A stretch of DNA of 44,809 bases from Mariniblastus sp. (GTDB taxonomy: Bacteria; Planctomycetota; Planctomycetia; Pirellulales; Pirellulaceae). Below are positions 1-44,809 of this stretch, one piece after another. Within the stretch, counting starts at the first letter, position 1, and the number at the start of each line of letters is the position of its first letter. The translations under genes and the position numbers were made by a program. The notes under the pieces are model-generated. The model worked only from the letters and a program-made list of their open reading frames with translations, searched no databases and was not told the DNA's origin. Location: the NCBI GenBank assembly GCA_014237975.1, contig JABACA010000023.1:1-44809 (forward strand). The letters are read 5' to 3'.

Positions 1-59
1 TGGTTGCATGTTGGTTGACTTCCGTTCAGCTGAATCCGACGATCCGCCCGGACCTGGTT

Positions 60-821
60 TCATTGCTTGGCTTCCGGTTGTTTTCCAACCAGTGGATGGA
101 TATTTTCTCGAATCCAAATGTTCCGAAAACGGAGTGGATTGCCGTGGTTTTGCAGTGTGATCGGCAACTTTTCGGGATGCGCCTTGTAGTGCGGCGGCTG
201 ATCCCAGAATGTTCCCCCTGGCAACTTGTAATGATTGTGGATCAAGACACCATTGTGCAAGACGGTTACAAAAGCGGGTTGCTTCAATTCGCCTTGTTCA
301 TCAAACCGGGGCGCTGTGAAAACAATATCAAATGACTGCCATTCTCCCGGTCCTCGCGAAGCATTGACCATGGGAGGCTGCTGCTTGTAGAGGGCGCCGC
401 ATTGACCGTCAAAGTAAGTTGGATTTTCAAAGGAATCCAGAATCTGGACTTCGTATTTTCCCATCAGATAAACGCCGCTGTTGCCGCGGCCCTGACCTTT
501 CCCTTTGACTTTCGTGGGTGTTGCAAATTCGAGATGTAACTGGCAATCGCCAAAGGCCTGTTTGGTTTGAATGGTCTTTCCACCCACCTCGGTATAACCG
601 TCCCGGATTTTCCAGGCATCGCCGTTTTTCCAGGCGTCCAGGTTCTTGCCGTCAAACAGAACGATTGCGTCCGATGGGGCTGTCGACGAGTTGCCTGGTT
701 GAATCGCTGCCGGTTCAGGCCAGACAATTCCACTGTTGTATTCATCTATCGTAAACCGGGCCAAACCCAAGGTCGCAACCAGCATGGCCAAGGCCAACAT
801 GTTCAAGGCGAATCGTTTCAT
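60..821 (-). CDS. Secreted DUF1080 (3-keto-disaccharide hydrolase-like) protein
   Basis: A protein of about 253 residues. It starts with a signal peptide or membrane anchor (MKRFALNMLALAMLVATLG), so it is exported. The rest is one DUF1080 domain, a concanavalin-like beta-sandwich common in planctomycetes and Bacteroidetes. Recognisable landmarks are IVLFDGKNLDAWK near residue 55, RGNSGVYLMGKYEVQILDSF near 115-135, the GEWQSFDIVF strand and a final LPITLQNHGNPLRFRNIWIR. Some members are known to hydrolyse 3-keto-glycosides, but no catalytic assignment can be made here. I chose the ATG at 821 over the TTG one codon upstream because a GAGGG ribosome binding site lies 8 nt before it. It is transcribed away from the large membrane protein gene. 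Family call is firm; substrate unknown. Confidence 0.88.
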   Translation of the reverse strand: MKRFALNMLALAMLVATLGLARFTIDEYNSGIVWPEPAAIQPGNSSTAPSDAIVLFDGKNLDAWKNGDAWKIRDGYTEVGGKTIQTKQAFGDCQLHLEFATPTKVKGKGQGRGNSGVYLMGKYEVQILDSFENPTYFDGQCGALYKQQPPMVNASRGPGEWQSFDIVFTAPRFDEQGELKQPAFVTVLHNGVLIHNHYKLPGGTFWDQPPHYKAHPEKLPITLQNHGNPLRFRNIWIRENIHPLVGKQPEAKQ

Positions 822-1132
822 CAATCATTCCCTCAAGGTCAGAGATTCTACCCGTTTCCAGCGTTCAAATTTCGAGGCGATGGAGGGACAGGTTCCGGTC
901 ACAGTGAGCAGAAAAAGTATAAACGATGACGTCCGGTTATGCGGAATTTAAGGCTAGGTCGCCGGGTTTCGGCCAGAATTGCCCGGTAAAGGGCCTGCCA
1001 GTGGCATTGGTTTGGATCTGAAAATCGGTAGTTGTTATTCTGGAATTTTTCCCGTCACATTTGCGTTGCTAATATCGCACTGGTTACCGGTTCATCAATT
1101 CAGTCACATGACCTGAAATAAACGGCAAAATT
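822..1132. other. Divergent intergenic region
   Basis: About 310 bp separate two divergently transcribed genes and should hold both promoters. I see the GAGGG ribosome binding site of the DUF1080 gene at the left edge. I see no convincing -35/-10 pair, repeat or small gene. Confidence 0.5.
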
Positions 1133-4100
1133 GTGGAAGAGTTACTAACCTTAATTGCTTTGTCGATTGTTGTGTTTGCCATCATCGGTTTCGTCGTGAC
1201 GATCATGGCAATCGTCAAGCATTCGTCGGCTGACAGACAGGGGACGCAGAAGAAACGCAGTCTTCAGGATGACTCGGTGGCAGCTGCCTACTTGATCAAC
1301 GAATTTTGGCGCAAACAAGAGATCGATGATGAGCAGTTTGACACCCTGAGAAAACTGCTTGAAGAAAACATGACTGGGCAGGCTCAACTGCCGAAGTCCA
1401 TTAAACCGGATCCGGTAGATTTGACGACGAAACCGGCCGTGGCACCACCCATTTCAGCAGCCGAAGAGACCGTTTCGAATCCGGTTAAAGAGAGCGAGGA
1501 GCGTATCGAGCCGGTGCTGGAAGCGACAACCGAATCTTCCATTGCCAAACAACCAGTCACATCCCCAAGTGCAGTCTCTGCGGATGTTGCCGCAGAAGTT
1601 GTTGCCGCAGAAGTTGTTGCGGAGGAAGTGGTGGATGCGGCAGCAACGGTCCTTCCGGCCAAGGCACCTGCCCCTTGGGATATTCCGGATCCACCCGAAC
1701 CGAAGCCGCGACGAACGTTTTCGGATGTACTGGCCAACTTCATGCTGGACAAGAACATTCGGTGGGGTGAGTTGGCCAGTGGTATTTTGATCGTCGGTAG
1801 CGCGATTGGCCTGGTCATCAGTTTGCGCACGCAATTAACGGAACGGATTCCCTATTTTCCCGCGCTACTGTTCTTGTTGATTACGGCCGCGATCCATGCC
1901 GCTGGCAGTTACACGCTGCGAAAATGGAAATTGAGAAATACGAGTCGTGGCGTATTGGTCATCGGTCTGTTCATGGTGCCGCTCAACTTCCTCGCAGCCT
2001 GCCTGTTGAGTGAAGAACGGCCGTTGTCGGACCCGGTCTACTGGATTGCCATGCTGCTGGGTTTCACAGCCTTTACTGGAATGACATGGTGGTCGAGCAA
2101 GCTGCTGTTCCGGCGTGGGTACGGGCCGTTTGTGGCGAGCATCCTTGGGCTGTCGGCGATGATCCTGGTGTTTAACCGGTTGACTTTGGGTGAGTCAACT
2201 TGGTTGATTGCTGGCCTGACAGTTCCGATTGGTTTGCTGTTTCTATGGGGCAGCGGATTGGTGATGCCGGTTGTCTGGAATCATCGATACTGGACCGAAC
2301 GCAGTCTGAATCGGATGTACCTCTATACGGGTATCCCCTTGTTTACCTCGGCATCAGCCGTCTCGATGCTGTTGGTTCGGTCGGGCGATCGAACATTGAC
2401 GATGATGGCATTGACCCCACTGGTCATGTTCCTGTCGTTGATGTTGAGTTGGTTTGGTCTGCTGATTGTCAGGAACCGTAACGCATCGGTCGTATTGAAT
2501 CATCAGTTGGTACACCGTTCGCTCGTGATCTTGGGAATGAGTTTCGCCAGCATTGCCTGGTTGGCCTCGGTCATCCTGCCGTCAGTATTCTTGTTGAACA
2601 GCCTGTTGTTGGCCGTGATGAGTTGGAGCATGGCTCGCCAATACCAGATCAATTGGCTGCGACCGATCGCAGGTTTTGGTTTGGCGACCGCCTTTCTGGT
2701 AGCCATCAACGCGTTGCTGGGTGAACTCGATTGGAACAAGTGGGAATCGCTGAACACGCTCGGCAACGCTTTGTTCAGCAGTCAGAGTGGTCTGACACTG
2801 ATGGGACTTGGCGGTGCACTGGCCGGGTGTTTTTCTCTGCAGGCCATGCGTGGGCCTGGGAAAGGGTTCGACGATTTCAACCGGACCGATATCGTCTGCG
2901 CTGCGGGAATCGGTATCAGCGGATGTGTCCTGTCGCTGGTTGCCGGGCTAATCCACCGCGACAGTGTTTTTGATACGATGACCGCCAGTCTACTGTTGGC
3001 ACTGGCCGCGGTCGTTACGTTGGTATTGGCGGCGATCGAGCACCGACAACGATGGTGGGTGCACACGGCAGCCCTGGTCAGTTTGAGCGGCTTGGCATTT
3101 TCGACATTTTGGAATCCAACCATCATCGGCTGGATCATCTCGTTCGAGTATGGTTACACTCTCAACTGGATGGTGATGGTTGTAGTCTTTAGTTTGATGT
3201 TTTCGTTGGCCGCCATGTTTGCCTCCGCGCGGCAAGGCGCCGAGGCAGTGACAGGAAAACTGGCTTGCTATGCCGGTTTTACCGCGAGCATTGCCTCATT
3301 CATGGGGCTCTACCTATCCGCTCGCTGGCCGCAACTGGGAGTCGGCTTGGCGGTAGCCGGTTGTCTCTTCTGGCTGGGCGTTGCCTGGTCGATGCGCGGC
3401 AAGCGGAGCCAATTCAGTGAGCCACCGTTTGTTGCTTCAACGGCCGTGCTGATCATCGCGATACTGATGGGGTTTTCGGAATCACTCGGTGTTCCGAAAT
3501 GGACCGAAGCGGCCCATTGGCTGGTCCAATGTTCAGTCCTTGGGGTCTGGGCCATCGTCTGGATGCTGGCATCCCGTTTTGCGAATCAAGGAAACGGCCG
3601 TTTCGGCTGGCTGTTGGGCAACCACCCGTATCGAGGTGAGCAAATCGTCCTGGCTCTCGTTGTGGGCACGTATTCGTTGTTGTTGCTGGTTCCATTAGTC
3701 GAACTGACAAGTCGCCAGCTCTACAAAACGTTGGATCTGGGCCTGTACGATGGCCAGGGTGAACTCGGTTTTCTGGTCACTGCTTACTTTTCGGTCTTTG
3801 CAGCTTCCTTGATCGCGTTTTGGGGCAAACCATCGACTAACACCGGCAGTTACCTGGTTCTTGGCTGGGTACTCGGTTGGAGCTTGTTTGCATTTGGTTT
3901 TGCCGAATCGGTATCGGTCGGTTCGGCATTGCGTTGGTTGTTGTCATTGAGCTGCCTGGTCACGGCCGGCGGAGTTGTCTATCTCATGCACCGCACAAAA
4001 AACCTCACCGATCAATCCTGGATCAGCCGTTGTTTGGAAACGGACCTGGTCAAGAGAGCCAATACCCCGGGAGAACCCAATCACGAAGTTTCCCTGGACA

Positions 4101-7100
4101 CCGAAGCCGCGACGTTGCCGACTGGCCCGCGCCGAAAATTATTGAATCAGCTGATCAACCAGTTTCTTTGGATCGCCGGCGGTACGGTGCTGTTGATTTC
4201 ATCACTGACGGTTGCCGGGGTGATGCTCAATGGTGCTGACAGCCTGGGGGGGCCCCAACCGGGCAGTTGGTTCTCCAGTTTGCCATCAGAGGTTTCCTAC
4301 GGTGTGCCGGCCGTGCTGTTGACCTCCTCGTTACTGGTTCTTTCGATTGCGCTGGGGCGTAAATGGTTGACCGTTTTCGGTTCAGCCACGTATCAATACG
4401 TGGTTGTCTTTATGGTGATCCTGTTGTTCCTGTCACCTCATCCAAAGCTGGCAACCAGCTGGTTTCTCAGTATTCTGCAATCCGTTTCCATTGGCATGTC
4501 GCTCTATGGATTCGTCTGGTTCGCGTTTCGCAACAGGATTGCAGGTGGTGGTGCGAGCGCGCCGGGTCGAAAGTGGATCAGCCAATTGGAATTACACACT
4601 CTGGTCAATGCACTGCTTGTCACGAGCTTGGCAGTCCTGATTGGCGGCCAAGTCTGCATCTGGCCGGATCAATCGGGGGGCTGGGCCAATGCGGCTGGCA
4701 GCCCATTGGGTTTCATCGCTCTGCTCATGGTCAGTGGACTCGGCTACGTCGTGGGCCGCGATCACAAGTTTCTCTCTGGGACGGATTTGCTGAACGGCTG
4801 GTTGATCGCCTGGGTCGGATTGACTTTCTCGGCCATGTTGGCGGCGCTGCTCGACACGAACACCCAAACCGTCTTTATAGGAATCCGCACCCTGGTCGTT
4901 GGCGGTGTCGTCACGTCATTGGTCCTCTTCGGGAAGATGGCATTCGAGCTTCGCAAATCGTCAGGGACGCCCCATCCAATCAACGTGTGGCCGCTTTTGG
5001 TTGTGACCTCGCTGTTGGCATTGTTTGCTTTTCGCGCCAGCCTGTATGATCCGATGCATGTTTGGGCTTACGTCTCGGCAGTTGGACTGGCCGTTATCCT
5101 GGTGACATTGCTCGGGATTCTTCGCGACCTGTTTGCTATGCAATATGTGGGCGCCGCGTATGGTATCACGGCTGTTTCCATGCTGATTCTAGACGTCTTC
5201 GACTCGGTGCTGACGTCGATCAATGTCGGCATGATCATGCTCCTGTTGATCAGTTGCGCCTGGTCCGTCGGGTATATCCTGAAGCCAGAACGTCGACAGC
5301 GCCCCGGGATTGAATTCCTGCTGGTCAACGCGATGTTGGTACTCTCATGCACCTGGGTCGCGCTCATGTCGGCATGGCAGCTGCTGTTGGATTGGGAGCC
5401 TCGGATTAGCGATGATTCCGGGTTGTTCCGGCCTGCGGGTATCGGGTTCCTTGCCGCGTCACTCGGTTGCCTGGTGCTGACGACCTGGAATCGAGGTGTT
5501 CGGCTATTCCTGGTGACACGTTATGTCTGGATCCTGGGTCTGGTTGGGGCGCTGATATCTTTTTTGTTAGAGCTGAACGGCGCTACATTGGCAAACCGGA
5601 TTCTGTGGATTTCCTTCGGCGCTGGTGCTCTTGTTTTGGGCTGGGGTGTTGTTTGGGCGACTCGCAAGAGATGGCTCTCGGTAGCAGAGAGCTGGCGGAT
5701 TCCCAGGTTGGCAGAAATACAAAATGAACTCCGGTATAAGTTGCCCGTTTACGTCCTGCTGACAGGCTGCCTGGTCTTTTTTGTCAGCTGGCTCGCGATT
5801 TGGAATGTGGCCGCTCGTCCATCGCGTTACCTGGCCTCGCTGACACCGTTCTTGGTGGTGATTGGTGTTGGGGCATTGTCGGATTCACACAAGCGTCGCT
5901 GGATGCAAGTGGCATCGCTTTTGATGGTGACTGCCAGTCTTATTTTGGTAGCGCTGGCCGATCTGCCGGTGACCGCCACGTCCGCGCAATGGTTGGTGCG
6001 AGTGATGCTGGTGCTGGCAGCGATGATGTTTATCTACGGTGGCTTGGTATCCCGCTGGTCTCAAGCGAATGATTCCTGGCTTCGATCCCTGCGAGAAATG
6101 GCATCCGTGACGTGTGCTTTGGCGCTGCCATGTTTGGTGTTGCTGGTGATCCGGGAGTTCTCGGAGTTCGACAAGACCCAAGGGGCCGGGATCCCGCTGG
6201 TCGATTCCGTCGGCGTCGCCATTGCCGTCCTCGGCATGATCGTGGGACTGATCACGATTGCAGTGAGGCCCAAGCTGGATCCTTTTGCCATGTCGGTGCA
6301 GGGGCGGACGATTTATGTGTATCTAGCCCAGGTGGTTGTCGTCCTTCTCTGTTTGCACCTGTATTTCACGATACCCTGGTTGTTCCAGCTTGGACTCGCG
6401 CAATTCTGGCCGTACCTGTTGATCGCCATCGCGTTTGGCGGGATTGGTGTTTCACGGTTATTGCAGCAACGTCAACTGGCGGTACTTGCCCAACCGCTGT
6501 TCAACACGGCAGCCGCACTGCCTGTTTTGGTGTCATTAGGCGTTTTTATGGCAAGCGATACCCAGGCAGACACCTCGGTGGTTTTACTGGGTGCCGGTTT
6601 GCTCTATTTGATGCTGAGCTATACCCAACGGTCGGTCATTAGCGGTGGTGTCGCGATCGTGCTGGGCAACCTGGCCCTTTGGGTTTTCTACAACAAGTTC
6701 CCCAGTTTCTCCTTTTTCGAGCATCCCCAGCTATGGCTGATTCCGCCGGCCATTTCGGTTTTAGTCGCCGCCCAACTCCTGCGTCGCCAGATGTCCTCCA
6801 GTCAATTGGCGACGTTGCGATATGTTTGCCTGGCGACGATCTATATCAGTTCGACAAGTGATATTTTCATCGGCGGTATTGGAAAAGAGATATTACCACC
6901 TATCATCCTGGCCTTGCTTTCAGTGATAGGGATTCTGTCTGGGATCGGTTTTCGAATACGTGCGTTCCTGTACCTGGGGACACTGTTCCTTCTGTTGTCG
7001 ATGGTGGCGATGGTTTATCACGCCCAACAGGCCTTGCACCACACCTGGCCGTGGTGGGCGTTTGGTATCTGCATGGGAATTGCAATCCTGTCCATGTTTG

Positions 7101-7168
7101 GCCTGTTCGAAAAACGCCGAAACAAAATGAAACAGATTGCCGCGCAGCTTCAACAGTGGGATCTGTAG
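1133..7168 (+). CDS. Giant polytopic membrane protein of unknown function
   Basis: A 2011-residue protein beginning at a GTG. An N-terminal membrane helix (residues about 4-28) is followed by a short helical segment, AAYLINEFWRKQEIDDEQFD, that resembles a SHOCT-like motif. Next comes a low-complexity Ala/Glu/Val/Pro linker (about 80-195) with short internal repeats (AAEVVAAEVVAEEVV). From about residue 205 (NIRWGELASGILIVGSAIGL) to the end it is almost continuous hydrophobic helices separated by short basic loops, probably several dozen membrane spans. The repeated pattern suggests internal duplication. The start of the membrane part resembles DUF2339/DUF2157-like planctomycete proteins, but I do not recognise a characterised family and see no catalytic motif. 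It stands alone, convergent with the next gene, with only 17 bp between stop codons. Confidence 0.85.
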   Translation: MEELLTLIALSIVVFAIIGFVVTIMAIVKHSSADRQGTQKKRSLQDDSVAAAYLINEFWRKQEIDDEQFDTLRKLLEENMTGQAQLPKSIKPDPVDLTTKPAVAPPISAAEETVSNPVKESEERIEPVLEATTESSIAKQPVTSPSAVSADVAAEVVAAEVVAEEVVDAAATVLPAKAPAPWDIPDPPEPKPRRTFSDVLANFMLDKNIRWGELASGILIVGSAIGLVISLRTQLTERIPYFPALLFLLITAAIHAAGSYTLRKWKLRNTSRGVLVIGLFMVPLNFLAACLLSEERPLSDPVYWIAMLLGFTAFTGMTWWSSKLLFRRGYGPFVASILGLSAMILVFNRLTLGESTWLIAGLTVPIGLLFLWGSGLVMPVVWNHRYWTERSLNRMYLYTGIPLFTSASAVSMLLVRSGDRTLTMMALTPLVMFLSLMLSWFGLLIVRNRNASVVLNHQLVHRSLVILGMSFASIAWLASVILPSVFLLNSLLLAVMSWSMARQYQINWLRPIAGFGLATAFLVAINALLGELDWNKWESLNTLGNALFSSQSGLTLMGLGGALAGCFSLQAMRGPGKGFDDFNRTDIVCAAGIGISGCVLSLVAGLIHRDSVFDTMTASLLLALAAVVTLVLAAIEHRQRWWVHTAALVSLSGLAFSTFWNPTIIGWIISFEYGYTLNWMVMVVVFSLMFSLAAMFASARQGAEAVTGKLACYAGFTASIASFMGLYLSARWPQLGVGLAVAGCLFWLGVAWSMRGKRSQFSEPPFVASTAVLIIAILMGFSESLGVPKWTEAAHWLVQCSVLGVWAIVWMLASRFANQGNGRFGWLLGNHPYRGEQIVLALVVGTYSLLLLVPLVELTSRQLYKTLDLGLYDGQGELGFLVTAYFSVFAASLIAFWGKPSTNTGSYLVLGWVLGWSLFAFGFAESVSVGSALRWLLSLSCLVTAGGVVYLMHRTKNLTDQSWISRCLETDLVKRANTPGEPNHEVSLDTEAATLPTGPRRKLLNQLINQFLWIAGGTVLLISSLTVAGVMLNGADSLGGPQPGSWFSSLPSEVSYGVPAVLLTSSLLVLSIALGRKWLTVFGSATYQYVVVFMVILLFLSPHPKLATSWFLSILQSVSIGMSLYGFVWFAFRNRIAGGGASAPGRKWISQLELHTLVNALLVTSLAVLIGGQVCIWPDQSGGWANAAGSPLGFIALLMVSGLGYVVGRDHKFLSGTDLLNGWLIAWVGLTFSAMLAALLDTNTQTVFIGIRTLVVGGVVTSLVLFGKMAFELRKSSGTPHPINVWPLLVVTSLLALFAFRASLYDPMHVWAYVSAVGLAVILVTLLGILRDLFAMQYVGAAYGITAVSMLILDVFDSVLTSINVGMIMLLLISCAWSVGYILKPERRQRPGIEFLLVNAMLVLSCTWVALMSAWQLLLDWEPRISDDSGLFRPAGIGFLAASLGCLVLTTWNRGVRLFLVTRYVWILGLVGALISFLLELNGATLANRILWISFGAGALVLGWGVVWATRKRWLSVAESWRIPRLAEIQNELRYKLPVYVLLTGCLVFFVSWLAIWNVAARPSRYLASLTPFLVVIGVGALSDSHKRRWMQVASLLMVTASLILVALADLPVTATSAQWLVRVMLVLAAMMFIYGGLVSRWSQANDSWLRSLREMASVTCALALPCLVLLVIREFSEFDKTQGAGIPLVDSVGVAIAVLGMIVGLITIAVRPKLDPFAMSVQGRTIYVYLAQVVVVLLCLHLYFTIPWLFQLGLAQFWPYLLIAIAFGGIGVSRLLQQRQLAVLAQPLFNTAAALPVLVSLGVFMASDTQADTSVVLLGAGLLYLMLSYTQRSVISGGVAIVLGNLALWVFYNKFPSFSFFEHPQLWLIPPAISVLVAAQLLRRQMSSSQLATLRYVCLATIYISSTSDIFIGGIGKEILPPIILALLSVIGILSGIGFRIRAFLYLGTLFLLLSMVAMVYHAQQALHHTWPWWAFGICMGIAILSMFGLFEKRRNKMKQIAAQLQQWDL

Positions 7169-7185
7169 ATCAGTTAGCGGATGAT

Positions 7186-8055
7186 TTACTTTTGGTTCAA
7201 AGCGCTTTGAACCGGTTTGGGTAGGTAGCCGGAAGTTTGACGCACCCATTTAGACTGGATGGCATCGGACAATGACAGTCTCAGGTTTTTCTGGTTCTTG
7301 TCCAGCTTGGCGTTCAGCTTGGCAACCAGTTTTTCCTGCTGCTCCTCGACCTTGCCGTCGATGGCACTTCGGACCCATTTAGTAATCTGTTGGGCGACTT
7401 CACCGCCTACTTTGCTGATCCGGTCCAGCCGGAATTCATCGACAAACAACTGGGCATTGGTGATGCGGGGTTTGAATATCACGTCGGGCGGGAGATGATC
7501 CAGGTCCAATAATATCTGGGTCTGGCAACTCAGCTTGATCCGGATCCGACAATTCCCCTCGGCACTGATGCTGTACAGCTGAACTCCCTTGACCCATTTT
7601 GACTGTCGGGCCTGGAGGTTCAGGTTGGCACCGATATTCAAATCGAAAGCCGTTTTGCCGTCCGGTGTATTTCGCAAGTTGGTTAACTCGACAGCAAATT
7701 CGTGTTCCGGATTTACCAGCTGTGCATCATACTTTTTCCAGGTGCCATGATTGACCATTTTCCATCGGCGCTTGGTTTTCAGTTTGATCCCCTCGTAACG
7801 AAGATCGACTCCGTCCCACCGTTTTTCCTGCTTGCCCCATTTTTTGTCATCGGCGTATTGGAGTGGCATGTGTTCCAGGATGATTTTCGTCAGCACGGCA
7901 TCTACCGAGGGTTGGGCCGCGGAGTGTTTGGCGGAGTGTGCCAGAGACGGATCTCTCTGGCCTGGCTGGTTTTGCTTTGTCTGGGCAGTGGCCGGTTCTA
8001 CCCATAACCAGACGGTCCAGGCGAGAATCAGAAGAATTGAGGCGCGTTCCAGCAT
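7186..8055 (-). CDS. Secreted protein of unknown function
   Basis: A 289-residue protein starting at ATG with a clear signal peptide (MLERASILLILAWTVWLWVEPATAQ). A polar linker follows, then a domain rich in beta strands (about 70-215: DGVDLRYEGIKLKTKRR, GNCRIRIKLSCQTQILLDL). The tail is helical and charged (IDGKVEEQQEKLVAKLNAKLDKNQKN), probably an amphipathic helix or short coiled coil. I do not recognise a named family. The beta-rich body with paired long strands would fit a lipid-binding or scaffold-like periplasmic domain, but that is a guess. Its 3' end faces the giant membrane protein gene and contains the 20-bp palindrome. Upstream it is divergent from the nuclease-like lipoprotein gene, with 88 bp between them. 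Confidence 0.75.
   Translation of the reverse strand: MLERASILLILAWTVWLWVEPATAQTKQNQPGQRDPSLAHSAKHSAAQPSVDAVLTKIILEHMPLQYADDKKWGKQEKRWDGVDLRYEGIKLKTKRRWKMVNHGTWKKYDAQLVNPEHEFAVELTNLRNTPDGKTAFDLNIGANLNLQARQSKWVKGVQLYSISAEGNCRIRIKLSCQTQILLDLDHLPPDVIFKPRITNAQLFVDEFRLDRISKVGGEVAQQITKWVRSAIDGKVEEQQEKLVAKLNAKLDKNQKNLRLSLSDAIQSKWVRQTSGYLPKPVQSALNQK
7194..7213. repeat. Perfect 20-bp palindrome at a convergent gene junction
   Basis: GGTTCAAAGCGCTTTGAACC is self-complementary and can fold as an 8-bp stem with a GCGC loop. It lies 25 bp after the stop codon of the large membrane protein and within the last codons of the opposite gene. It has no T-tract on either strand, so a terminator role for the plus-strand gene is only possible. 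Confidence 0.45.
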
Positions 8056-8143
8056 TTCACGTTCCAGTTAACTTTGTTACTGTTTCTATGATTATCGGCA
8101 ATTTGCCACTGCTAGGACTACTCGATTTTGACTGGCCCAAGCG

Positions 8144-8755
8144 ATGTCTCGCCACCCAACCGGAGTTTCTGATATCAAAACCATTTTCATCCTGCGGCAG
8201 GTCGTTTTCCTGGGGTTGGTTGTTGTTTGGCTAACGGGTTGCGATTTCTATCAGGATGAATACGGGAATCGAAAGCTGTTGCCAGCACCTCCACCCACGA
8301 TCGTGCCATACAAATTGTCAGGGTTTCCTTACGGAATTAAACGGGGAGATGAATTGCAGATTGTAGCGGGCGAAACTTCGACATTCTGTCGACTGATGGG
8401 TGTTCGAGCGCCGAATCAGGACGATGCTTGTTTCGACGAATCGACAGAGTTCCTTAACAGCCTGGTAGCAGGTCAGGTTGTCCATGGAACCGTCGTTGGG
8501 CATGACGCGCAAATGCGAGCCAGTTTTCGCGGGTACGTGGGTGACTTGGACTTGAACCTCGAGATGATTCTGCATGGCTATGCTCGATATGATGAAACGG
8601 AATTTCCTGGTAGCGAAGCATTCCGCGAGGCAGAATCCCAAGCACGTCGTGCCGGTCGTGGCATGTGGCAAAGCACCCCCGGTCGATCATCTCGGTTAAA
8701 TTCGAACGACGGGCGGCCCGCTACTTCACAAAAAATGGAACAGGATCAGTCTTGA
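8144..8755 (+). CDS. Staphylococcal nuclease-like (SNase) lipoprotein
   Basis: A 203-residue protein. A hydrophobic leader ends in LTGC at about residues 28-31, a lipobox, so the mature protein is probably a lipid-anchored exoprotein. Residues about 60-170 follow the SNase/thermonuclease layout: FCRLMGVRAPNQDD matches the R-L-x-G-x-x-A-P motif, the LVAGQVVHG segment matches the usual 'L..G..V' strand, and LNLEMILHGYARYDE followed by FREAESQARRAGRGMW matches the closing 'N..L...G.A' and 'AR....GLW' segments. The catalytic Arg/Glu/Arg set is not clearly complete, since the second motif lacks the usual D-R-Y-G-R. It may therefore be a degenerate, binding-only member. Its last 35 bp overlap the 3' end of the opposite-strand CRTAC1-type gene. 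Confidence 0.75.
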   Translation: MSRHPTGVSDIKTIFILRQVVFLGLVVVWLTGCDFYQDEYGNRKLLPAPPPTIVPYKLSGFPYGIKRGDELQIVAGETSTFCRLMGVRAPNQDDACFDESTEFLNSLVAGQVVHGTVVGHDAQMRASFRGYVGDLDLNLEMILHGYARYDETEFPGSEAFREAESQARRAGRGMWQSTPGRSSRLNSNDGRPATSQKMEQDQS

Positions 8756-10976
8756 CCTGCTGGTAGGATTTTTCGTTTCGGTAGAGCCCCATTCGTTTGG
8801 CAGCCGCTTTGAATTGTGGGGACTGTCGTGGAATCATTTGCATCGCGACCGATTGTTGCTGCATTGCCTGTTGGAATTGACCATTGGCCGCCAGTGCGGC
8901 TGCCAATGTTTGTTGGCCTGCCGCATCGGTTGATCTGGCCGACACGGCCTGTTGCGAATAGCGAAGGGCCGTTTTCGGGTCTCTTAATTGGCTGTCGGGT
9001 GCCGTTGCCATGATCCACGCCAGCCGCAACATCGAGTCCACATCGCGAGGGTTGTTAGACAATGCTAACGAATATCTCATGCGGGACGACTTGAAGTCAC
9101 CATTGGCCAACAAGCTATCGGCCAACAACCGGGAGATTCGCGGTGCGTTTGGTTTTGCATCGTCTGCGACACGCAATGCACTGAGGGCCTGTTCGTAATG
9201 ACCAAGCTCCATCATGGCCGATCCATACTCGGCGACCACATCCCCGTTTTCAGGGGCAGATTTCATTGCCAATTCCAACTGTTCGACTCCCCGGTCAATC
9301 ATCTTTTGGCTTAGAAAGAGTCGACCCAGCAGTACACGAACCTGCCAGGCATCCGGTTTAACCAGTAAGGCTGCTTCGAGCGGTTTGATCGCCTTGGCCG
9401 GTTGCCGCAGTTGAATTAACACGTTTCCCAGACCTGCCAGCGCGTCGAAATTCTCTGGTGCCAGTTCGCTTGTTTTCTGGTATTCCCGCTTGGCAATTTC
9501 CAGCGCCCGGTTTTGACCTCCAGCCTGGGATGTACTTGCCAATTTGACCATTAAATTGGCCAACACCAGATGGGCCGGGCCAAAGGAATCGTCAAGCCTG
9601 ATCGCTTCGTGCAATTGCGATTCAGCATTCTGGAAGTCGTTGGATGCTAGCGAAGTGAGTGCGGCGTTATAATATTGCCGCGCTTTTTGACCACCCGCCA
9701 GTTGGTCATATCGTTTTGCATCTATGGGATAACCATTCTCTGTAAAGACGTCGGCAAATTTCAGGTTGTCGATCGTTGGGGGAACCGCAATCCATTGACC
9801 CGCCAGCTGCGTCAGCCGTTTTCGAATTTCTGAATCCGGTTGATCGAGTCGCTTCAGATCCTGTTTCAACTGGTCAAGGTTGACCACACCAAGGTAAAAT
9901 GCCCGCATGTCGCCCTGTTGGTCAACCAGAATACTGGTTGGCATCGGGAACGGTTGCTGCAACCCAAATAATTCGCCTCGCAGCAACGTCATCTTGGCCA
10001 GCCATGATCGGTCGACGCTGCCCCAGGCAAACGGAAGTTGCAGCTTGGCAGCAGCCTTGGCGGCGTCAGTTGGTGTGGTCGATTGTCCATCAGCGCCGTC
10101 GGTACTGAGTGCTATGATCTCCAACCCATTCTGTTTCAGCTCGTCGTACTGTTCCGAAAACTCCTGTAACTCGGCAAGGCAGGGGTTGCACCAGCTGGCC
10201 CAAAGATTAACCAGGGTAAAAGGAGCATTGAATTCCAATGGTTTGGCCGTTTGATTGTCGACAACCATTTGGGTGAGGGGTAGTTTCATACGGGGGTAAC
10301 AGACAGCCGAGACGGTGCCGGGAATACCCGCATTGGGCAGCGGCCCGACGGCGAGCTTGGTCGGTGACGGGTTGGGTTCGACGACTTCTAGTCCGGGGTT
10401 GTTTTCGATCAAGCGGTAATGCCGGTTGGGCGCGATATCGCTAAATTTTTGAACCTGGCCCGACGGCCAGGCAACCTGCACCGCAAGCTTGCCTTGGTTG
10501 TTTTGTCCCAACCCAAATGTCATTTGTTTACTGGACTGACTCAGAAAGCCGGATCCCGCGCGAAGCGTCTTGACGATCGAAGTTCCGTCGGGCAGCGTGA
10601 CCGTCACGCGTGCGCCGATACCGTCGCGATTGGACTGACTGCCGACGAGTCGGAAAGAAACGTACCCGTGGTTGCCCGAATATTCATTTTGCATGAAACG
10701 AAGTTGAGGGGCCGTTCGGTTGGTGAAAATCAAATCGACATCACCATCCTGATCCCAGTCGGTTGTGGCTAGTCCTCGAGCATCGTCGATGAAATCAAGG
10801 CCCGACACACTGGACACGTTTGCGAATCGGGCATCGCCCATATTCAGGAAGGCACAATTACGTTCTTTGCCACTAAACGAGTTGCCTTGCCGAATTTGGG
10901 TAATGAACTGGCTGTAAGATTTGCTCATTACCTCGACGGCCGTTTCGTTGTCCTGTTCATCGGTCGTTCGCGGCAA
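8721..10976 (-). CDS. CRTAC1-type protein, 3' part: ASPIC/UnbV + TlpA-like thioredoxin + TPR
   Basis: This open frame runs directly on from the upstream segment, in the same frame, after one UGA at 11000-10998. Order of domains: the end of the FG-GAP region (ARGLATTDWDQDGDVDLIFTNR, residues about 48-69), an ASPIC/UnbV domain (about 95-190, GIGARVTVTLPDG ... GLGQNNQGKLAVQVAWPSG), and a TlpA-like thioredoxin domain (about 240-380) with an intact WCNPC redox motif. A long array of tetratricopeptide repeats (about 430-720) follows. The TTG at 10976 is only the first possible start; the first ATG is at 10928 and neither has a clear ribosome binding site. The stretch between the UGA and 10976 encodes TVFWRQV, which continues the family pattern. 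This argues that the segment is normally translated as part of the upstream gene, giving a 1409-codon product. The 3' end overlaps the SNase-like gene by 35 bp. Confidence 0.8.
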   Translation of the reverse strand: MPRTTDEQDNETAVEVMSKSYSQFITQIRQGNSFSGKERNCAFLNMGDARFANVSSVSGLDFIDDARGLATTDWDQDGDVDLIFTNRTAPQLRFMQNEYSGNHGYVSFRLVGSQSNRDGIGARVTVTLPDGTSIVKTLRAGSGFLSQSSKQMTFGLGQNNQGKLAVQVAWPSGQVQKFSDIAPNRHYRLIENNPGLEVVEPNPSPTKLAVGPLPNAGIPGTVSAVCYPRMKLPLTQMVVDNQTAKPLEFNAPFTLVNLWASWCNPCLAELQEFSEQYDELKQNGLEIIALSTDGADGQSTTPTDAAKAAAKLQLPFAWGSVDRSWLAKMTLLRGELFGLQQPFPMPTSILVDQQGDMRAFYLGVVNLDQLKQDLKRLDQPDSEIRKRLTQLAGQWIAVPPTIDNLKFADVFTENGYPIDAKRYDQLAGGQKARQYYNAALTSLASNDFQNAESQLHEAIRLDDSFGPAHLVLANLMVKLASTSQAGGQNRALEIAKREYQKTSELAPENFDALAGLGNVLIQLRQPAKAIKPLEAALLVKPDAWQVRVLLGRLFLSQKMIDRGVEQLELAMKSAPENGDVVAEYGSAMMELGHYEQALSALRVADDAKPNAPRISRLLADSLLANGDFKSSRMRYSLALSNNPRDVDSMLRLAWIMATAPDSQLRDPKTALRYSQQAVSARSTDAAGQQTLAAALAANGQFQQAMQQQSVAMQMIPRQSPQFKAAAKRMGLYRNEKSYQQVKTDPVPFFVK

Positions 10977-11000
10977 AACTTGCCGCCAGAAAACCGTTCA
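10970..11000 (-). promoter_or_regulatory. In-frame UGA followed by a SECIS-like hairpin
   Basis: On the minus strand the codons read KDL-UGA-TVFWRQV with no frame change. After the UGA come 11 nt, then GCGGCAA (10986-10980), the loop GUU (10979-10977) and the exact complement UUGCCGC (10976-10970). Published descriptions of bacterial SECIS elements ask for a stem-loop just after the UGA, an apical loop of three or more nt about 16-37 nt downstream, and a G among its first two bases. Here the loop starts after 18 nt and its first base is G. This fits, but a 7-bp hairpin can arise by chance. No selenocysteine machinery gene is visible in the window, so a nonsense mutation or base-call error is equally open. 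Confidence 0.45.
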
Positions 11001-12950
11001 CAAGTCCTTGGATGCCTGGCGAGTCAAGTAACCGTTGGCAACCACCACATCGTCCCAAGAGTCGTTATCGAGATCGACAAATTTTGAACCCCAGGCCCAC
11101 CGTCCCATCCAGACATTGGATTCGATACTGGCATCGGTAAACGCCTCCGGTGCTCCCAGGAACAGAGAGTTGCCCCGGGCCATGTACTGCACCCGAGACT
11201 GGAGTTCGGGTTGCCGGCTCATGTAACCGCTTTGAAAACTGACGCGATTGCCGGCTGACGAGAACATGTTCGATACGTACAAGTCCGGTCGACCATCATG
11301 ATTGACATCGGACCAGTCGACCGACATGCCAAATGACTGATCTTCGACGTCTTGCTGCTCGGCCACGTTTTGAAATTGTCCATCCTGGTTTTGGTAAAGT
11401 GAATTGCGACCAAAATCATTGGCGACATAAAGGTCCAGATCTCCATCGAGATCAAAATCTTCCCATGCTGCGGCCATAGAGAATCGACTATTGTTCTGAT
11501 CGAGCCCGACCGAATCAGTGATATCCCGCAAATTGCCTTGGCCGTCGTTTTCGTACAGTACATTTCGTCCGCCGTTATTGGCATCGTGAAACGGGTAGGC
11601 AAAAGGAAACGGACCGGCTCCAAACAAGGCGCTGTAACCGCAGGCGTAGATATCGACATCGCCGTCGTTATCGAAATCCGCGGCAGACAGAGAATAGGCA
11701 CTCCGCGCTTCAAATAATTTATCCCGCAGTTTAAGTTGGGTTTTGCCTTCGTTTTCAAATACCAACAGGAAAGACGCCGCCGCTACCAGTAAATCCTGAT
11801 CGCCATCATTATCCAAATCAACGAACAGGGCACTGCGGGTTTGGTCCAGAATATCCAGGTTTGCTTCGCTCGATTGATCTTCGATCCGGCCATCTTCCTG
11901 CTGCACTAACAGTCGGTTGGGCAGGCCCGCGGGCTGGCAAATATAGATGTCATCCCGTTGGTCTCCATTGATGTCGCCGACTGCCAATCCGAAATGGCCA
12001 GCATAGTCTCCTAGCATCAGCCGCGACGTCCAGTATTCCGTCCCGTGGGAGAACTGTTCAACCAGGTCCGGGTTGTCGTTGATGAGGTCTCTGGTTCGGT
12101 CCGTAAACGTGACTCCCGAGGTTCCGTCAAAACGGGCCGTTTCGTAGTCGTTGACAGCGATCGCCCGGATCAACGGTTTCGCGCCCTCCGCTCCCTGGTT
12201 CCACTGAACGTCTAGCGTGCAATTGACTTCCGTACTGGTGTCGTTATCGAACTTTGCAAACACCGAGACAATCACTATGGTTTGCGCCGAGTTGCCTTCG
12301 AGTTGCACCTGAGTGACCTTGAATTTAGCTCGTTGCTCGATCGGTTTGCGTTCGGCGGGATCTCCCATTGGGGAAAGTAACTGTCTCCAAGTGGTTTCAA
12401 GCGAGGACGCATATGCCGTCAACGCGGGCTGGGACGAATCATCAGAAGCATCCGGGGGCGGGTTCATTTTCTGGACGCTGAACCCGGCATCCCTCAGCGT
12501 TACCAGTTGCCCTGAATCAAATTCAGCCGATCGGTAGTCGGCTGCCGAAATCGACTTGAGCAGGCTCGGATCCTGCCGGCTCGATTCGATCCATTCAGTA
12601 ATTTTTTTCAATTGGGCGGAAGCAGCCTGCTCGAAGGACTCAACATTCGCCAGCTGATCAAAATTGGTGTCCGATGTTGCTGCGGGCAAGTTTGCGTCAG
12701 GTTGACCGTCGACGGTGGGTCCCGGTTCCGGTTCTGATTTGTTTCCTGAACAACCCGACCAGACAAGGCAGGCTAGCAGGAAGCCAGCTCCAATCCACCA
12801 CGCAGATCCCAAGTGGCGAATCCGATTGGGTGGTTGGTACAGGCGATTAGGTTCTGGTTGGATTGAATCTGGCTGCACAAAAGCGACTTGTTGGCTTGGT
12901 GTTGGGGTGTCGAGACGGCTTCGGATTGCTGTTGTTACGCAAGTTTTCAC
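10998..12950 (-). CDS. CRTAC1-type FG-GAP/VCBS repeat lipoprotein, 5' part ending at in-frame UGA
   Basis: A 650-codon frame from a GTG. A basic N-terminal extension precedes a hydrophobic leader ending in LVWSGC (about residues 62-67), which looks like a lipobox, so export and lipid anchoring are likely. The central part (about 90-280) is a poorly conserved polar region. Residues about 285-640 are FG-GAP/VCBS repeats with calcium-loop-like motifs (VGDINGDQRDDIYIC, FVDLDNDGDQDLLVA, ADFDNDGDVDIYACG, WEDFDLDGDLDLYVAND, WSDVNHDGRPDLYVSN). These form an integrin-alpha-like beta-propeller. The last blade, FVDLDNDSWDDVVVANGYLT, ends just before the UGA; in complete relatives the chain continues with a W-R containing segment and an ASPIC/UnbV domain, exactly what the next frame supplies. 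Family call is firm; whether this is half a gene or a readthrough gene is open. Confidence 0.85.
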   Translation of the reverse strand: MKTCVTTAIRSRLDTPTPSQQVAFVQPDSIQPEPNRLYQPPNRIRHLGSAWWIGAGFLLACLVWSGCSGNKSEPEPGPTVDGQPDANLPAATSDTNFDQLANVESFEQAASAQLKKITEWIESSRQDPSLLKSISAADYRSAEFDSGQLVTLRDAGFSVQKMNPPPDASDDSSQPALTAYASSLETTWRQLLSPMGDPAERKPIEQRAKFKVTQVQLEGNSAQTIVIVSVFAKFDNDTSTEVNCTLDVQWNQGAEGAKPLIRAIAVNDYETARFDGTSGVTFTDRTRDLINDNPDLVEQFSHGTEYWTSRLMLGDYAGHFGLAVGDINGDQRDDIYICQPAGLPNRLLVQQEDGRIEDQSSEANLDILDQTRSALFVDLDNDGDQDLLVAAASFLLVFENEGKTQLKLRDKLFEARSAYSLSAADFDNDGDVDIYACGYSALFGAGPFPFAYPFHDANNGGRNVLYENDGQGNLRDITDSVGLDQNNSRFSMAAAWEDFDLDGDLDLYVANDFGRNSLYQNQDGQFQNVAEQQDVEDQSFGMSVDWSDVNHDGRPDLYVSNMFSSAGNRVSFQSGYMSRQPELQSRVQYMARGNSLFLGAPEAFTDASIESNVWMGRWAWGSKFVDLDNDSWDDVVVANGYLTRQASKDL

Positions 12951-13290
12951 TCGCGGTTCAACGGAGCCGCAGAGATTCTCCGAATCACTTGCTTAAGGTT
13001 ACGAAATTATAGGCCTATGGGGGACCATCGCTTGGCTGTTTGGGCCTGAAAATAGCTAAAAAACGGAAGTCCCCAGCGGAATTAAAAAGGCTCGACACGA
13101 AGCGTGATGTGCATTTTGTTGCCTAAACCGGTTTGCCTGTCGTGCCAACCCGTCAAGCACCGGTTCAAAACATCCTGTTAATCTGGTGTTGACAGTTTGT
13201 TGAAATAAACAGCAATAGCAACCACGTCGCCGAGCATCCTCGGTGGGTGGAATGATATCCTGCGGTTGAATCCGGTCCATCGGATTCCCG
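12951..13290 (-). promoter_or_regulatory. Intergenic region with a possible promoter for the CRTAC1-type gene
   Basis: These 340 bp lie between two minus-strand genes. A TATAAT hexamer (minus strand, 13011-13006) sits about 55 nt before the GTG of the CRTAC1-type gene. It overlaps the 10-bp palindrome ATAGGCCTAT (13009-13018). No good -35 hexamer is seen at the expected spacing. Nothing else is recognised here, and the short open frames look non-coding. Confidence 0.3.
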
Positions 13291-14766
13291 TCAGTTCTGG
13301 ATCCCTTCCCGAGACAATAAGTGATCCAGGTTAGCCGTACCCAGCGCGCCAACTGCTATGACCAAGGCTGAGTGTTTTTGATATTCGGGAACGACGGTCT
13401 CAAACGTGTCGTACTGAGTGTGATGGGTGGTTCGGTAGGTGGCTCGTCCACTCTGGTTCCAGAAAAATCCGGGGACCCCTGCCTGAATAAATGAGACATG
13501 GTCGCTACCACCCCTGGGCCGCATTGTTTCGATCACTGAGATTTTGAAAGGAGTTCGCTCGTCCAGCTCCATAACATCGGCAAATATGTTTTCGAAATCG
13601 GGTTGCATCGCTTTGGTGCAGGTGATTCCCGAGACATAGTTCGTGCCGCCATCATGGACAAAGACGGCCGACACGTTCTGTACTTCCTTGGGATTCTGCT
13701 CCACCCAGGCTCTGGAGCCAAGCAGCCCTTGTTCCTCCCCTGACCACAACATGAATCGGATGGTTCGCTTCGGTTTGACTCCAGCCGCCATCAAGATCCG
13801 GGCGGCCTCCATGGTGGTGGCACAACCGGAGGCGTTATCCGTAGCGCCGGTTGCTCCGTCCCAGGAGTCGATGTGCCCGCCAACCACCACGTACTCATCG
13901 GGGAACTCGGTACCGGGGATATCTGCAATCACGTTGAACAGGGGAATCGGTCCCTGGCGGAAGTGATTGCGAATATCGAACGCCAATTCGACTTTTTTCC
14001 CGTCGTCGATCAAACCTTTGATCTCGTCCCATTGGTCTTTGAGTAGGCTGATGACTGGAATGGTGGGCAGCTCATCCATGGAAATCTGGTAACGACCACC
14101 GGTCAAGATTCGCTCGTCGGATGTGGATTGCACGATCCCGGCGATAGGACAGTTCATTAACTCTTCGCGAACTTGCCGCGTTTCTTCGATCGAAGGCTGT
14201 TTCGACTCCTCTTTATCCTTGTCCGGTGTCTCGCGTCTACCGCCTCGGCTGCGCCGCCTGGGTGGTGTCAGGACATAGGCGCCGTCAAGCGATTCGCGCA
14301 TCGACTCGAGCTCTTTCATGGTTTTCGGGGCCATCACGGCAATCCCAGGCACTCGCCCCCGGGTACCGGCCGTCCAGGCATTGGTTCCAAACTCCAACTT
14401 CATTTGCTTTGGTTCCAGCATCACTCCTTGCGAGGGTCCTCGCTCAAATCCAACCGGGAATTCTCCCCACTGTTCGAGTCGGCAATTTTCCAGTCCCATC
14501 TTTTCAAAACGGTCTCGGGCCCATTCACACGCTGCTTGCATCCCCTCGGAACCTGTCAGTCTGGGGCCGATCCGGTTTGTCAGGTAGTCCAAGTGTTCTT
14601 GAACCTGGTTGTCGGTGGTACCAATTTCGATGATCTTCGCTACGTTAGTTGGCTGTTCCGCTGGTTCTACAGGAGTTGCGGGCGATTGACCGGTTGCATC
14701 CTGTGCATTCGAAATGCTGTTTCCCAGTAGCAAAGACAGACCCAGGACAAATGAGATCGATTTCAT
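13291..14766 (-). CDS. Secreted M28-family metallopeptidase (aminopeptidase-like)
   Basis: A 491-residue protein with a signal peptide (MKSISFVLGLSLLLGNSISNA). The C-terminal half is a zinc-dependent M28 peptidase domain. EYVVVGGHIDSWDGATGATD (near residues 290-310) supplies the His and bridging Asp, RFMLWSGEEQGLLGSRAW (near 335-352) the catalytic and metal-binding Glu pair, and FVHDGGTNYVSG the next Asp. PRGGSDHVSF followed by YRTTHHTQYDTFE supplies the last His. The region before it (about 130-270) matches the inserted PA-like segment seen in many bacterial M28 enzymes and contains an unusual basic/acidic linker (PPRRRSRGGRRETPDKDKEE). It probably trims extracellular peptides in the periplasm or outside the cell. 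The ATG at 14766 follows an AAGGT motif. Divergent from the patatin gene. Confidence 0.92.
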   Translation of the reverse strand: MKSISFVLGLSLLLGNSISNAQDATGQSPATPVEPAEQPTNVAKIIEIGTTDNQVQEHLDYLTNRIGPRLTGSEGMQAACEWARDRFEKMGLENCRLEQWGEFPVGFERGPSQGVMLEPKQMKLEFGTNAWTAGTRGRVPGIAVMAPKTMKELESMRESLDGAYVLTPPRRRSRGGRRETPDKDKEESKQPSIEETRQVREELMNCPIAGIVQSTSDERILTGGRYQISMDELPTIPVISLLKDQWDEIKGLIDDGKKVELAFDIRNHFRQGPIPLFNVIADIPGTEFPDEYVVVGGHIDSWDGATGATDNASGCATTMEAARILMAAGVKPKRTIRFMLWSGEEQGLLGSRAWVEQNPKEVQNVSAVFVHDGGTNYVSGITCTKAMQPDFENIFADVMELDERTPFKISVIETMRPRGGSDHVSFIQAGVPGFFWNQSGRATYRTTHHTQYDTFETVVPEYQKHSALVIAVGALGTANLDHLLSREGIQN

Positions 14767-14835
14767 GGCGGTACCTTGTCAGATTTCAGTTTCGAAACAA
14801 TCAATTTGATGCATGGTTGTTGACAGGTCAATTAT

Positions 14836-14850
14836 TGTCTGAGTCAGACA
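14836..14850. promoter_or_regulatory. 15-bp palindrome in a divergent promoter region, possible operator
   Basis: TGTCTGAGTCAGACA is a perfect inverted repeat around a central G. It lies in the 223 bp between the divergent M28 peptidase and patatin genes. A consensus-like TTGACA starts at 14820 on the plus strand, but no matching -10 hexamer is seen. Position and symmetry suggest a regulator binding site; nothing proves it. Confidence 0.3.
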
Positions 14851-14989
14851 GGTAAACATCAGGGCAATTTGCCTATTTGTCGAGATTTGGTAGATTCCCC
14901 GTATCTCATCAACCGAGGCGTTTCCGTCGGGAGCGTTCCAGTTAAGCGGTGTTTTTGAGACGTAATACCAAGCAATTCCGTGGATTGCC

Positions 14990-16867
14990 TTGGTGCAGGT
15001 TAAAGGTTCCAGATCCAGGGTCGTTATTTTGAACAAAGATAGTCATTTACTTTTTAAAACGCACCCCTGTTCTCGTGGGTTGAGCGAACAAGCGTGTTGC
15101 GAGATTGCCGACGCTGCGGAGGTTGTCATTGCCCAACCGGGTGATTTGATCAGCCGCAGGGACCAACCGATGACGTCCGTTTACCTGATCGTACACGGTC
15201 GCTTGAAACAGGAAGTATTTGACGTCCAGGGCAAAGTCATTACGACTCGCTACCAGACGGCGGGCGGGCAGTACGGCGGGCTTTCAGCCGCCCTGGCCGA
15301 ACCGCTGCCCCTTGAGTGTCTGGCGGAGGACCCGTCGACATTGCTGAAATTTGATTACTTGCAATGCCTGGAATTAGCAAAAAAGTACGAACAATTTCGA
15401 TTGAATTGGCTTCGAATCCTGGCCACCGCAGTTAAGACGGCACTCTTTCAGGATCGCACGCCCGTCCGTCAACAACTGGTCGCCATTTTTCATCAATCTT
15501 CGGCGACGCGCGGCTTGACCACTCGAATACTGGAGAGATTACATCAGTTGGAGGAAGCTCCCTGTTTGCTTACAGATGACCGGAACCGTCAACCGATTGA
15601 GGGCGTCAGAATTTGTGTTGCGCCGGACGAGGGAGAGGGCCAGCTAAGCCCAGAGACTATCCGCCACCAGGTCGTCCAATGGTTAGTCGATTCAAAACGG
15701 ATTGTGTGCGACCTGGCGACGTCTTACGATCCCCTCAGGGTGGGCAATCTTGTCGAGGCATGTGACCAGGTTTTGTGGTGCGTGACGCCGGAGAATTGGC
15801 AAGATTCCATCCGGTTCCTGCGCATGCTGAAGGACCGGGCTCCGGGGTGGCAGAACAAGATTCACCTGGTCTGGTTGCTGGGCAGCCAAGAAGCGCCGCT
15901 TGCCCAAGAACTGCGTGAACTAACTGCGCGGGACTTCAAAATATACCTAGAGCCAGCCCAGCCTCGTCCGGCGTTAATCGTGCAAAACGGATTTAGCCGC
16001 TTGGTTCAATTTCTTCGCGGTATTCAAATCGGGGTGGCCCTGGGAGGTGGTGCTGCTCGCGGCATGGCCCACCTGGGTGTACTCAAAGCACTGGAAGAAA
16101 ATGGTATCGTTGTCGACAGAATAGCGGGTACTAGCGCGGGAGCCATGACGGGAACGGTCTACGGTTCCGGTATGGGGGTCGACTATGCTGTGAAAAGTTT
16201 TGTTAACGATTTGCGCCCTTCCTGGTTCTTCAGGTGCTTGCCCCGGGGTGAGCAATGGTACCTGTTATATAAGTACAGGACGGGCCAGTTCGATTCGATG
16301 TTACGGAAATACCTGGGCCGTAAACATCTCGAACAGCTGCCTTTGCCTGTACACTCAATTACCGTCGACCTGATCACAGGGCAGGCGGTTGTTCGTGATA
16401 CGGGCGATGCGGTGCACCGGATCATTGAGAGCATCAATCTGCCAGTTCTCTCGCTGCCTATTAATCGCGAGGGACAGGCGCTGGTCGATGGTGGCTTGAT
16501 CAATAACGTACCGGCAGATGTCCTGGTGTCGCGAGGATGCAATTTTGTGATTGCCGTAAGTGTAACGGCCAAAATGCAACACGAATTCGCCAAGAATCGA
16601 CCTGGCACGCCAACGTCTAAAATGAAAAGAGCCTCAACGCTGCAAACGGTTTTGCGAAGCTACCTGGTCCAAAGCGTGAACATGAATTCTATCGGTGTCC
16701 AGCCTGCAGATATGGTTATTGAGCCAGATGTCTCTGAATACCAACTCACCGAGTTTACCAAAACGGACCAGCTGTCTGCCGTGGGTGAGGCTGCCACCTT
16801 GGAGGTGGTACAGAAAATCAAGGGCATGCTAAGCCAGCTGGACAGTCAATTGTATCCATCGCCGTAA
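14990..16867 (+). CDS. NTE-like patatin phospholipase with N-terminal cyclic-nucleotide-binding-type domain
   Basis: A 625-residue protein. Residues about 20-150 resemble a cyclic nucleotide-binding (CAP_ED-like) domain (VVIAQPGDLISRRDQPMTSVYLIVHGRLKQ). A middle region of about 180 residues resembles the NTE linker that looks like an inactive Rossmann/ATPase fold. The patatin domain starts near 345: glycine-rich oxyanion loop GGGAARG, nucleophile motif GTSAG (Ser near 381) and the partner DGG motif (Asp near 499). Ser and Asp form the catalytic dyad of patatin-like lysophospholipases, so hydrolysis of membrane phospholipid acyl chains is expected. Neighbouring lipid genes fit this. The start is uncertain: TTG 14990, GTG 14993, or a TTG about 40 nt downstream preceded by AGGG are possible. 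Confidence 0.88.
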   Translation: MVQVKGSRSRVVILNKDSHLLFKTHPCSRGLSEQACCEIADAAEVVIAQPGDLISRRDQPMTSVYLIVHGRLKQEVFDVQGKVITTRYQTAGGQYGGLSAALAEPLPLECLAEDPSTLLKFDYLQCLELAKKYEQFRLNWLRILATAVKTALFQDRTPVRQQLVAIFHQSSATRGLTTRILERLHQLEEAPCLLTDDRNRQPIEGVRICVAPDEGEGQLSPETIRHQVVQWLVDSKRIVCDLATSYDPLRVGNLVEACDQVLWCVTPENWQDSIRFLRMLKDRAPGWQNKIHLVWLLGSQEAPLAQELRELTARDFKIYLEPAQPRPALIVQNGFSRLVQFLRGIQIGVALGGGAARGMAHLGVLKALEENGIVVDRIAGTSAGAMTGTVYGSGMGVDYAVKSFVNDLRPSWFFRCLPRGEQWYLLYKYRTGQFDSMLRKYLGRKHLEQLPLPVHSITVDLITGQAVVRDTGDAVHRIIESINLPVLSLPINREGQALVDGGLINNVPADVLVSRGCNFVIAVSVTAKMQHEFAKNRPGTPTSKMKRASTLQTVLRSYLVQSVNMNSIGVQPADMVIEPDVSEYQLTEFTKTDQLSAVGEAATLEVVQKIKGMLSQLDSQLYPSP

Positions 16868-16973
16868 ACCGATTATGTCGCTTGCCCCTGTCAAACTGGA
16901 TTCTCCTGATTTAGACTGCAGATGAAACAGCGTCGGTTCGCCGGGAAAGTTTTGATCAAGGAACATTACGAAA

Positions 16974-18551
16974 ATGAATCTTGCCTGTTATGGAATCAAT
17001 GTCGAAGATGTTCGACGGAATCTGTCTCCTGCTGTTCTTTACCAAGAAGCTATCCAGACAGAAAAAAGTACTGCGATCGCCAATTCGGGAGCTTTGATTG
17101 CCTATTCCGGATCGAAGACAGGCCGCTCGCCCAAGGACAAGCGGGTGGTCCGTCATCCAGATTCCGAGCAGGATGTCTGGTGGGGCTCGGTCAATATAGA
17201 AATCGATGAGCCGACGTTTCTGGTTAACCGGGAACGGGCGGTTGACTACCTCAATACCCGCCAAAGGCTGTATGTGGTCGATGCGTTTGCAGGCTGGGAT
17301 TCCGATTACCGGGCCAAGGTCCGAGTGGTCTGTACCCGGCCGTATCACGCCCTGTTCATGCATACCATGTTGATTCGTCCGTCTCGGGAGGAACTGGAGG
17401 ATTTCGGTGAGCCCGATGCGGTCATTTTTAATGCGGGCCAGTTTCCGGCCAATCGACATACAACAGGTATGACTTCAAAAACCAGTGTTGACGTTCACCT
17501 CGAGGCGCGTGAAATGGTCATCCTGGGAACAGAATATGCGGGTGAAATGAAGAAAGGTGTCTTTACCTTGATGAACTATTTCATGCCGAAGCAGGATGTC
17601 TTGTCGATGCACTGTTCGGCAACTGCGGACAAGGAAAACGGGCGTTCTTCAGTGTTGTTTGGTTTGTCGGGGACTGGGAAAACGACTTTGTCGGCGGACC
17701 CTAAACGGCATTTGATCGGAGATGATGAGCATTGTTGGTCGAACAACGGCATTTTTAACATCGAGGGTGGATGTTACGCCAAGGCAATTGATCTGACCTC
17801 CGAAGCCGAACCGGACATTTTCCAGGCGTTGCGTTTTGGTGCCGTGTTGGAAAACGTTGTTTATGACACCGATGATCATAGTGTTGATTTCAGCAATGAC
17901 TCGCTGACGCAAAACACGCGCGGGGCGTATCCCATTGAATTTATCCAGAATGCAAAAATCCCCTGCCTGGCGGGACATCCGGCGGATGTTATCTTTTTGA
18001 CCTGCGACGCATTTGGTGTATTGCCACCCATCAGCCGTTTGAATTCCGAACAGGCGATGTACCATTTCATCAGTGGTTACACTGCCAAAGTTGCCGGGAC
18101 CGAGGTGGGCGTAAGTGAACCGGAAGCGACGTTTTCCCCCTGTTTTGGGGGACCTTTTCTGGTGTGGCATCCTGGCAAATACGCCGCATTACTGGCAGAT
18201 CGAATTCGGCAGCATGACGCACAGGTCTGGTTGGTTAATACCGGGTGGACCGGCGGTCCCTATGGAACGGGTTCGCGGATGAAACTGGCCCATACCCGCG
18301 CCATCATCGACGCGGTACATGCCGGCAGTCTGGCCGAATCGCCGACCATGACCGACCCCGTGTTTGGATTAAACGTGATCACCGAGTGTCCGGGTGTACC
18401 TCGAGAATTGCTGATGCCCCGTAACACCTGGGCTGATCCGGATCAATTTGAGCAAGCTGCCAAAACGCTGGCAGGTTTATTTGTCGACAACTTTCAAAAG
18501 TACGCCGAAGGTGTGGACGCAGCGGTTATGGCTGCTGGCCCCACCGTTTGA
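16974..18551 (+). CDS. pckA: Phosphoenolpyruvate carboxykinase (ATP)
   Basis: A 525-residue protein of normal length for the ATP-dependent family. It converts oxaloacetate and ATP to phosphoenolpyruvate, CO2 and ADP, the entry step of gluconeogenesis, in the cytoplasm. Seen in sequence: SGSKTGRSPKDKRVV near the N-terminus, the P-loop-like kinase-1a motif GLSGTGKTTLSADP (about 230-243), the kinase-2 motif LIGDDEH and the family signature FNIEGGCYAKAIDL (about 260-273). NTGWTGGPYGTGSRM near residue 420 follows. All the substrate-binding Arg, Lys, His and Asp motifs appear intact. The ATG is preceded by AAGGA. It follows the patatin gene by 106 bp on the same strand, but no functional link is evident. 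Confidence 0.97.
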   Translation: MNLACYGINVEDVRRNLSPAVLYQEAIQTEKSTAIANSGALIAYSGSKTGRSPKDKRVVRHPDSEQDVWWGSVNIEIDEPTFLVNRERAVDYLNTRQRLYVVDAFAGWDSDYRAKVRVVCTRPYHALFMHTMLIRPSREELEDFGEPDAVIFNAGQFPANRHTTGMTSKTSVDVHLEAREMVILGTEYAGEMKKGVFTLMNYFMPKQDVLSMHCSATADKENGRSSVLFGLSGTGKTTLSADPKRHLIGDDEHCWSNNGIFNIEGGCYAKAIDLTSEAEPDIFQALRFGAVLENVVYDTDDHSVDFSNDSLTQNTRGAYPIEFIQNAKIPCLAGHPADVIFLTCDAFGVLPPISRLNSEQAMYHFISGYTAKVAGTEVGVSEPEATFSPCFGGPFLVWHPGKYAALLADRIRQHDAQVWLVNTGWTGGPYGTGSRMKLAHTRAIIDAVHAGSLAESPTMTDPVFGLNVITECPGVPRELLMPRNTWADPDQFEQAAKTLAGLFVDNFQKYAEGVDAAVMAAGPTV

Positions 18552-18886
18552 AACAGGCTCGGCGCCCGGCAATCGACCGCAGGAAAAAACCTGGCTGTAC
18601 CCGGAATGCGTGCAAGCGGTTTCGGTAGACAGTCGGATTTAACGATTAATGGGCTGCAGGTTAAGGGTTATAGGGAACGGGTTTCCAAAAGGTTTTCGTT
18701 CAGTGATATTCAGTGACAGGGAGTGTTGGGATAACATGACCGGCAGATTATAATGCAGATCGTAGTACCCATTAGTACCCATTGTCTGTAGCAATCAGCA
18801 GACCACGACAGCTGTGGAGCTATTTTACAAACGTAAGGCAGTGACTTGATGGATTTACCAGGGTCATTGCCAGACAAGTTGAGTCC
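18552..18886 (+). promoter_or_regulatory. Intergenic region with a sigma-70-like promoter for the desaturase
   Basis: TTGGGA (18726-18731) and TATAAT (18749-18754) are separated by 17 bp, a good sigma-70-type arrangement facing the desaturase. This would give an untranslated leader of about 125 nt. Ten bp further on there is a small tandem repeat, AGTACCCATT twice (18764-18783), in the likely leader. The rest of the 335 bp shows no gene and no convincing pckA terminator. Confidence 0.45.
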
Positions 18887-19852
18887 GTGTTCATGCCAAC
18901 CAGACAGAACCCGCAGGTTGATGCGAGCAGCGCTGCGCCGGAAAAATCAGTCGACGGTCAATTGCCCTATCCAGATGGTGTTGGCCATCGTGTGATCTGG
19001 TCGTACACGATCCCTTTCATTCTGTTCCATGCTGCCATTCCCTTGGCTTTTATTCCCTGGTTTTTTAGCTGGTCAGGTCTGCTCCTCTTGCCGATTGCCC
19101 ATTTCTTTTTTGACTGGATCGGGATTGGGCTGTGTTACCACCGAACCTTAACCCATCGCGGACTGTTATTGCCAAAATGGCTGGAGCGAATCTTTGTTGT
19201 TTTTGGCTTGTGCAACTTGATGGATTCACCAGCGCGATGGGTAGCCATTCATCGAAAACACCATCAGCATGCTGATGAACAGCCCGATCCGCATAGTCCC
19301 CACGTGACTCTCTGGTGGGGGCACATGGGATGGTTGATACAAGAGAACCAGTCGATGAGCAACATCGACTTTTATCACAAGTACGCACCAGATGTACTGC
19401 GAGATCCGTTTTATTTCGTAATCGAGAAGTACAAGTTGTGGATTTTTGTTTACCTGGCTCAAGCGGTAATATTGACCACGATCGGTTTCCTGTTCGGTTG
19501 GTGGTGGACGGGACAGTATTCCGGCGGCATCCAGTTGGGTGCCAGTTGGTTGTTATGGGGCGTGGTGCTGAGAACTCTGTTTTCGTGGCATGCGACCTTT
19601 GCTGTCAACTCAATCACCCACATGTGGGGTTATCGTAATTACGAAACCCGAGATGACAGTACCAACCATTGGCTCGTTGCGATGTTAACCGGAGGTGAGG
19701 GTTGGCATAACAATCATCATGCCTATCCAGTCTCGGCCGCCCATGGACACCGTTGGTGGGAGCTCGATCCGACCTATTGGAATATCCAGATCCTGAAATT
19801 TTTTGGACTGGCCAAAGAGGTCAAAGTCCATGAGATGGATGACGAGCATTAA
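18887..19852 (+). CDS. Acyl-CoA (delta-9 type) fatty acid desaturase
   Basis: A membrane di-iron desaturase of 321 residues (319 if the ATG at 18893 is used instead of GTG). The three histidine boxes are intact: HRTLTHR near residue 85, HRKHHQHAD near 122 and WHNNHHAYP near 273. Hydrophobic helix pairs surround them (VIWSYTIPFILFHAAIPLAF, and around residues 185-240), the usual four-helix topology. It should insert a double bond into a saturated acyl chain at the cytoplasmic membrane, using O2 and an electron donor encoded elsewhere. It is convergent with the DUF2071 gene, with 47 bp between them. The aerobic reaction fits an aerobic planctomycete. Confidence 0.94.
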   Translation: MFMPTRQNPQVDASSAAPEKSVDGQLPYPDGVGHRVIWSYTIPFILFHAAIPLAFIPWFFSWSGLLLLPIAHFFFDWIGIGLCYHRTLTHRGLLLPKWLERIFVVFGLCNLMDSPARWVAIHRKHHQHADEQPDPHSPHVTLWWGHMGWLIQENQSMSNIDFYHKYAPDVLRDPFYFVIEKYKLWIFVYLAQAVILTTIGFLFGWWWTGQYSGGIQLGASWLLWGVVLRTLFSWHATFAVNSITHMWGYRNYETRDDSTNHWLVAMLTGGEGWHNNHHAYPVSAAHGHRWWELDPTYWNIQILKFFGLAKEVKVHEMDDEH

Positions 19853-19899
19853 CCCGACGTTCCACACGGTCGCGTTTTGACCTGGTCAGTCAATGGGGA

Positions 19900-20652
19900 T
19901 CAGTTTCTCGCTACCAAGTTGAGTGGAAAAATCTCCACGTCGACGCCTTCAGAGAACAGGACGTGGTCCGGAACGTCCGGCACAGGACAGGCAATGGTGT
20001 CACTCTGTGACTGTTGCATTGTCTCAATCCTGGCGAGTTTCAGTGGATAAGGGTGATGGTGAACCTGGCCGCACAGGAGACCTTTGGTTGACTCGGTGTA
20101 AAGCAGGTAACGCTCGGCCAGGAAAAATTCGAGTGACGTCTCGTAGCCGGTTGGGGGCGGGGTCAGTGGTTCAGGATCAACCATTGCATTTAGATGGACT
20201 GATGCTGGCTCTCGTTTCGAGAAACGATGGCTAGTGTACTGTATCGAATTCGGTTGGCGATGAATTTTCATTTGCGCCCAGTAATAATTCAATTTCCATA
20301 ACTTGCGAGCAACCAGGACGGGCAGCAGCCGTGACGCATCGAGGCTGAAAAACCAGACGCCAGGTTTTTCGCCACGGTGATGAACATAAGTCCTCAGGTT
20401 TGTTTCGCAAAAATTTGAAATATAGGGTATTGCCGGAGACCACCAAGGCCGTATATGGGACATGTAGAACGGTACCAATCCCAGCCAGGCATCCCCATCG
20501 TAGGTGTCGATTTCCAATGAGTCGGGAATCAGGTGACGGAGGGCATCTGGCGGAACCCGCCAGTGAATAAACGAGAGATTGCGCCATCGTTGATGGCCGA
20601 TAGGTTTTTGGTCAGGTCGATGGGTAGGCTGCAAGCGTTGGGCAATGTTCAT
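19900..20652 (-). CDS. DUF2071 (YqjF-like) protein
   Basis: A 250-residue soluble protein with no signal peptide. The DUF2071 pattern is clear: WRNLSFIHWRVPPDALRHLIP near the start, GDAWLGLVPFYMSHIRPWW, SNFCETNLRTYVHHRGEKPGVWFFSLDASR in the middle, FFLAERYLLY and the late YPLKLARIE. The fold is related to acetoacetate decarboxylase, but the biochemical role of DUF2071 is not established and I infer none. It starts at ATG 20652 and is divergent from the lipoprotein phospholipase D gene. Confidence 0.9.
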   Translation of the reverse strand: MNIAQRLQPTHRPDQKPIGHQRWRNLSFIHWRVPPDALRHLIPDSLEIDTYDGDAWLGLVPFYMSHIRPWWSPAIPYISNFCETNLRTYVHHRGEKPGVWFFSLDASRLLPVLVARKLWKLNYYWAQMKIHRQPNSIQYTSHRFSKREPASVHLNAMVDPEPLTPPPTGYETSLEFFLAERYLLYTESTKGLLCGQVHHHPYPLKLARIETMQQSQSDTIACPVPDVPDHVLFSEGVDVEIFPLNLVARN

Positions 20653-21038
20653 GCGAGATCATGGCGGGAACTAAGATGGAAAGTGCGACTTTTGATACAT
20701 TGGTTTTAACCAGTTTTTTAAATCGGCAAGCAATGGGTAGATTATCACAGGTTGTGTCAGGTTGTGAGCATTTATCGAGGGAAGTTGCGATTAACCAACA
20801 GGAAAACCGTTCAAGTAAATGGTCCAGCCGAAACCATCGCGAGCCTCGATCGAAATCGCGCGGTGCGATTTGCCAGAGCGGAATGAGTGGTTTCTATCAC
20901 GAGAGGATCTGCCTGTTTCTTTTCAGGGTCCTTTACCAGCGTGTAAGATTGGGCAGAATCGGGGTTTAAACTGACTCGCTAAGAGCGTTTCGATTTCGAA
21001 CCTCATGATGTTACTCTCAATGCGCGGAGATCCGAGCC
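20653..21038. other. Divergent intergenic region, 386 bp
   Basis: Promoters for DUF2071 (minus) and the phospholipase D lipoprotein (plus) should lie here. I recognise only the GGAG ribosome binding site 9 nt before the ATG at 21039. The open frames crossing this region look non-coding. Confidence 0.45.
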
Positions 21039-22634
21039 ATGCTTTCTTTGACAAGGTACGCCTGTAAACAATGGCTCGTCGTGTGCCTGTTTTGCCTGGG
21101 AGTCGGTTGTGGGCCAACGATAGAATCCCATACGCAAAACAAGAAATACAGCACTGCGATCGAAAACCCGGGCAACACACGTTTGGGCAGGACGTCGGCT
21201 GCGATGGCAGAAGACCATCCCGGGGAATCGGGCTTTCTGTTACTGGACCGGGGGCGAGACGCACTCTCATGGCGTTTGATATTGGCGGATGCGGCTGAGC
21301 AAACAATTGATGCACAGTATTTCCTGTGGAAAAATGACCAAGCGGGAAAAGTCTTCATGCAGCGCCTTTTGGCGGCCGCCGAACGTGGCGTTCGCGTTCG
21401 AGTGGTATTGGATGATTCGATGACCGAACCGGACCCTCAATACCTGGCTGAATTTGGACTGCATCCAAACATCGAATTGAGATTGTACAAACCGTTTGGT
21501 CCCAAGCGGAAATCGACGGCGCTGCGCTGGATCGATTACGTCAGAGATCTGAAGATATTGAACCAGAGAATGCACAACAAGTTATTTGTTGTGGATGGCA
21601 GTGTGGCGATTGTTGGTGGTCGCAATATTGGCAATGAGTATTTTGAATATCCGGGACCGTTTGTGTTTCGCTGTCGTGACCTCCTGGCCGTGGGTCCCAT
21701 CGTTGAACACACCAATTCGGCGTTTGACCTTTACTGGAATAGTGATTGGACCGTGCCGATTGACCAAGTCGTGGATCCGGTGCCAAAGGAGCGACAGAAT
21801 GAGGCGTTTTGGAAACAGCTAAATAAATTTGCCCGGGACTCGGCTAATTATCCAGCCGGTTTTTTTGACAATCCTCGTGAATATACCAGTGAAATGGAGA
21901 GGCTCGAGACGGAGTTGGTTTGGGGTGAAGCCAAGTTGCTGGTGGACGCGGTCCCGACCAATAATGGCCAGCCGCAGAGTCATGCAGCATTGCATCAAAC
22001 GAGTGTCGTACTGGGCCAGATGCTGGAACAAGCCCAACAGGAAGTGTACGTGGAAACGGCTTATCTCATCCTGCTGGAAGAAGGGTTTGAGGCGCTGAAA
22101 CGAGCCAGGGCAAGGGGGGTGAAAATAATCTTGGCAACCAATTCACTGGCCTCCAATAATCATGTGACATCCTTTGTGGGATATCGAAAACAACGCAGGA
22201 GATTGCTGGCAACCGGGTCTGAACTGTTTGAAATGCGACCCGATGCGGCGTCCGAACGGGCCTTGTTCACACCGCAGCAGCTGAGCGAATATAAAACCGT
22301 TTTCGGATTGCATTCCAAGACGGCCGTTTTTGACAAGAAGACAGTCTTCGTGGGTTCTTTCAACCTCGATCCAAGATCGGTCAACTTGAACAGTGAAATG
22401 GGATTTTTGGTCGATAGTCCCGAATTGGCCCGTGCCGTGTTGGCGAGTATTCAACAGGATATTTCACCGGGAAACAGCTGGCAGGTGGTTCTCGGTCCCC
22501 AGGGCAAGGTCGCCTGGATTACCTCTCGCAACGGTGAAGTCATAACGGAACCCAGGGCGGAGCCGTTGGCCACCCGGAAGCGGCGAGCTGCGGCCGACCT
22601 GTTGATGGGCGTTCCGGACGACTCACAACTCTGA
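21039..22634 (+). CDS. Phospholipase D superfamily lipoprotein (cardiolipin synthase-like)
   Basis: A 531-residue protein with a hydrophobic leader ending in VGCG (near residue 24), likely a lipobox, so probably membrane-anchored outside the cytoplasm. Two HKD motifs give a pseudo-dimeric PLD active site: HNKLFVVDG (about 179) followed by GGRNIGNEYF, and HSKTAVFDK (about 425) followed by GSFNLDPRS. This pattern matches the ClsC/YmdC-like branch of PLD proteins, which move phosphatidyl groups between phospholipids. Phosphodiesterase activity is also possible. It is convergent with a second PLD gene 79 bp away, so two related enzymes of different architecture sit tail to tail. Confidence 0.88.
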   Translation: MLSLTRYACKQWLVVCLFCLGVGCGPTIESHTQNKKYSTAIENPGNTRLGRTSAAMAEDHPGESGFLLLDRGRDALSWRLILADAAEQTIDAQYFLWKNDQAGKVFMQRLLAAAERGVRVRVVLDDSMTEPDPQYLAEFGLHPNIELRLYKPFGPKRKSTALRWIDYVRDLKILNQRMHNKLFVVDGSVAIVGGRNIGNEYFEYPGPFVFRCRDLLAVGPIVEHTNSAFDLYWNSDWTVPIDQVVDPVPKERQNEAFWKQLNKFARDSANYPAGFFDNPREYTSEMERLETELVWGEAKLLVDAVPTNNGQPQSHAALHQTSVVLGQMLEQAQQEVYVETAYLILLEEGFEALKRARARGVKIILATNSLASNNHVTSFVGYRKQRRRLLATGSELFEMRPDAASERALFTPQQLSEYKTVFGLHSKTAVFDKKTVFVGSFNLDPRSVNLNSEMGFLVDSPELARAVLASIQQDISPGNSWQVVLGPQGKVAWITSRNGEVITEPRAEPLATRKRRAAADLLMGVPDDSQL

Positions 22635-22713
22635 GGTTACGTGGGGTGCCACGGGCGGAATGCAGTTCATCCGTTGTGGCTGCACCGATGCCGGCTTGCC
22701 CTGGCCAGGGTTT

Positions 22714-24147
22714 TCAAAGCAGGGGCCCGAGGATCGCCATTGAGTTGTGCCACAATCGTGCCCCGACAGACCAATTGTCAACGGCTTCGAGGGTTATGGT
22801 TTTCGACTGCTCGAGATATTCTCGCTGCCGTTGAAAGATCGTTTGTGTCAACTCGGGATTGTAAAATAAGATATTGTTTTCGTAGTTTAATTCAAAGCTG
22901 CGTCGATCCATGTTGGCCGATCCAATCAAGGTAATATCACCATCGAGGGTCAGCGTTTTGGCGTGCAGCAGCCCGGGAATGTATTCAAAGATCTTAACAC
23001 CCGCTTGCAATAAATCGCGGTAATAACTTTGGCTCGCCGCCGCGACGATTCGCGAATCATTTCGGGCGGGAAAAATGATTTTTGTATCAACGCCACGATA
23101 AGCCGCTGCGCACAAGGCTAATTGCAGTGATTCATCAGGCACATAGTACGGCGTGGTAATGGTCAATTCTTTGCGGGCAGCATGCATCAATGATTCAAAC
23201 AATTCGGGCATGGCCGAAAAACGGATAGTTGGGCCGGTTCCAATGACTTGGGCCGGGAATCCCGATCCTTGCAACCGTCTCGTTTGTTGCAAGTCGCAAT
23301 CAATGTTCTGGTGGGTATAGGTCATCCAGTCGCGCGCAAACAGGTGATCGTTTTGACTCGCGATCGGCCCTTCAAAACGAACCATCGCATCGACCCAGGG
23401 AGCGTACTTGGCCTTGATTAGAAATTCCGCATCTGCACAGTTTTGACTTCCACAATAAGTGATGTCCTGATCGACGACCAGGATTTTGCGATGGTTTCTT
23501 AAGTCGATTCGTCCTTTGAGCAGGCGTAAGAACGGGTTTCCGATTGCCAGCGCCTCGGCCGTGTGGACCCCGGCGTCTTGCATGGCGGTCCACAGCTTGG
23601 AACGGACCAGGTCGCGGGATCCGAGGCAGTCGACCATGGCGCGACATTGGACACCACGCAGGGCTGCCCGCTTCAGGGCGTCGGCCATTTTCTGGCCGTT
23701 GTTATCCGGCAGCCAAATGTAAAACAGCAGATGAACACGTTTTTTTGCAGCATCAATATCGGCAACCATGGCGTCGATCGTTGCGTTGGAATCGGCCATC
23801 AGTTTCCCTGAGTTACCGCCAATCGGGCTGAACCCGCTGATGGATTTACCCGTTTGAAACAGATGCCTGTATTGGCGTGGGATGTCGGGCTGCAGGACTT
23901 TCTCGTCGCCGGTCAACTCCTCCATGAGGGGAGTGATCTTTTGCATGACCTTTTGGCGGCGACGAATGTGTGCACGTCCAATATTGACTTCGCCAAACAG
24001 GATATAGGCGAGGCACCCGAGGATGGGGAGAAGTGCAATCACGGCGACCCATGCAATGCGGGCCATCGGTTCTCGATGACGGCGAAGCATGACGCGCATT
24101 ACCAATGCAAATTCGATCGCGAATATGATCAAAGATGCCGTTAGCAT
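22714..24147 (-). CDS. Cardiolipin synthase (ClsA type)
   Basis: A 477-residue protein of usual ClsA length. Two N-terminal membrane helices (MLTASLIIFAIEFALVMRVM and IAWVAVIALLPILGCLAYIL) form the PLD nuclease N-terminal anchor domain, ending in FGE. The first HKD motif is HRKILVVDQD near residue 217, followed by GSQNCAD. The second is HAKTLTLDGD near 393, followed by GSANMDRRSFELNYEN, a typical Cls signature. It joins two phosphatidylglycerols to cardiolipin plus glycerol at the inner membrane. It is divergent from the LtaS-like gene, with a long gap between them. A gene symbol is withheld because Cls subtypes are hard to separate by eye. Confidence 0.92.
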   Translation of the reverse strand: MLTASLIIFAIEFALVMRVMLRRHREPMARIAWVAVIALLPILGCLAYILFGEVNIGRAHIRRRQKVMQKITPLMEELTGDEKVLQPDIPRQYRHLFQTGKSISGFSPIGGNSGKLMADSNATIDAMVADIDAAKKRVHLLFYIWLPDNNGQKMADALKRAALRGVQCRAMVDCLGSRDLVRSKLWTAMQDAGVHTAEALAIGNPFLRLLKGRIDLRNHRKILVVDQDITYCGSQNCADAEFLIKAKYAPWVDAMVRFEGPIASQNDHLFARDWMTYTHQNIDCDLQQTRRLQGSGFPAQVIGTGPTIRFSAMPELFESLMHAARKELTITTPYYVPDESLQLALCAAAYRGVDTKIIFPARNDSRIVAAASQSYYRDLLQAGVKIFEYIPGLLHAKTLTLDGDITLIGSANMDRRSFELNYENNILFYNPELTQTIFQRQREYLEQSKTITLEAVDNWSVGARLWHNSMAILGPLL

Positions 24148-24647
24148 GGACGGTTAACCTGTCCAAAAAATGGAATGTTGAGTGGCCAGCGAAAAATGGG
24201 TTTACACGGTTCGAGGTTCCAGGAAATGTTGCATTCCATGGAGACTAAACGGTTGGCAACCCAGTCAACTTGAATCAAGGGGCTATCCTGTGTTTCGCCA
24301 TTCGTTTGAGTCTGGGGAAAGTCTCGCCCGATTGTCCCCAGTATGCAAACACCGCGGCAGAATTGGGTTTCCCTAACTGTCGCTGTCAGCATTCGCCTGC
24401 AGTATCCAGTCGGTGCTGCGGGCAGGAACAAAAGGAGTGTAATCCGAATAATCGACAATATCAGTATAACGGGTACCTGCAACTGGCCAAACAGGTCAGC
24501 CGGCACGGCTTAAAACCGTGTTTCAGACAGAGCATCCTAGACTTCTTTGAGGTTGGTCATTCGAGCATTTTCGAACTCGCCCAACTTTATTCCCTTTTCT
24601 TTTTTAACATGAGCCCGGAAGCCTTCCCCTGGAAGTGGTGTCAATTG
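24148..24647. other. Long divergent intergenic region, 500 bp
   Basis: The reading frame of the LtaS-like gene stays open back to 24270, but the part before 24609 reads as Cys- and Gln-rich sequence unlike any membrane protein start, so I treat it as non-coding. A weak 5-bp hairpin (CACGG and CCGTG, 24504-24520) followed by TTT is the only structure noticed. Confidence 0.45.
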
Positions 24648-26816
24648 ATGTCAGTCTTAAATGACAAGATCGACTCAGGAATGCAGGGCACGCCCCTTTC
24701 CGTCGAAGGGACGTTGACAGGGCAGTTGGCTCGGCGGCTCGATCCCGTGTTATTGCTGTTTCTCCTCGGGTTGATAACGGAAATCATCCTTGCGGTAAAC
24801 GTCTCGGATCATGCCATCCAGACCGGTGGACTGGTCAGCCTGGTAACCTTGTCGTTCATGGCCTGGTTCTGGTTGACCTTGTCCGGGGGCCTGTTTTTTG
24901 TTGCTCGATTTTCTGCCACCGGCAGGTTCAAACCATTTACCTGCCTCGTGATGGTCGGGATTGTCTGGTCCCTGCTCTTTACCTACGTGGCGAGTTGGGC
25001 CGTCTATTTTCAGACGGGCAGGTTTGCCAATCTTGAGACGATTCGTTTCACGGTCAGCAATTTCTCAATGTTACACGACTATCTGGCGGCAGCCGATCCT
25101 CGACAATTTTTCCTGGCCGGCTTGCTTGGTCTATCGATTTTCCTGGCCGTTTTTCTACTCGTCCGCCAGTACCAGAAACCCGGATCGCAATATCAACCGA
25201 ATCGTTTTCTAGGCATCGCCTGGTTGATCGTGACCCTGGCTTTAGTGGTTACCATGAACCCGGTCGTCGTCGATGCGAGTGCACAACGCCGGGCAAGCAA
25301 TCGAAACCGGTTGTCGGGGTATTTGAACCCGGCAGCTTCGATGGTCGTCAGCAGTTGGGAGTTTCTTAGTCAACCCAGGATAGAATGTTGTTTGGATGAA
25401 TCGGAGCTGGTGCCGTTAACCGATAGTCCGGTTGTTCAGCCCAATCGGCGAATGAACGTTATTATGGTTGCGGTGGAATCATTGCGCGCCGATACGATTG
25501 GCTTGCAGCATCAGGGGCAACCCGTTTTACCCAACCTGAATCGCTTGGCGGAACAGAGCCTGGTGTGGAACAAGGCTTATGCGCAAAGTACCCACTCGGA
25601 CTATGCGGATGTTTGCCTGGTATCGTCACTTTATCCTCTGCGTCGGCAACACCATCATTTCTACCATCAAGATGATCCTTGGCCAAAAACGCTGATCTAC
25701 GACGTTTTAAAACCGGCCGGTTACGCGACGGCCATCATCTCATCGCAAAACGAGGCCTGGGGAGCGATGGATCAGTTTTTGCAAACCGATGGCCTCGATC
25801 TTTTTTACCACCCGGAGACAAGCAGCGCGCCGTCGTATTTTTCTGAAAAGGACACAGGTTTTTCGCGTGAAAAAGAACTGGGCACACTCGTGGCTGGCAA
25901 ATTTCCCGATCGACATACAACCGACGTGGCGATTGATTGGATTCAGCGTCAGTCCCGCCAGGGTACGCCATTCTACCTGAGCATGAATCTGCAGAGTTCA
26001 CATTTTCCCTACCTGCTGCCGCCTGATGTTCAACGGCCGTTCCAGCCGTCCGACTTGCCCGACAGCGTCAAGTTTGCCTGCTATCCCAAAGAACGGGTCC
26101 CGGTTGTCAGGAATGCATATTTCAACGGGATTCATGAATGTGATCATCAGATCGGTCGACTGATCGAGCAATTAAAACAGATGGGGATTTGGGAAAATAC
26201 GATCCTGGTAGTGACCGGCGAGAATGGCGAGGCATTTCATGAAAATGGCTGCATCGGCCATGCGGGTAATCCGAAAGAACCAGTCATTCATGTGGCCAAT
26301 CTTTTCTCGGCGCCAGGATTACTGTCACCCGGAACGGATGATTACCCCATGGAACATGTTGACCTGGTACCCACGATCATGGGCCTGTTGGGGGTAGAGC
26401 CACATCCCAACTTCCAAGGGATCGATGTACTCGCCGAGGATCGAACACCCCTGAACGAGCGTTTGATTTTTTCCCATGTATCCAGCCCGATCGCCCAGGC
26501 AGATTCGATCCAGTATGCCGGGCGCTGGAAGTTTTTGACGACGCAACAGTTTCCCGAGGGGCAGCTTTTCGATCTCCATGAGGATCCGGGAGAAAGTCAG
26601 GATGTGGGTGATCAGTATCCGGAATTGAGACGGTTTCTTGCCGCCGGACTGAAGCAATGGCGGGCCAGGCAGCTGTCCTATTATTATCATTCCAAGTACT
26701 ACCGGAACTTTTATCCTCCCCGCCCGCCAAGCGTCCAAGAGATTTGCGACGCGGCCCATTTTGAGTTCAGTGGAATTGGGCAATCGTTGGCAGAAACGGA
26801 GCCCGCTTCACGTTAA
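24648..26816 (+). CDS. LtaS-like membrane sulfatase-superfamily transferase
   Basis: About 722 residues from the ATG at 24648, which has a GGAAGTGG element upstream; ATG 24609 is also possible. Five hydrophobic helices fill about residues 20-215, followed by an outward-facing alkaline phosphatase/sulfatase-fold domain. MNVIMVAVESLRAD carries the first metal-binding Glu. QSTHSDYADVCLVSSLYPLR aligns with the nucleophile region of lipoteichoic acid synthases, with a Thr (near residue 315) in the nucleophile position and not the Cys/Ser of true sulfatases. VTGENGEAFHENG and GHAGNPKEPVIHV complete the metal site. The family moves glycerophosphate or phosphoethanolamine from phospholipids to glycans or polymers. 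Which acceptor exists in a planctomycete is unknown. Confidence 0.85.
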   Translation: MSVLNDKIDSGMQGTPLSVEGTLTGQLARRLDPVLLLFLLGLITEIILAVNVSDHAIQTGGLVSLVTLSFMAWFWLTLSGGLFFVARFSATGRFKPFTCLVMVGIVWSLLFTYVASWAVYFQTGRFANLETIRFTVSNFSMLHDYLAAADPRQFFLAGLLGLSIFLAVFLLVRQYQKPGSQYQPNRFLGIAWLIVTLALVVTMNPVVVDASAQRRASNRNRLSGYLNPAASMVVSSWEFLSQPRIECCLDESELVPLTDSPVVQPNRRMNVIMVAVESLRADTIGLQHQGQPVLPNLNRLAEQSLVWNKAYAQSTHSDYADVCLVSSLYPLRRQHHHFYHQDDPWPKTLIYDVLKPAGYATAIISSQNEAWGAMDQFLQTDGLDLFYHPETSSAPSYFSEKDTGFSREKELGTLVAGKFPDRHTTDVAIDWIQRQSRQGTPFYLSMNLQSSHFPYLLPPDVQRPFQPSDLPDSVKFACYPKERVPVVRNAYFNGIHECDHQIGRLIEQLKQMGIWENTILVVTGENGEAFHENGCIGHAGNPKEPVIHVANLFSAPGLLSPGTDDYPMEHVDLVPTIMGLLGVEPHPNFQGIDVLAEDRTPLNERLIFSHVSSPIAQADSIQYAGRWKFLTTQQFPEGQLFDLHEDPGESQDVGDQYPELRRFLAAGLKQWRARQLSYYYHSKYYRNFYPPRPPSVQEICDAAHFEFSGIGQSLAETEPASR

Positions 26817-26930
26817 CCTGTCGGTTGCCTAATGGGACGATTCTTCAGCCCGATCAGTTGGGATGGATAAGGTGATCATCGACACGGTCCGGCCTGGCAT
26901 TGGACGGGCAAGTGGTTCCCCTTCAGCGAG

Positions 26931-28316
26931 CTACTCATCACGATTGGACAGGCAATATAATTTGGAGACGGTCCGAATCAGCAACTTGTCGCCGACGATC
27001 GAGGGGGTGGCGAGGCAAAGTTCCTGCAGGTCATGCGTCGCCAGGATTTCAAACTCGGGACCCGGTTTGATCACGTACGTCAGCCCATCTTCGCTCAGAC
27101 AGAAAATCTTGCCGTTGTAGGCCCAGGGGGATGCGGTAAACGATCCCCGCGGTTTGAGGCGTTGTTTACCGTAAACTTCTTCCCCCGTTCGTGCGTCGTG
27201 GCAACTGAAAAACCCCTGGTCAAACAGAGTGTACAGGTAGTTACCGTAGACGAGTTGCGTCGTGTTGTAGGGGGCAACCCTCGGCTGGAACCATTCGATG
27301 AACTCGTTATCAGCCAAATCTTCACCCTCTTCCGGTGTCAGGTCTCCCTTGGCACCAGGGCGGACGGCGATCGTCGGTCGCTTGGCATCCCCTACGTAAC
27401 CCGAGGCGATATAACAGAGCCCATGCGCGGCAAACGGTGAGGGGATGACCAGGTTCGACATCTGGCCATCGAACTCCCACAACAGTTCACCATCGAGTGA
27501 GTAACTGCGATTCCGATTTTTTCCGGCAACCACGATTTCGGTCCGCACGTCGTTTTCCCAGACAAACGGGGTTGCCCAGGTACCTTTTTCCTTTCGTTTG
27601 GTTTTCCATATTTCCTTACCCGTCTGGGCATCGAAGGCGGCAATCCAGGAACTTTCGAGGTTGTCGTAAAGCACAAAGACACGCCCCTGGTGAACGACCG
27701 GCGAAGAGGCAGCGCCCCAATCGGACAAGGTTTTTTTTGGTTCAATCTCCTTGGACCAGAGCAGTTTGCCATCGAGGTCGTAGCAGTAGAGCCCCACATC
27801 GCCAAACAGGACGTACAAGCGTTCGCCATCGGTGGTTGCCGTCTCGGCTGCGTAGGAACTTTTTGGATGGCGGGGAATGGTGGGACGTCCCGTATGGGCC
27901 TCCCGTTTCCAAAGCTGTTTACCCGTATTGAGGTCGTAACAGTAAACCATCCAATGGTGGATTCCCTTGGCCGGATCCCGCACACCCTCACCCAGGTAAA
28001 GCCCCTTGGTTGGCGGCGTGTTTTCCTCATCGCCAACGACGGAAGTCAGGTAGACACGGTTGTCGGTCACGATCGGACAGGACCAGCCCCAGCCGGGAAT
28101 ATCGACCTGCCACTGGACGTTCTCCTCGGTCGACCACTGGGACGGTAGTCCCGGATTGTCCTCGCCAACTCCGTCGGCCCGATTACCCCGGAAACGGGTC
28201 CACGACGAGGCATCCTGTGGTTGGGCCAGCAATTCACTGGGCGCAAGGCAAGCTAACAGGACGAGCGACATCAGCGACAGTATACATTTTGGCAAGCAAG
28301 ATTTCATTGTGATCAT
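26931..28316 (-). CDS. Exported PQQ-type beta-propeller repeat protein
   Basis: A 461-residue protein with a signal peptide (MKSCLPKCILSLMSLVLLACLAPSELLA), probably starting at the second ATG, 28307. The body is a seven- or eight-bladed PQQ-type beta-propeller with repeated motifs: WTRFRGNRADGVGEDNPGLP at the mature start, YCYDLNTGKQLWKRE, CYDLDGKLLWSKE, AFDAQTGKEIWKT and SLDGELLWEFDG. In planctomycetes these proteins are very common and sit in the periplasm. Most lack the residues of true quinoprotein dehydrogenases, and I see no methanol-dehydrogenase-type active site, so binding or scaffold roles are as likely as catalysis. It lies downstream of the cytochrome/ankyrin gene but is separated from it by a terminator. 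Convergent with the LtaS-like gene. Confidence 0.9.
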   Translation of the reverse strand: MITMKSCLPKCILSLMSLVLLACLAPSELLAQPQDASSWTRFRGNRADGVGEDNPGLPSQWSTEENVQWQVDIPGWGWSCPIVTDNRVYLTSVVGDEENTPPTKGLYLGEGVRDPAKGIHHWMVYCYDLNTGKQLWKREAHTGRPTIPRHPKSSYAAETATTDGERLYVLFGDVGLYCYDLDGKLLWSKEIEPKKTLSDWGAASSPVVHQGRVFVLYDNLESSWIAAFDAQTGKEIWKTKRKEKGTWATPFVWENDVRTEIVVAGKNRNRSYSLDGELLWEFDGQMSNLVIPSPFAAHGLCYIASGYVGDAKRPTIAVRPGAKGDLTPEEGEDLADNEFIEWFQPRVAPYNTTQLVYGNYLYTLFDQGFFSCHDARTGEEVYGKQRLKPRGSFTASPWAYNGKIFCLSEDGLTYVIKPGPEFEILATHDLQELCLATPSIVGDKLLIRTVSKLYCLSNRDE

Positions 28317-28356
28317 TTCGTTGAATGGTTCAGCAGTTTAATGCGCAGAGGGACTG

Positions 28357-28376
28357 TAAAAAAACGGTCAGACCGT
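28357..28376 (-). terminator. Short intrinsic terminator after the cytochrome/ankyrin gene
   Basis: On the minus strand ACGGT-CTG-ACCGT is followed at once by seven T. It starts about 20 bp after the stop codon of the upstream gene. The stem is short but the T-run is good, so it should separate that gene from the PQQ-propeller gene. Confidence 0.5.
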
Positions 28377-28395
28377 CGTCATTTAAAATGGGATC

Positions 28396-31300
28396 TTATT
28401 GCGGTTCGGGTTGGTACTCGCGGATAAGCTTGGCCATCCGTTGTCGATCTTTGGGGAGTTCATCCATGTCAAACTCGCGACGGCCGGATCGTCCAATCGA
28501 CTGGTAAAAGGCGGCCGTTCGATCACTCCAACCCGAGACGACATCGGCTGCGTTTTCGCCTTTGTCATTCTCCTTTTCCCGGTCGGCCCCGTTTTCGAGC
28601 AGCATCTGGACAAAATCGAAGTCGCAATAGAACGCGGCGATATGCAGCGGTGTATTGCCGTCACGGTTGCTGCCCGACGCACGGGCACCTTGCTGGATCA
28701 GGTATTTCCCGATCTCCACATGGCCACGAGAAGCCGCATGTCCCAGCGGGGTACTGCCACGTTCCGGATGCCGACCATTCAGGGAGACATCCTGGCGCAC
28801 CAGCTGCTTGACCTGTTTCATTTCGTTTTCGGCAATTGCATCCCACAGGGCCAGCCGCGAAGGTACCCGGTCACGACGTATCTTTTTCTGGGCTGCGTCG
28901 GAAGCTGCTTGATCCTGGGTGACATGAAAGATGAAGTCGTTGCTGAACAGACCGTTAGGATTTTGGATCTGCAGCATATGGATTCCCTCTTCGGGCAGCT
29001 CGGCCAGTTCGATTTCCACCGTTTTATTCTCGCCGGTTTTGACGCTGCCTGTTACCGTTCGCCCGTTGACAATCACCCGGGCGCCCTCATCGATATGGTG
29101 ACCGCTGAGCGTCATCCGGTGATTGCCTTCATAGAGGAACGGGAACCTCTGGTGTCCCCGTTGCGAGTGGATGGCACCCTGGGTCCACAGAGCTGGTTGG
29201 GGATGCTGTCGGTTCCCATTTTCGACCAGCCTGGCTGTGAATGTGCCAATGAATGAACCGTCTGCGGCCAGCGAGATTAGTTCCTGACGGGTATAGGCTT
29301 CGTTCAGATCGAATGATCTAGTGGCCGCCAAACTGTCGGCCGCCGAGCCAGAGAAACCTGGTTGCAAGGCAATGCTGACCGGGGTATCGGTAGTGACTTT
29401 GACGTACTTTCCACCGTCGAGTTGTGGGTCGAATTGCAGCACCATCGGTGTCGCCTGCTGGTCGTCAACCATCACCCCGTCCACTTCCAGAACGACCGCT
29501 TCTTCGCGGCCGGATTGCTCGAGCGCTTCTAGCAGATCTTTGGTCCGGCCACGTTCGGCCGATTCCCTGTTCATGGTGATCTGTCGACCGAAAGAACCCG
29601 AGACACCCGTACTGCCTTCCAGGACCATGTTCCAAACCGGGTTGAACCGCCGCCGCCCACCCCAGGACAACTGCCAAATTCGCTGTTCATCCAGGCCGCC
29701 TTCGGCGATCCTGCGGAAGAAATCGAATTCCAGTATGTTCAAACGACCTTGCGGCAGAATCAGCCAGCGGTCGTAGGCGCCGCGCCAGGTAGGAGCATCC
29801 ATCCCGGTCCCCGGCGTGTTAGTGCTGACCAAAAACGGCATACGATGGCAGTCGCCACAAACATTGAATCGTGTTTTCGAAGGATCGTCATCACCACTGA
29901 TATGAAACAGTTCAAAACCCTGGCGGGCCTGGCTGGACAGGACATTCGTGTAGGCGCGTTGCTGTGCCGGTGGGAAGGGAATGTCCAGCAGGAACTTTGC
30001 CAGGTCGTCTCGTTCGTCCGCCGACAGCAGTCCCGCTTTCCCTTCGTTGTTGGTTAATTCGGAACCAACCGTGGTCATGGTGGATTCCAGGGAGCCATCA
30101 ATCACGTGGCGAGTGGTTGTTTGCGGATCATCGGGATCACTGTTGGGGTCAACGCGGCGACGAATATTAGCGCTGTTGTTGCCACCGTAAGGGTCGCCCG
30201 GAATACCATCCCAGTGAAAAGGAGCCGTGTCGCGCAGTCCCCGTAGCGGCATCGTACTGCGCGGCATGATTTGTTTGCCGCCAGAAACGATCGGGGTTTT
30301 TAACACCCATAATAGCTGATCCGTATGTCCATCGGGGTGGCAACTGGCACATGAAAAGGTGCCAGTGGTCGACGCAGCGGCCGTGTTGAATACTTTGCGG
30401 CCCCGCTTAATGACGGCCGGCGTCGGGTCTTCCAGGCTGATCGTGTCGACCAGCTTGAGATTGGCCGGATCAGCCAGGTCGACCAGGGAGACACTATTGC
30501 CAACCGCATTGTGCACCCAGGCGCGAGTCGCTTTGCCATTGGATTCGGATTCGAGTGCAATTCCCCGGGGAACCGAATCTACATCGGTGCGCCCCAAAAC
30601 TTGCCCCGTTTTGGCATCGACTGTAAACAGTTTGTCGGAGCTGGCTGCCGAAACGACCAAGGTCTGGTCATCATCACTAATTTCAATCGCAAAGGGTGTG
30701 GCCAAGGCTTGGCCCGCTTGGGGTTGCTCGGGAGGCAGTGGCTCGAGGTTGATGAATTCCGGTTTTGCGGCCGTGTCCCCGTCGAAATCAACCGTAGTGA
30801 TCTGGTTTAAAAAGGCGCGATTTTCCAGTTCCTTCAGGCTATGTTTCTTGGTTCCCGACCGGCCGTTGATGTCGTTGCGCGCGTCGGTCTGGGCAACGTA
30901 TACGCGACCATTGGAGTCGACGGTTAAGCCGTAGAGCAGGGTGCCCAGCGTGTCGACCGTCTCGACCAGTTCGTCCGTTTCGGTATCGAAAACAAACAGG
31001 TCGCGATCCGGCACATCCGGGTGTTTGACGATGTCGACCACATGGCCCAGAGAGAGAACGTTGTTATGTTCGATCGAGTGATTCCAGGCGTCAAAGGTGA
31101 CCAGGTCACCATCGATATCGTTTTTGTTGCCGCCCGAAAGCTGTGTTTTGTTATTCGATTCAAACGGGATCACGTACAAACGGTTGCCGCGCACCTTGAT
31201 GGCACGTGGGTCCTGTGACCGGATTTTCAGACGCTTGCCAACCTCTCGGGATGCGACGTCGATAACGGCGATTTCGTTTTCCGAAGAGAGCGCAACATAC

Positions 31301-31803
31301 GCTTTCCGGTTGTTGGCAAATGCGATCCCGACCGGCTCGTCAAACCGGGTCGAACGGCTTCGTCGACCGAATTCCTGGATCGTTGCAATGACTTGCAGAT
31401 AGGTCTGGCTGGCCGGGTCATTGTCGATGACACTGACCGAATCGGAGATGTGGTTGGCAACCCAAACCTGCTTGCCATCGGGCCGGATGGCCAAACTGAC
31501 CGGCTCGACCCCAACCTTTATTCGATGGGCGATTTCTTGCGTACGGGAATCAATTACGTCGACCGTGTCTGCCGGGGTGTTGACCACAAAAACGTAGCCA
31601 TTTCGAATGGCGATCGGCGAGGCATGGGGGCTGAGAAACGACCGGTGCCCGGTCTGACGGGGTTTTCGTTCCAGAAGACTGGCGTCCACAGATTCATTCA
31701 GATCTGTTTTGACAGGAGCCATGGGAACGATATGGGAACCTGATCCAATCAAGATACCGATCAGGACAAAACAGACACAGACGACAAAGGAGGCCAATTT
31801 CAT
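28396..31803 (-). CDS. Exported beta-propeller / di-haem cytochrome c / ankyrin fusion protein
   Basis: An 1135-residue protein with an N-terminal signal helix (MKLASFVVCVCFVLIGILIG). Residues about 55-460 are a YVTN/lactonase-like beta-propeller (NGYVFVVNTPADTVDVIDS, GKQVWVANHISDSVSVIDN). Then come two c-type haem sites, CASCH near 484 and CGDCH near 648, in a region resembling di-haem cytochrome peroxidase/MauG-type domains. A beta-sandwich region with an IPT/TIG-like segment lies near 890-970. The C-terminus (about 1010-1110) has ankyrin repeats: GSTPLGHAASRGHVEIGKYL and GNTPLHIAAFYCDFDFVQML. A periplasmic electron-transfer or oxidative enzyme with a protein-binding tail is the simplest reading; substrate unknown. 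Distal haem ligands cannot be fixed by eye. It is followed by its own terminator. Confidence 0.85.
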   Translation of the reverse strand: MKLASFVVCVCFVLIGILIGSGSHIVPMAPVKTDLNESVDASLLERKPRQTGHRSFLSPHASPIAIRNGYVFVVNTPADTVDVIDSRTQEIAHRIKVGVEPVSLAIRPDGKQVWVANHISDSVSVIDNDPASQTYLQVIATIQEFGRRSRSTRFDEPVGIAFANNRKAYVALSSENEIAVIDVASREVGKRLKIRSQDPRAIKVRGNRLYVIPFESNNKTQLSGGNKNDIDGDLVTFDAWNHSIEHNNVLSLGHVVDIVKHPDVPDRDLFVFDTETDELVETVDTLGTLLYGLTVDSNGRVYVAQTDARNDINGRSGTKKHSLKELENRAFLNQITTVDFDGDTAAKPEFINLEPLPPEQPQAGQALATPFAIEISDDDQTLVVSAASSDKLFTVDAKTGQVLGRTDVDSVPRGIALESESNGKATRAWVHNAVGNSVSLVDLADPANLKLVDTISLEDPTPAVIKRGRKVFNTAAASTTGTFSCASCHPDGHTDQLLWVLKTPIVSGGKQIMPRSTMPLRGLRDTAPFHWDGIPGDPYGGNNSANIRRRVDPNSDPDDPQTTTRHVIDGSLESTMTTVGSELTNNEGKAGLLSADERDDLAKFLLDIPFPPAQQRAYTNVLSSQARQGFELFHISGDDDPSKTRFNVCGDCHRMPFLVSTNTPGTGMDAPTWRGAYDRWLILPQGRLNILEFDFFRRIAEGGLDEQRIWQLSWGGRRRFNPVWNMVLEGSTGVSGSFGRQITMNRESAERGRTKDLLEALEQSGREEAVVLEVDGVMVDDQQATPMVLQFDPQLDGGKYVKVTTDTPVSIALQPGFSGSAADSLAATRSFDLNEAYTRQELISLAADGSFIGTFTARLVENGNRQHPQPALWTQGAIHSQRGHQRFPFLYEGNHRMTLSGHHIDEGARVIVNGRTVTGSVKTGENKTVEIELAELPEEGIHMLQIQNPNGLFSNDFIFHVTQDQAASDAAQKKIRRDRVPSRLALWDAIAENEMKQVKQLVRQDVSLNGRHPERGSTPLGHAASRGHVEIGKYLIQQGARASGSNRDGNTPLHIAAFYCDFDFVQMLLENGADREKENDKGENAADVVSGWSDRTAAFYQSIGRSGRREFDMDELPKDRQRMAKLIREYQPEPQ

Positions 31804-31986
31804 GGCACGGTTCCTGAATTTATGAGGTGACTCTTGTTACCTGTAAATAACTATAACGGCCTCATGTCCTCCGGGTGTCGGTTGAAATTTGAAAAACGGG
31901 CAATAATTGCTGTTTCATGGTGTTTGGTCTAACCCGACGAGTCCACGGTGATAATCCGGACAGGTTTGCCTAAGTCGGTTCCCGTT

Positions 31987-32958
31987 TTAGCCGTTAGCGG
32001 ATTGCCGCATTTTGTCGAGGCCCGTTTTGGCAACCGTGAGCGGATCCTGATTCCAGTAATCCGGATTGAACAGCTCAAGCGACAAGGCCCCTTGGAACCC
32101 GATGGACCGAAGCGTCTCGAAAATTTGCGGCAGCGGCGCAACACCATCGCCCGGGTAAACACGGGCCGCATCATTGATTTCACTGCGTGGAGGCTGGGCG
32201 GGATAATCGTTCATATGAAACACGTGGATCTGTTTTCCGTTGAACAACTTGAGGCCATTAAAATCCGATCCCCCTTTATAGATGTGGTAGACATCGGGCA
32301 TGACACAGGCGTCCGCATGGCCGCTCTCGACGGCCACATGAGCCAATTCCCCCAGTCGACTGAGGGTTTTCGAAAAGCCCCACAATTCAAGCTGGGGTGT
32401 GACGCCCATCTTCTGGCCCAGTTCCAGTAGTGTTCGGTAGCGTTGGGCAGCGGCGGCCAGATCGAGGTCGTCCTGGTTGGTGGCACCGGCCGGTGGGGCA
32501 GCGATTCGGGTTCCCCCGATTTGCCGCACCAGATCCATTTCCCGTTTGGCCTGCTCCAGCGCTTTACTTCGCTGTGTGTCGTCGTCGACAATCCAGTTGG
32601 AGAATCCAATCGCGCTTTCCACGGTCAGTCCTGAATCGGCAATTTCTTTGTTCAGATCTTTCAGGCTGCCACCCTGTTTGACATGTGCTTGAATTTCACG
32701 GATCCAGGGTTCAATACCCGTGTAACCGGCTTGGCTGGCAATCCGAACCTCTTCCCGCAGCGATAGTTTTTGACCGCGCAGCGTGCTGGTGTTCAGGCAG
32801 TAGCGAAACGGGTCAGCAGGTCTGGTTGACGACCCTGCTTGCGGACGGGACAAGGGCAGGGTGTCTGCATTTGCGGAGCCTGTAATGGCAATAGATGCGG
32901 TTGCTGCCAGGGCGGTTGACCCAATCAGCCATTCACGACGGTCCATCCGATGCGTCAT
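31987..32958 (-). CDS. Exported sugar phosphate isomerase/epimerase family protein (TIM barrel)
   Basis: A 323-residue protein starting MTHRMDRREWLIGSTALAAT, a twin-arginine-like leader (RR followed by a hydrophobic stretch ending in SANA). It is therefore probably exported folded with its metal. The body is an AP-endonuclease-2-type TIM barrel: YTGIEPWIREIQAHV and IGGTRIAAPPAG early on. GVTPQLELWGF holds a metal-binding Glu, CVMPDVYHIYKGGSDF an Asp/His pair, IHVFHMNDYPAQPPR a His/Asp pair, and GALSLELFNPDYW the last Glu. These residues fit a divalent metal-dependent sugar isomerase or epimerase. The real substrate cannot be deduced. It sits 183 bp upstream of the cytochrome/ankyrin gene on the same strand. 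Confidence 0.9.
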   Translation of the reverse strand: MTHRMDRREWLIGSTALAATASIAITGSANADTLPLSRPQAGSSTRPADPFRYCLNTSTLRGQKLSLREEVRIASQAGYTGIEPWIREIQAHVKQGGSLKDLNKEIADSGLTVESAIGFSNWIVDDDTQRSKALEQAKREMDLVRQIGGTRIAAPPAGATNQDDLDLAAAAQRYRTLLELGQKMGVTPQLELWGFSKTLSRLGELAHVAVESGHADACVMPDVYHIYKGGSDFNGLKLFNGKQIHVFHMNDYPAQPPRSEINDAARVYPGDGVAPLPQIFETLRSIGFQGALSLELFNPDYWNQDPLTVAKTGLDKMRQSANG

Positions 32959-33075
32959 GTCTGGATCATCTCACTAGAAAATAAGGTGGCACGATTTGAC
33001 TGACTCCATTGTTGCTAGATCCAGCCAAGCACGCAACGACGGATCCCTCGTCGGCCACGACAAACCAAGATTACA

Positions 33076-33711
33076 TTATTTTGGGACTGTCGCGGCCTGA
33101 GCGGTTGACTGATTCGTTGCAACTCCGTGCAGACGCACCAGCACCTCATTCCGCCGCAGGAAGCCCGGGATCCAGGGAGGGTCATAGCCGGCGAATTCAG
33201 CCTGCTTGCTGCCCTCGAGGCGTTGTTGCTTCATCCAGCTTCGCAGTTTCTTCTCCGCAGCAGTCCGGGATTTTAAGCCCATTCTGCCGGCAAACCGCAT
33301 GACCGCGAATTGGCCTCCGTCTCGAATTTGCAGTTGGACGCCATCCCCCGTCGGTTGGGGAGCGCCGTTCTGTGCAACCTCCTTGGGCAGGACGAATCCC
33401 ATTTGGCCCGAGGTGTCATTCTGTTTCGGGTCCATGAACACGGGCGTGGTCATGGCTACCTTTTGTTGGTCGGTATTCCCGCCGCTGATGTAACGGAACA
33501 GCCTCATGAAGCTGCCGTCGTTTCCTGCGGCATCCATGTTGGTTTGAGTCGTCACCAAGTGAAGATCCGGGTAATCGCGAATTTCAAATTTGCCTGCTGA
33601 GTCAACGACCGTATAGGCCGCCGACTCATAAGCGTTCCTGGAAGACGATTTCCAAACGAGATACCCCGCTCCAATAATCAGGGCCAGCGTAATTAAGTAG
33701 GACATTTTCAT
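33076..33711 (-). CDS. SOUL-family haem-binding-like protein
   Basis: About 211 residues, using the ATG at 33711 in place of the TTG at 33744. This puts the membrane anchor MKMSYLITLALIIGAGYLVW at the N-terminus. The rest is one SOUL domain: YTVVDSAGKFEIRDYPDLHL, GSFMRLFRYISGGN, KVAMTTPVFMDP (the conserved K-I-A-M-T-x-P-V motif), GFVLPKEV and AVMRFAGR. SOUL proteins bind haem or related tetrapyrroles in animals and plants. The bacterial members are poorly studied, so haem binding here is inferred. It probably faces the periplasm. Same strand as its neighbours, with 117 bp to the sugar isomerase gene. Confidence 0.93.
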   Translation of the reverse strand: MKMSYLITLALIIGAGYLVWKSSSRNAYESAAYTVVDSAGKFEIRDYPDLHLVTTQTNMDAAGNDGSFMRLFRYISGGNTDQQKVAMTTPVFMDPKQNDTSGQMGFVLPKEVAQNGAPQPTGDGVQLQIRDGGQFAVMRFAGRMGLKSRTAAEKKLRSWMKQQRLEGSKQAEFAGYDPPWIPGFLRRNEVLVRLHGVATNQSTAQAATVPK

Positions 33712-33795
33712 TTTTGACAGAATCTCGGATGGGTTTAGTTTCAACGGCTGATTTTAAAACAGGTCGATGTGAATCGACCTGGCGTGGCAATTACT

Positions 33796-34977
33796 CTACC
33801 GACCGATGTTGTCTGACATTCGACTGGCTTGCCTGTAAAGTTGATCCATTCCCTCACGCAAGACCCATGCCCGCTGTGCCATATTGCGAGTGCCCTGAGC
33901 TTTTTTAATAGTTTGTTTTACCAGCATCATGGAATGGTCATCCATATTGTCGATTCCGGAATCGCTGATTTCAGTCATCGCGTTCATGTAGATGTCGCAA
34001 CACTGGCCATGATGACCGGAGTTAAAGACGGGAACGCCGCGTTCGATCGCAGCATTCAAAGAAGTCATGACCTGGCGGCGAGACATTTTGGATGGCAACA
34101 GGACCTGATCAATTACGTGGACCAGACCGTTGGAAGCCGGCAGGTTCTTGGCCAGGACTTTGGATTGATTGATACGGACCCCGTCAGCCGACAAACTGAC
34201 TTCAATCGATGGACCAAGCAGCGTGTTGGCGCGGCCGGCTGCAACCGCCTCATCGTCATGTAGGCGACCGGGGACGACATGATACTTCAGAACATTGATC
34301 AGTTGCTCACGATTCTCGGGCTGCAACAACGATTCGACCGTGCCTTCCGGCAGCTTGGCGAAGGCCTCGTCTGTGGGGGCAAAGACGGTAAACGGACCGT
34401 CGCCATTGAGCACATCGTTCAAACCGGCAATCCCGACTGCTGCCAGTAGCGTCGAGAAATTGTCTGCCTGGTACGCGGTTGCCAGGATCGTTTCAAATTC
34501 TGGCAGCAAAACGGCATCGATCACGTGGATCACCCCGTTGGAACATTCGATATCGGTTTTGGTGATCACTGCGTTGCCAACCCGCAATGCATCGCCTTTG
34601 AAATCCAGGCTAAGTCGTTGTCCGTTCACGGTTGCCACATCGCTCAGATTGTACGCATCACGGGCAGCCACTTTGCCCGGCAACACGTGGTAGGTCAAAA
34701 CCGCGGTGAGCTGGGATTTGTTTTCCGGTTGCAATAGCGATTGAAGCGTGGCTGGGTCGACGTTTTCAAAGGCGGCGTCGGTCGGGGCAAAGACAGTGAA
34801 TTCTTTATTTCCGTTGAGCGTGTCTACCAGGCCGGCCGCTTTAACCGCGGTTACGAGGGTGTCGAAATTACCAGCCGCAACGGCTGTTTCAACGATGGTT
34901 CGCTGCTGCGCCCGAAGTTCCGACACGAAGATGGTCGATGCAGCCATCAGCAAGAGTAGTGTTGTTTTTTTCTTCAT
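33796..34977 (-). CDS. Secreted protein with two fasciclin (FAS1) domains
   Basis: About 393 residues from the ATG at 34977, with a basic signal peptide (MKKKTTLLLLMAASTIFVSELRA). Two FAS1 domains follow, about 30-155 and 160-290. Each carries the typical H1 box (NKEFTVFAPTDAAFENV, DGPFTVFAPTDEAFAKL), a central YHV motif (LTYHVLPGKV, LKYHVVPGRL) and an ending H2 box (SNGVIHVIDAVLLPE, SNGLVHVIDQVLLPS). The last 100 residues are a separate helical region (RGVPVFNSGHHGQCCDIYM ... MNAMTEISDSGIDNMDDHS) with two adjacent cysteines, of unknown role. FAS1 domains mediate cell-surface adhesion in many bacteria and eukaryotes. Which partner this one binds is unknown. Confidence 0.94.
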   Translation of the reverse strand: MKKKTTLLLLMAASTIFVSELRAQQRTIVETAVAAGNFDTLVTAVKAAGLVDTLNGNKEFTVFAPTDAAFENVDPATLQSLLQPENKSQLTAVLTYHVLPGKVAARDAYNLSDVATVNGQRLSLDFKGDALRVGNAVITKTDIECSNGVIHVIDAVLLPEFETILATAYQADNFSTLLAAVGIAGLNDVLNGDGPFTVFAPTDEAFAKLPEGTVESLLQPENREQLINVLKYHVVPGRLHDDEAVAAGRANTLLGPSIEVSLSADGVRINQSKVLAKNLPASNGLVHVIDQVLLPSKMSRRQVMTSLNAAIERGVPVFNSGHHGQCCDIYMNAMTEISDSGIDNMDDHSMMLVKQTIKKAQGTRNMAQRAWVLREGMDQLYRQASRMSDNIGR

Positions 34978-35154
34978 CACCCGTCACCCGTTTTCAAAAT
35001 TGAACGTTATCAATGGAGCGGTGTAAATCGCTCGCCACAAAGATGATTTCGTAACTCAGTTGAATGCGGATTCAAGAAACGGGTAAAAAAACCGATCATC
35101 CCGGCCAGTGCCGGTTTCCGGAGTGGTTCTCATTTCGGGACGGTTGGGGAAAAC

Positions 35155-35625
35155 CTAGTTGCAACCGAACGCAACGCGGGTCATGTTCCATTGGCCACAA
35201 TCCCGTTTGGAGCGGTAGGACGCCTTGAACTGGTTTTCTGTGATGGTGGCCTCATAATAAAACGTCCCCATCAGGGGTCCCAATTTTCGCGAACCTCGCA
35301 GTTGGATCAGGCCATCTTCCTCGTGCACAATATCCAGCACGGCTTTGTAGCGGAACGGAAAAACCTTGCAGAAGGACCCGGTGAATTTGGCTTGCACCTT
35401 GGTTTTGCTGATTCGGCAAAAGGTGGCCCTCAAGCGACCGTTGTGTCCACTCTTGCAGCTGACCCAACTTCCCTGCCAGTTGCCGCATAGCAGCTTGGCA
35501 TTAACCGTGTCCCCTTGAGCGACTGGCTGGCCCGCCACTTGCCCGCAGGCACTCGTTTGCGACAACACCAACAACAGCAACAACAGGGAACTTGTGATTG
35601 TTCCGGCACGCATCCGCAAATTCAT
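35155..35625 (-). CDS. Small secreted Cys-rich beta-strand protein, unknown function
   Basis: About 156 residues from ATG 35625, chosen because GGAAGAG lies about 6 nt upstream and the signal peptide then starts at once (MNLRMRAGTITSSLLLLLLVLSQTSA). The earlier ATG at 35670 would add 15 polar residues. The mature part has alternating strands (LLCGNWQGSWVSCKSGHNG, RLRATFCRISKTKVQAKFTG, YKAVLDIVHEEDG, GTFYYEATITENQFKASYRS) and paired cysteines, ending in FGCN. The pattern resembles a small beta-barrel, calycin-like fold stabilised by disulfides. I do not recognise a family. Confidence 0.7.
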   Translation of the reverse strand: MNLRMRAGTITSSLLLLLLVLSQTSACGQVAGQPVAQGDTVNAKLLCGNWQGSWVSCKSGHNGRLRATFCRISKTKVQAKFTGSFCKVFPFRYKAVLDIVHEEDGLIQLRGSRKLGPLMGTFYYEATITENQFKASYRSKRDCGQWNMTRVAFGCN

Positions 35626-36007
35626 TTTCAGCTCTTCCAGGTACGTTTGTTTGATTCGCTTCCAAGACATCGAGCGTTGGTCTTCAGCTGGCTACATCCA
35701 AGACCACCGGTTTTCATTTTATTTGGTAAAACCTGGCAGGGAACAGACGTAATGGTAGCGCGACCGTTATTTATGAAACGGCATGGCGCGGGTGGCGGTA
35801 CGTGGGAAGGTTTTGCCCATCGATTGGTCAAGAGGGTTGCCGCTGACTATACGGGCAGACTGCAAAAGAGATTGCCGGGTGTTTCACAAACCGAAGTAAC
35901 CGGGACGATACATCGATCGCACACAGACAGATCGATCGTAAATGTCCATTGAGAATTCGTGGGAGTCAGTTTTGGCCTTACTCGCAACTGCGAGTTATTA
36001 ACTAGCC
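35626..36007. other. Intergenic region with a hairpin near the glycine-rich protein gene end
   Basis: These 380 bp hold no recognisable gene. A 16-bp inverted repeat (ACTCGCA-AC-TGCGAGT, 35980-35995) lies 12 bp past the stop codon of the minus-strand gene at 36008. It has no T-tract, so it is at best a weak terminator. GATCG-rich sequence at about 35910-35940 has no clear role. Confidence 0.35.
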
Positions 36008-36652
36008 TCAGCCGCCGCCGCCACCGCCGCCACTTCCGCAGCTGCCGCCACCGGTGATACCACCTCCACCGTACGAGCCAAAACCTCCATAACCACCGCT
36101 TTGTGATCCGGCTTGCATTCGCATCCGATTGATTTCAGCCTGTCGTACTGCGATACGCGCTTGGCGCACTTGGGAATTGTGTTTGACCCGAGCCTGGACC
36201 AGGTCATCGACCATGTCCTCGGCCATGTCTTCACTGCTGGCACGACCGAAAATCTGGTAGCGGCAGTTGTTGTTGTTCAGTTCGACAAATTCGGCCACTC
36301 GTTGAGCAACGTATTGTTCACCTTGAAACTTGTTGAACTTAACCTGAACACTACCGTCTCTGCGAGGGACCATTCCCCCAACGACGAACCAGTCGTCTGC
36401 CGTATTGCTCGAAGAATCTACCGATTGCAACGCACCCAAATTACTCAACACGTATTGGTATTCCGACATCCCGCTCGTCTGGCTGTCGCAACATTCCATG
36501 GCGGAGTTGTTGGTTGGCGGAACATTCGTTGAAATGTTCTGCGAGTTAGTAGGCATGCTGTGCACGGCTGGAGGTTGTCCAAATTGAGCTGGTGCAAAAG
36601 ATGCGCACGACAGCAGAAGCGCGACACAAACGATCAGGCTGGTTGTTTTCAT
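36008..36652 (-). CDS. Secreted protein with a glycine-rich C-terminal tail, unknown function
   Basis: A 214-residue protein with a signal peptide (MKTTSLIVCVALLLSCASFAPA). Residues about 45-160 form a mixed domain (CCDSQTSGMSEYQYVLSNLG, TADDWFVVGGMVPRRDGSVQ, GEQYVAQRVAEFVELNNNN, SSEDMAEDMVDDLVQARVKHN), followed by a charged helix (QARIAVRQAEINRMRMQ). The last 35 residues are nearly all Gly, Ser and Tyr, with one Cys, ending in seven Gly. Such tails occur in self-associating or wall-linked proteins, but no function is assigned. A good promoter lies upstream. Confidence 0.7.
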   Translation of the reverse strand: MKTTSLIVCVALLLSCASFAPAQFGQPPAVHSMPTNSQNISTNVPPTNNSAMECCDSQTSGMSEYQYVLSNLGALQSVDSSSNTADDWFVVGGMVPRRDGSVQVKFNKFQGEQYVAQRVAEFVELNNNNCRYQIFGRASSEDMAEDMVDDLVQARVKHNSQVRQARIAVRQAEINRMRMQAGSQSGGYGGFGSYGGGGITGGGSCGSGGGGGGG

Positions 36653-36705
36653 TGAAATTCACCGTGAACGGGGAAGGGTCAACGGGCGACCTATATTCAT
36701 TATCT

Positions 36706-36734
36706 ATTATATAGAGTTGAGAACTTTGGTTCAA
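36706..36734 (-). promoter_or_regulatory. Sigma-70-like promoter for the glycine-rich protein gene
   Basis: On the minus strand TTGAAC (36734-36729) is followed by a 17-bp spacer and a consensus TATAAT (36711-36706). It sits about 50 nt before the ATG at 36652. The match and the AT-rich surroundings make this the best promoter candidate in the window. Confidence 0.6.
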
Positions 36735-36953
36735 ATCGATTAATTTCCCTCAAATCGCGCTTAATACCCCCTGTTTTTCGGGAGTTCCCTGCATTGGGGG
36801 CATTGCTCGTTTCTTGGTTGGCCGCTGCGAAATAGCGACAATTGGGATTTCTGATCCATGGTCCCATCCTTTGAAAGCCACCTTTGTCGTGAAATTGGGA
36901 TGTCCGTTTGTGGAAAATCGGCCCTGTAGTTGGTTTGTCAACACGTTATTGTG

Positions 36954-37150
36954 ACTTAACTCACGTGTATTCGGTGGACTGACAAAACGATTGTCGTGAA
37001 TTCGTCAATGCAGCTCTAAAATGTGGTCGACACTCCCGGAAGGCGAGTCGGACACCGTTGGTCCAGTTTGTCTTTTGACTCTCGGGTTGTCAGCGAGCGG
37101 CAATTCCACCTCTGCGGAAACGACTGAAACGGTCGGTCGTTACCAACTGC
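36954..37150 (+). pseudogene. Truncated copy of the kinase gene start with its leader
   Basis: These 197 bp match 39726-39924, the leader and first 52 codons of the Ser/Thr kinase gene. The first 42 bp, all untranslated, are identical. Then the ATG has become GTG, about 8 bp are inserted and about 10 bp deleted, and the frame meets TAA seven codons after the GTG. A central block at about 37060-37104 is almost unchanged. The copy stops where the kinase domain begins (after GRYQL). It therefore encodes no kinase. Its end lies 25 bp before the ATG of the glycerophosphodiesterase, so the copied leader could act as that gene's promoter region. Confidence 0.85.
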
Positions 37151-37175
37151 CTTATTGATAAGCCCCGGATAAAAA

Positions 37176-39020
37176 ATGCTCCCCAAGATTGCACAAGACT
37201 TTCGGAAATACTGGAAGCCGTTGTTGGCAACAAGCTTTTTGTACAAGCTGTTGACGATTGTTTTTTTGGCACCGTTGGTAGCGTTGCCGCTGCAATTGGC
37301 AATTAGTTTCTCCAGTAATCAGGTTTTGACTGACCAAGCGATTGCCTTTTTTTTCGTCACGCCCCTGGGTGCCACCAGTCTGATTGCCTGCATTGCCATT
37401 TTCATTAGTATTGCGGCATCGGAGCTCACAGCTCTATTGGCCATTCTGGCCAGTGACGAAAATCAGCCCAGTCCCTTCGCGGCCATTCGCTTTGCCTATC
37501 AGAAAAAAGCCCGCATTTTTAAAGTGACGGCTCGTGCAACGCTCGTGTTGTTATTGATCACAGCACCTTTTTTATTGATCGCGGGATTGATTTACCAAAC
37601 GCTGCTCTCCGAGTATGACATTAACTTTTACTTGCAGCATAGCCCACCCAAATTCAAGATGGCCGTTGGACTGGGAGCCGTATTGTTTTTGACTTGGTTG
37701 GTGCTCGCTTTACGTTTGGTGGTCCACTGGTTTTTGGCCATCGGCTTAGCTGCTTTTTGCGAAACCCATCCTGCCAAGAAAATCCTGCAGGAAAGTCGCG
37801 AGCGAGTCATTGGTTTTCGCCGACGCATTCTTTTTTGGTTGCTGATTTGGTTCGCAGCATCGACTCTGATTTCGACGATTACTGCGGGAATCATCATCAA
37901 TGTCGCCAGACTGTACATCCCCACACTAGAAAACTCCATTGTCGCCCTGGTTGTGGCGATCAGTATTTCCCTCGGAATATGGGCTATGGCTAATCTGTTG
38001 ACGGCGTTATTTAGCCGGTGCCTGTTCGCGATTATCTATTTCTTATTGTTTCGGCAAATGGCAGACGACCTCGCTCGGAAAATACCCGCGACGCTGACCG
38101 GCGCCGCACGGTCGCACAGCAAGGACGGGCTTCAATTGACCCGCAAAAGACTGGCTATTGGTTTAGTGGCAGGCCTGTTGATTGCAGGTGGGATGGGATG
38201 GTCGTTAGCCAGGAACTTACGTTTATCAGATGACGACGTTAGCATCATTGCGCACCGGGGCGCTTCCAAGCTCGCTCCGGAGAACACGATGGCAGCCATC
38301 CAACAAGCGATTCGTGACAACGCCGATTGGGTAGAAATTGATGTCCAAGAAACGGCTGATAATCACATCATTGTCTTCCACGACAGTGACTTTATGAAAC
38401 TGGCGAATAATCCGCTAAAGATTTGGGACGCGACCCTTGCGGACGTGCAAGCTATTGATATTGGCAGTTGGTTTGACGAGCAATTCAGTGACCAGCGCGC
38501 GCCTACTCTAAGAGAGGTCTTGAAGGCCTGCAAGGGAAAGATCCGCGTGCTGATTGAACTGAAATATTACGGACACGATGTCGACTTGGAAAACCGAGTC
38601 GCTGAAATTGTGGAAGCGGAAGGAATGGAGAATCAAATCGAGATCATGTCCCTGGAACTGGCCGCTGTGAAAAAGATGAAATCACTGCGACCTTCTTGGC
38701 GAGTCGGTTTATTGATGTCTGTCGCAACAGGCAACCTGGCGGCGTCGGAAGCTGATTTTTTGGCCGTGAACGCTGCATTTATTGATCGCGGTATGATTAA
38801 AACGGCGGGTAGCCGAAACCAAAAGGTACTGGCGTGGACGGTAAACGATGCGGCATCCATGTCGACCATGATTGGCATGGGGGTCAACGGACTGATCACC
38901 GACAATCCTGCGCTCGGCAGGACCGTGCTGCAGGACCGCAAGAAACTAAACGTGACCCAACGGCTGATGCTAGAACTCGCGGACGTATTCGGTCTACAGC
39001 CTCAAATCGTGGACCAGTAA
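37176..39020 (+). CDS. Membrane-anchored glycerophosphodiester phosphodiesterase
   Basis: A 614-residue protein. The N-terminal 340 residues are a polytopic membrane domain with about seven or eight helices, of the type found in membrane GDPD proteins. The C-terminal domain (about 350-600) is a GDPD TIM barrel. IIAHRGASKLAPENTMAAI carries the catalytic His, DWVEIDVQETADNHIIVFHDSDF the metal-binding Glu, Asp and second His, and PTLREVLKACKGKIRVLIELKYYG the third metal ligand. VLAWTVND and GVNGLITDNP close the barrel. It should cleave glycerophosphodiesters to glycerol-3-phosphate and an alcohol, or act on related lipids at the membrane. This fits the lipid genes upstream. No good ribosome binding site is seen before the ATG, and it lies just after the broken kinase copy. 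Confidence 0.92.
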   Translation: MLPKIAQDFRKYWKPLLATSFLYKLLTIVFLAPLVALPLQLAISFSSNQVLTDQAIAFFFVTPLGATSLIACIAIFISIAASELTALLAILASDENQPSPFAAIRFAYQKKARIFKVTARATLVLLLITAPFLLIAGLIYQTLLSEYDINFYLQHSPPKFKMAVGLGAVLFLTWLVLALRLVVHWFLAIGLAAFCETHPAKKILQESRERVIGFRRRILFWLLIWFAASTLISTITAGIIINVARLYIPTLENSIVALVVAISISLGIWAMANLLTALFSRCLFAIIYFLLFRQMADDLARKIPATLTGAARSHSKDGLQLTRKRLAIGLVAGLLIAGGMGWSLARNLRLSDDDVSIIAHRGASKLAPENTMAAIQQAIRDNADWVEIDVQETADNHIIVFHDSDFMKLANNPLKIWDATLADVQAIDIGSWFDEQFSDQRAPTLREVLKACKGKIRVLIELKYYGHDVDLENRVAEIVEAEGMENQIEIMSLELAAVKKMKSLRPSWRVGLLMSVATGNLAASEADFLAVNAAFIDRGMIKTAGSRNQKVLAWTVNDAASMSTMIGMGVNGLITDNPALGRTVLQDRKKLNVTQRLMLELADVFGLQPQIVDQ

Positions 39021-39050
39021 CCACCACTGCCTTCCAAAACTAGCCAGCCG

Positions 39051-39252
39051 GGTAGACGCAACTGGAATCGGTACCCAAGGCTACATCCAGTGTCCAGAAA
39101 ACACCAACAAGGCCGACTATAGCAAAATGATTGCCAGGCTCCAGGGCAACACCAAGGAGGCCAGCGCACCGATCCCGGTCCCTTTCACGTAACGCTTACA
39201 GAACACAACGACCAACGGAAAAGAAGGTTTCAAAGGAGCGATTATTGGTCGA
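39051..39252 (-). pseudogene. Decayed C-terminal fragment of an AbgT-type transporter
   Basis: The minus strand, read from 39252, gives IIAPLKPSFPLVVVFCKRY, then VKGTGIGALASLVLPWSLAI and ILL, a TAG stop, SALLVFSGHWM, and a second TAG. From memory of the family, this resembles the end of AbgT-type (p-aminobenzoyl-glutamate) transporters, where a 'YFPL.VVF..RY' segment is followed by 'GIGTL.SLMLPYS' and a last membrane helix. The first TAG stands where many relatives have Trp. No upstream part of such a gene is visible, so this is a truncated relic. Confidence 0.5.
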
Positions 39253-39767
39253 CGAGTCGCCGACGCGATGCGCGGCCTGCGTCAAATCCGGTCAGATCCC
39301 AAGTTCTGCAACGCTCTCGGACATTAGAGAACTCATTGGCGGCGCTGGCATCCAGCAAGCCCCCAGATCTCCGAATCCGTGCAAGATTGGTAGCGATCTG
39401 ACTCCGCTGAAATAAAATTGACCCGAACGAGGCAGCTCCGGACAAACCTTGAGCCGGACGAGCATCGTGGTGCAAATTCGGTGGCGAAAGCCGACGTGCA
39501 AATATTTGACAGCGATCCAAATTGCGGCCAAAATGTTATGCTTAGATGATTAGAATCCCTATCCGTTTCGCGATTCGGTCCAGAGAGACAACATGGGCAT
39601 CCCGCAGAATTGAGTAGGTCGCATAGGCCTGCATGTTGTCAGTCAGTGCGTCAAGTTTTGGCAGTTCTTTTCAGAACATTAGTTCCATGAAAAATAGCGA
39701 TACCCTGCCATTGATCGTCCCTTTTACTTAACTCACGTGTATTCGGTGGACTGACAAAACGATTGTC
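39253..39767. promoter_or_regulatory. Non-coding stretch before the kinase, with its conserved leader
   Basis: No recognisable gene lies here; overlapping open frames on both strands (39242-39531) match nothing I know. A 9-bp inverted repeat, GACAACATG (39587-39595) and CATGTTGTC (39632-39640), could form a hairpin. The final 42 bp (39726-39767) directly precede the kinase ATG and are identical in the broken upstream copy, whereas the coding part has drifted. This suggests either recent duplication or selection on a regulatory leader. Confidence 0.4.
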
Positions 39768-42035
39768 ATGAATGCAATTCTAAAATGTGGTCACTGTGGC
39801 GCGACACTTGCCGAAGGCGAATCGGACGCCGTTTGTCCAGTTTGTCTTTTGACTCTCGGGTTGTCAGCGAGCGGCAATGTTACCTCGGCTGAAACGATTG
39901 AATCGGTCGGTCGTTACCAACTGCTGGAAAAAATCGGGCAGGGCGGAATAGGTCAGGTTTACAAAGCCCGTGATTCACAACTGGGCAGAACAGTCGCAAT
40001 CAAGTTCCTGACGATGCAACTGGCCGAATCAACTGAGAATCTACAACGGTTCCAGCGCGAAGCTTCCACGCTTTCTCATGTCAGTCATCAAAACATCTGC
40101 ATTGTTTACGACGTGGGAAACTCGGATCGTGGACCGTATATCGTGATGGAATATGTTAAGGGGCAATCTCTAAGTGCGATCCTCGATTCCGATGGACTGC
40201 CGATTGGCCAAGCCCTCGACATCATGCTGCAGATTTGTGCCGGAATCGAAGTGATTCACGAGAAGGGGATCATCCACCGGGATATCAAGCCATCGAATGT
40301 CATGTTGACCGACAAGCATGTGGTCAAGCTGGTCGACTTTGGGTTGGCTAAATGGAATTCGAACCCCGACTCCGAATGGACCCGGCACGAGGATGCTATG
40401 CGAACCCGGGCTGAGTTCGTGAAAACGGTACCGGGGCAAGTGGTCGGCACACCCAGTTACATGTCTCCAGAACAGGCTGCCGGCACGGCGGTCGATGTGC
40501 GGAGCGATATTTTTTCCCTCGGTGCGCTGTTCTACGGAATGCTGGCAGGCGAACCACCCTTCATGGCCGAGACTCCCATGTTAGCCATGCACTCGATCAT
40601 CAGCCGCAAATACCGGCCGATTCGCGAAGTCAATCCGGACATCCCAGCCTCGTTGGAAACGATTGTCGATCGGATGCTGGGAGATCTGGACGAGAGGTTT
40701 CAGAGTATTGAGCAGATCGTTCCACTGCTACTCCAAGCGCAAGCCGAACAGGGAGTGCCTCGCTCGGTTAGCCAGGCGCCCACCCTCAGTGAGATTTCCT
40801 CAGTGGGATTGAGATCGGCCGAAGGCCTTGTCTCTACCGGCTCGACTCGAAAAAAATCCAAGCTCCTTTGGATCTTCGTTCCGATTCTGATGCTGTTGGT
40901 TGCCGCCTGGTTCATCAGTGGCTATTTTTCGGATCCGGCCGGTCCAACAGATACAGGATCGGCGGGGCAGGCCCCGTCACCGGTTGAGCCAACTTTGGGT
41001 CCGCCTCTCGGTTTCACTGCCGAAGCCCCGTCGGAAATAATCGATCCGATCGAGCATCATGTGGTGCTGGGTGTGGTGGTTGATCCCGGTCCCTTTGTGG
41101 ACCAGCAAAATCCTGAGGCTCAGGATGTCATCATCGCTGACTTGCATCGCGATCTACAAAAAGAACTGGCGGGAGTGCTGAAGGAATCGGGATTTCCAGT
41201 TGTGCCGGTGACGAATGTGGAATGGAACGGCATCAAGGAATCGATCGTAGCCGAAAAAGGTGGTTTTGATTACGGTTTGTCGGTGGGCAGTCTGCTCGAA
41301 AAGAAAAATGCCAACCTGTTTCTGAGTATTTCGGGATTTCGCGATACGGAAAAACAAGCCTATCATTTTGATCTTCATTTTTTCAATTTGGCCGGGCGCG
41401 CCTTCTTGGCTAAGTCGATGGAAATTCCGATCGAGTCTGTCGGCGAAAACACCGCGTCCAATACCCGTTCATTGTTCCAGCAATGGTTAGCCGAGACGTT
41501 TGAAAAGAAGCGAGCCGAATCGACGGGAGCCTCTCTTGCGGGGAACGGGGAAATCCCGCCGATCGAGGGAATCGTCATCCTGCCCGCCTTCGAAGAAGGG
41601 GAATCACCTTGGCAGGCGTTTGAGTTTGTGTCCCAGCCAGAGAGGAGCAGGTTGCAATACAAAGTTGCCGAAAAACTGCGGAGGCAACTGTTTGAACTCA
41701 AACCTGCCACCAAAACCAAGATCTCGACACCGAGTCGGGAGGAGTGGCGGGCTGCCAGGGATGTGGATGATGATCAAACCTGGGAAGATTTGTTGGGGCC
41801 GTTTGAAGCGAACGCCGTGTTGAGCCTGCATGGGAAATACGACGAGAGACTCATGACCTACGGCGTCAAGCTGGAATTGAACCAGATGGGCACCACTTAT
41901 CTCCAGGGGCAACACCGGTTTGCCTTTACGCAAGATTTCTTCCGGGAGAACTTTGACCAGGTGGTCCGTCAACTATTGGCAGCGCCCATCCTGCGTCCCG
42001 AGCAGAACTCTGAGGTACCGGCGGATGGAAATTAA
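39768..42035 (+). CDS. Transmembrane Ser/Thr protein kinase with N-terminal zinc ribbon
   Basis: A 755-residue protein. A short zinc ribbon (CGHC and CPVC, residues 7-26) is followed by a complete PknB-type kinase domain (about 49-325). It has the glycine loop IGQGGIGQVYKA, catalytic Lys in VAIKFL, HRDIKPSN, DFG in LVDFGLAKW, and the activation segment GTPSYMSPEQA. After a linker a single membrane helix (LLWIFVPILMLLVAAWFISGY, about 366-386) leads to an outer region of about 370 residues. This has two halves, VVLGVVVDPGPFVDQQ... and GIVILPAFEEGESPWQ..., each followed by a helix, a basic segment and a closing beta-strand segment. They may be two copies of one sensor domain. It likely senses something in the periplasm and signals inside. 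It is close to an ECF sigma factor, a common planctomycete pairing. Confidence 0.94.
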   Translation: MNAILKCGHCGATLAEGESDAVCPVCLLTLGLSASGNVTSAETIESVGRYQLLEKIGQGGIGQVYKARDSQLGRTVAIKFLTMQLAESTENLQRFQREASTLSHVSHQNICIVYDVGNSDRGPYIVMEYVKGQSLSAILDSDGLPIGQALDIMLQICAGIEVIHEKGIIHRDIKPSNVMLTDKHVVKLVDFGLAKWNSNPDSEWTRHEDAMRTRAEFVKTVPGQVVGTPSYMSPEQAAGTAVDVRSDIFSLGALFYGMLAGEPPFMAETPMLAMHSIISRKYRPIREVNPDIPASLETIVDRMLGDLDERFQSIEQIVPLLLQAQAEQGVPRSVSQAPTLSEISSVGLRSAEGLVSTGSTRKKSKLLWIFVPILMLLVAAWFISGYFSDPAGPTDTGSAGQAPSPVEPTLGPPLGFTAEAPSEIIDPIEHHVVLGVVVDPGPFVDQQNPEAQDVIIADLHRDLQKELAGVLKESGFPVVPVTNVEWNGIKESIVAEKGGFDYGLSVGSLLEKKNANLFLSISGFRDTEKQAYHFDLHFFNLAGRAFLAKSMEIPIESVGENTASNTRSLFQQWLAETFEKKRAESTGASLAGNGEIPPIEGIVILPAFEEGESPWQAFEFVSQPERSRLQYKVAEKLRRQLFELKPATKTKISTPSREEWRAARDVDDDQTWEDLLGPFEANAVLSLHGKYDERLMTYGVKLELNQMGTTYLQGQHRFAFTQDFFRENFDQVVRQLLAAPILRPEQNSEVPADGN

Positions 42036-42037
42036 AA

Positions 42038-42063
42038 AAGGGGATGAACGGTGTCATCCCCTT
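42038..42063 (-). terminator. Strong intrinsic terminator between convergent genes
   Basis: A perfect 10-bp stem (AAGGGGATGA and TCATCCCCTT) with a 6-nt loop lies 2 bp after the kinase stop codon. The flanking run of six A on the plus strand is a T-tract on the minus strand. It therefore terminates the minus-strand gene best, and may also protect the 3' end of the kinase mRNA. Confidence 0.75.
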
Positions 42064-42200
42064 GGTAAATATACTGCACGCACTTGTCGTGCAGCTCACC
42101 TCGCTCTTCGTCGAAATACCATTCTCCCCCTGCGACCCTCCTTCAATTAAAAGTTTTCCCAATCAATCACCCCACCAGGACCCGTTCCTATGCCAATCGC

Positions 42201-42602
42201 CTATTCGGATTCGTTGTCACTCATGCCTTCCAGTCTCAGTTGGTAACAGGCAGTAGCGATTCCTTCCAGCACCCCACCACCCGGCATGACGTGCATTAAA
42301 TTAAGACCGGCAAACAAAACTTCGGTGTGATCGTCGGAGCATTCCTGGACCTGGTCGTCGCCCGTATTTGTAAATTCATCCGCCGGTGTTCCGACAGCGA
42401 TTCCACCCAGCCAGGGGGCTGACATGGCTTCCCCCTTAATGTCTCCCAATTTCATGAATTCCCCCTTAATGTCTCCCAATTTCACGAATGAATTCCCGGT
42501 TGGTTGCAACCGTCTTTCTGTTTGTGCGTGCCCCTGGTCGAGCATGGCAAGTGAGGAGATCGTAAAAATGGTGAACAGGGTTAAGAATGTGTTGCGTTTC
42601 AT
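42201..42602 (-). CDS. Small secreted protein with a tandem decapeptide, unknown function
   Basis: About 133 residues from the ATG at 42602, preferred because AAGGA lies about 7 nt upstream and a signal peptide follows at once (MKRNTFLTLFTIFTISSLAMLDQGHA). The mature part begins with a tandem decapeptide, FVKLGDIKGE then FMKLGDIKGE. Then come a Gly/Ala-rich stretch and an acidic segment (DDQVQECSDDHTEVLFAGLN) with two Cys in the C-terminal half (ECSDD and TACYQ). No family is recognised. It lies downstream of the ECF sigma factor on the same strand, about 195 bp away, so it may be under its control. The strong terminator lies about 140 bp downstream. Confidence 0.65.
   Translation of the reverse strand: MKRNTFLTLFTIFTISSLAMLDQGHAQTERRLQPTGNSFVKLGDIKGEFMKLGDIKGEAMSAPWLGGIAVGTPADEFTNTGDDQVQECSDDHTEVLFAGLNLMHVMPGGGVLEGIATACYQLRLEGMSDNESE
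42431..42490 (-). repeat. 30-bp tandem repeat in coding sequence
   Basis: Two head-to-tail 30-bp units (42431-42460 and 42461-42490) differ at only a few positions near their right ends. The length is a multiple of three, so the repeat adds exactly ten residues (F-V/M-KLGDIKGE) without breaking the frame. This is typical of replication slippage. Confidence 0.9.
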
Positions 42603-42796
42603 CATCAAGTCCTTGCTGTGCGAGGTGACGGGGGCCAATCGAGCTGGCTCCCCTCGGATCGGAATCGATGCGTCCGATTCCCTGACAAAGGGGACTAAAC
42701 AGAAAACGGACCGGCGCAACACGATTTCCGGGAATTTTTTTTAAAGGCTCAGATAGATGGTTAAATCCAACGATTTCCGTATTCAACCGTCGCGGT

Positions 42797-43501
42797 TCAG
42801 GCCTGGAAGGCGCGGAACAGGTCGTGGATCTCCTCGTCCACATCCTGCTCGCTGGCGACGGTTTGAGCAATCTCCTGCCGCAACAGGAAGCGGAAGCGGT
42901 CGCGCATTCGCGAGGCGGCCATCCGCGCGGCCGAGGCAGTCATCTCCAGCTGATCGGCGACCGCCTGGTAGTTCTGTCCCTCTTGGCGCGCGATGAACGG
43001 TTTGAGTTGTTGAAACTGGGCCAGCTTGTCCTGTTCCCGGTAGTCCTCTTCCAGTTGTTTCATGACCAACTGCAAAACGGTGCGGGCCCATTGCCGCTGG
43101 AACTCCTGCTCGGCCGTCAGGGAATCAGTCGGTTCCATTTTCCGGTCGCCGTCCTCCCGTTGGTCCAGGGAAACTACCGGCCTGCCGCCCCCTCTTTTTT
43201 TGGCCTGGGAATGAACGCGCTGTTGCTGGAGAAACCGTTTGAACGAAACGATCAGGAATGAGCGAAATTTGCCTCGCTCGGCATCGGCCACCTTGAGCGA
43301 GTCCTTCTCGATCAGCCGGGCAATGAAGGCCTGGACCGAGTCACTGGCGGTTGCTTCATCACGCGATCGTCGCCGGGCATATTCAAAGAGCGGTTGCCAG
43401 TATTTTTTACAAAGCTGACTCAATGCTTGTTGAGCATCGGCAGAACCCTGGTCTGCAGCGGCCAAGACCAATGTCCACTGTGTCGTCTCAAAATGAAGCA
43501 T
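42797..43501 (-). CDS. ECF-type RNA polymerase sigma factor (planctomycete type)
   Basis: About 234 residues from the ATG at 43501; earlier upstream codons give an unlike sequence. MLHFETTQWTLVLAAADQG is the usual opening of this family, where 'TRWS.V..A' is common. Sigma region 2 covers about 25-95 (ALSQLCKKYWQPLFEYARRR, then DSVQAFIARLIEKD and FRSFLIVSFKRFLQQQR). A linker with KKRGGGRPVVSLDQ follows. Region 4 (about 160-215) has LKPFIARQEGQNYQAVADQL and MTASAARMAASRMRDRFRFL, the helix-turn-helix that reads the -35 element. The final acidic tail (SEQDVDEEIHDLFRAF) is typical of this group. No anti-sigma factor is seen; control by the nearby kinase is plausible but inferred. Confidence 0.93.
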   Translation of the reverse strand: MLHFETTQWTLVLAAADQGSADAQQALSQLCKKYWQPLFEYARRRSRDEATASDSVQAFIARLIEKDSLKVADAERGKFRSFLIVSFKRFLQQQRVHSQAKKRGGGRPVVSLDQREDGDRKMEPTDSLTAEQEFQRQWARTVLQLVMKQLEEDYREQDKLAQFQQLKPFIARQEGQNYQAVADQLEMTASAARMAASRMRDRFRFLLRQEIAQTVASEQDVDEEIHDLFRAFQA

Positions 43502-43868
43502 TGACGTTTCTCTTTCGGACTGTGTCAACAGATCTTGTTTTCGATTCGGCAGCCTGCTCCGTTCCAATTTTCCGTTTGTTGCCCAGCCGAATCAACCCGT
43601 CAGCCATTCCATGGCTCAAAAGGTCGGCACCCGCGCGGTGAGAATGCTCTTTTGCTCGGCCAAGAAAGTCTATAAACTAACAACCAAGCTGTGAGAATCA
43701 ACGTAATTCAGGTCGTTCCGGTTGTTTTTGATCGTCGTAAACTTTGCCGAAAACCTGTTTTTCGATCGAAAGACTGAACCAGGTAGTTTGGTTGTGAATC
43801 GTTAATGCCAAGATGGTTTAATGTGATCATCTGGCGAAACTAATCATTTCTTTATAGGGCGTATTACT
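43502..43868. other. Divergent intergenic region, 367 bp
   Basis: The region lies between the ECF sigma factor (minus) and a small membrane protein (plus). AT-rich blocks near 43670-43700 and 43780-43860 could hold promoters, but no good -35/-10 pair is seen. No gene is recognised. Confidence 0.4.
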
Positions 43869-44021
43869 GTGGCCAGATTTGTTATGTCCCTGGTGGTCTT
43901 TGCGATTGTGTTGCTCGCACTTAATTACTTCTTTCACTGGCACATTGCTGTCGGTGCCAGCCTGGTACTGACGGTTGTCCTGAGCTTGGTGTTCGGCATG
44001 TTTCAATCCGGCCGAAGATGA
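43869..44021 (+). CDS. 50-residue membrane protein, unknown
   Basis: A GTG-started frame of 50 codons gives MARFVMSLVVFAIVLLALNY followed by FFHWHIAVGASLVLTVVLSL and VFGMFQSGRR. Two hydrophobic helices are separated by a short aromatic/His turn, with a basic start and a basic end, a classic small hairpin membrane protein. This pattern is unlikely in random sequence, and no comparable frame exists on the other strand. The ribosome binding site is weak (AGGGCG). Function unknown. Confidence 0.6.
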   Translation: MARFVMSLVVFAIVLLALNYFFHWHIAVGASLVLTVVLSLVFGMFQSGRR

Positions 44022-44143
44022 TGGAGTTGGCATCAGCATTTAGCCATGTTCCACCAACTGTGTAACACGTGATGCGTCTGGCCCAGAGTTCCAGATCAAC
44101 CTTGCGGACTGGCCTTGCTGTCCGTCGAAGCTCCCGGCCCGCT

Positions 44144-44173
44144 TTGATGGGTGTTGTGGTTTGCCGGTATACT
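44144..44173 (+). promoter_or_regulatory. Possible sigma-70-like promoter
   Basis: TTGATG (44144-44149) and TATACT (44168-44173) are 18 bp apart and lie about 65 nt before the ATG at 44241. This is a fair match and the only candidate in the 219-bp gap. Confidence 0.4.
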
Positions 44174-44240
44174 GTGAAACGGCAGTGCCGGTCTTTCCGC
44201 TGGGTGCCAGCCGTTTTAATTCAATCACGAGAGAGCCGAT

Positions 44241-44537
44241 ATGCACATTCAAATAGTGAACTTCAAGCTGAATGAAATGACGCGAGCCGATTACGATGCA
44301 TTGTTGGAACAGGCGGGCCCCCAGTTCCCGCAGATTCCCGGACTGAAATCAAAGTACTACCTGGCCGATGACGAGGCGAATATCTACGGCGGGGTCTATG
44401 TCTGGGAATCGAAACAGGCGATGCTGGATTACCAGGCGGGGGAGATCTACCAGGGCATCCTGGATCATCCTGGACTGGCCGAGGTGACATCGGTCGACTT
44501 TGACGTGATCGAAGATCACAGTTTTGCTGCCGACTAA
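44241..44537 (+). CDS. Small dimeric alpha/beta-barrel protein, YdhR-like putative monooxygenase
   Basis: A 98-residue protein with no signal peptide, started at an ATG with GAGAG about 5 nt upstream. The order strand-helix-strand-strand-helix-strand (MHIQIVNFKLNEMTRADYDA, FPQIPGLKSKYYLADDEANI, YGGVYVWESKQAMLDYQ, VTSVDFDVIED) matches the dimeric ferredoxin-like barrel of the YdhR/antibiotic biosynthesis monooxygenase group. The GLKSKYYL...YGGVYVWE segment is characteristic. Some members oxidise aromatic substrates without cofactor; many have no known role. Confidence 0.75.
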   Translation: MHIQIVNFKLNEMTRADYDALLEQAGPQFPQIPGLKSKYYLADDEANIYGGVYVWESKQAMLDYQAGEIYQGILDHPGLAEVTSVDFDVIEDHSFAAD

Positions 44538-44756
44538 AATCTGCTGGGCAACAGGTCTGGTTACTCGGCGGCCAACTTTCTTGTGGGTGGGTCGGGAAGT
44601 GCCGGCTGGCTGGTGATCAGCTGATCCGCAAGACGGGTCCCGCGTTGAATCCAGCCCGGTACAAACCAGTCCAGCTGGATTTCATAAGACATCGCCGGCC
44701 CGATTTGCTACAGTTTACCGGTGGGACCGTCCGTTACCTGATCCGGAGTGACAACC

Positions 44757-44809
44757 TTGCGTCAAACTTTTCCGCGCGTGTTGGCGATCGTATTACTGTT
44801 CGTGACGAT
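44757..44809 (+). CDS. Start of an exported protein gene, cut by the window end
   Basis: A TTG with GGAG 8 nt upstream opens a frame that stays open to the end of the window, MRQTFPRVLAIVLLFVT. Basic residues followed by a hydrophobic run look like a signal peptide. A GTG three codons earlier is possible but overlaps the GGAG. The product cannot be named. Confidence 0.45.
   Translation, partial: MRQTFPRVLAIVLLFVT

Follow-up and report, generated by a model that had tools for sequence, protein, structure and literature searches.

The window is the whole 44,809-nt stretch of Mariniblastus sp. DNA analysed here, corresponding to contig C155 of an assembly of 5.0 Mb in 404 contigs. On its minus strand, positions 8721-12950 form one 1409-codon frame with a single TGA at 10998-11000 (TCA on the plus strand). 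The open reading frames on either side of this codon (10998-12950 and 8721-10976) share the same phase, and reading through the TGA yields a protein of 1409 residues with U at residue 651. A sequence-only reading of the window had proposed that the two frames, parted by one UGA without a change of frame, encode a single FG-GAP, ASPIC/UnbV, TlpA and TPR protein containing selenocysteine (Sec), and both the frame and the Pfam domains agree with the architecture it described. The features of the locus are as follows.

8721..12950, minus strand: whole gene, FG-GAP/UnbV propeller, TlpA-like thioredoxin and TPR; 1409 codons with one UGA, first possible start GTG at 12950
10623..12098, minus strand: FG-GAP/CRTAC1-type beta-propeller whose last part contains the UGA (Pfam PF13517, PF01839; boundaries are an estimate)
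10998..11000, minus strand: in-frame UGA, read as Sec (U651) from the TGA-only stops of the family, selA/selB/selC in the genome and Cys in a sister subfamily
10974..11006, minus strand: Sec motif D-L-U-T-V-F-W-R-Q-V-L (family form D-L-U-S-F-F-W-R-Q-V-V), in which U starts a helix modelled as inserted in the propeller
10970..10986, minus strand: bSECIS hairpin GCGGCAA-GUU-UUGCCGC, a perfect 7-bp stem with a GUU loop; the family stem covaries
10416..10622, minus strand: ASPIC/UnbV domain, residues 777-845 (Pfam PF07593, E 5.2e-19)
9900..10235, minus strand: fused TlpA/AhpC-TSA thioredoxin-like domain, residues 906-1017 (Pfam AhpC-TSA)
10179..10190, minus strand: CNPC redox pair of the fused thioredoxin, the proposed partner of Sec651 (from the sequence and family-wide CxxC co-occurrence)
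8859..9512, minus strand: TPR repeats, about residues 1147-1364 (Pfam TPR families; span taken from a sub-threshold NCBIfam TPR match)

An FG-GAP propeller followed by a UnbV_ASPIC domain is the arrangement of the CRTAC1/ASPIC-UnbV family, and the fused domain combines a thioredoxin-like fold with a CxxC, as do TlpA/ResA thioredoxins. Its match to AhpC-TSA scores 42.5 bits (Pfam cut-off 26), and CNPC is present in the sequence; the WCNPC motif noticed in the sequence-only reading is indeed found in the read-through protein, its cysteines being C921 and C924 as counted on the sequence. Searching NCBIfam (June 2026) returned 17 matches at E ≤ 0.01, all below their cut-offs. The N-terminal hydrophobic stretch and the TlpA-like domain suggest that the protein is exported.

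Five family places in the genome of the window (on C155, C33, C56, C188 and C75, the last cut by the contig end) carry TGA at the same codon within a shared motif, D-L-UGA-[ST]-x-x-W-R-x-V. The family has matches in 79 of 99 relatives, and every in-frame stop among the matches listed is TGA. Our main count of stops at the motif comprises the 73 distinct sites fetched by similarity, all 73 of which have TGA and none TAA or TAG; adding loci that had been fetched by a TGA pattern brings the count to 97/97. A pattern blind to the codon gave 73 matches in 47 of 392 planctomycete genomes (counted by eye), with 66 TGA, three CAG and one each of GCG, GAC, CTC and GTT, while TAA, TAG, TGC and TGT were all absent from these 73 matches. 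UGA-bearing homologues are found in other Sec-decoding organisms, and the named loci with U come from bacterial groups that are largely uncultured, namely Planctomycetota, Verrucomicrobiota, Acidobacteriota, Latescibacterota and Gemmatimonadota (Gemmatimonadetes; L102).

The nearest orthologues, L122 (83% identical) and L123 (82%), both keep the TGA. From the UGA to residue 860, dN is 0.167 against a dS of 1.79 for L122 and 0.179 against 2.78 for L123, with dS near saturation; on either side of the TGA, dN is only a small fraction of dS, indicating that the coding sequence continues under selection past the in-frame UGA. The residues that follow it directly (S-x-x-W-R-x-V) rank with the best conserved positions of the stretch, W and R having been required by the search.

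These data bear on two alternatives that the sequence-only reading had itself raised. The first is that a TGG or TGC codon became TGA in one gene, by mutation (leaving a pseudogene) or by sequencing error. One substitution would suffice for this, and the window does come from an assembly of 404 contigs, but the TGA is present in five members of this genome and in both orthologues, exactly one TGA occurs in each of the 16 scored members of another genome (G031), the codon recurs at the motif across several phyla and many independent assemblies, and dN after it is far below dS. We regard the chance of such an event here as negligible. The second is that translation truly ends at the UGA and begins afresh for the second half of the gene, for which a TTG start opening the reading frame just downstream could serve. 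This is extremely improbable given that conservation is among the highest right after the UGA, that TAA and TAG are absent from the 73 stops and that a break there would come right where a helix begins, within a propeller modelled as one domain.

The sequence-only reading had called for a search of the genome for selenocysteine genes. Run for selA, selB and selC, the search found all three. The tRNA-Sec scores 70.2 bits and is called tRNA-SeC with anticodon tca (UCA) by ARAGORN; selA scores 576 bits; and selB lies above its curated cut-off (271 vs 242 bits) and is cut at a contig start. The genome of the window is therefore that of a Sec-decoding host as judged by selA, selB and selC. The tRNA-Sec occupies the same contig place in the same-genus genome G011 and in the Mariniblastus sp. 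genome of L042 (G110).

We also examined whether the motif and the tRNA-Sec occur together. In the 392 planctomycete genomes, the TGA motif was present in 57 and tRNA-Sec (E ≤ 1e-10) in 228, with both in 52, the motif only in 5, tRNA-Sec only in 176 and neither in 159 (odds ratio 9.4, one-sided Fisher p 4e-9). As a control, the reversed pattern was seen to match in one genome of this sample. The main count retains four chance-like pattern matches (G372, G248, G391 and G169), one of which, G372, is among the five motif-only genomes; dropping them gives 49/53 (p 4e-9). Among the first 80 of the 99 relatives, the motif occurs in 22, and tRNA-Sec at ≥ 62 bits in 20 of these 22 vs 30 of the 58 others, leaving two motif-bearing relatives lacking it at that score. 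Counting instead the relatives with a TGA-bearing match, among the matches listed, tRNA-Sec at ≥ 62 bits is missing in 6 of 42 (G022, G027, G032, G041, G063 and G087). Many genomes with the motif and no tRNA-Sec match are incomplete assemblies. Of the 80 named loci, 50 trace to 49 genomes, and tRNA-Sec was found in 33 of the 38 genomes with Sec-type loci (in four of the 33 at only about 54 bits) and in 11 of 11 with non-Sec loci. The genomes of non-Sec homologues thus also decode Sec, so it is the residue that the protein lacks and not the machinery that the cell lacks.

The hairpin begins 11 nt after the UGA, with 18 nt from UGA to loop and a folding energy of −9.6 kcal/mol. A 66-nt stretch containing it is more stably folded than its dinucleotide shuffles (z −2.68), of which 3 in 200 match it. 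For bSECIS elements we re-coded the rules given in the consulted part of PMC13188914, namely a loop of 3-9 nt, a stem of 4-16 bp, a G in the first two loop positions, a spacing of 16-37 nt and an energy of at most −7.5 kcal/mol. The window hairpin lies within all of these limits (GUU loop, 7 bp, 18 nt, −9.6), in keeping with what had been read from the sequence, a perfect 7-bp stem with a GUU loop placed as a SECIS element should be. Across the family, 64 of 97 sites (the window being counted among them as L009) fit the model, while synonymously shuffled sequences do so at a mean of 7.9 sites (range 5-14 over 20 rounds); 33 miss the strict energy limit. Paralogues in the genome of the window fall on both sides of that limit, L013 (−8.1) being within it and L010 (−6.2), L011 (−4.5) and L012 (−7.4) outside. 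In a separate row set without the window, the model applied to 45 nt was satisfied by 71 of 109 Sec rows vs 3 of 17 non-Sec homologues.

The family stem pairs the codons of Trp4-Arg5-Gln6 with those of Val8-Ser9-Gln10, and at least five of its six pairs form in 88 of the 97 sites. When the stem is slid, as many pairs form in only 5 sites at −1, 5 at +1, 25 at −3, 2 at +3 and none at −2, +2, −4 or +4. Three pairs covary above shuffles at levels reached by 0 of 5000 shuffles each: R5.3-S9.1 (87/97 vs 72.4), Q6.2-V8.2 (90/97 vs 73.8) and Q6.1-V8.3 (92/97 vs 86.5). R5.1-S9.3 pairs in 84/97 vs 80.4 when shuffled, 3 of 5000 shuffles being as high. A covariation signal is not possible for W4.3-Q10.1 and R5.2-S9.2, one side of each being invariant, and a possible seventh pair, Q6.3-V8.1, forms in 29/97 sites, no better than chance; three of the seven tested pairs thus show little or no covariation. 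Compensatory states include AGG with CCT (twice) and CGA, which in all its 34 sites faces T at the first position of Ser9. The residues themselves covary in a way that fits the stem (Gln with Val or Leu in 63 sites, Arg with Ala or Thr in 16, Arg with Val once), and codon use is skewed where the stem needs it, Val8 being GTG in 58/62 vs 15/95 for Val7 and Ser9 being TCG in 67/73 vs 15/62 for Ser11. Minimum-energy folding of 48 nt shifts only modestly against synonymous shuffles (mean z −0.46; 26 of 97 sites below −1 and 7 above +1), and we consider the position-specific pair test and the bSECIS test the informative ones. Compared across sister genomes, then, hairpin and UGA are conserved with compensatory changes.

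The residues that replace Sec differ among branches. Six of the 12 stop-free homologues fetched from relatives have Cys (TGC) at the Sec position (L224-L229, from G063, G068 and G085) and form a sister subfamily with the motif D[YH]-C-[ST]-x-x-W; none of the six fits the bSECIS model. The Cys homologues expected of a selenoprotein family are thus found in this sister subfamily only, and no Cys at the Sec position was seen among the rows examined within the DLU-WRQVV branch. The statement that the Sec position is never Cys is contradicted by the same sequences and holds only inside that branch. A further branch, D-G-U-[ST]-C, combines the TGA with another hairpin, spaced at 20 nt, that lies within the energy limit in 6 of 8 sequences; the non-Sec member L230 of this branch reads D-G-I-S-S, lacking both U and the Cys at +2. 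Aligning homologues at the UGA, as the sequence-only reading had advised, accordingly returns TGA in relatives and Cys in six sister-subfamily sequences.

One could still suppose that the selenium machinery plays no part and that the UGA is simply passed by readthrough or translated as Trp or some other amino acid, and a minority of motif-bearing genomes did lack a detectable tRNA-Sec. The motif is nevertheless enriched in genomes with tRNA-Sec, and its hairpin is a covarying bSECIS element. The D-G-U branch has a hairpin of its own, which lies within the energy limit in 6 of 8 sequences, and where a sense codon aligns with the UGA it encodes Cys in the sister subfamily and, in the sets examined, nowhere Trp. 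We find such decoding very improbable. Comparative evidence therefore supports decoding of UGA 10998-11000 as Sec, which is the best-supported step of our reading. The claim that an in-frame UGA and SECIS-like hairpin mark a selenoprotein is upheld by the TGA-only stops, selA/selB/selC, the Cys sister subfamily and the covarying hairpin, and the mutation, error and two-protein explanations set beside it are countered by the TGA in many genomes, the low dN and the conserved downstream residues.

Most members have a tail after the UnbV domain with a thioredoxin-like domain. Restricting the comparison to proteins with a tail of at least 60 aa past the UnbV domain, which uses 56 of 61 Sec tails (L042, L055, L087, L088 and L213, none with a visible end, being left out) and all 14 non-Sec tails, both cysteines of the CxxC are present in 54/56 Sec vs 0/14 non-Sec tails (p 6e-13), and AhpC-TSA (Pfam) matches 49/56 and 5/14, respectively. 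The non-Sec tails are still alignable and read FWxxxxPxS where Sec tails read LWAxWCxPC; by eye, six same-genus non-Sec homologues (L140, L142, L143, L144, L146 and L148) have a related stretch without CxxC. Four of 130 distinct Sec sites could not be judged for a partner, and the remaining 126, which include the Sec proteins with tails below 60 aa that fall outside the tail set (L069 and two in L114), comprise 105 with CxxC only, 12 with Cys two residues after Sec only, none with both and 9 with neither (p 1.5e-11). The 12 with Cys at +2 have no thioredoxin and are 12 of the 16 Sec proteins without the fused domain. These co-occurrence tests treat related sequences as independent, and kinship inflates their p values. 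We also considered pairing of Sec with the Cys of a downstream SxSGxERNC; this Cys occurs in 54/109 Sec and 0/17 non-Sec rows and is not a general partner.

In a tree of 124 rows, from which L210 (a chance-like row with L) and one Sec row (for its length) were left out of 126, 5 changes between Sec and non-Sec are required, and joint absence of Sec and CxxC recurs in Acidobacteriota, in a planctomycete Q/A clade, in L212 and in L147 (on a long branch). Relatives with neither Cys nor UGA, which the sequence-only reading had listed as counting against Sec, do exist: the DLU-WRQVV branch has 17 such rows, with Q, S, A, D, G, M, R or L (one chance-like), and further ones were seen. Those with a readable tail also lack CxxC, so they look like cases of lost redox function and do not speak against Sec in the others. 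From this co-occurrence and co-loss we strongly infer that Sec works with a redox partner in cis.

An AlphaFold model of residues 265-860 (59-row alignment) has a mean pLDDT of 91.3, and of 79 in the block with Sec (381-390). In the model, U is residue 387, at the start of a helix spanning 386-397. A helix N-terminus is a common site for a reactive selenol or thiol. The best Foldseek match in the PDB is murine CRTAC1 (9etn_A, E 9.3e-29, TM 0.67/0.73), which is also the top PDB profile match (E 6.8e-37).

We propose that this is very probably an exported selenoprotein in which a bSECIS-decoded Sec in a CRTAC1-fold propeller is redox-served in cis by a CxxC or a +2 Cys. SelB and tRNA-Sec would decode UGA 10998-11000, directed by the stem-loop 11 nt downstream, and would place Sec at the N-terminus of a short helix that the model predicts to be inserted in the FG-GAP/UnbV propeller. 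There it would take part in redox chemistry, with the CxxC of the fused TlpA-like thioredoxin reducing or resolving it in cis; in the subfamily lacking this domain, the Cys two residues on would do so. The propeller may bind the substrate, and the reaction might be peroxide or thiol/disulfide chemistry, or another reduction. It is also conceivable that the protein is a true selenoprotein whose Sec is chiefly a selenium-dependent translation switch, or a structural or metal ligand, and is not a redox residue served by the thioredoxin. In favour of this, the residues standing in for Sec within the DLU-WRQVV branch are Q, S, A, D, G, M or R but no Cys, and nine Sec proteins have no evident partner. 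CxxC and Sec are, however, missing together in separate lineages with an alignable tail, and Cys stands at +2 in 12 of the 16 proteins where the fusion is missing, making this role for Sec unlikely. We conclude that the proteins form an extracytoplasmic selenium-thiol redox family.

In G031, the strict motif occurs 20 times, and 12 of these copies are also among the genome's 16 scored protein matches; the 20 copies and the 4 other matches make 24 candidate places, counted as such and not each read. For comparison, the consulted parts of PMC5029168 and PMC12013277 give whole-genome totals of at least 39 and at least 46 selenoprotein genes, respectively. We think it fairly likely, with appreciable doubt, that the family represents a widespread extracytoplasmic selenoenzyme class, with Sec in the propeller, a thioredoxin fused in cis and about 24 candidate genes in one planctomycete genome, which has been missed so far because annotation cuts the genes at UGA. 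A further reason would be that the closer non-Sec homologues lack Cys, so that searches for Cys/Sec pairs starting from them are blind. If so, the roughly 24 copies would amount to a large expansion of a single selenoprotein family.

Within the literature and NCBIfam searches made, the family is apparently undescribed. In the consulted part of PMC13188914, a 2026 inventory of 119 prokaryotic selenoprotein families or subfamilies, we noticed no row for FG-GAP, UnbV or CRTAC1, and the part of its text that was available contains none of the terms FG-GAP, VCBS and Planctomyc-; FG-GAP and Planctomyc- are likewise absent from the available text of PMC12013277 and PMC5029168. The literature searched held no paper joining selenocysteine and UnbV and, as far as the consulted parts go, nothing closer than PMC4807772, on the selenoprotein candidates of two planctomycetes, where UnbV, CRTAC and ASPIC do not occur in the available main text (its supplementary table lay outside the search). 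The family would place a large group of selenoproteins on a scaffold, an integrin-like beta-propeller, that is not in the consulted part of the 119-family inventory (PMC13188914). It also points to an under-count of selenium use in Planctomycetota, Verrucomicrobiota and Acidobacteriota, because each of these genes would be cut into two when UGA is annotated as a stop. The link from Sec to a CxxC or Cys in the same protein offers a biochemical handle on these propeller proteins, and two natural experiments are at hand in the Cys subfamily members and in the members without both Sec and CxxC.

Among known systems, CRTAC1 and the ASPIC-UnbV FG-GAP proteins (PF07593, PF13517; murine CRTAC1, PDB 9ETN) have the propeller fold in common with the present family but differ from the bacterial branch, in which Sec stands where a helix begins, a thioredoxin is fused and TPRs are frequent. 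With known selenoproteins that have a thioredoxin or TlpA domain, such as the UGC-containing TlpA disulfide reductase and NF041054 (ResA-like WAxxUGC), the present family shares UGA/bSECIS decoding, a TlpA/ResA-like domain and thiol-selenol redox chemistry, and its match to NF041054 is weak (19.4 bits, cut-off 300). As judged by the motif names in the consulted part of PMC13188914 (Table 1), known TlpA/ResA selenoproteins carry Sec inside the thioredoxin motif, whereas in the present family the thioredoxin keeps its CxxC and Sec lies in the propeller. The decoding itself resembles that of the E. coli formate dehydrogenases, with UGA followed by an in-frame stem-loop, a loop G, SelB and tRNA-Sec, while stem and loop are the family's own, the loops being mostly GGUCG or GUU at 17-18 nt and CGUGUC/CGUGAC at 20 nt in the D-G-U branch.

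Downstream of U651, the predicted selenocysteine of the propeller, thioredoxin and TPR gene, the window carries SFSGKERNC at residues about +40 to +48, an instance of the motif S-x-S-G-x-E that occupies columns +84 to +92 of the alignment of homologues with (Sec) or without (non-Sec) TGA at this position. All 109 Sec rows have the E, and 108 of the 109 have the second S and likewise the G; among the 17 non-Sec rows, the second S occurs in 3. The motif may contribute to the active site.

The codon directly 3' of the UGA, which lies outside the hairpin, is Thr ACG (10995-10997) in the window. Among the 97 TGA sites of the family, a Ser codon at this position is AGT or AGC in 82 of 88 cases, compared with a background of 81/245. 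This bias may reflect a 3' context of the Sec-UGA or a codon legacy.

Elsewhere in the window lie:

1133-7168, + strand, 2011-aa ORF
21039-22634, + strand, PLD-like gene (cardiolipin-synthase type)
22714-24147, - strand, PLD-like gene (cardiolipin-synthase type)

A Pfam search of the 2011-aa ORF gave no match at E <= 1e-5. The two PLD-like genes are oriented toward each other and are neighboured by a fatty-acid desaturase and a patatin/cNMP protein.

The D-G-U-[ST]-C branch (L234-L241) has its own hairpin, with a stem of GGGCUGU or shorter, a loop that is mostly CGUGUC or CGUGAC, and 20 nt between UGA and loop. It is a predicted second SECIS form within the same superfamily as the U651 gene.
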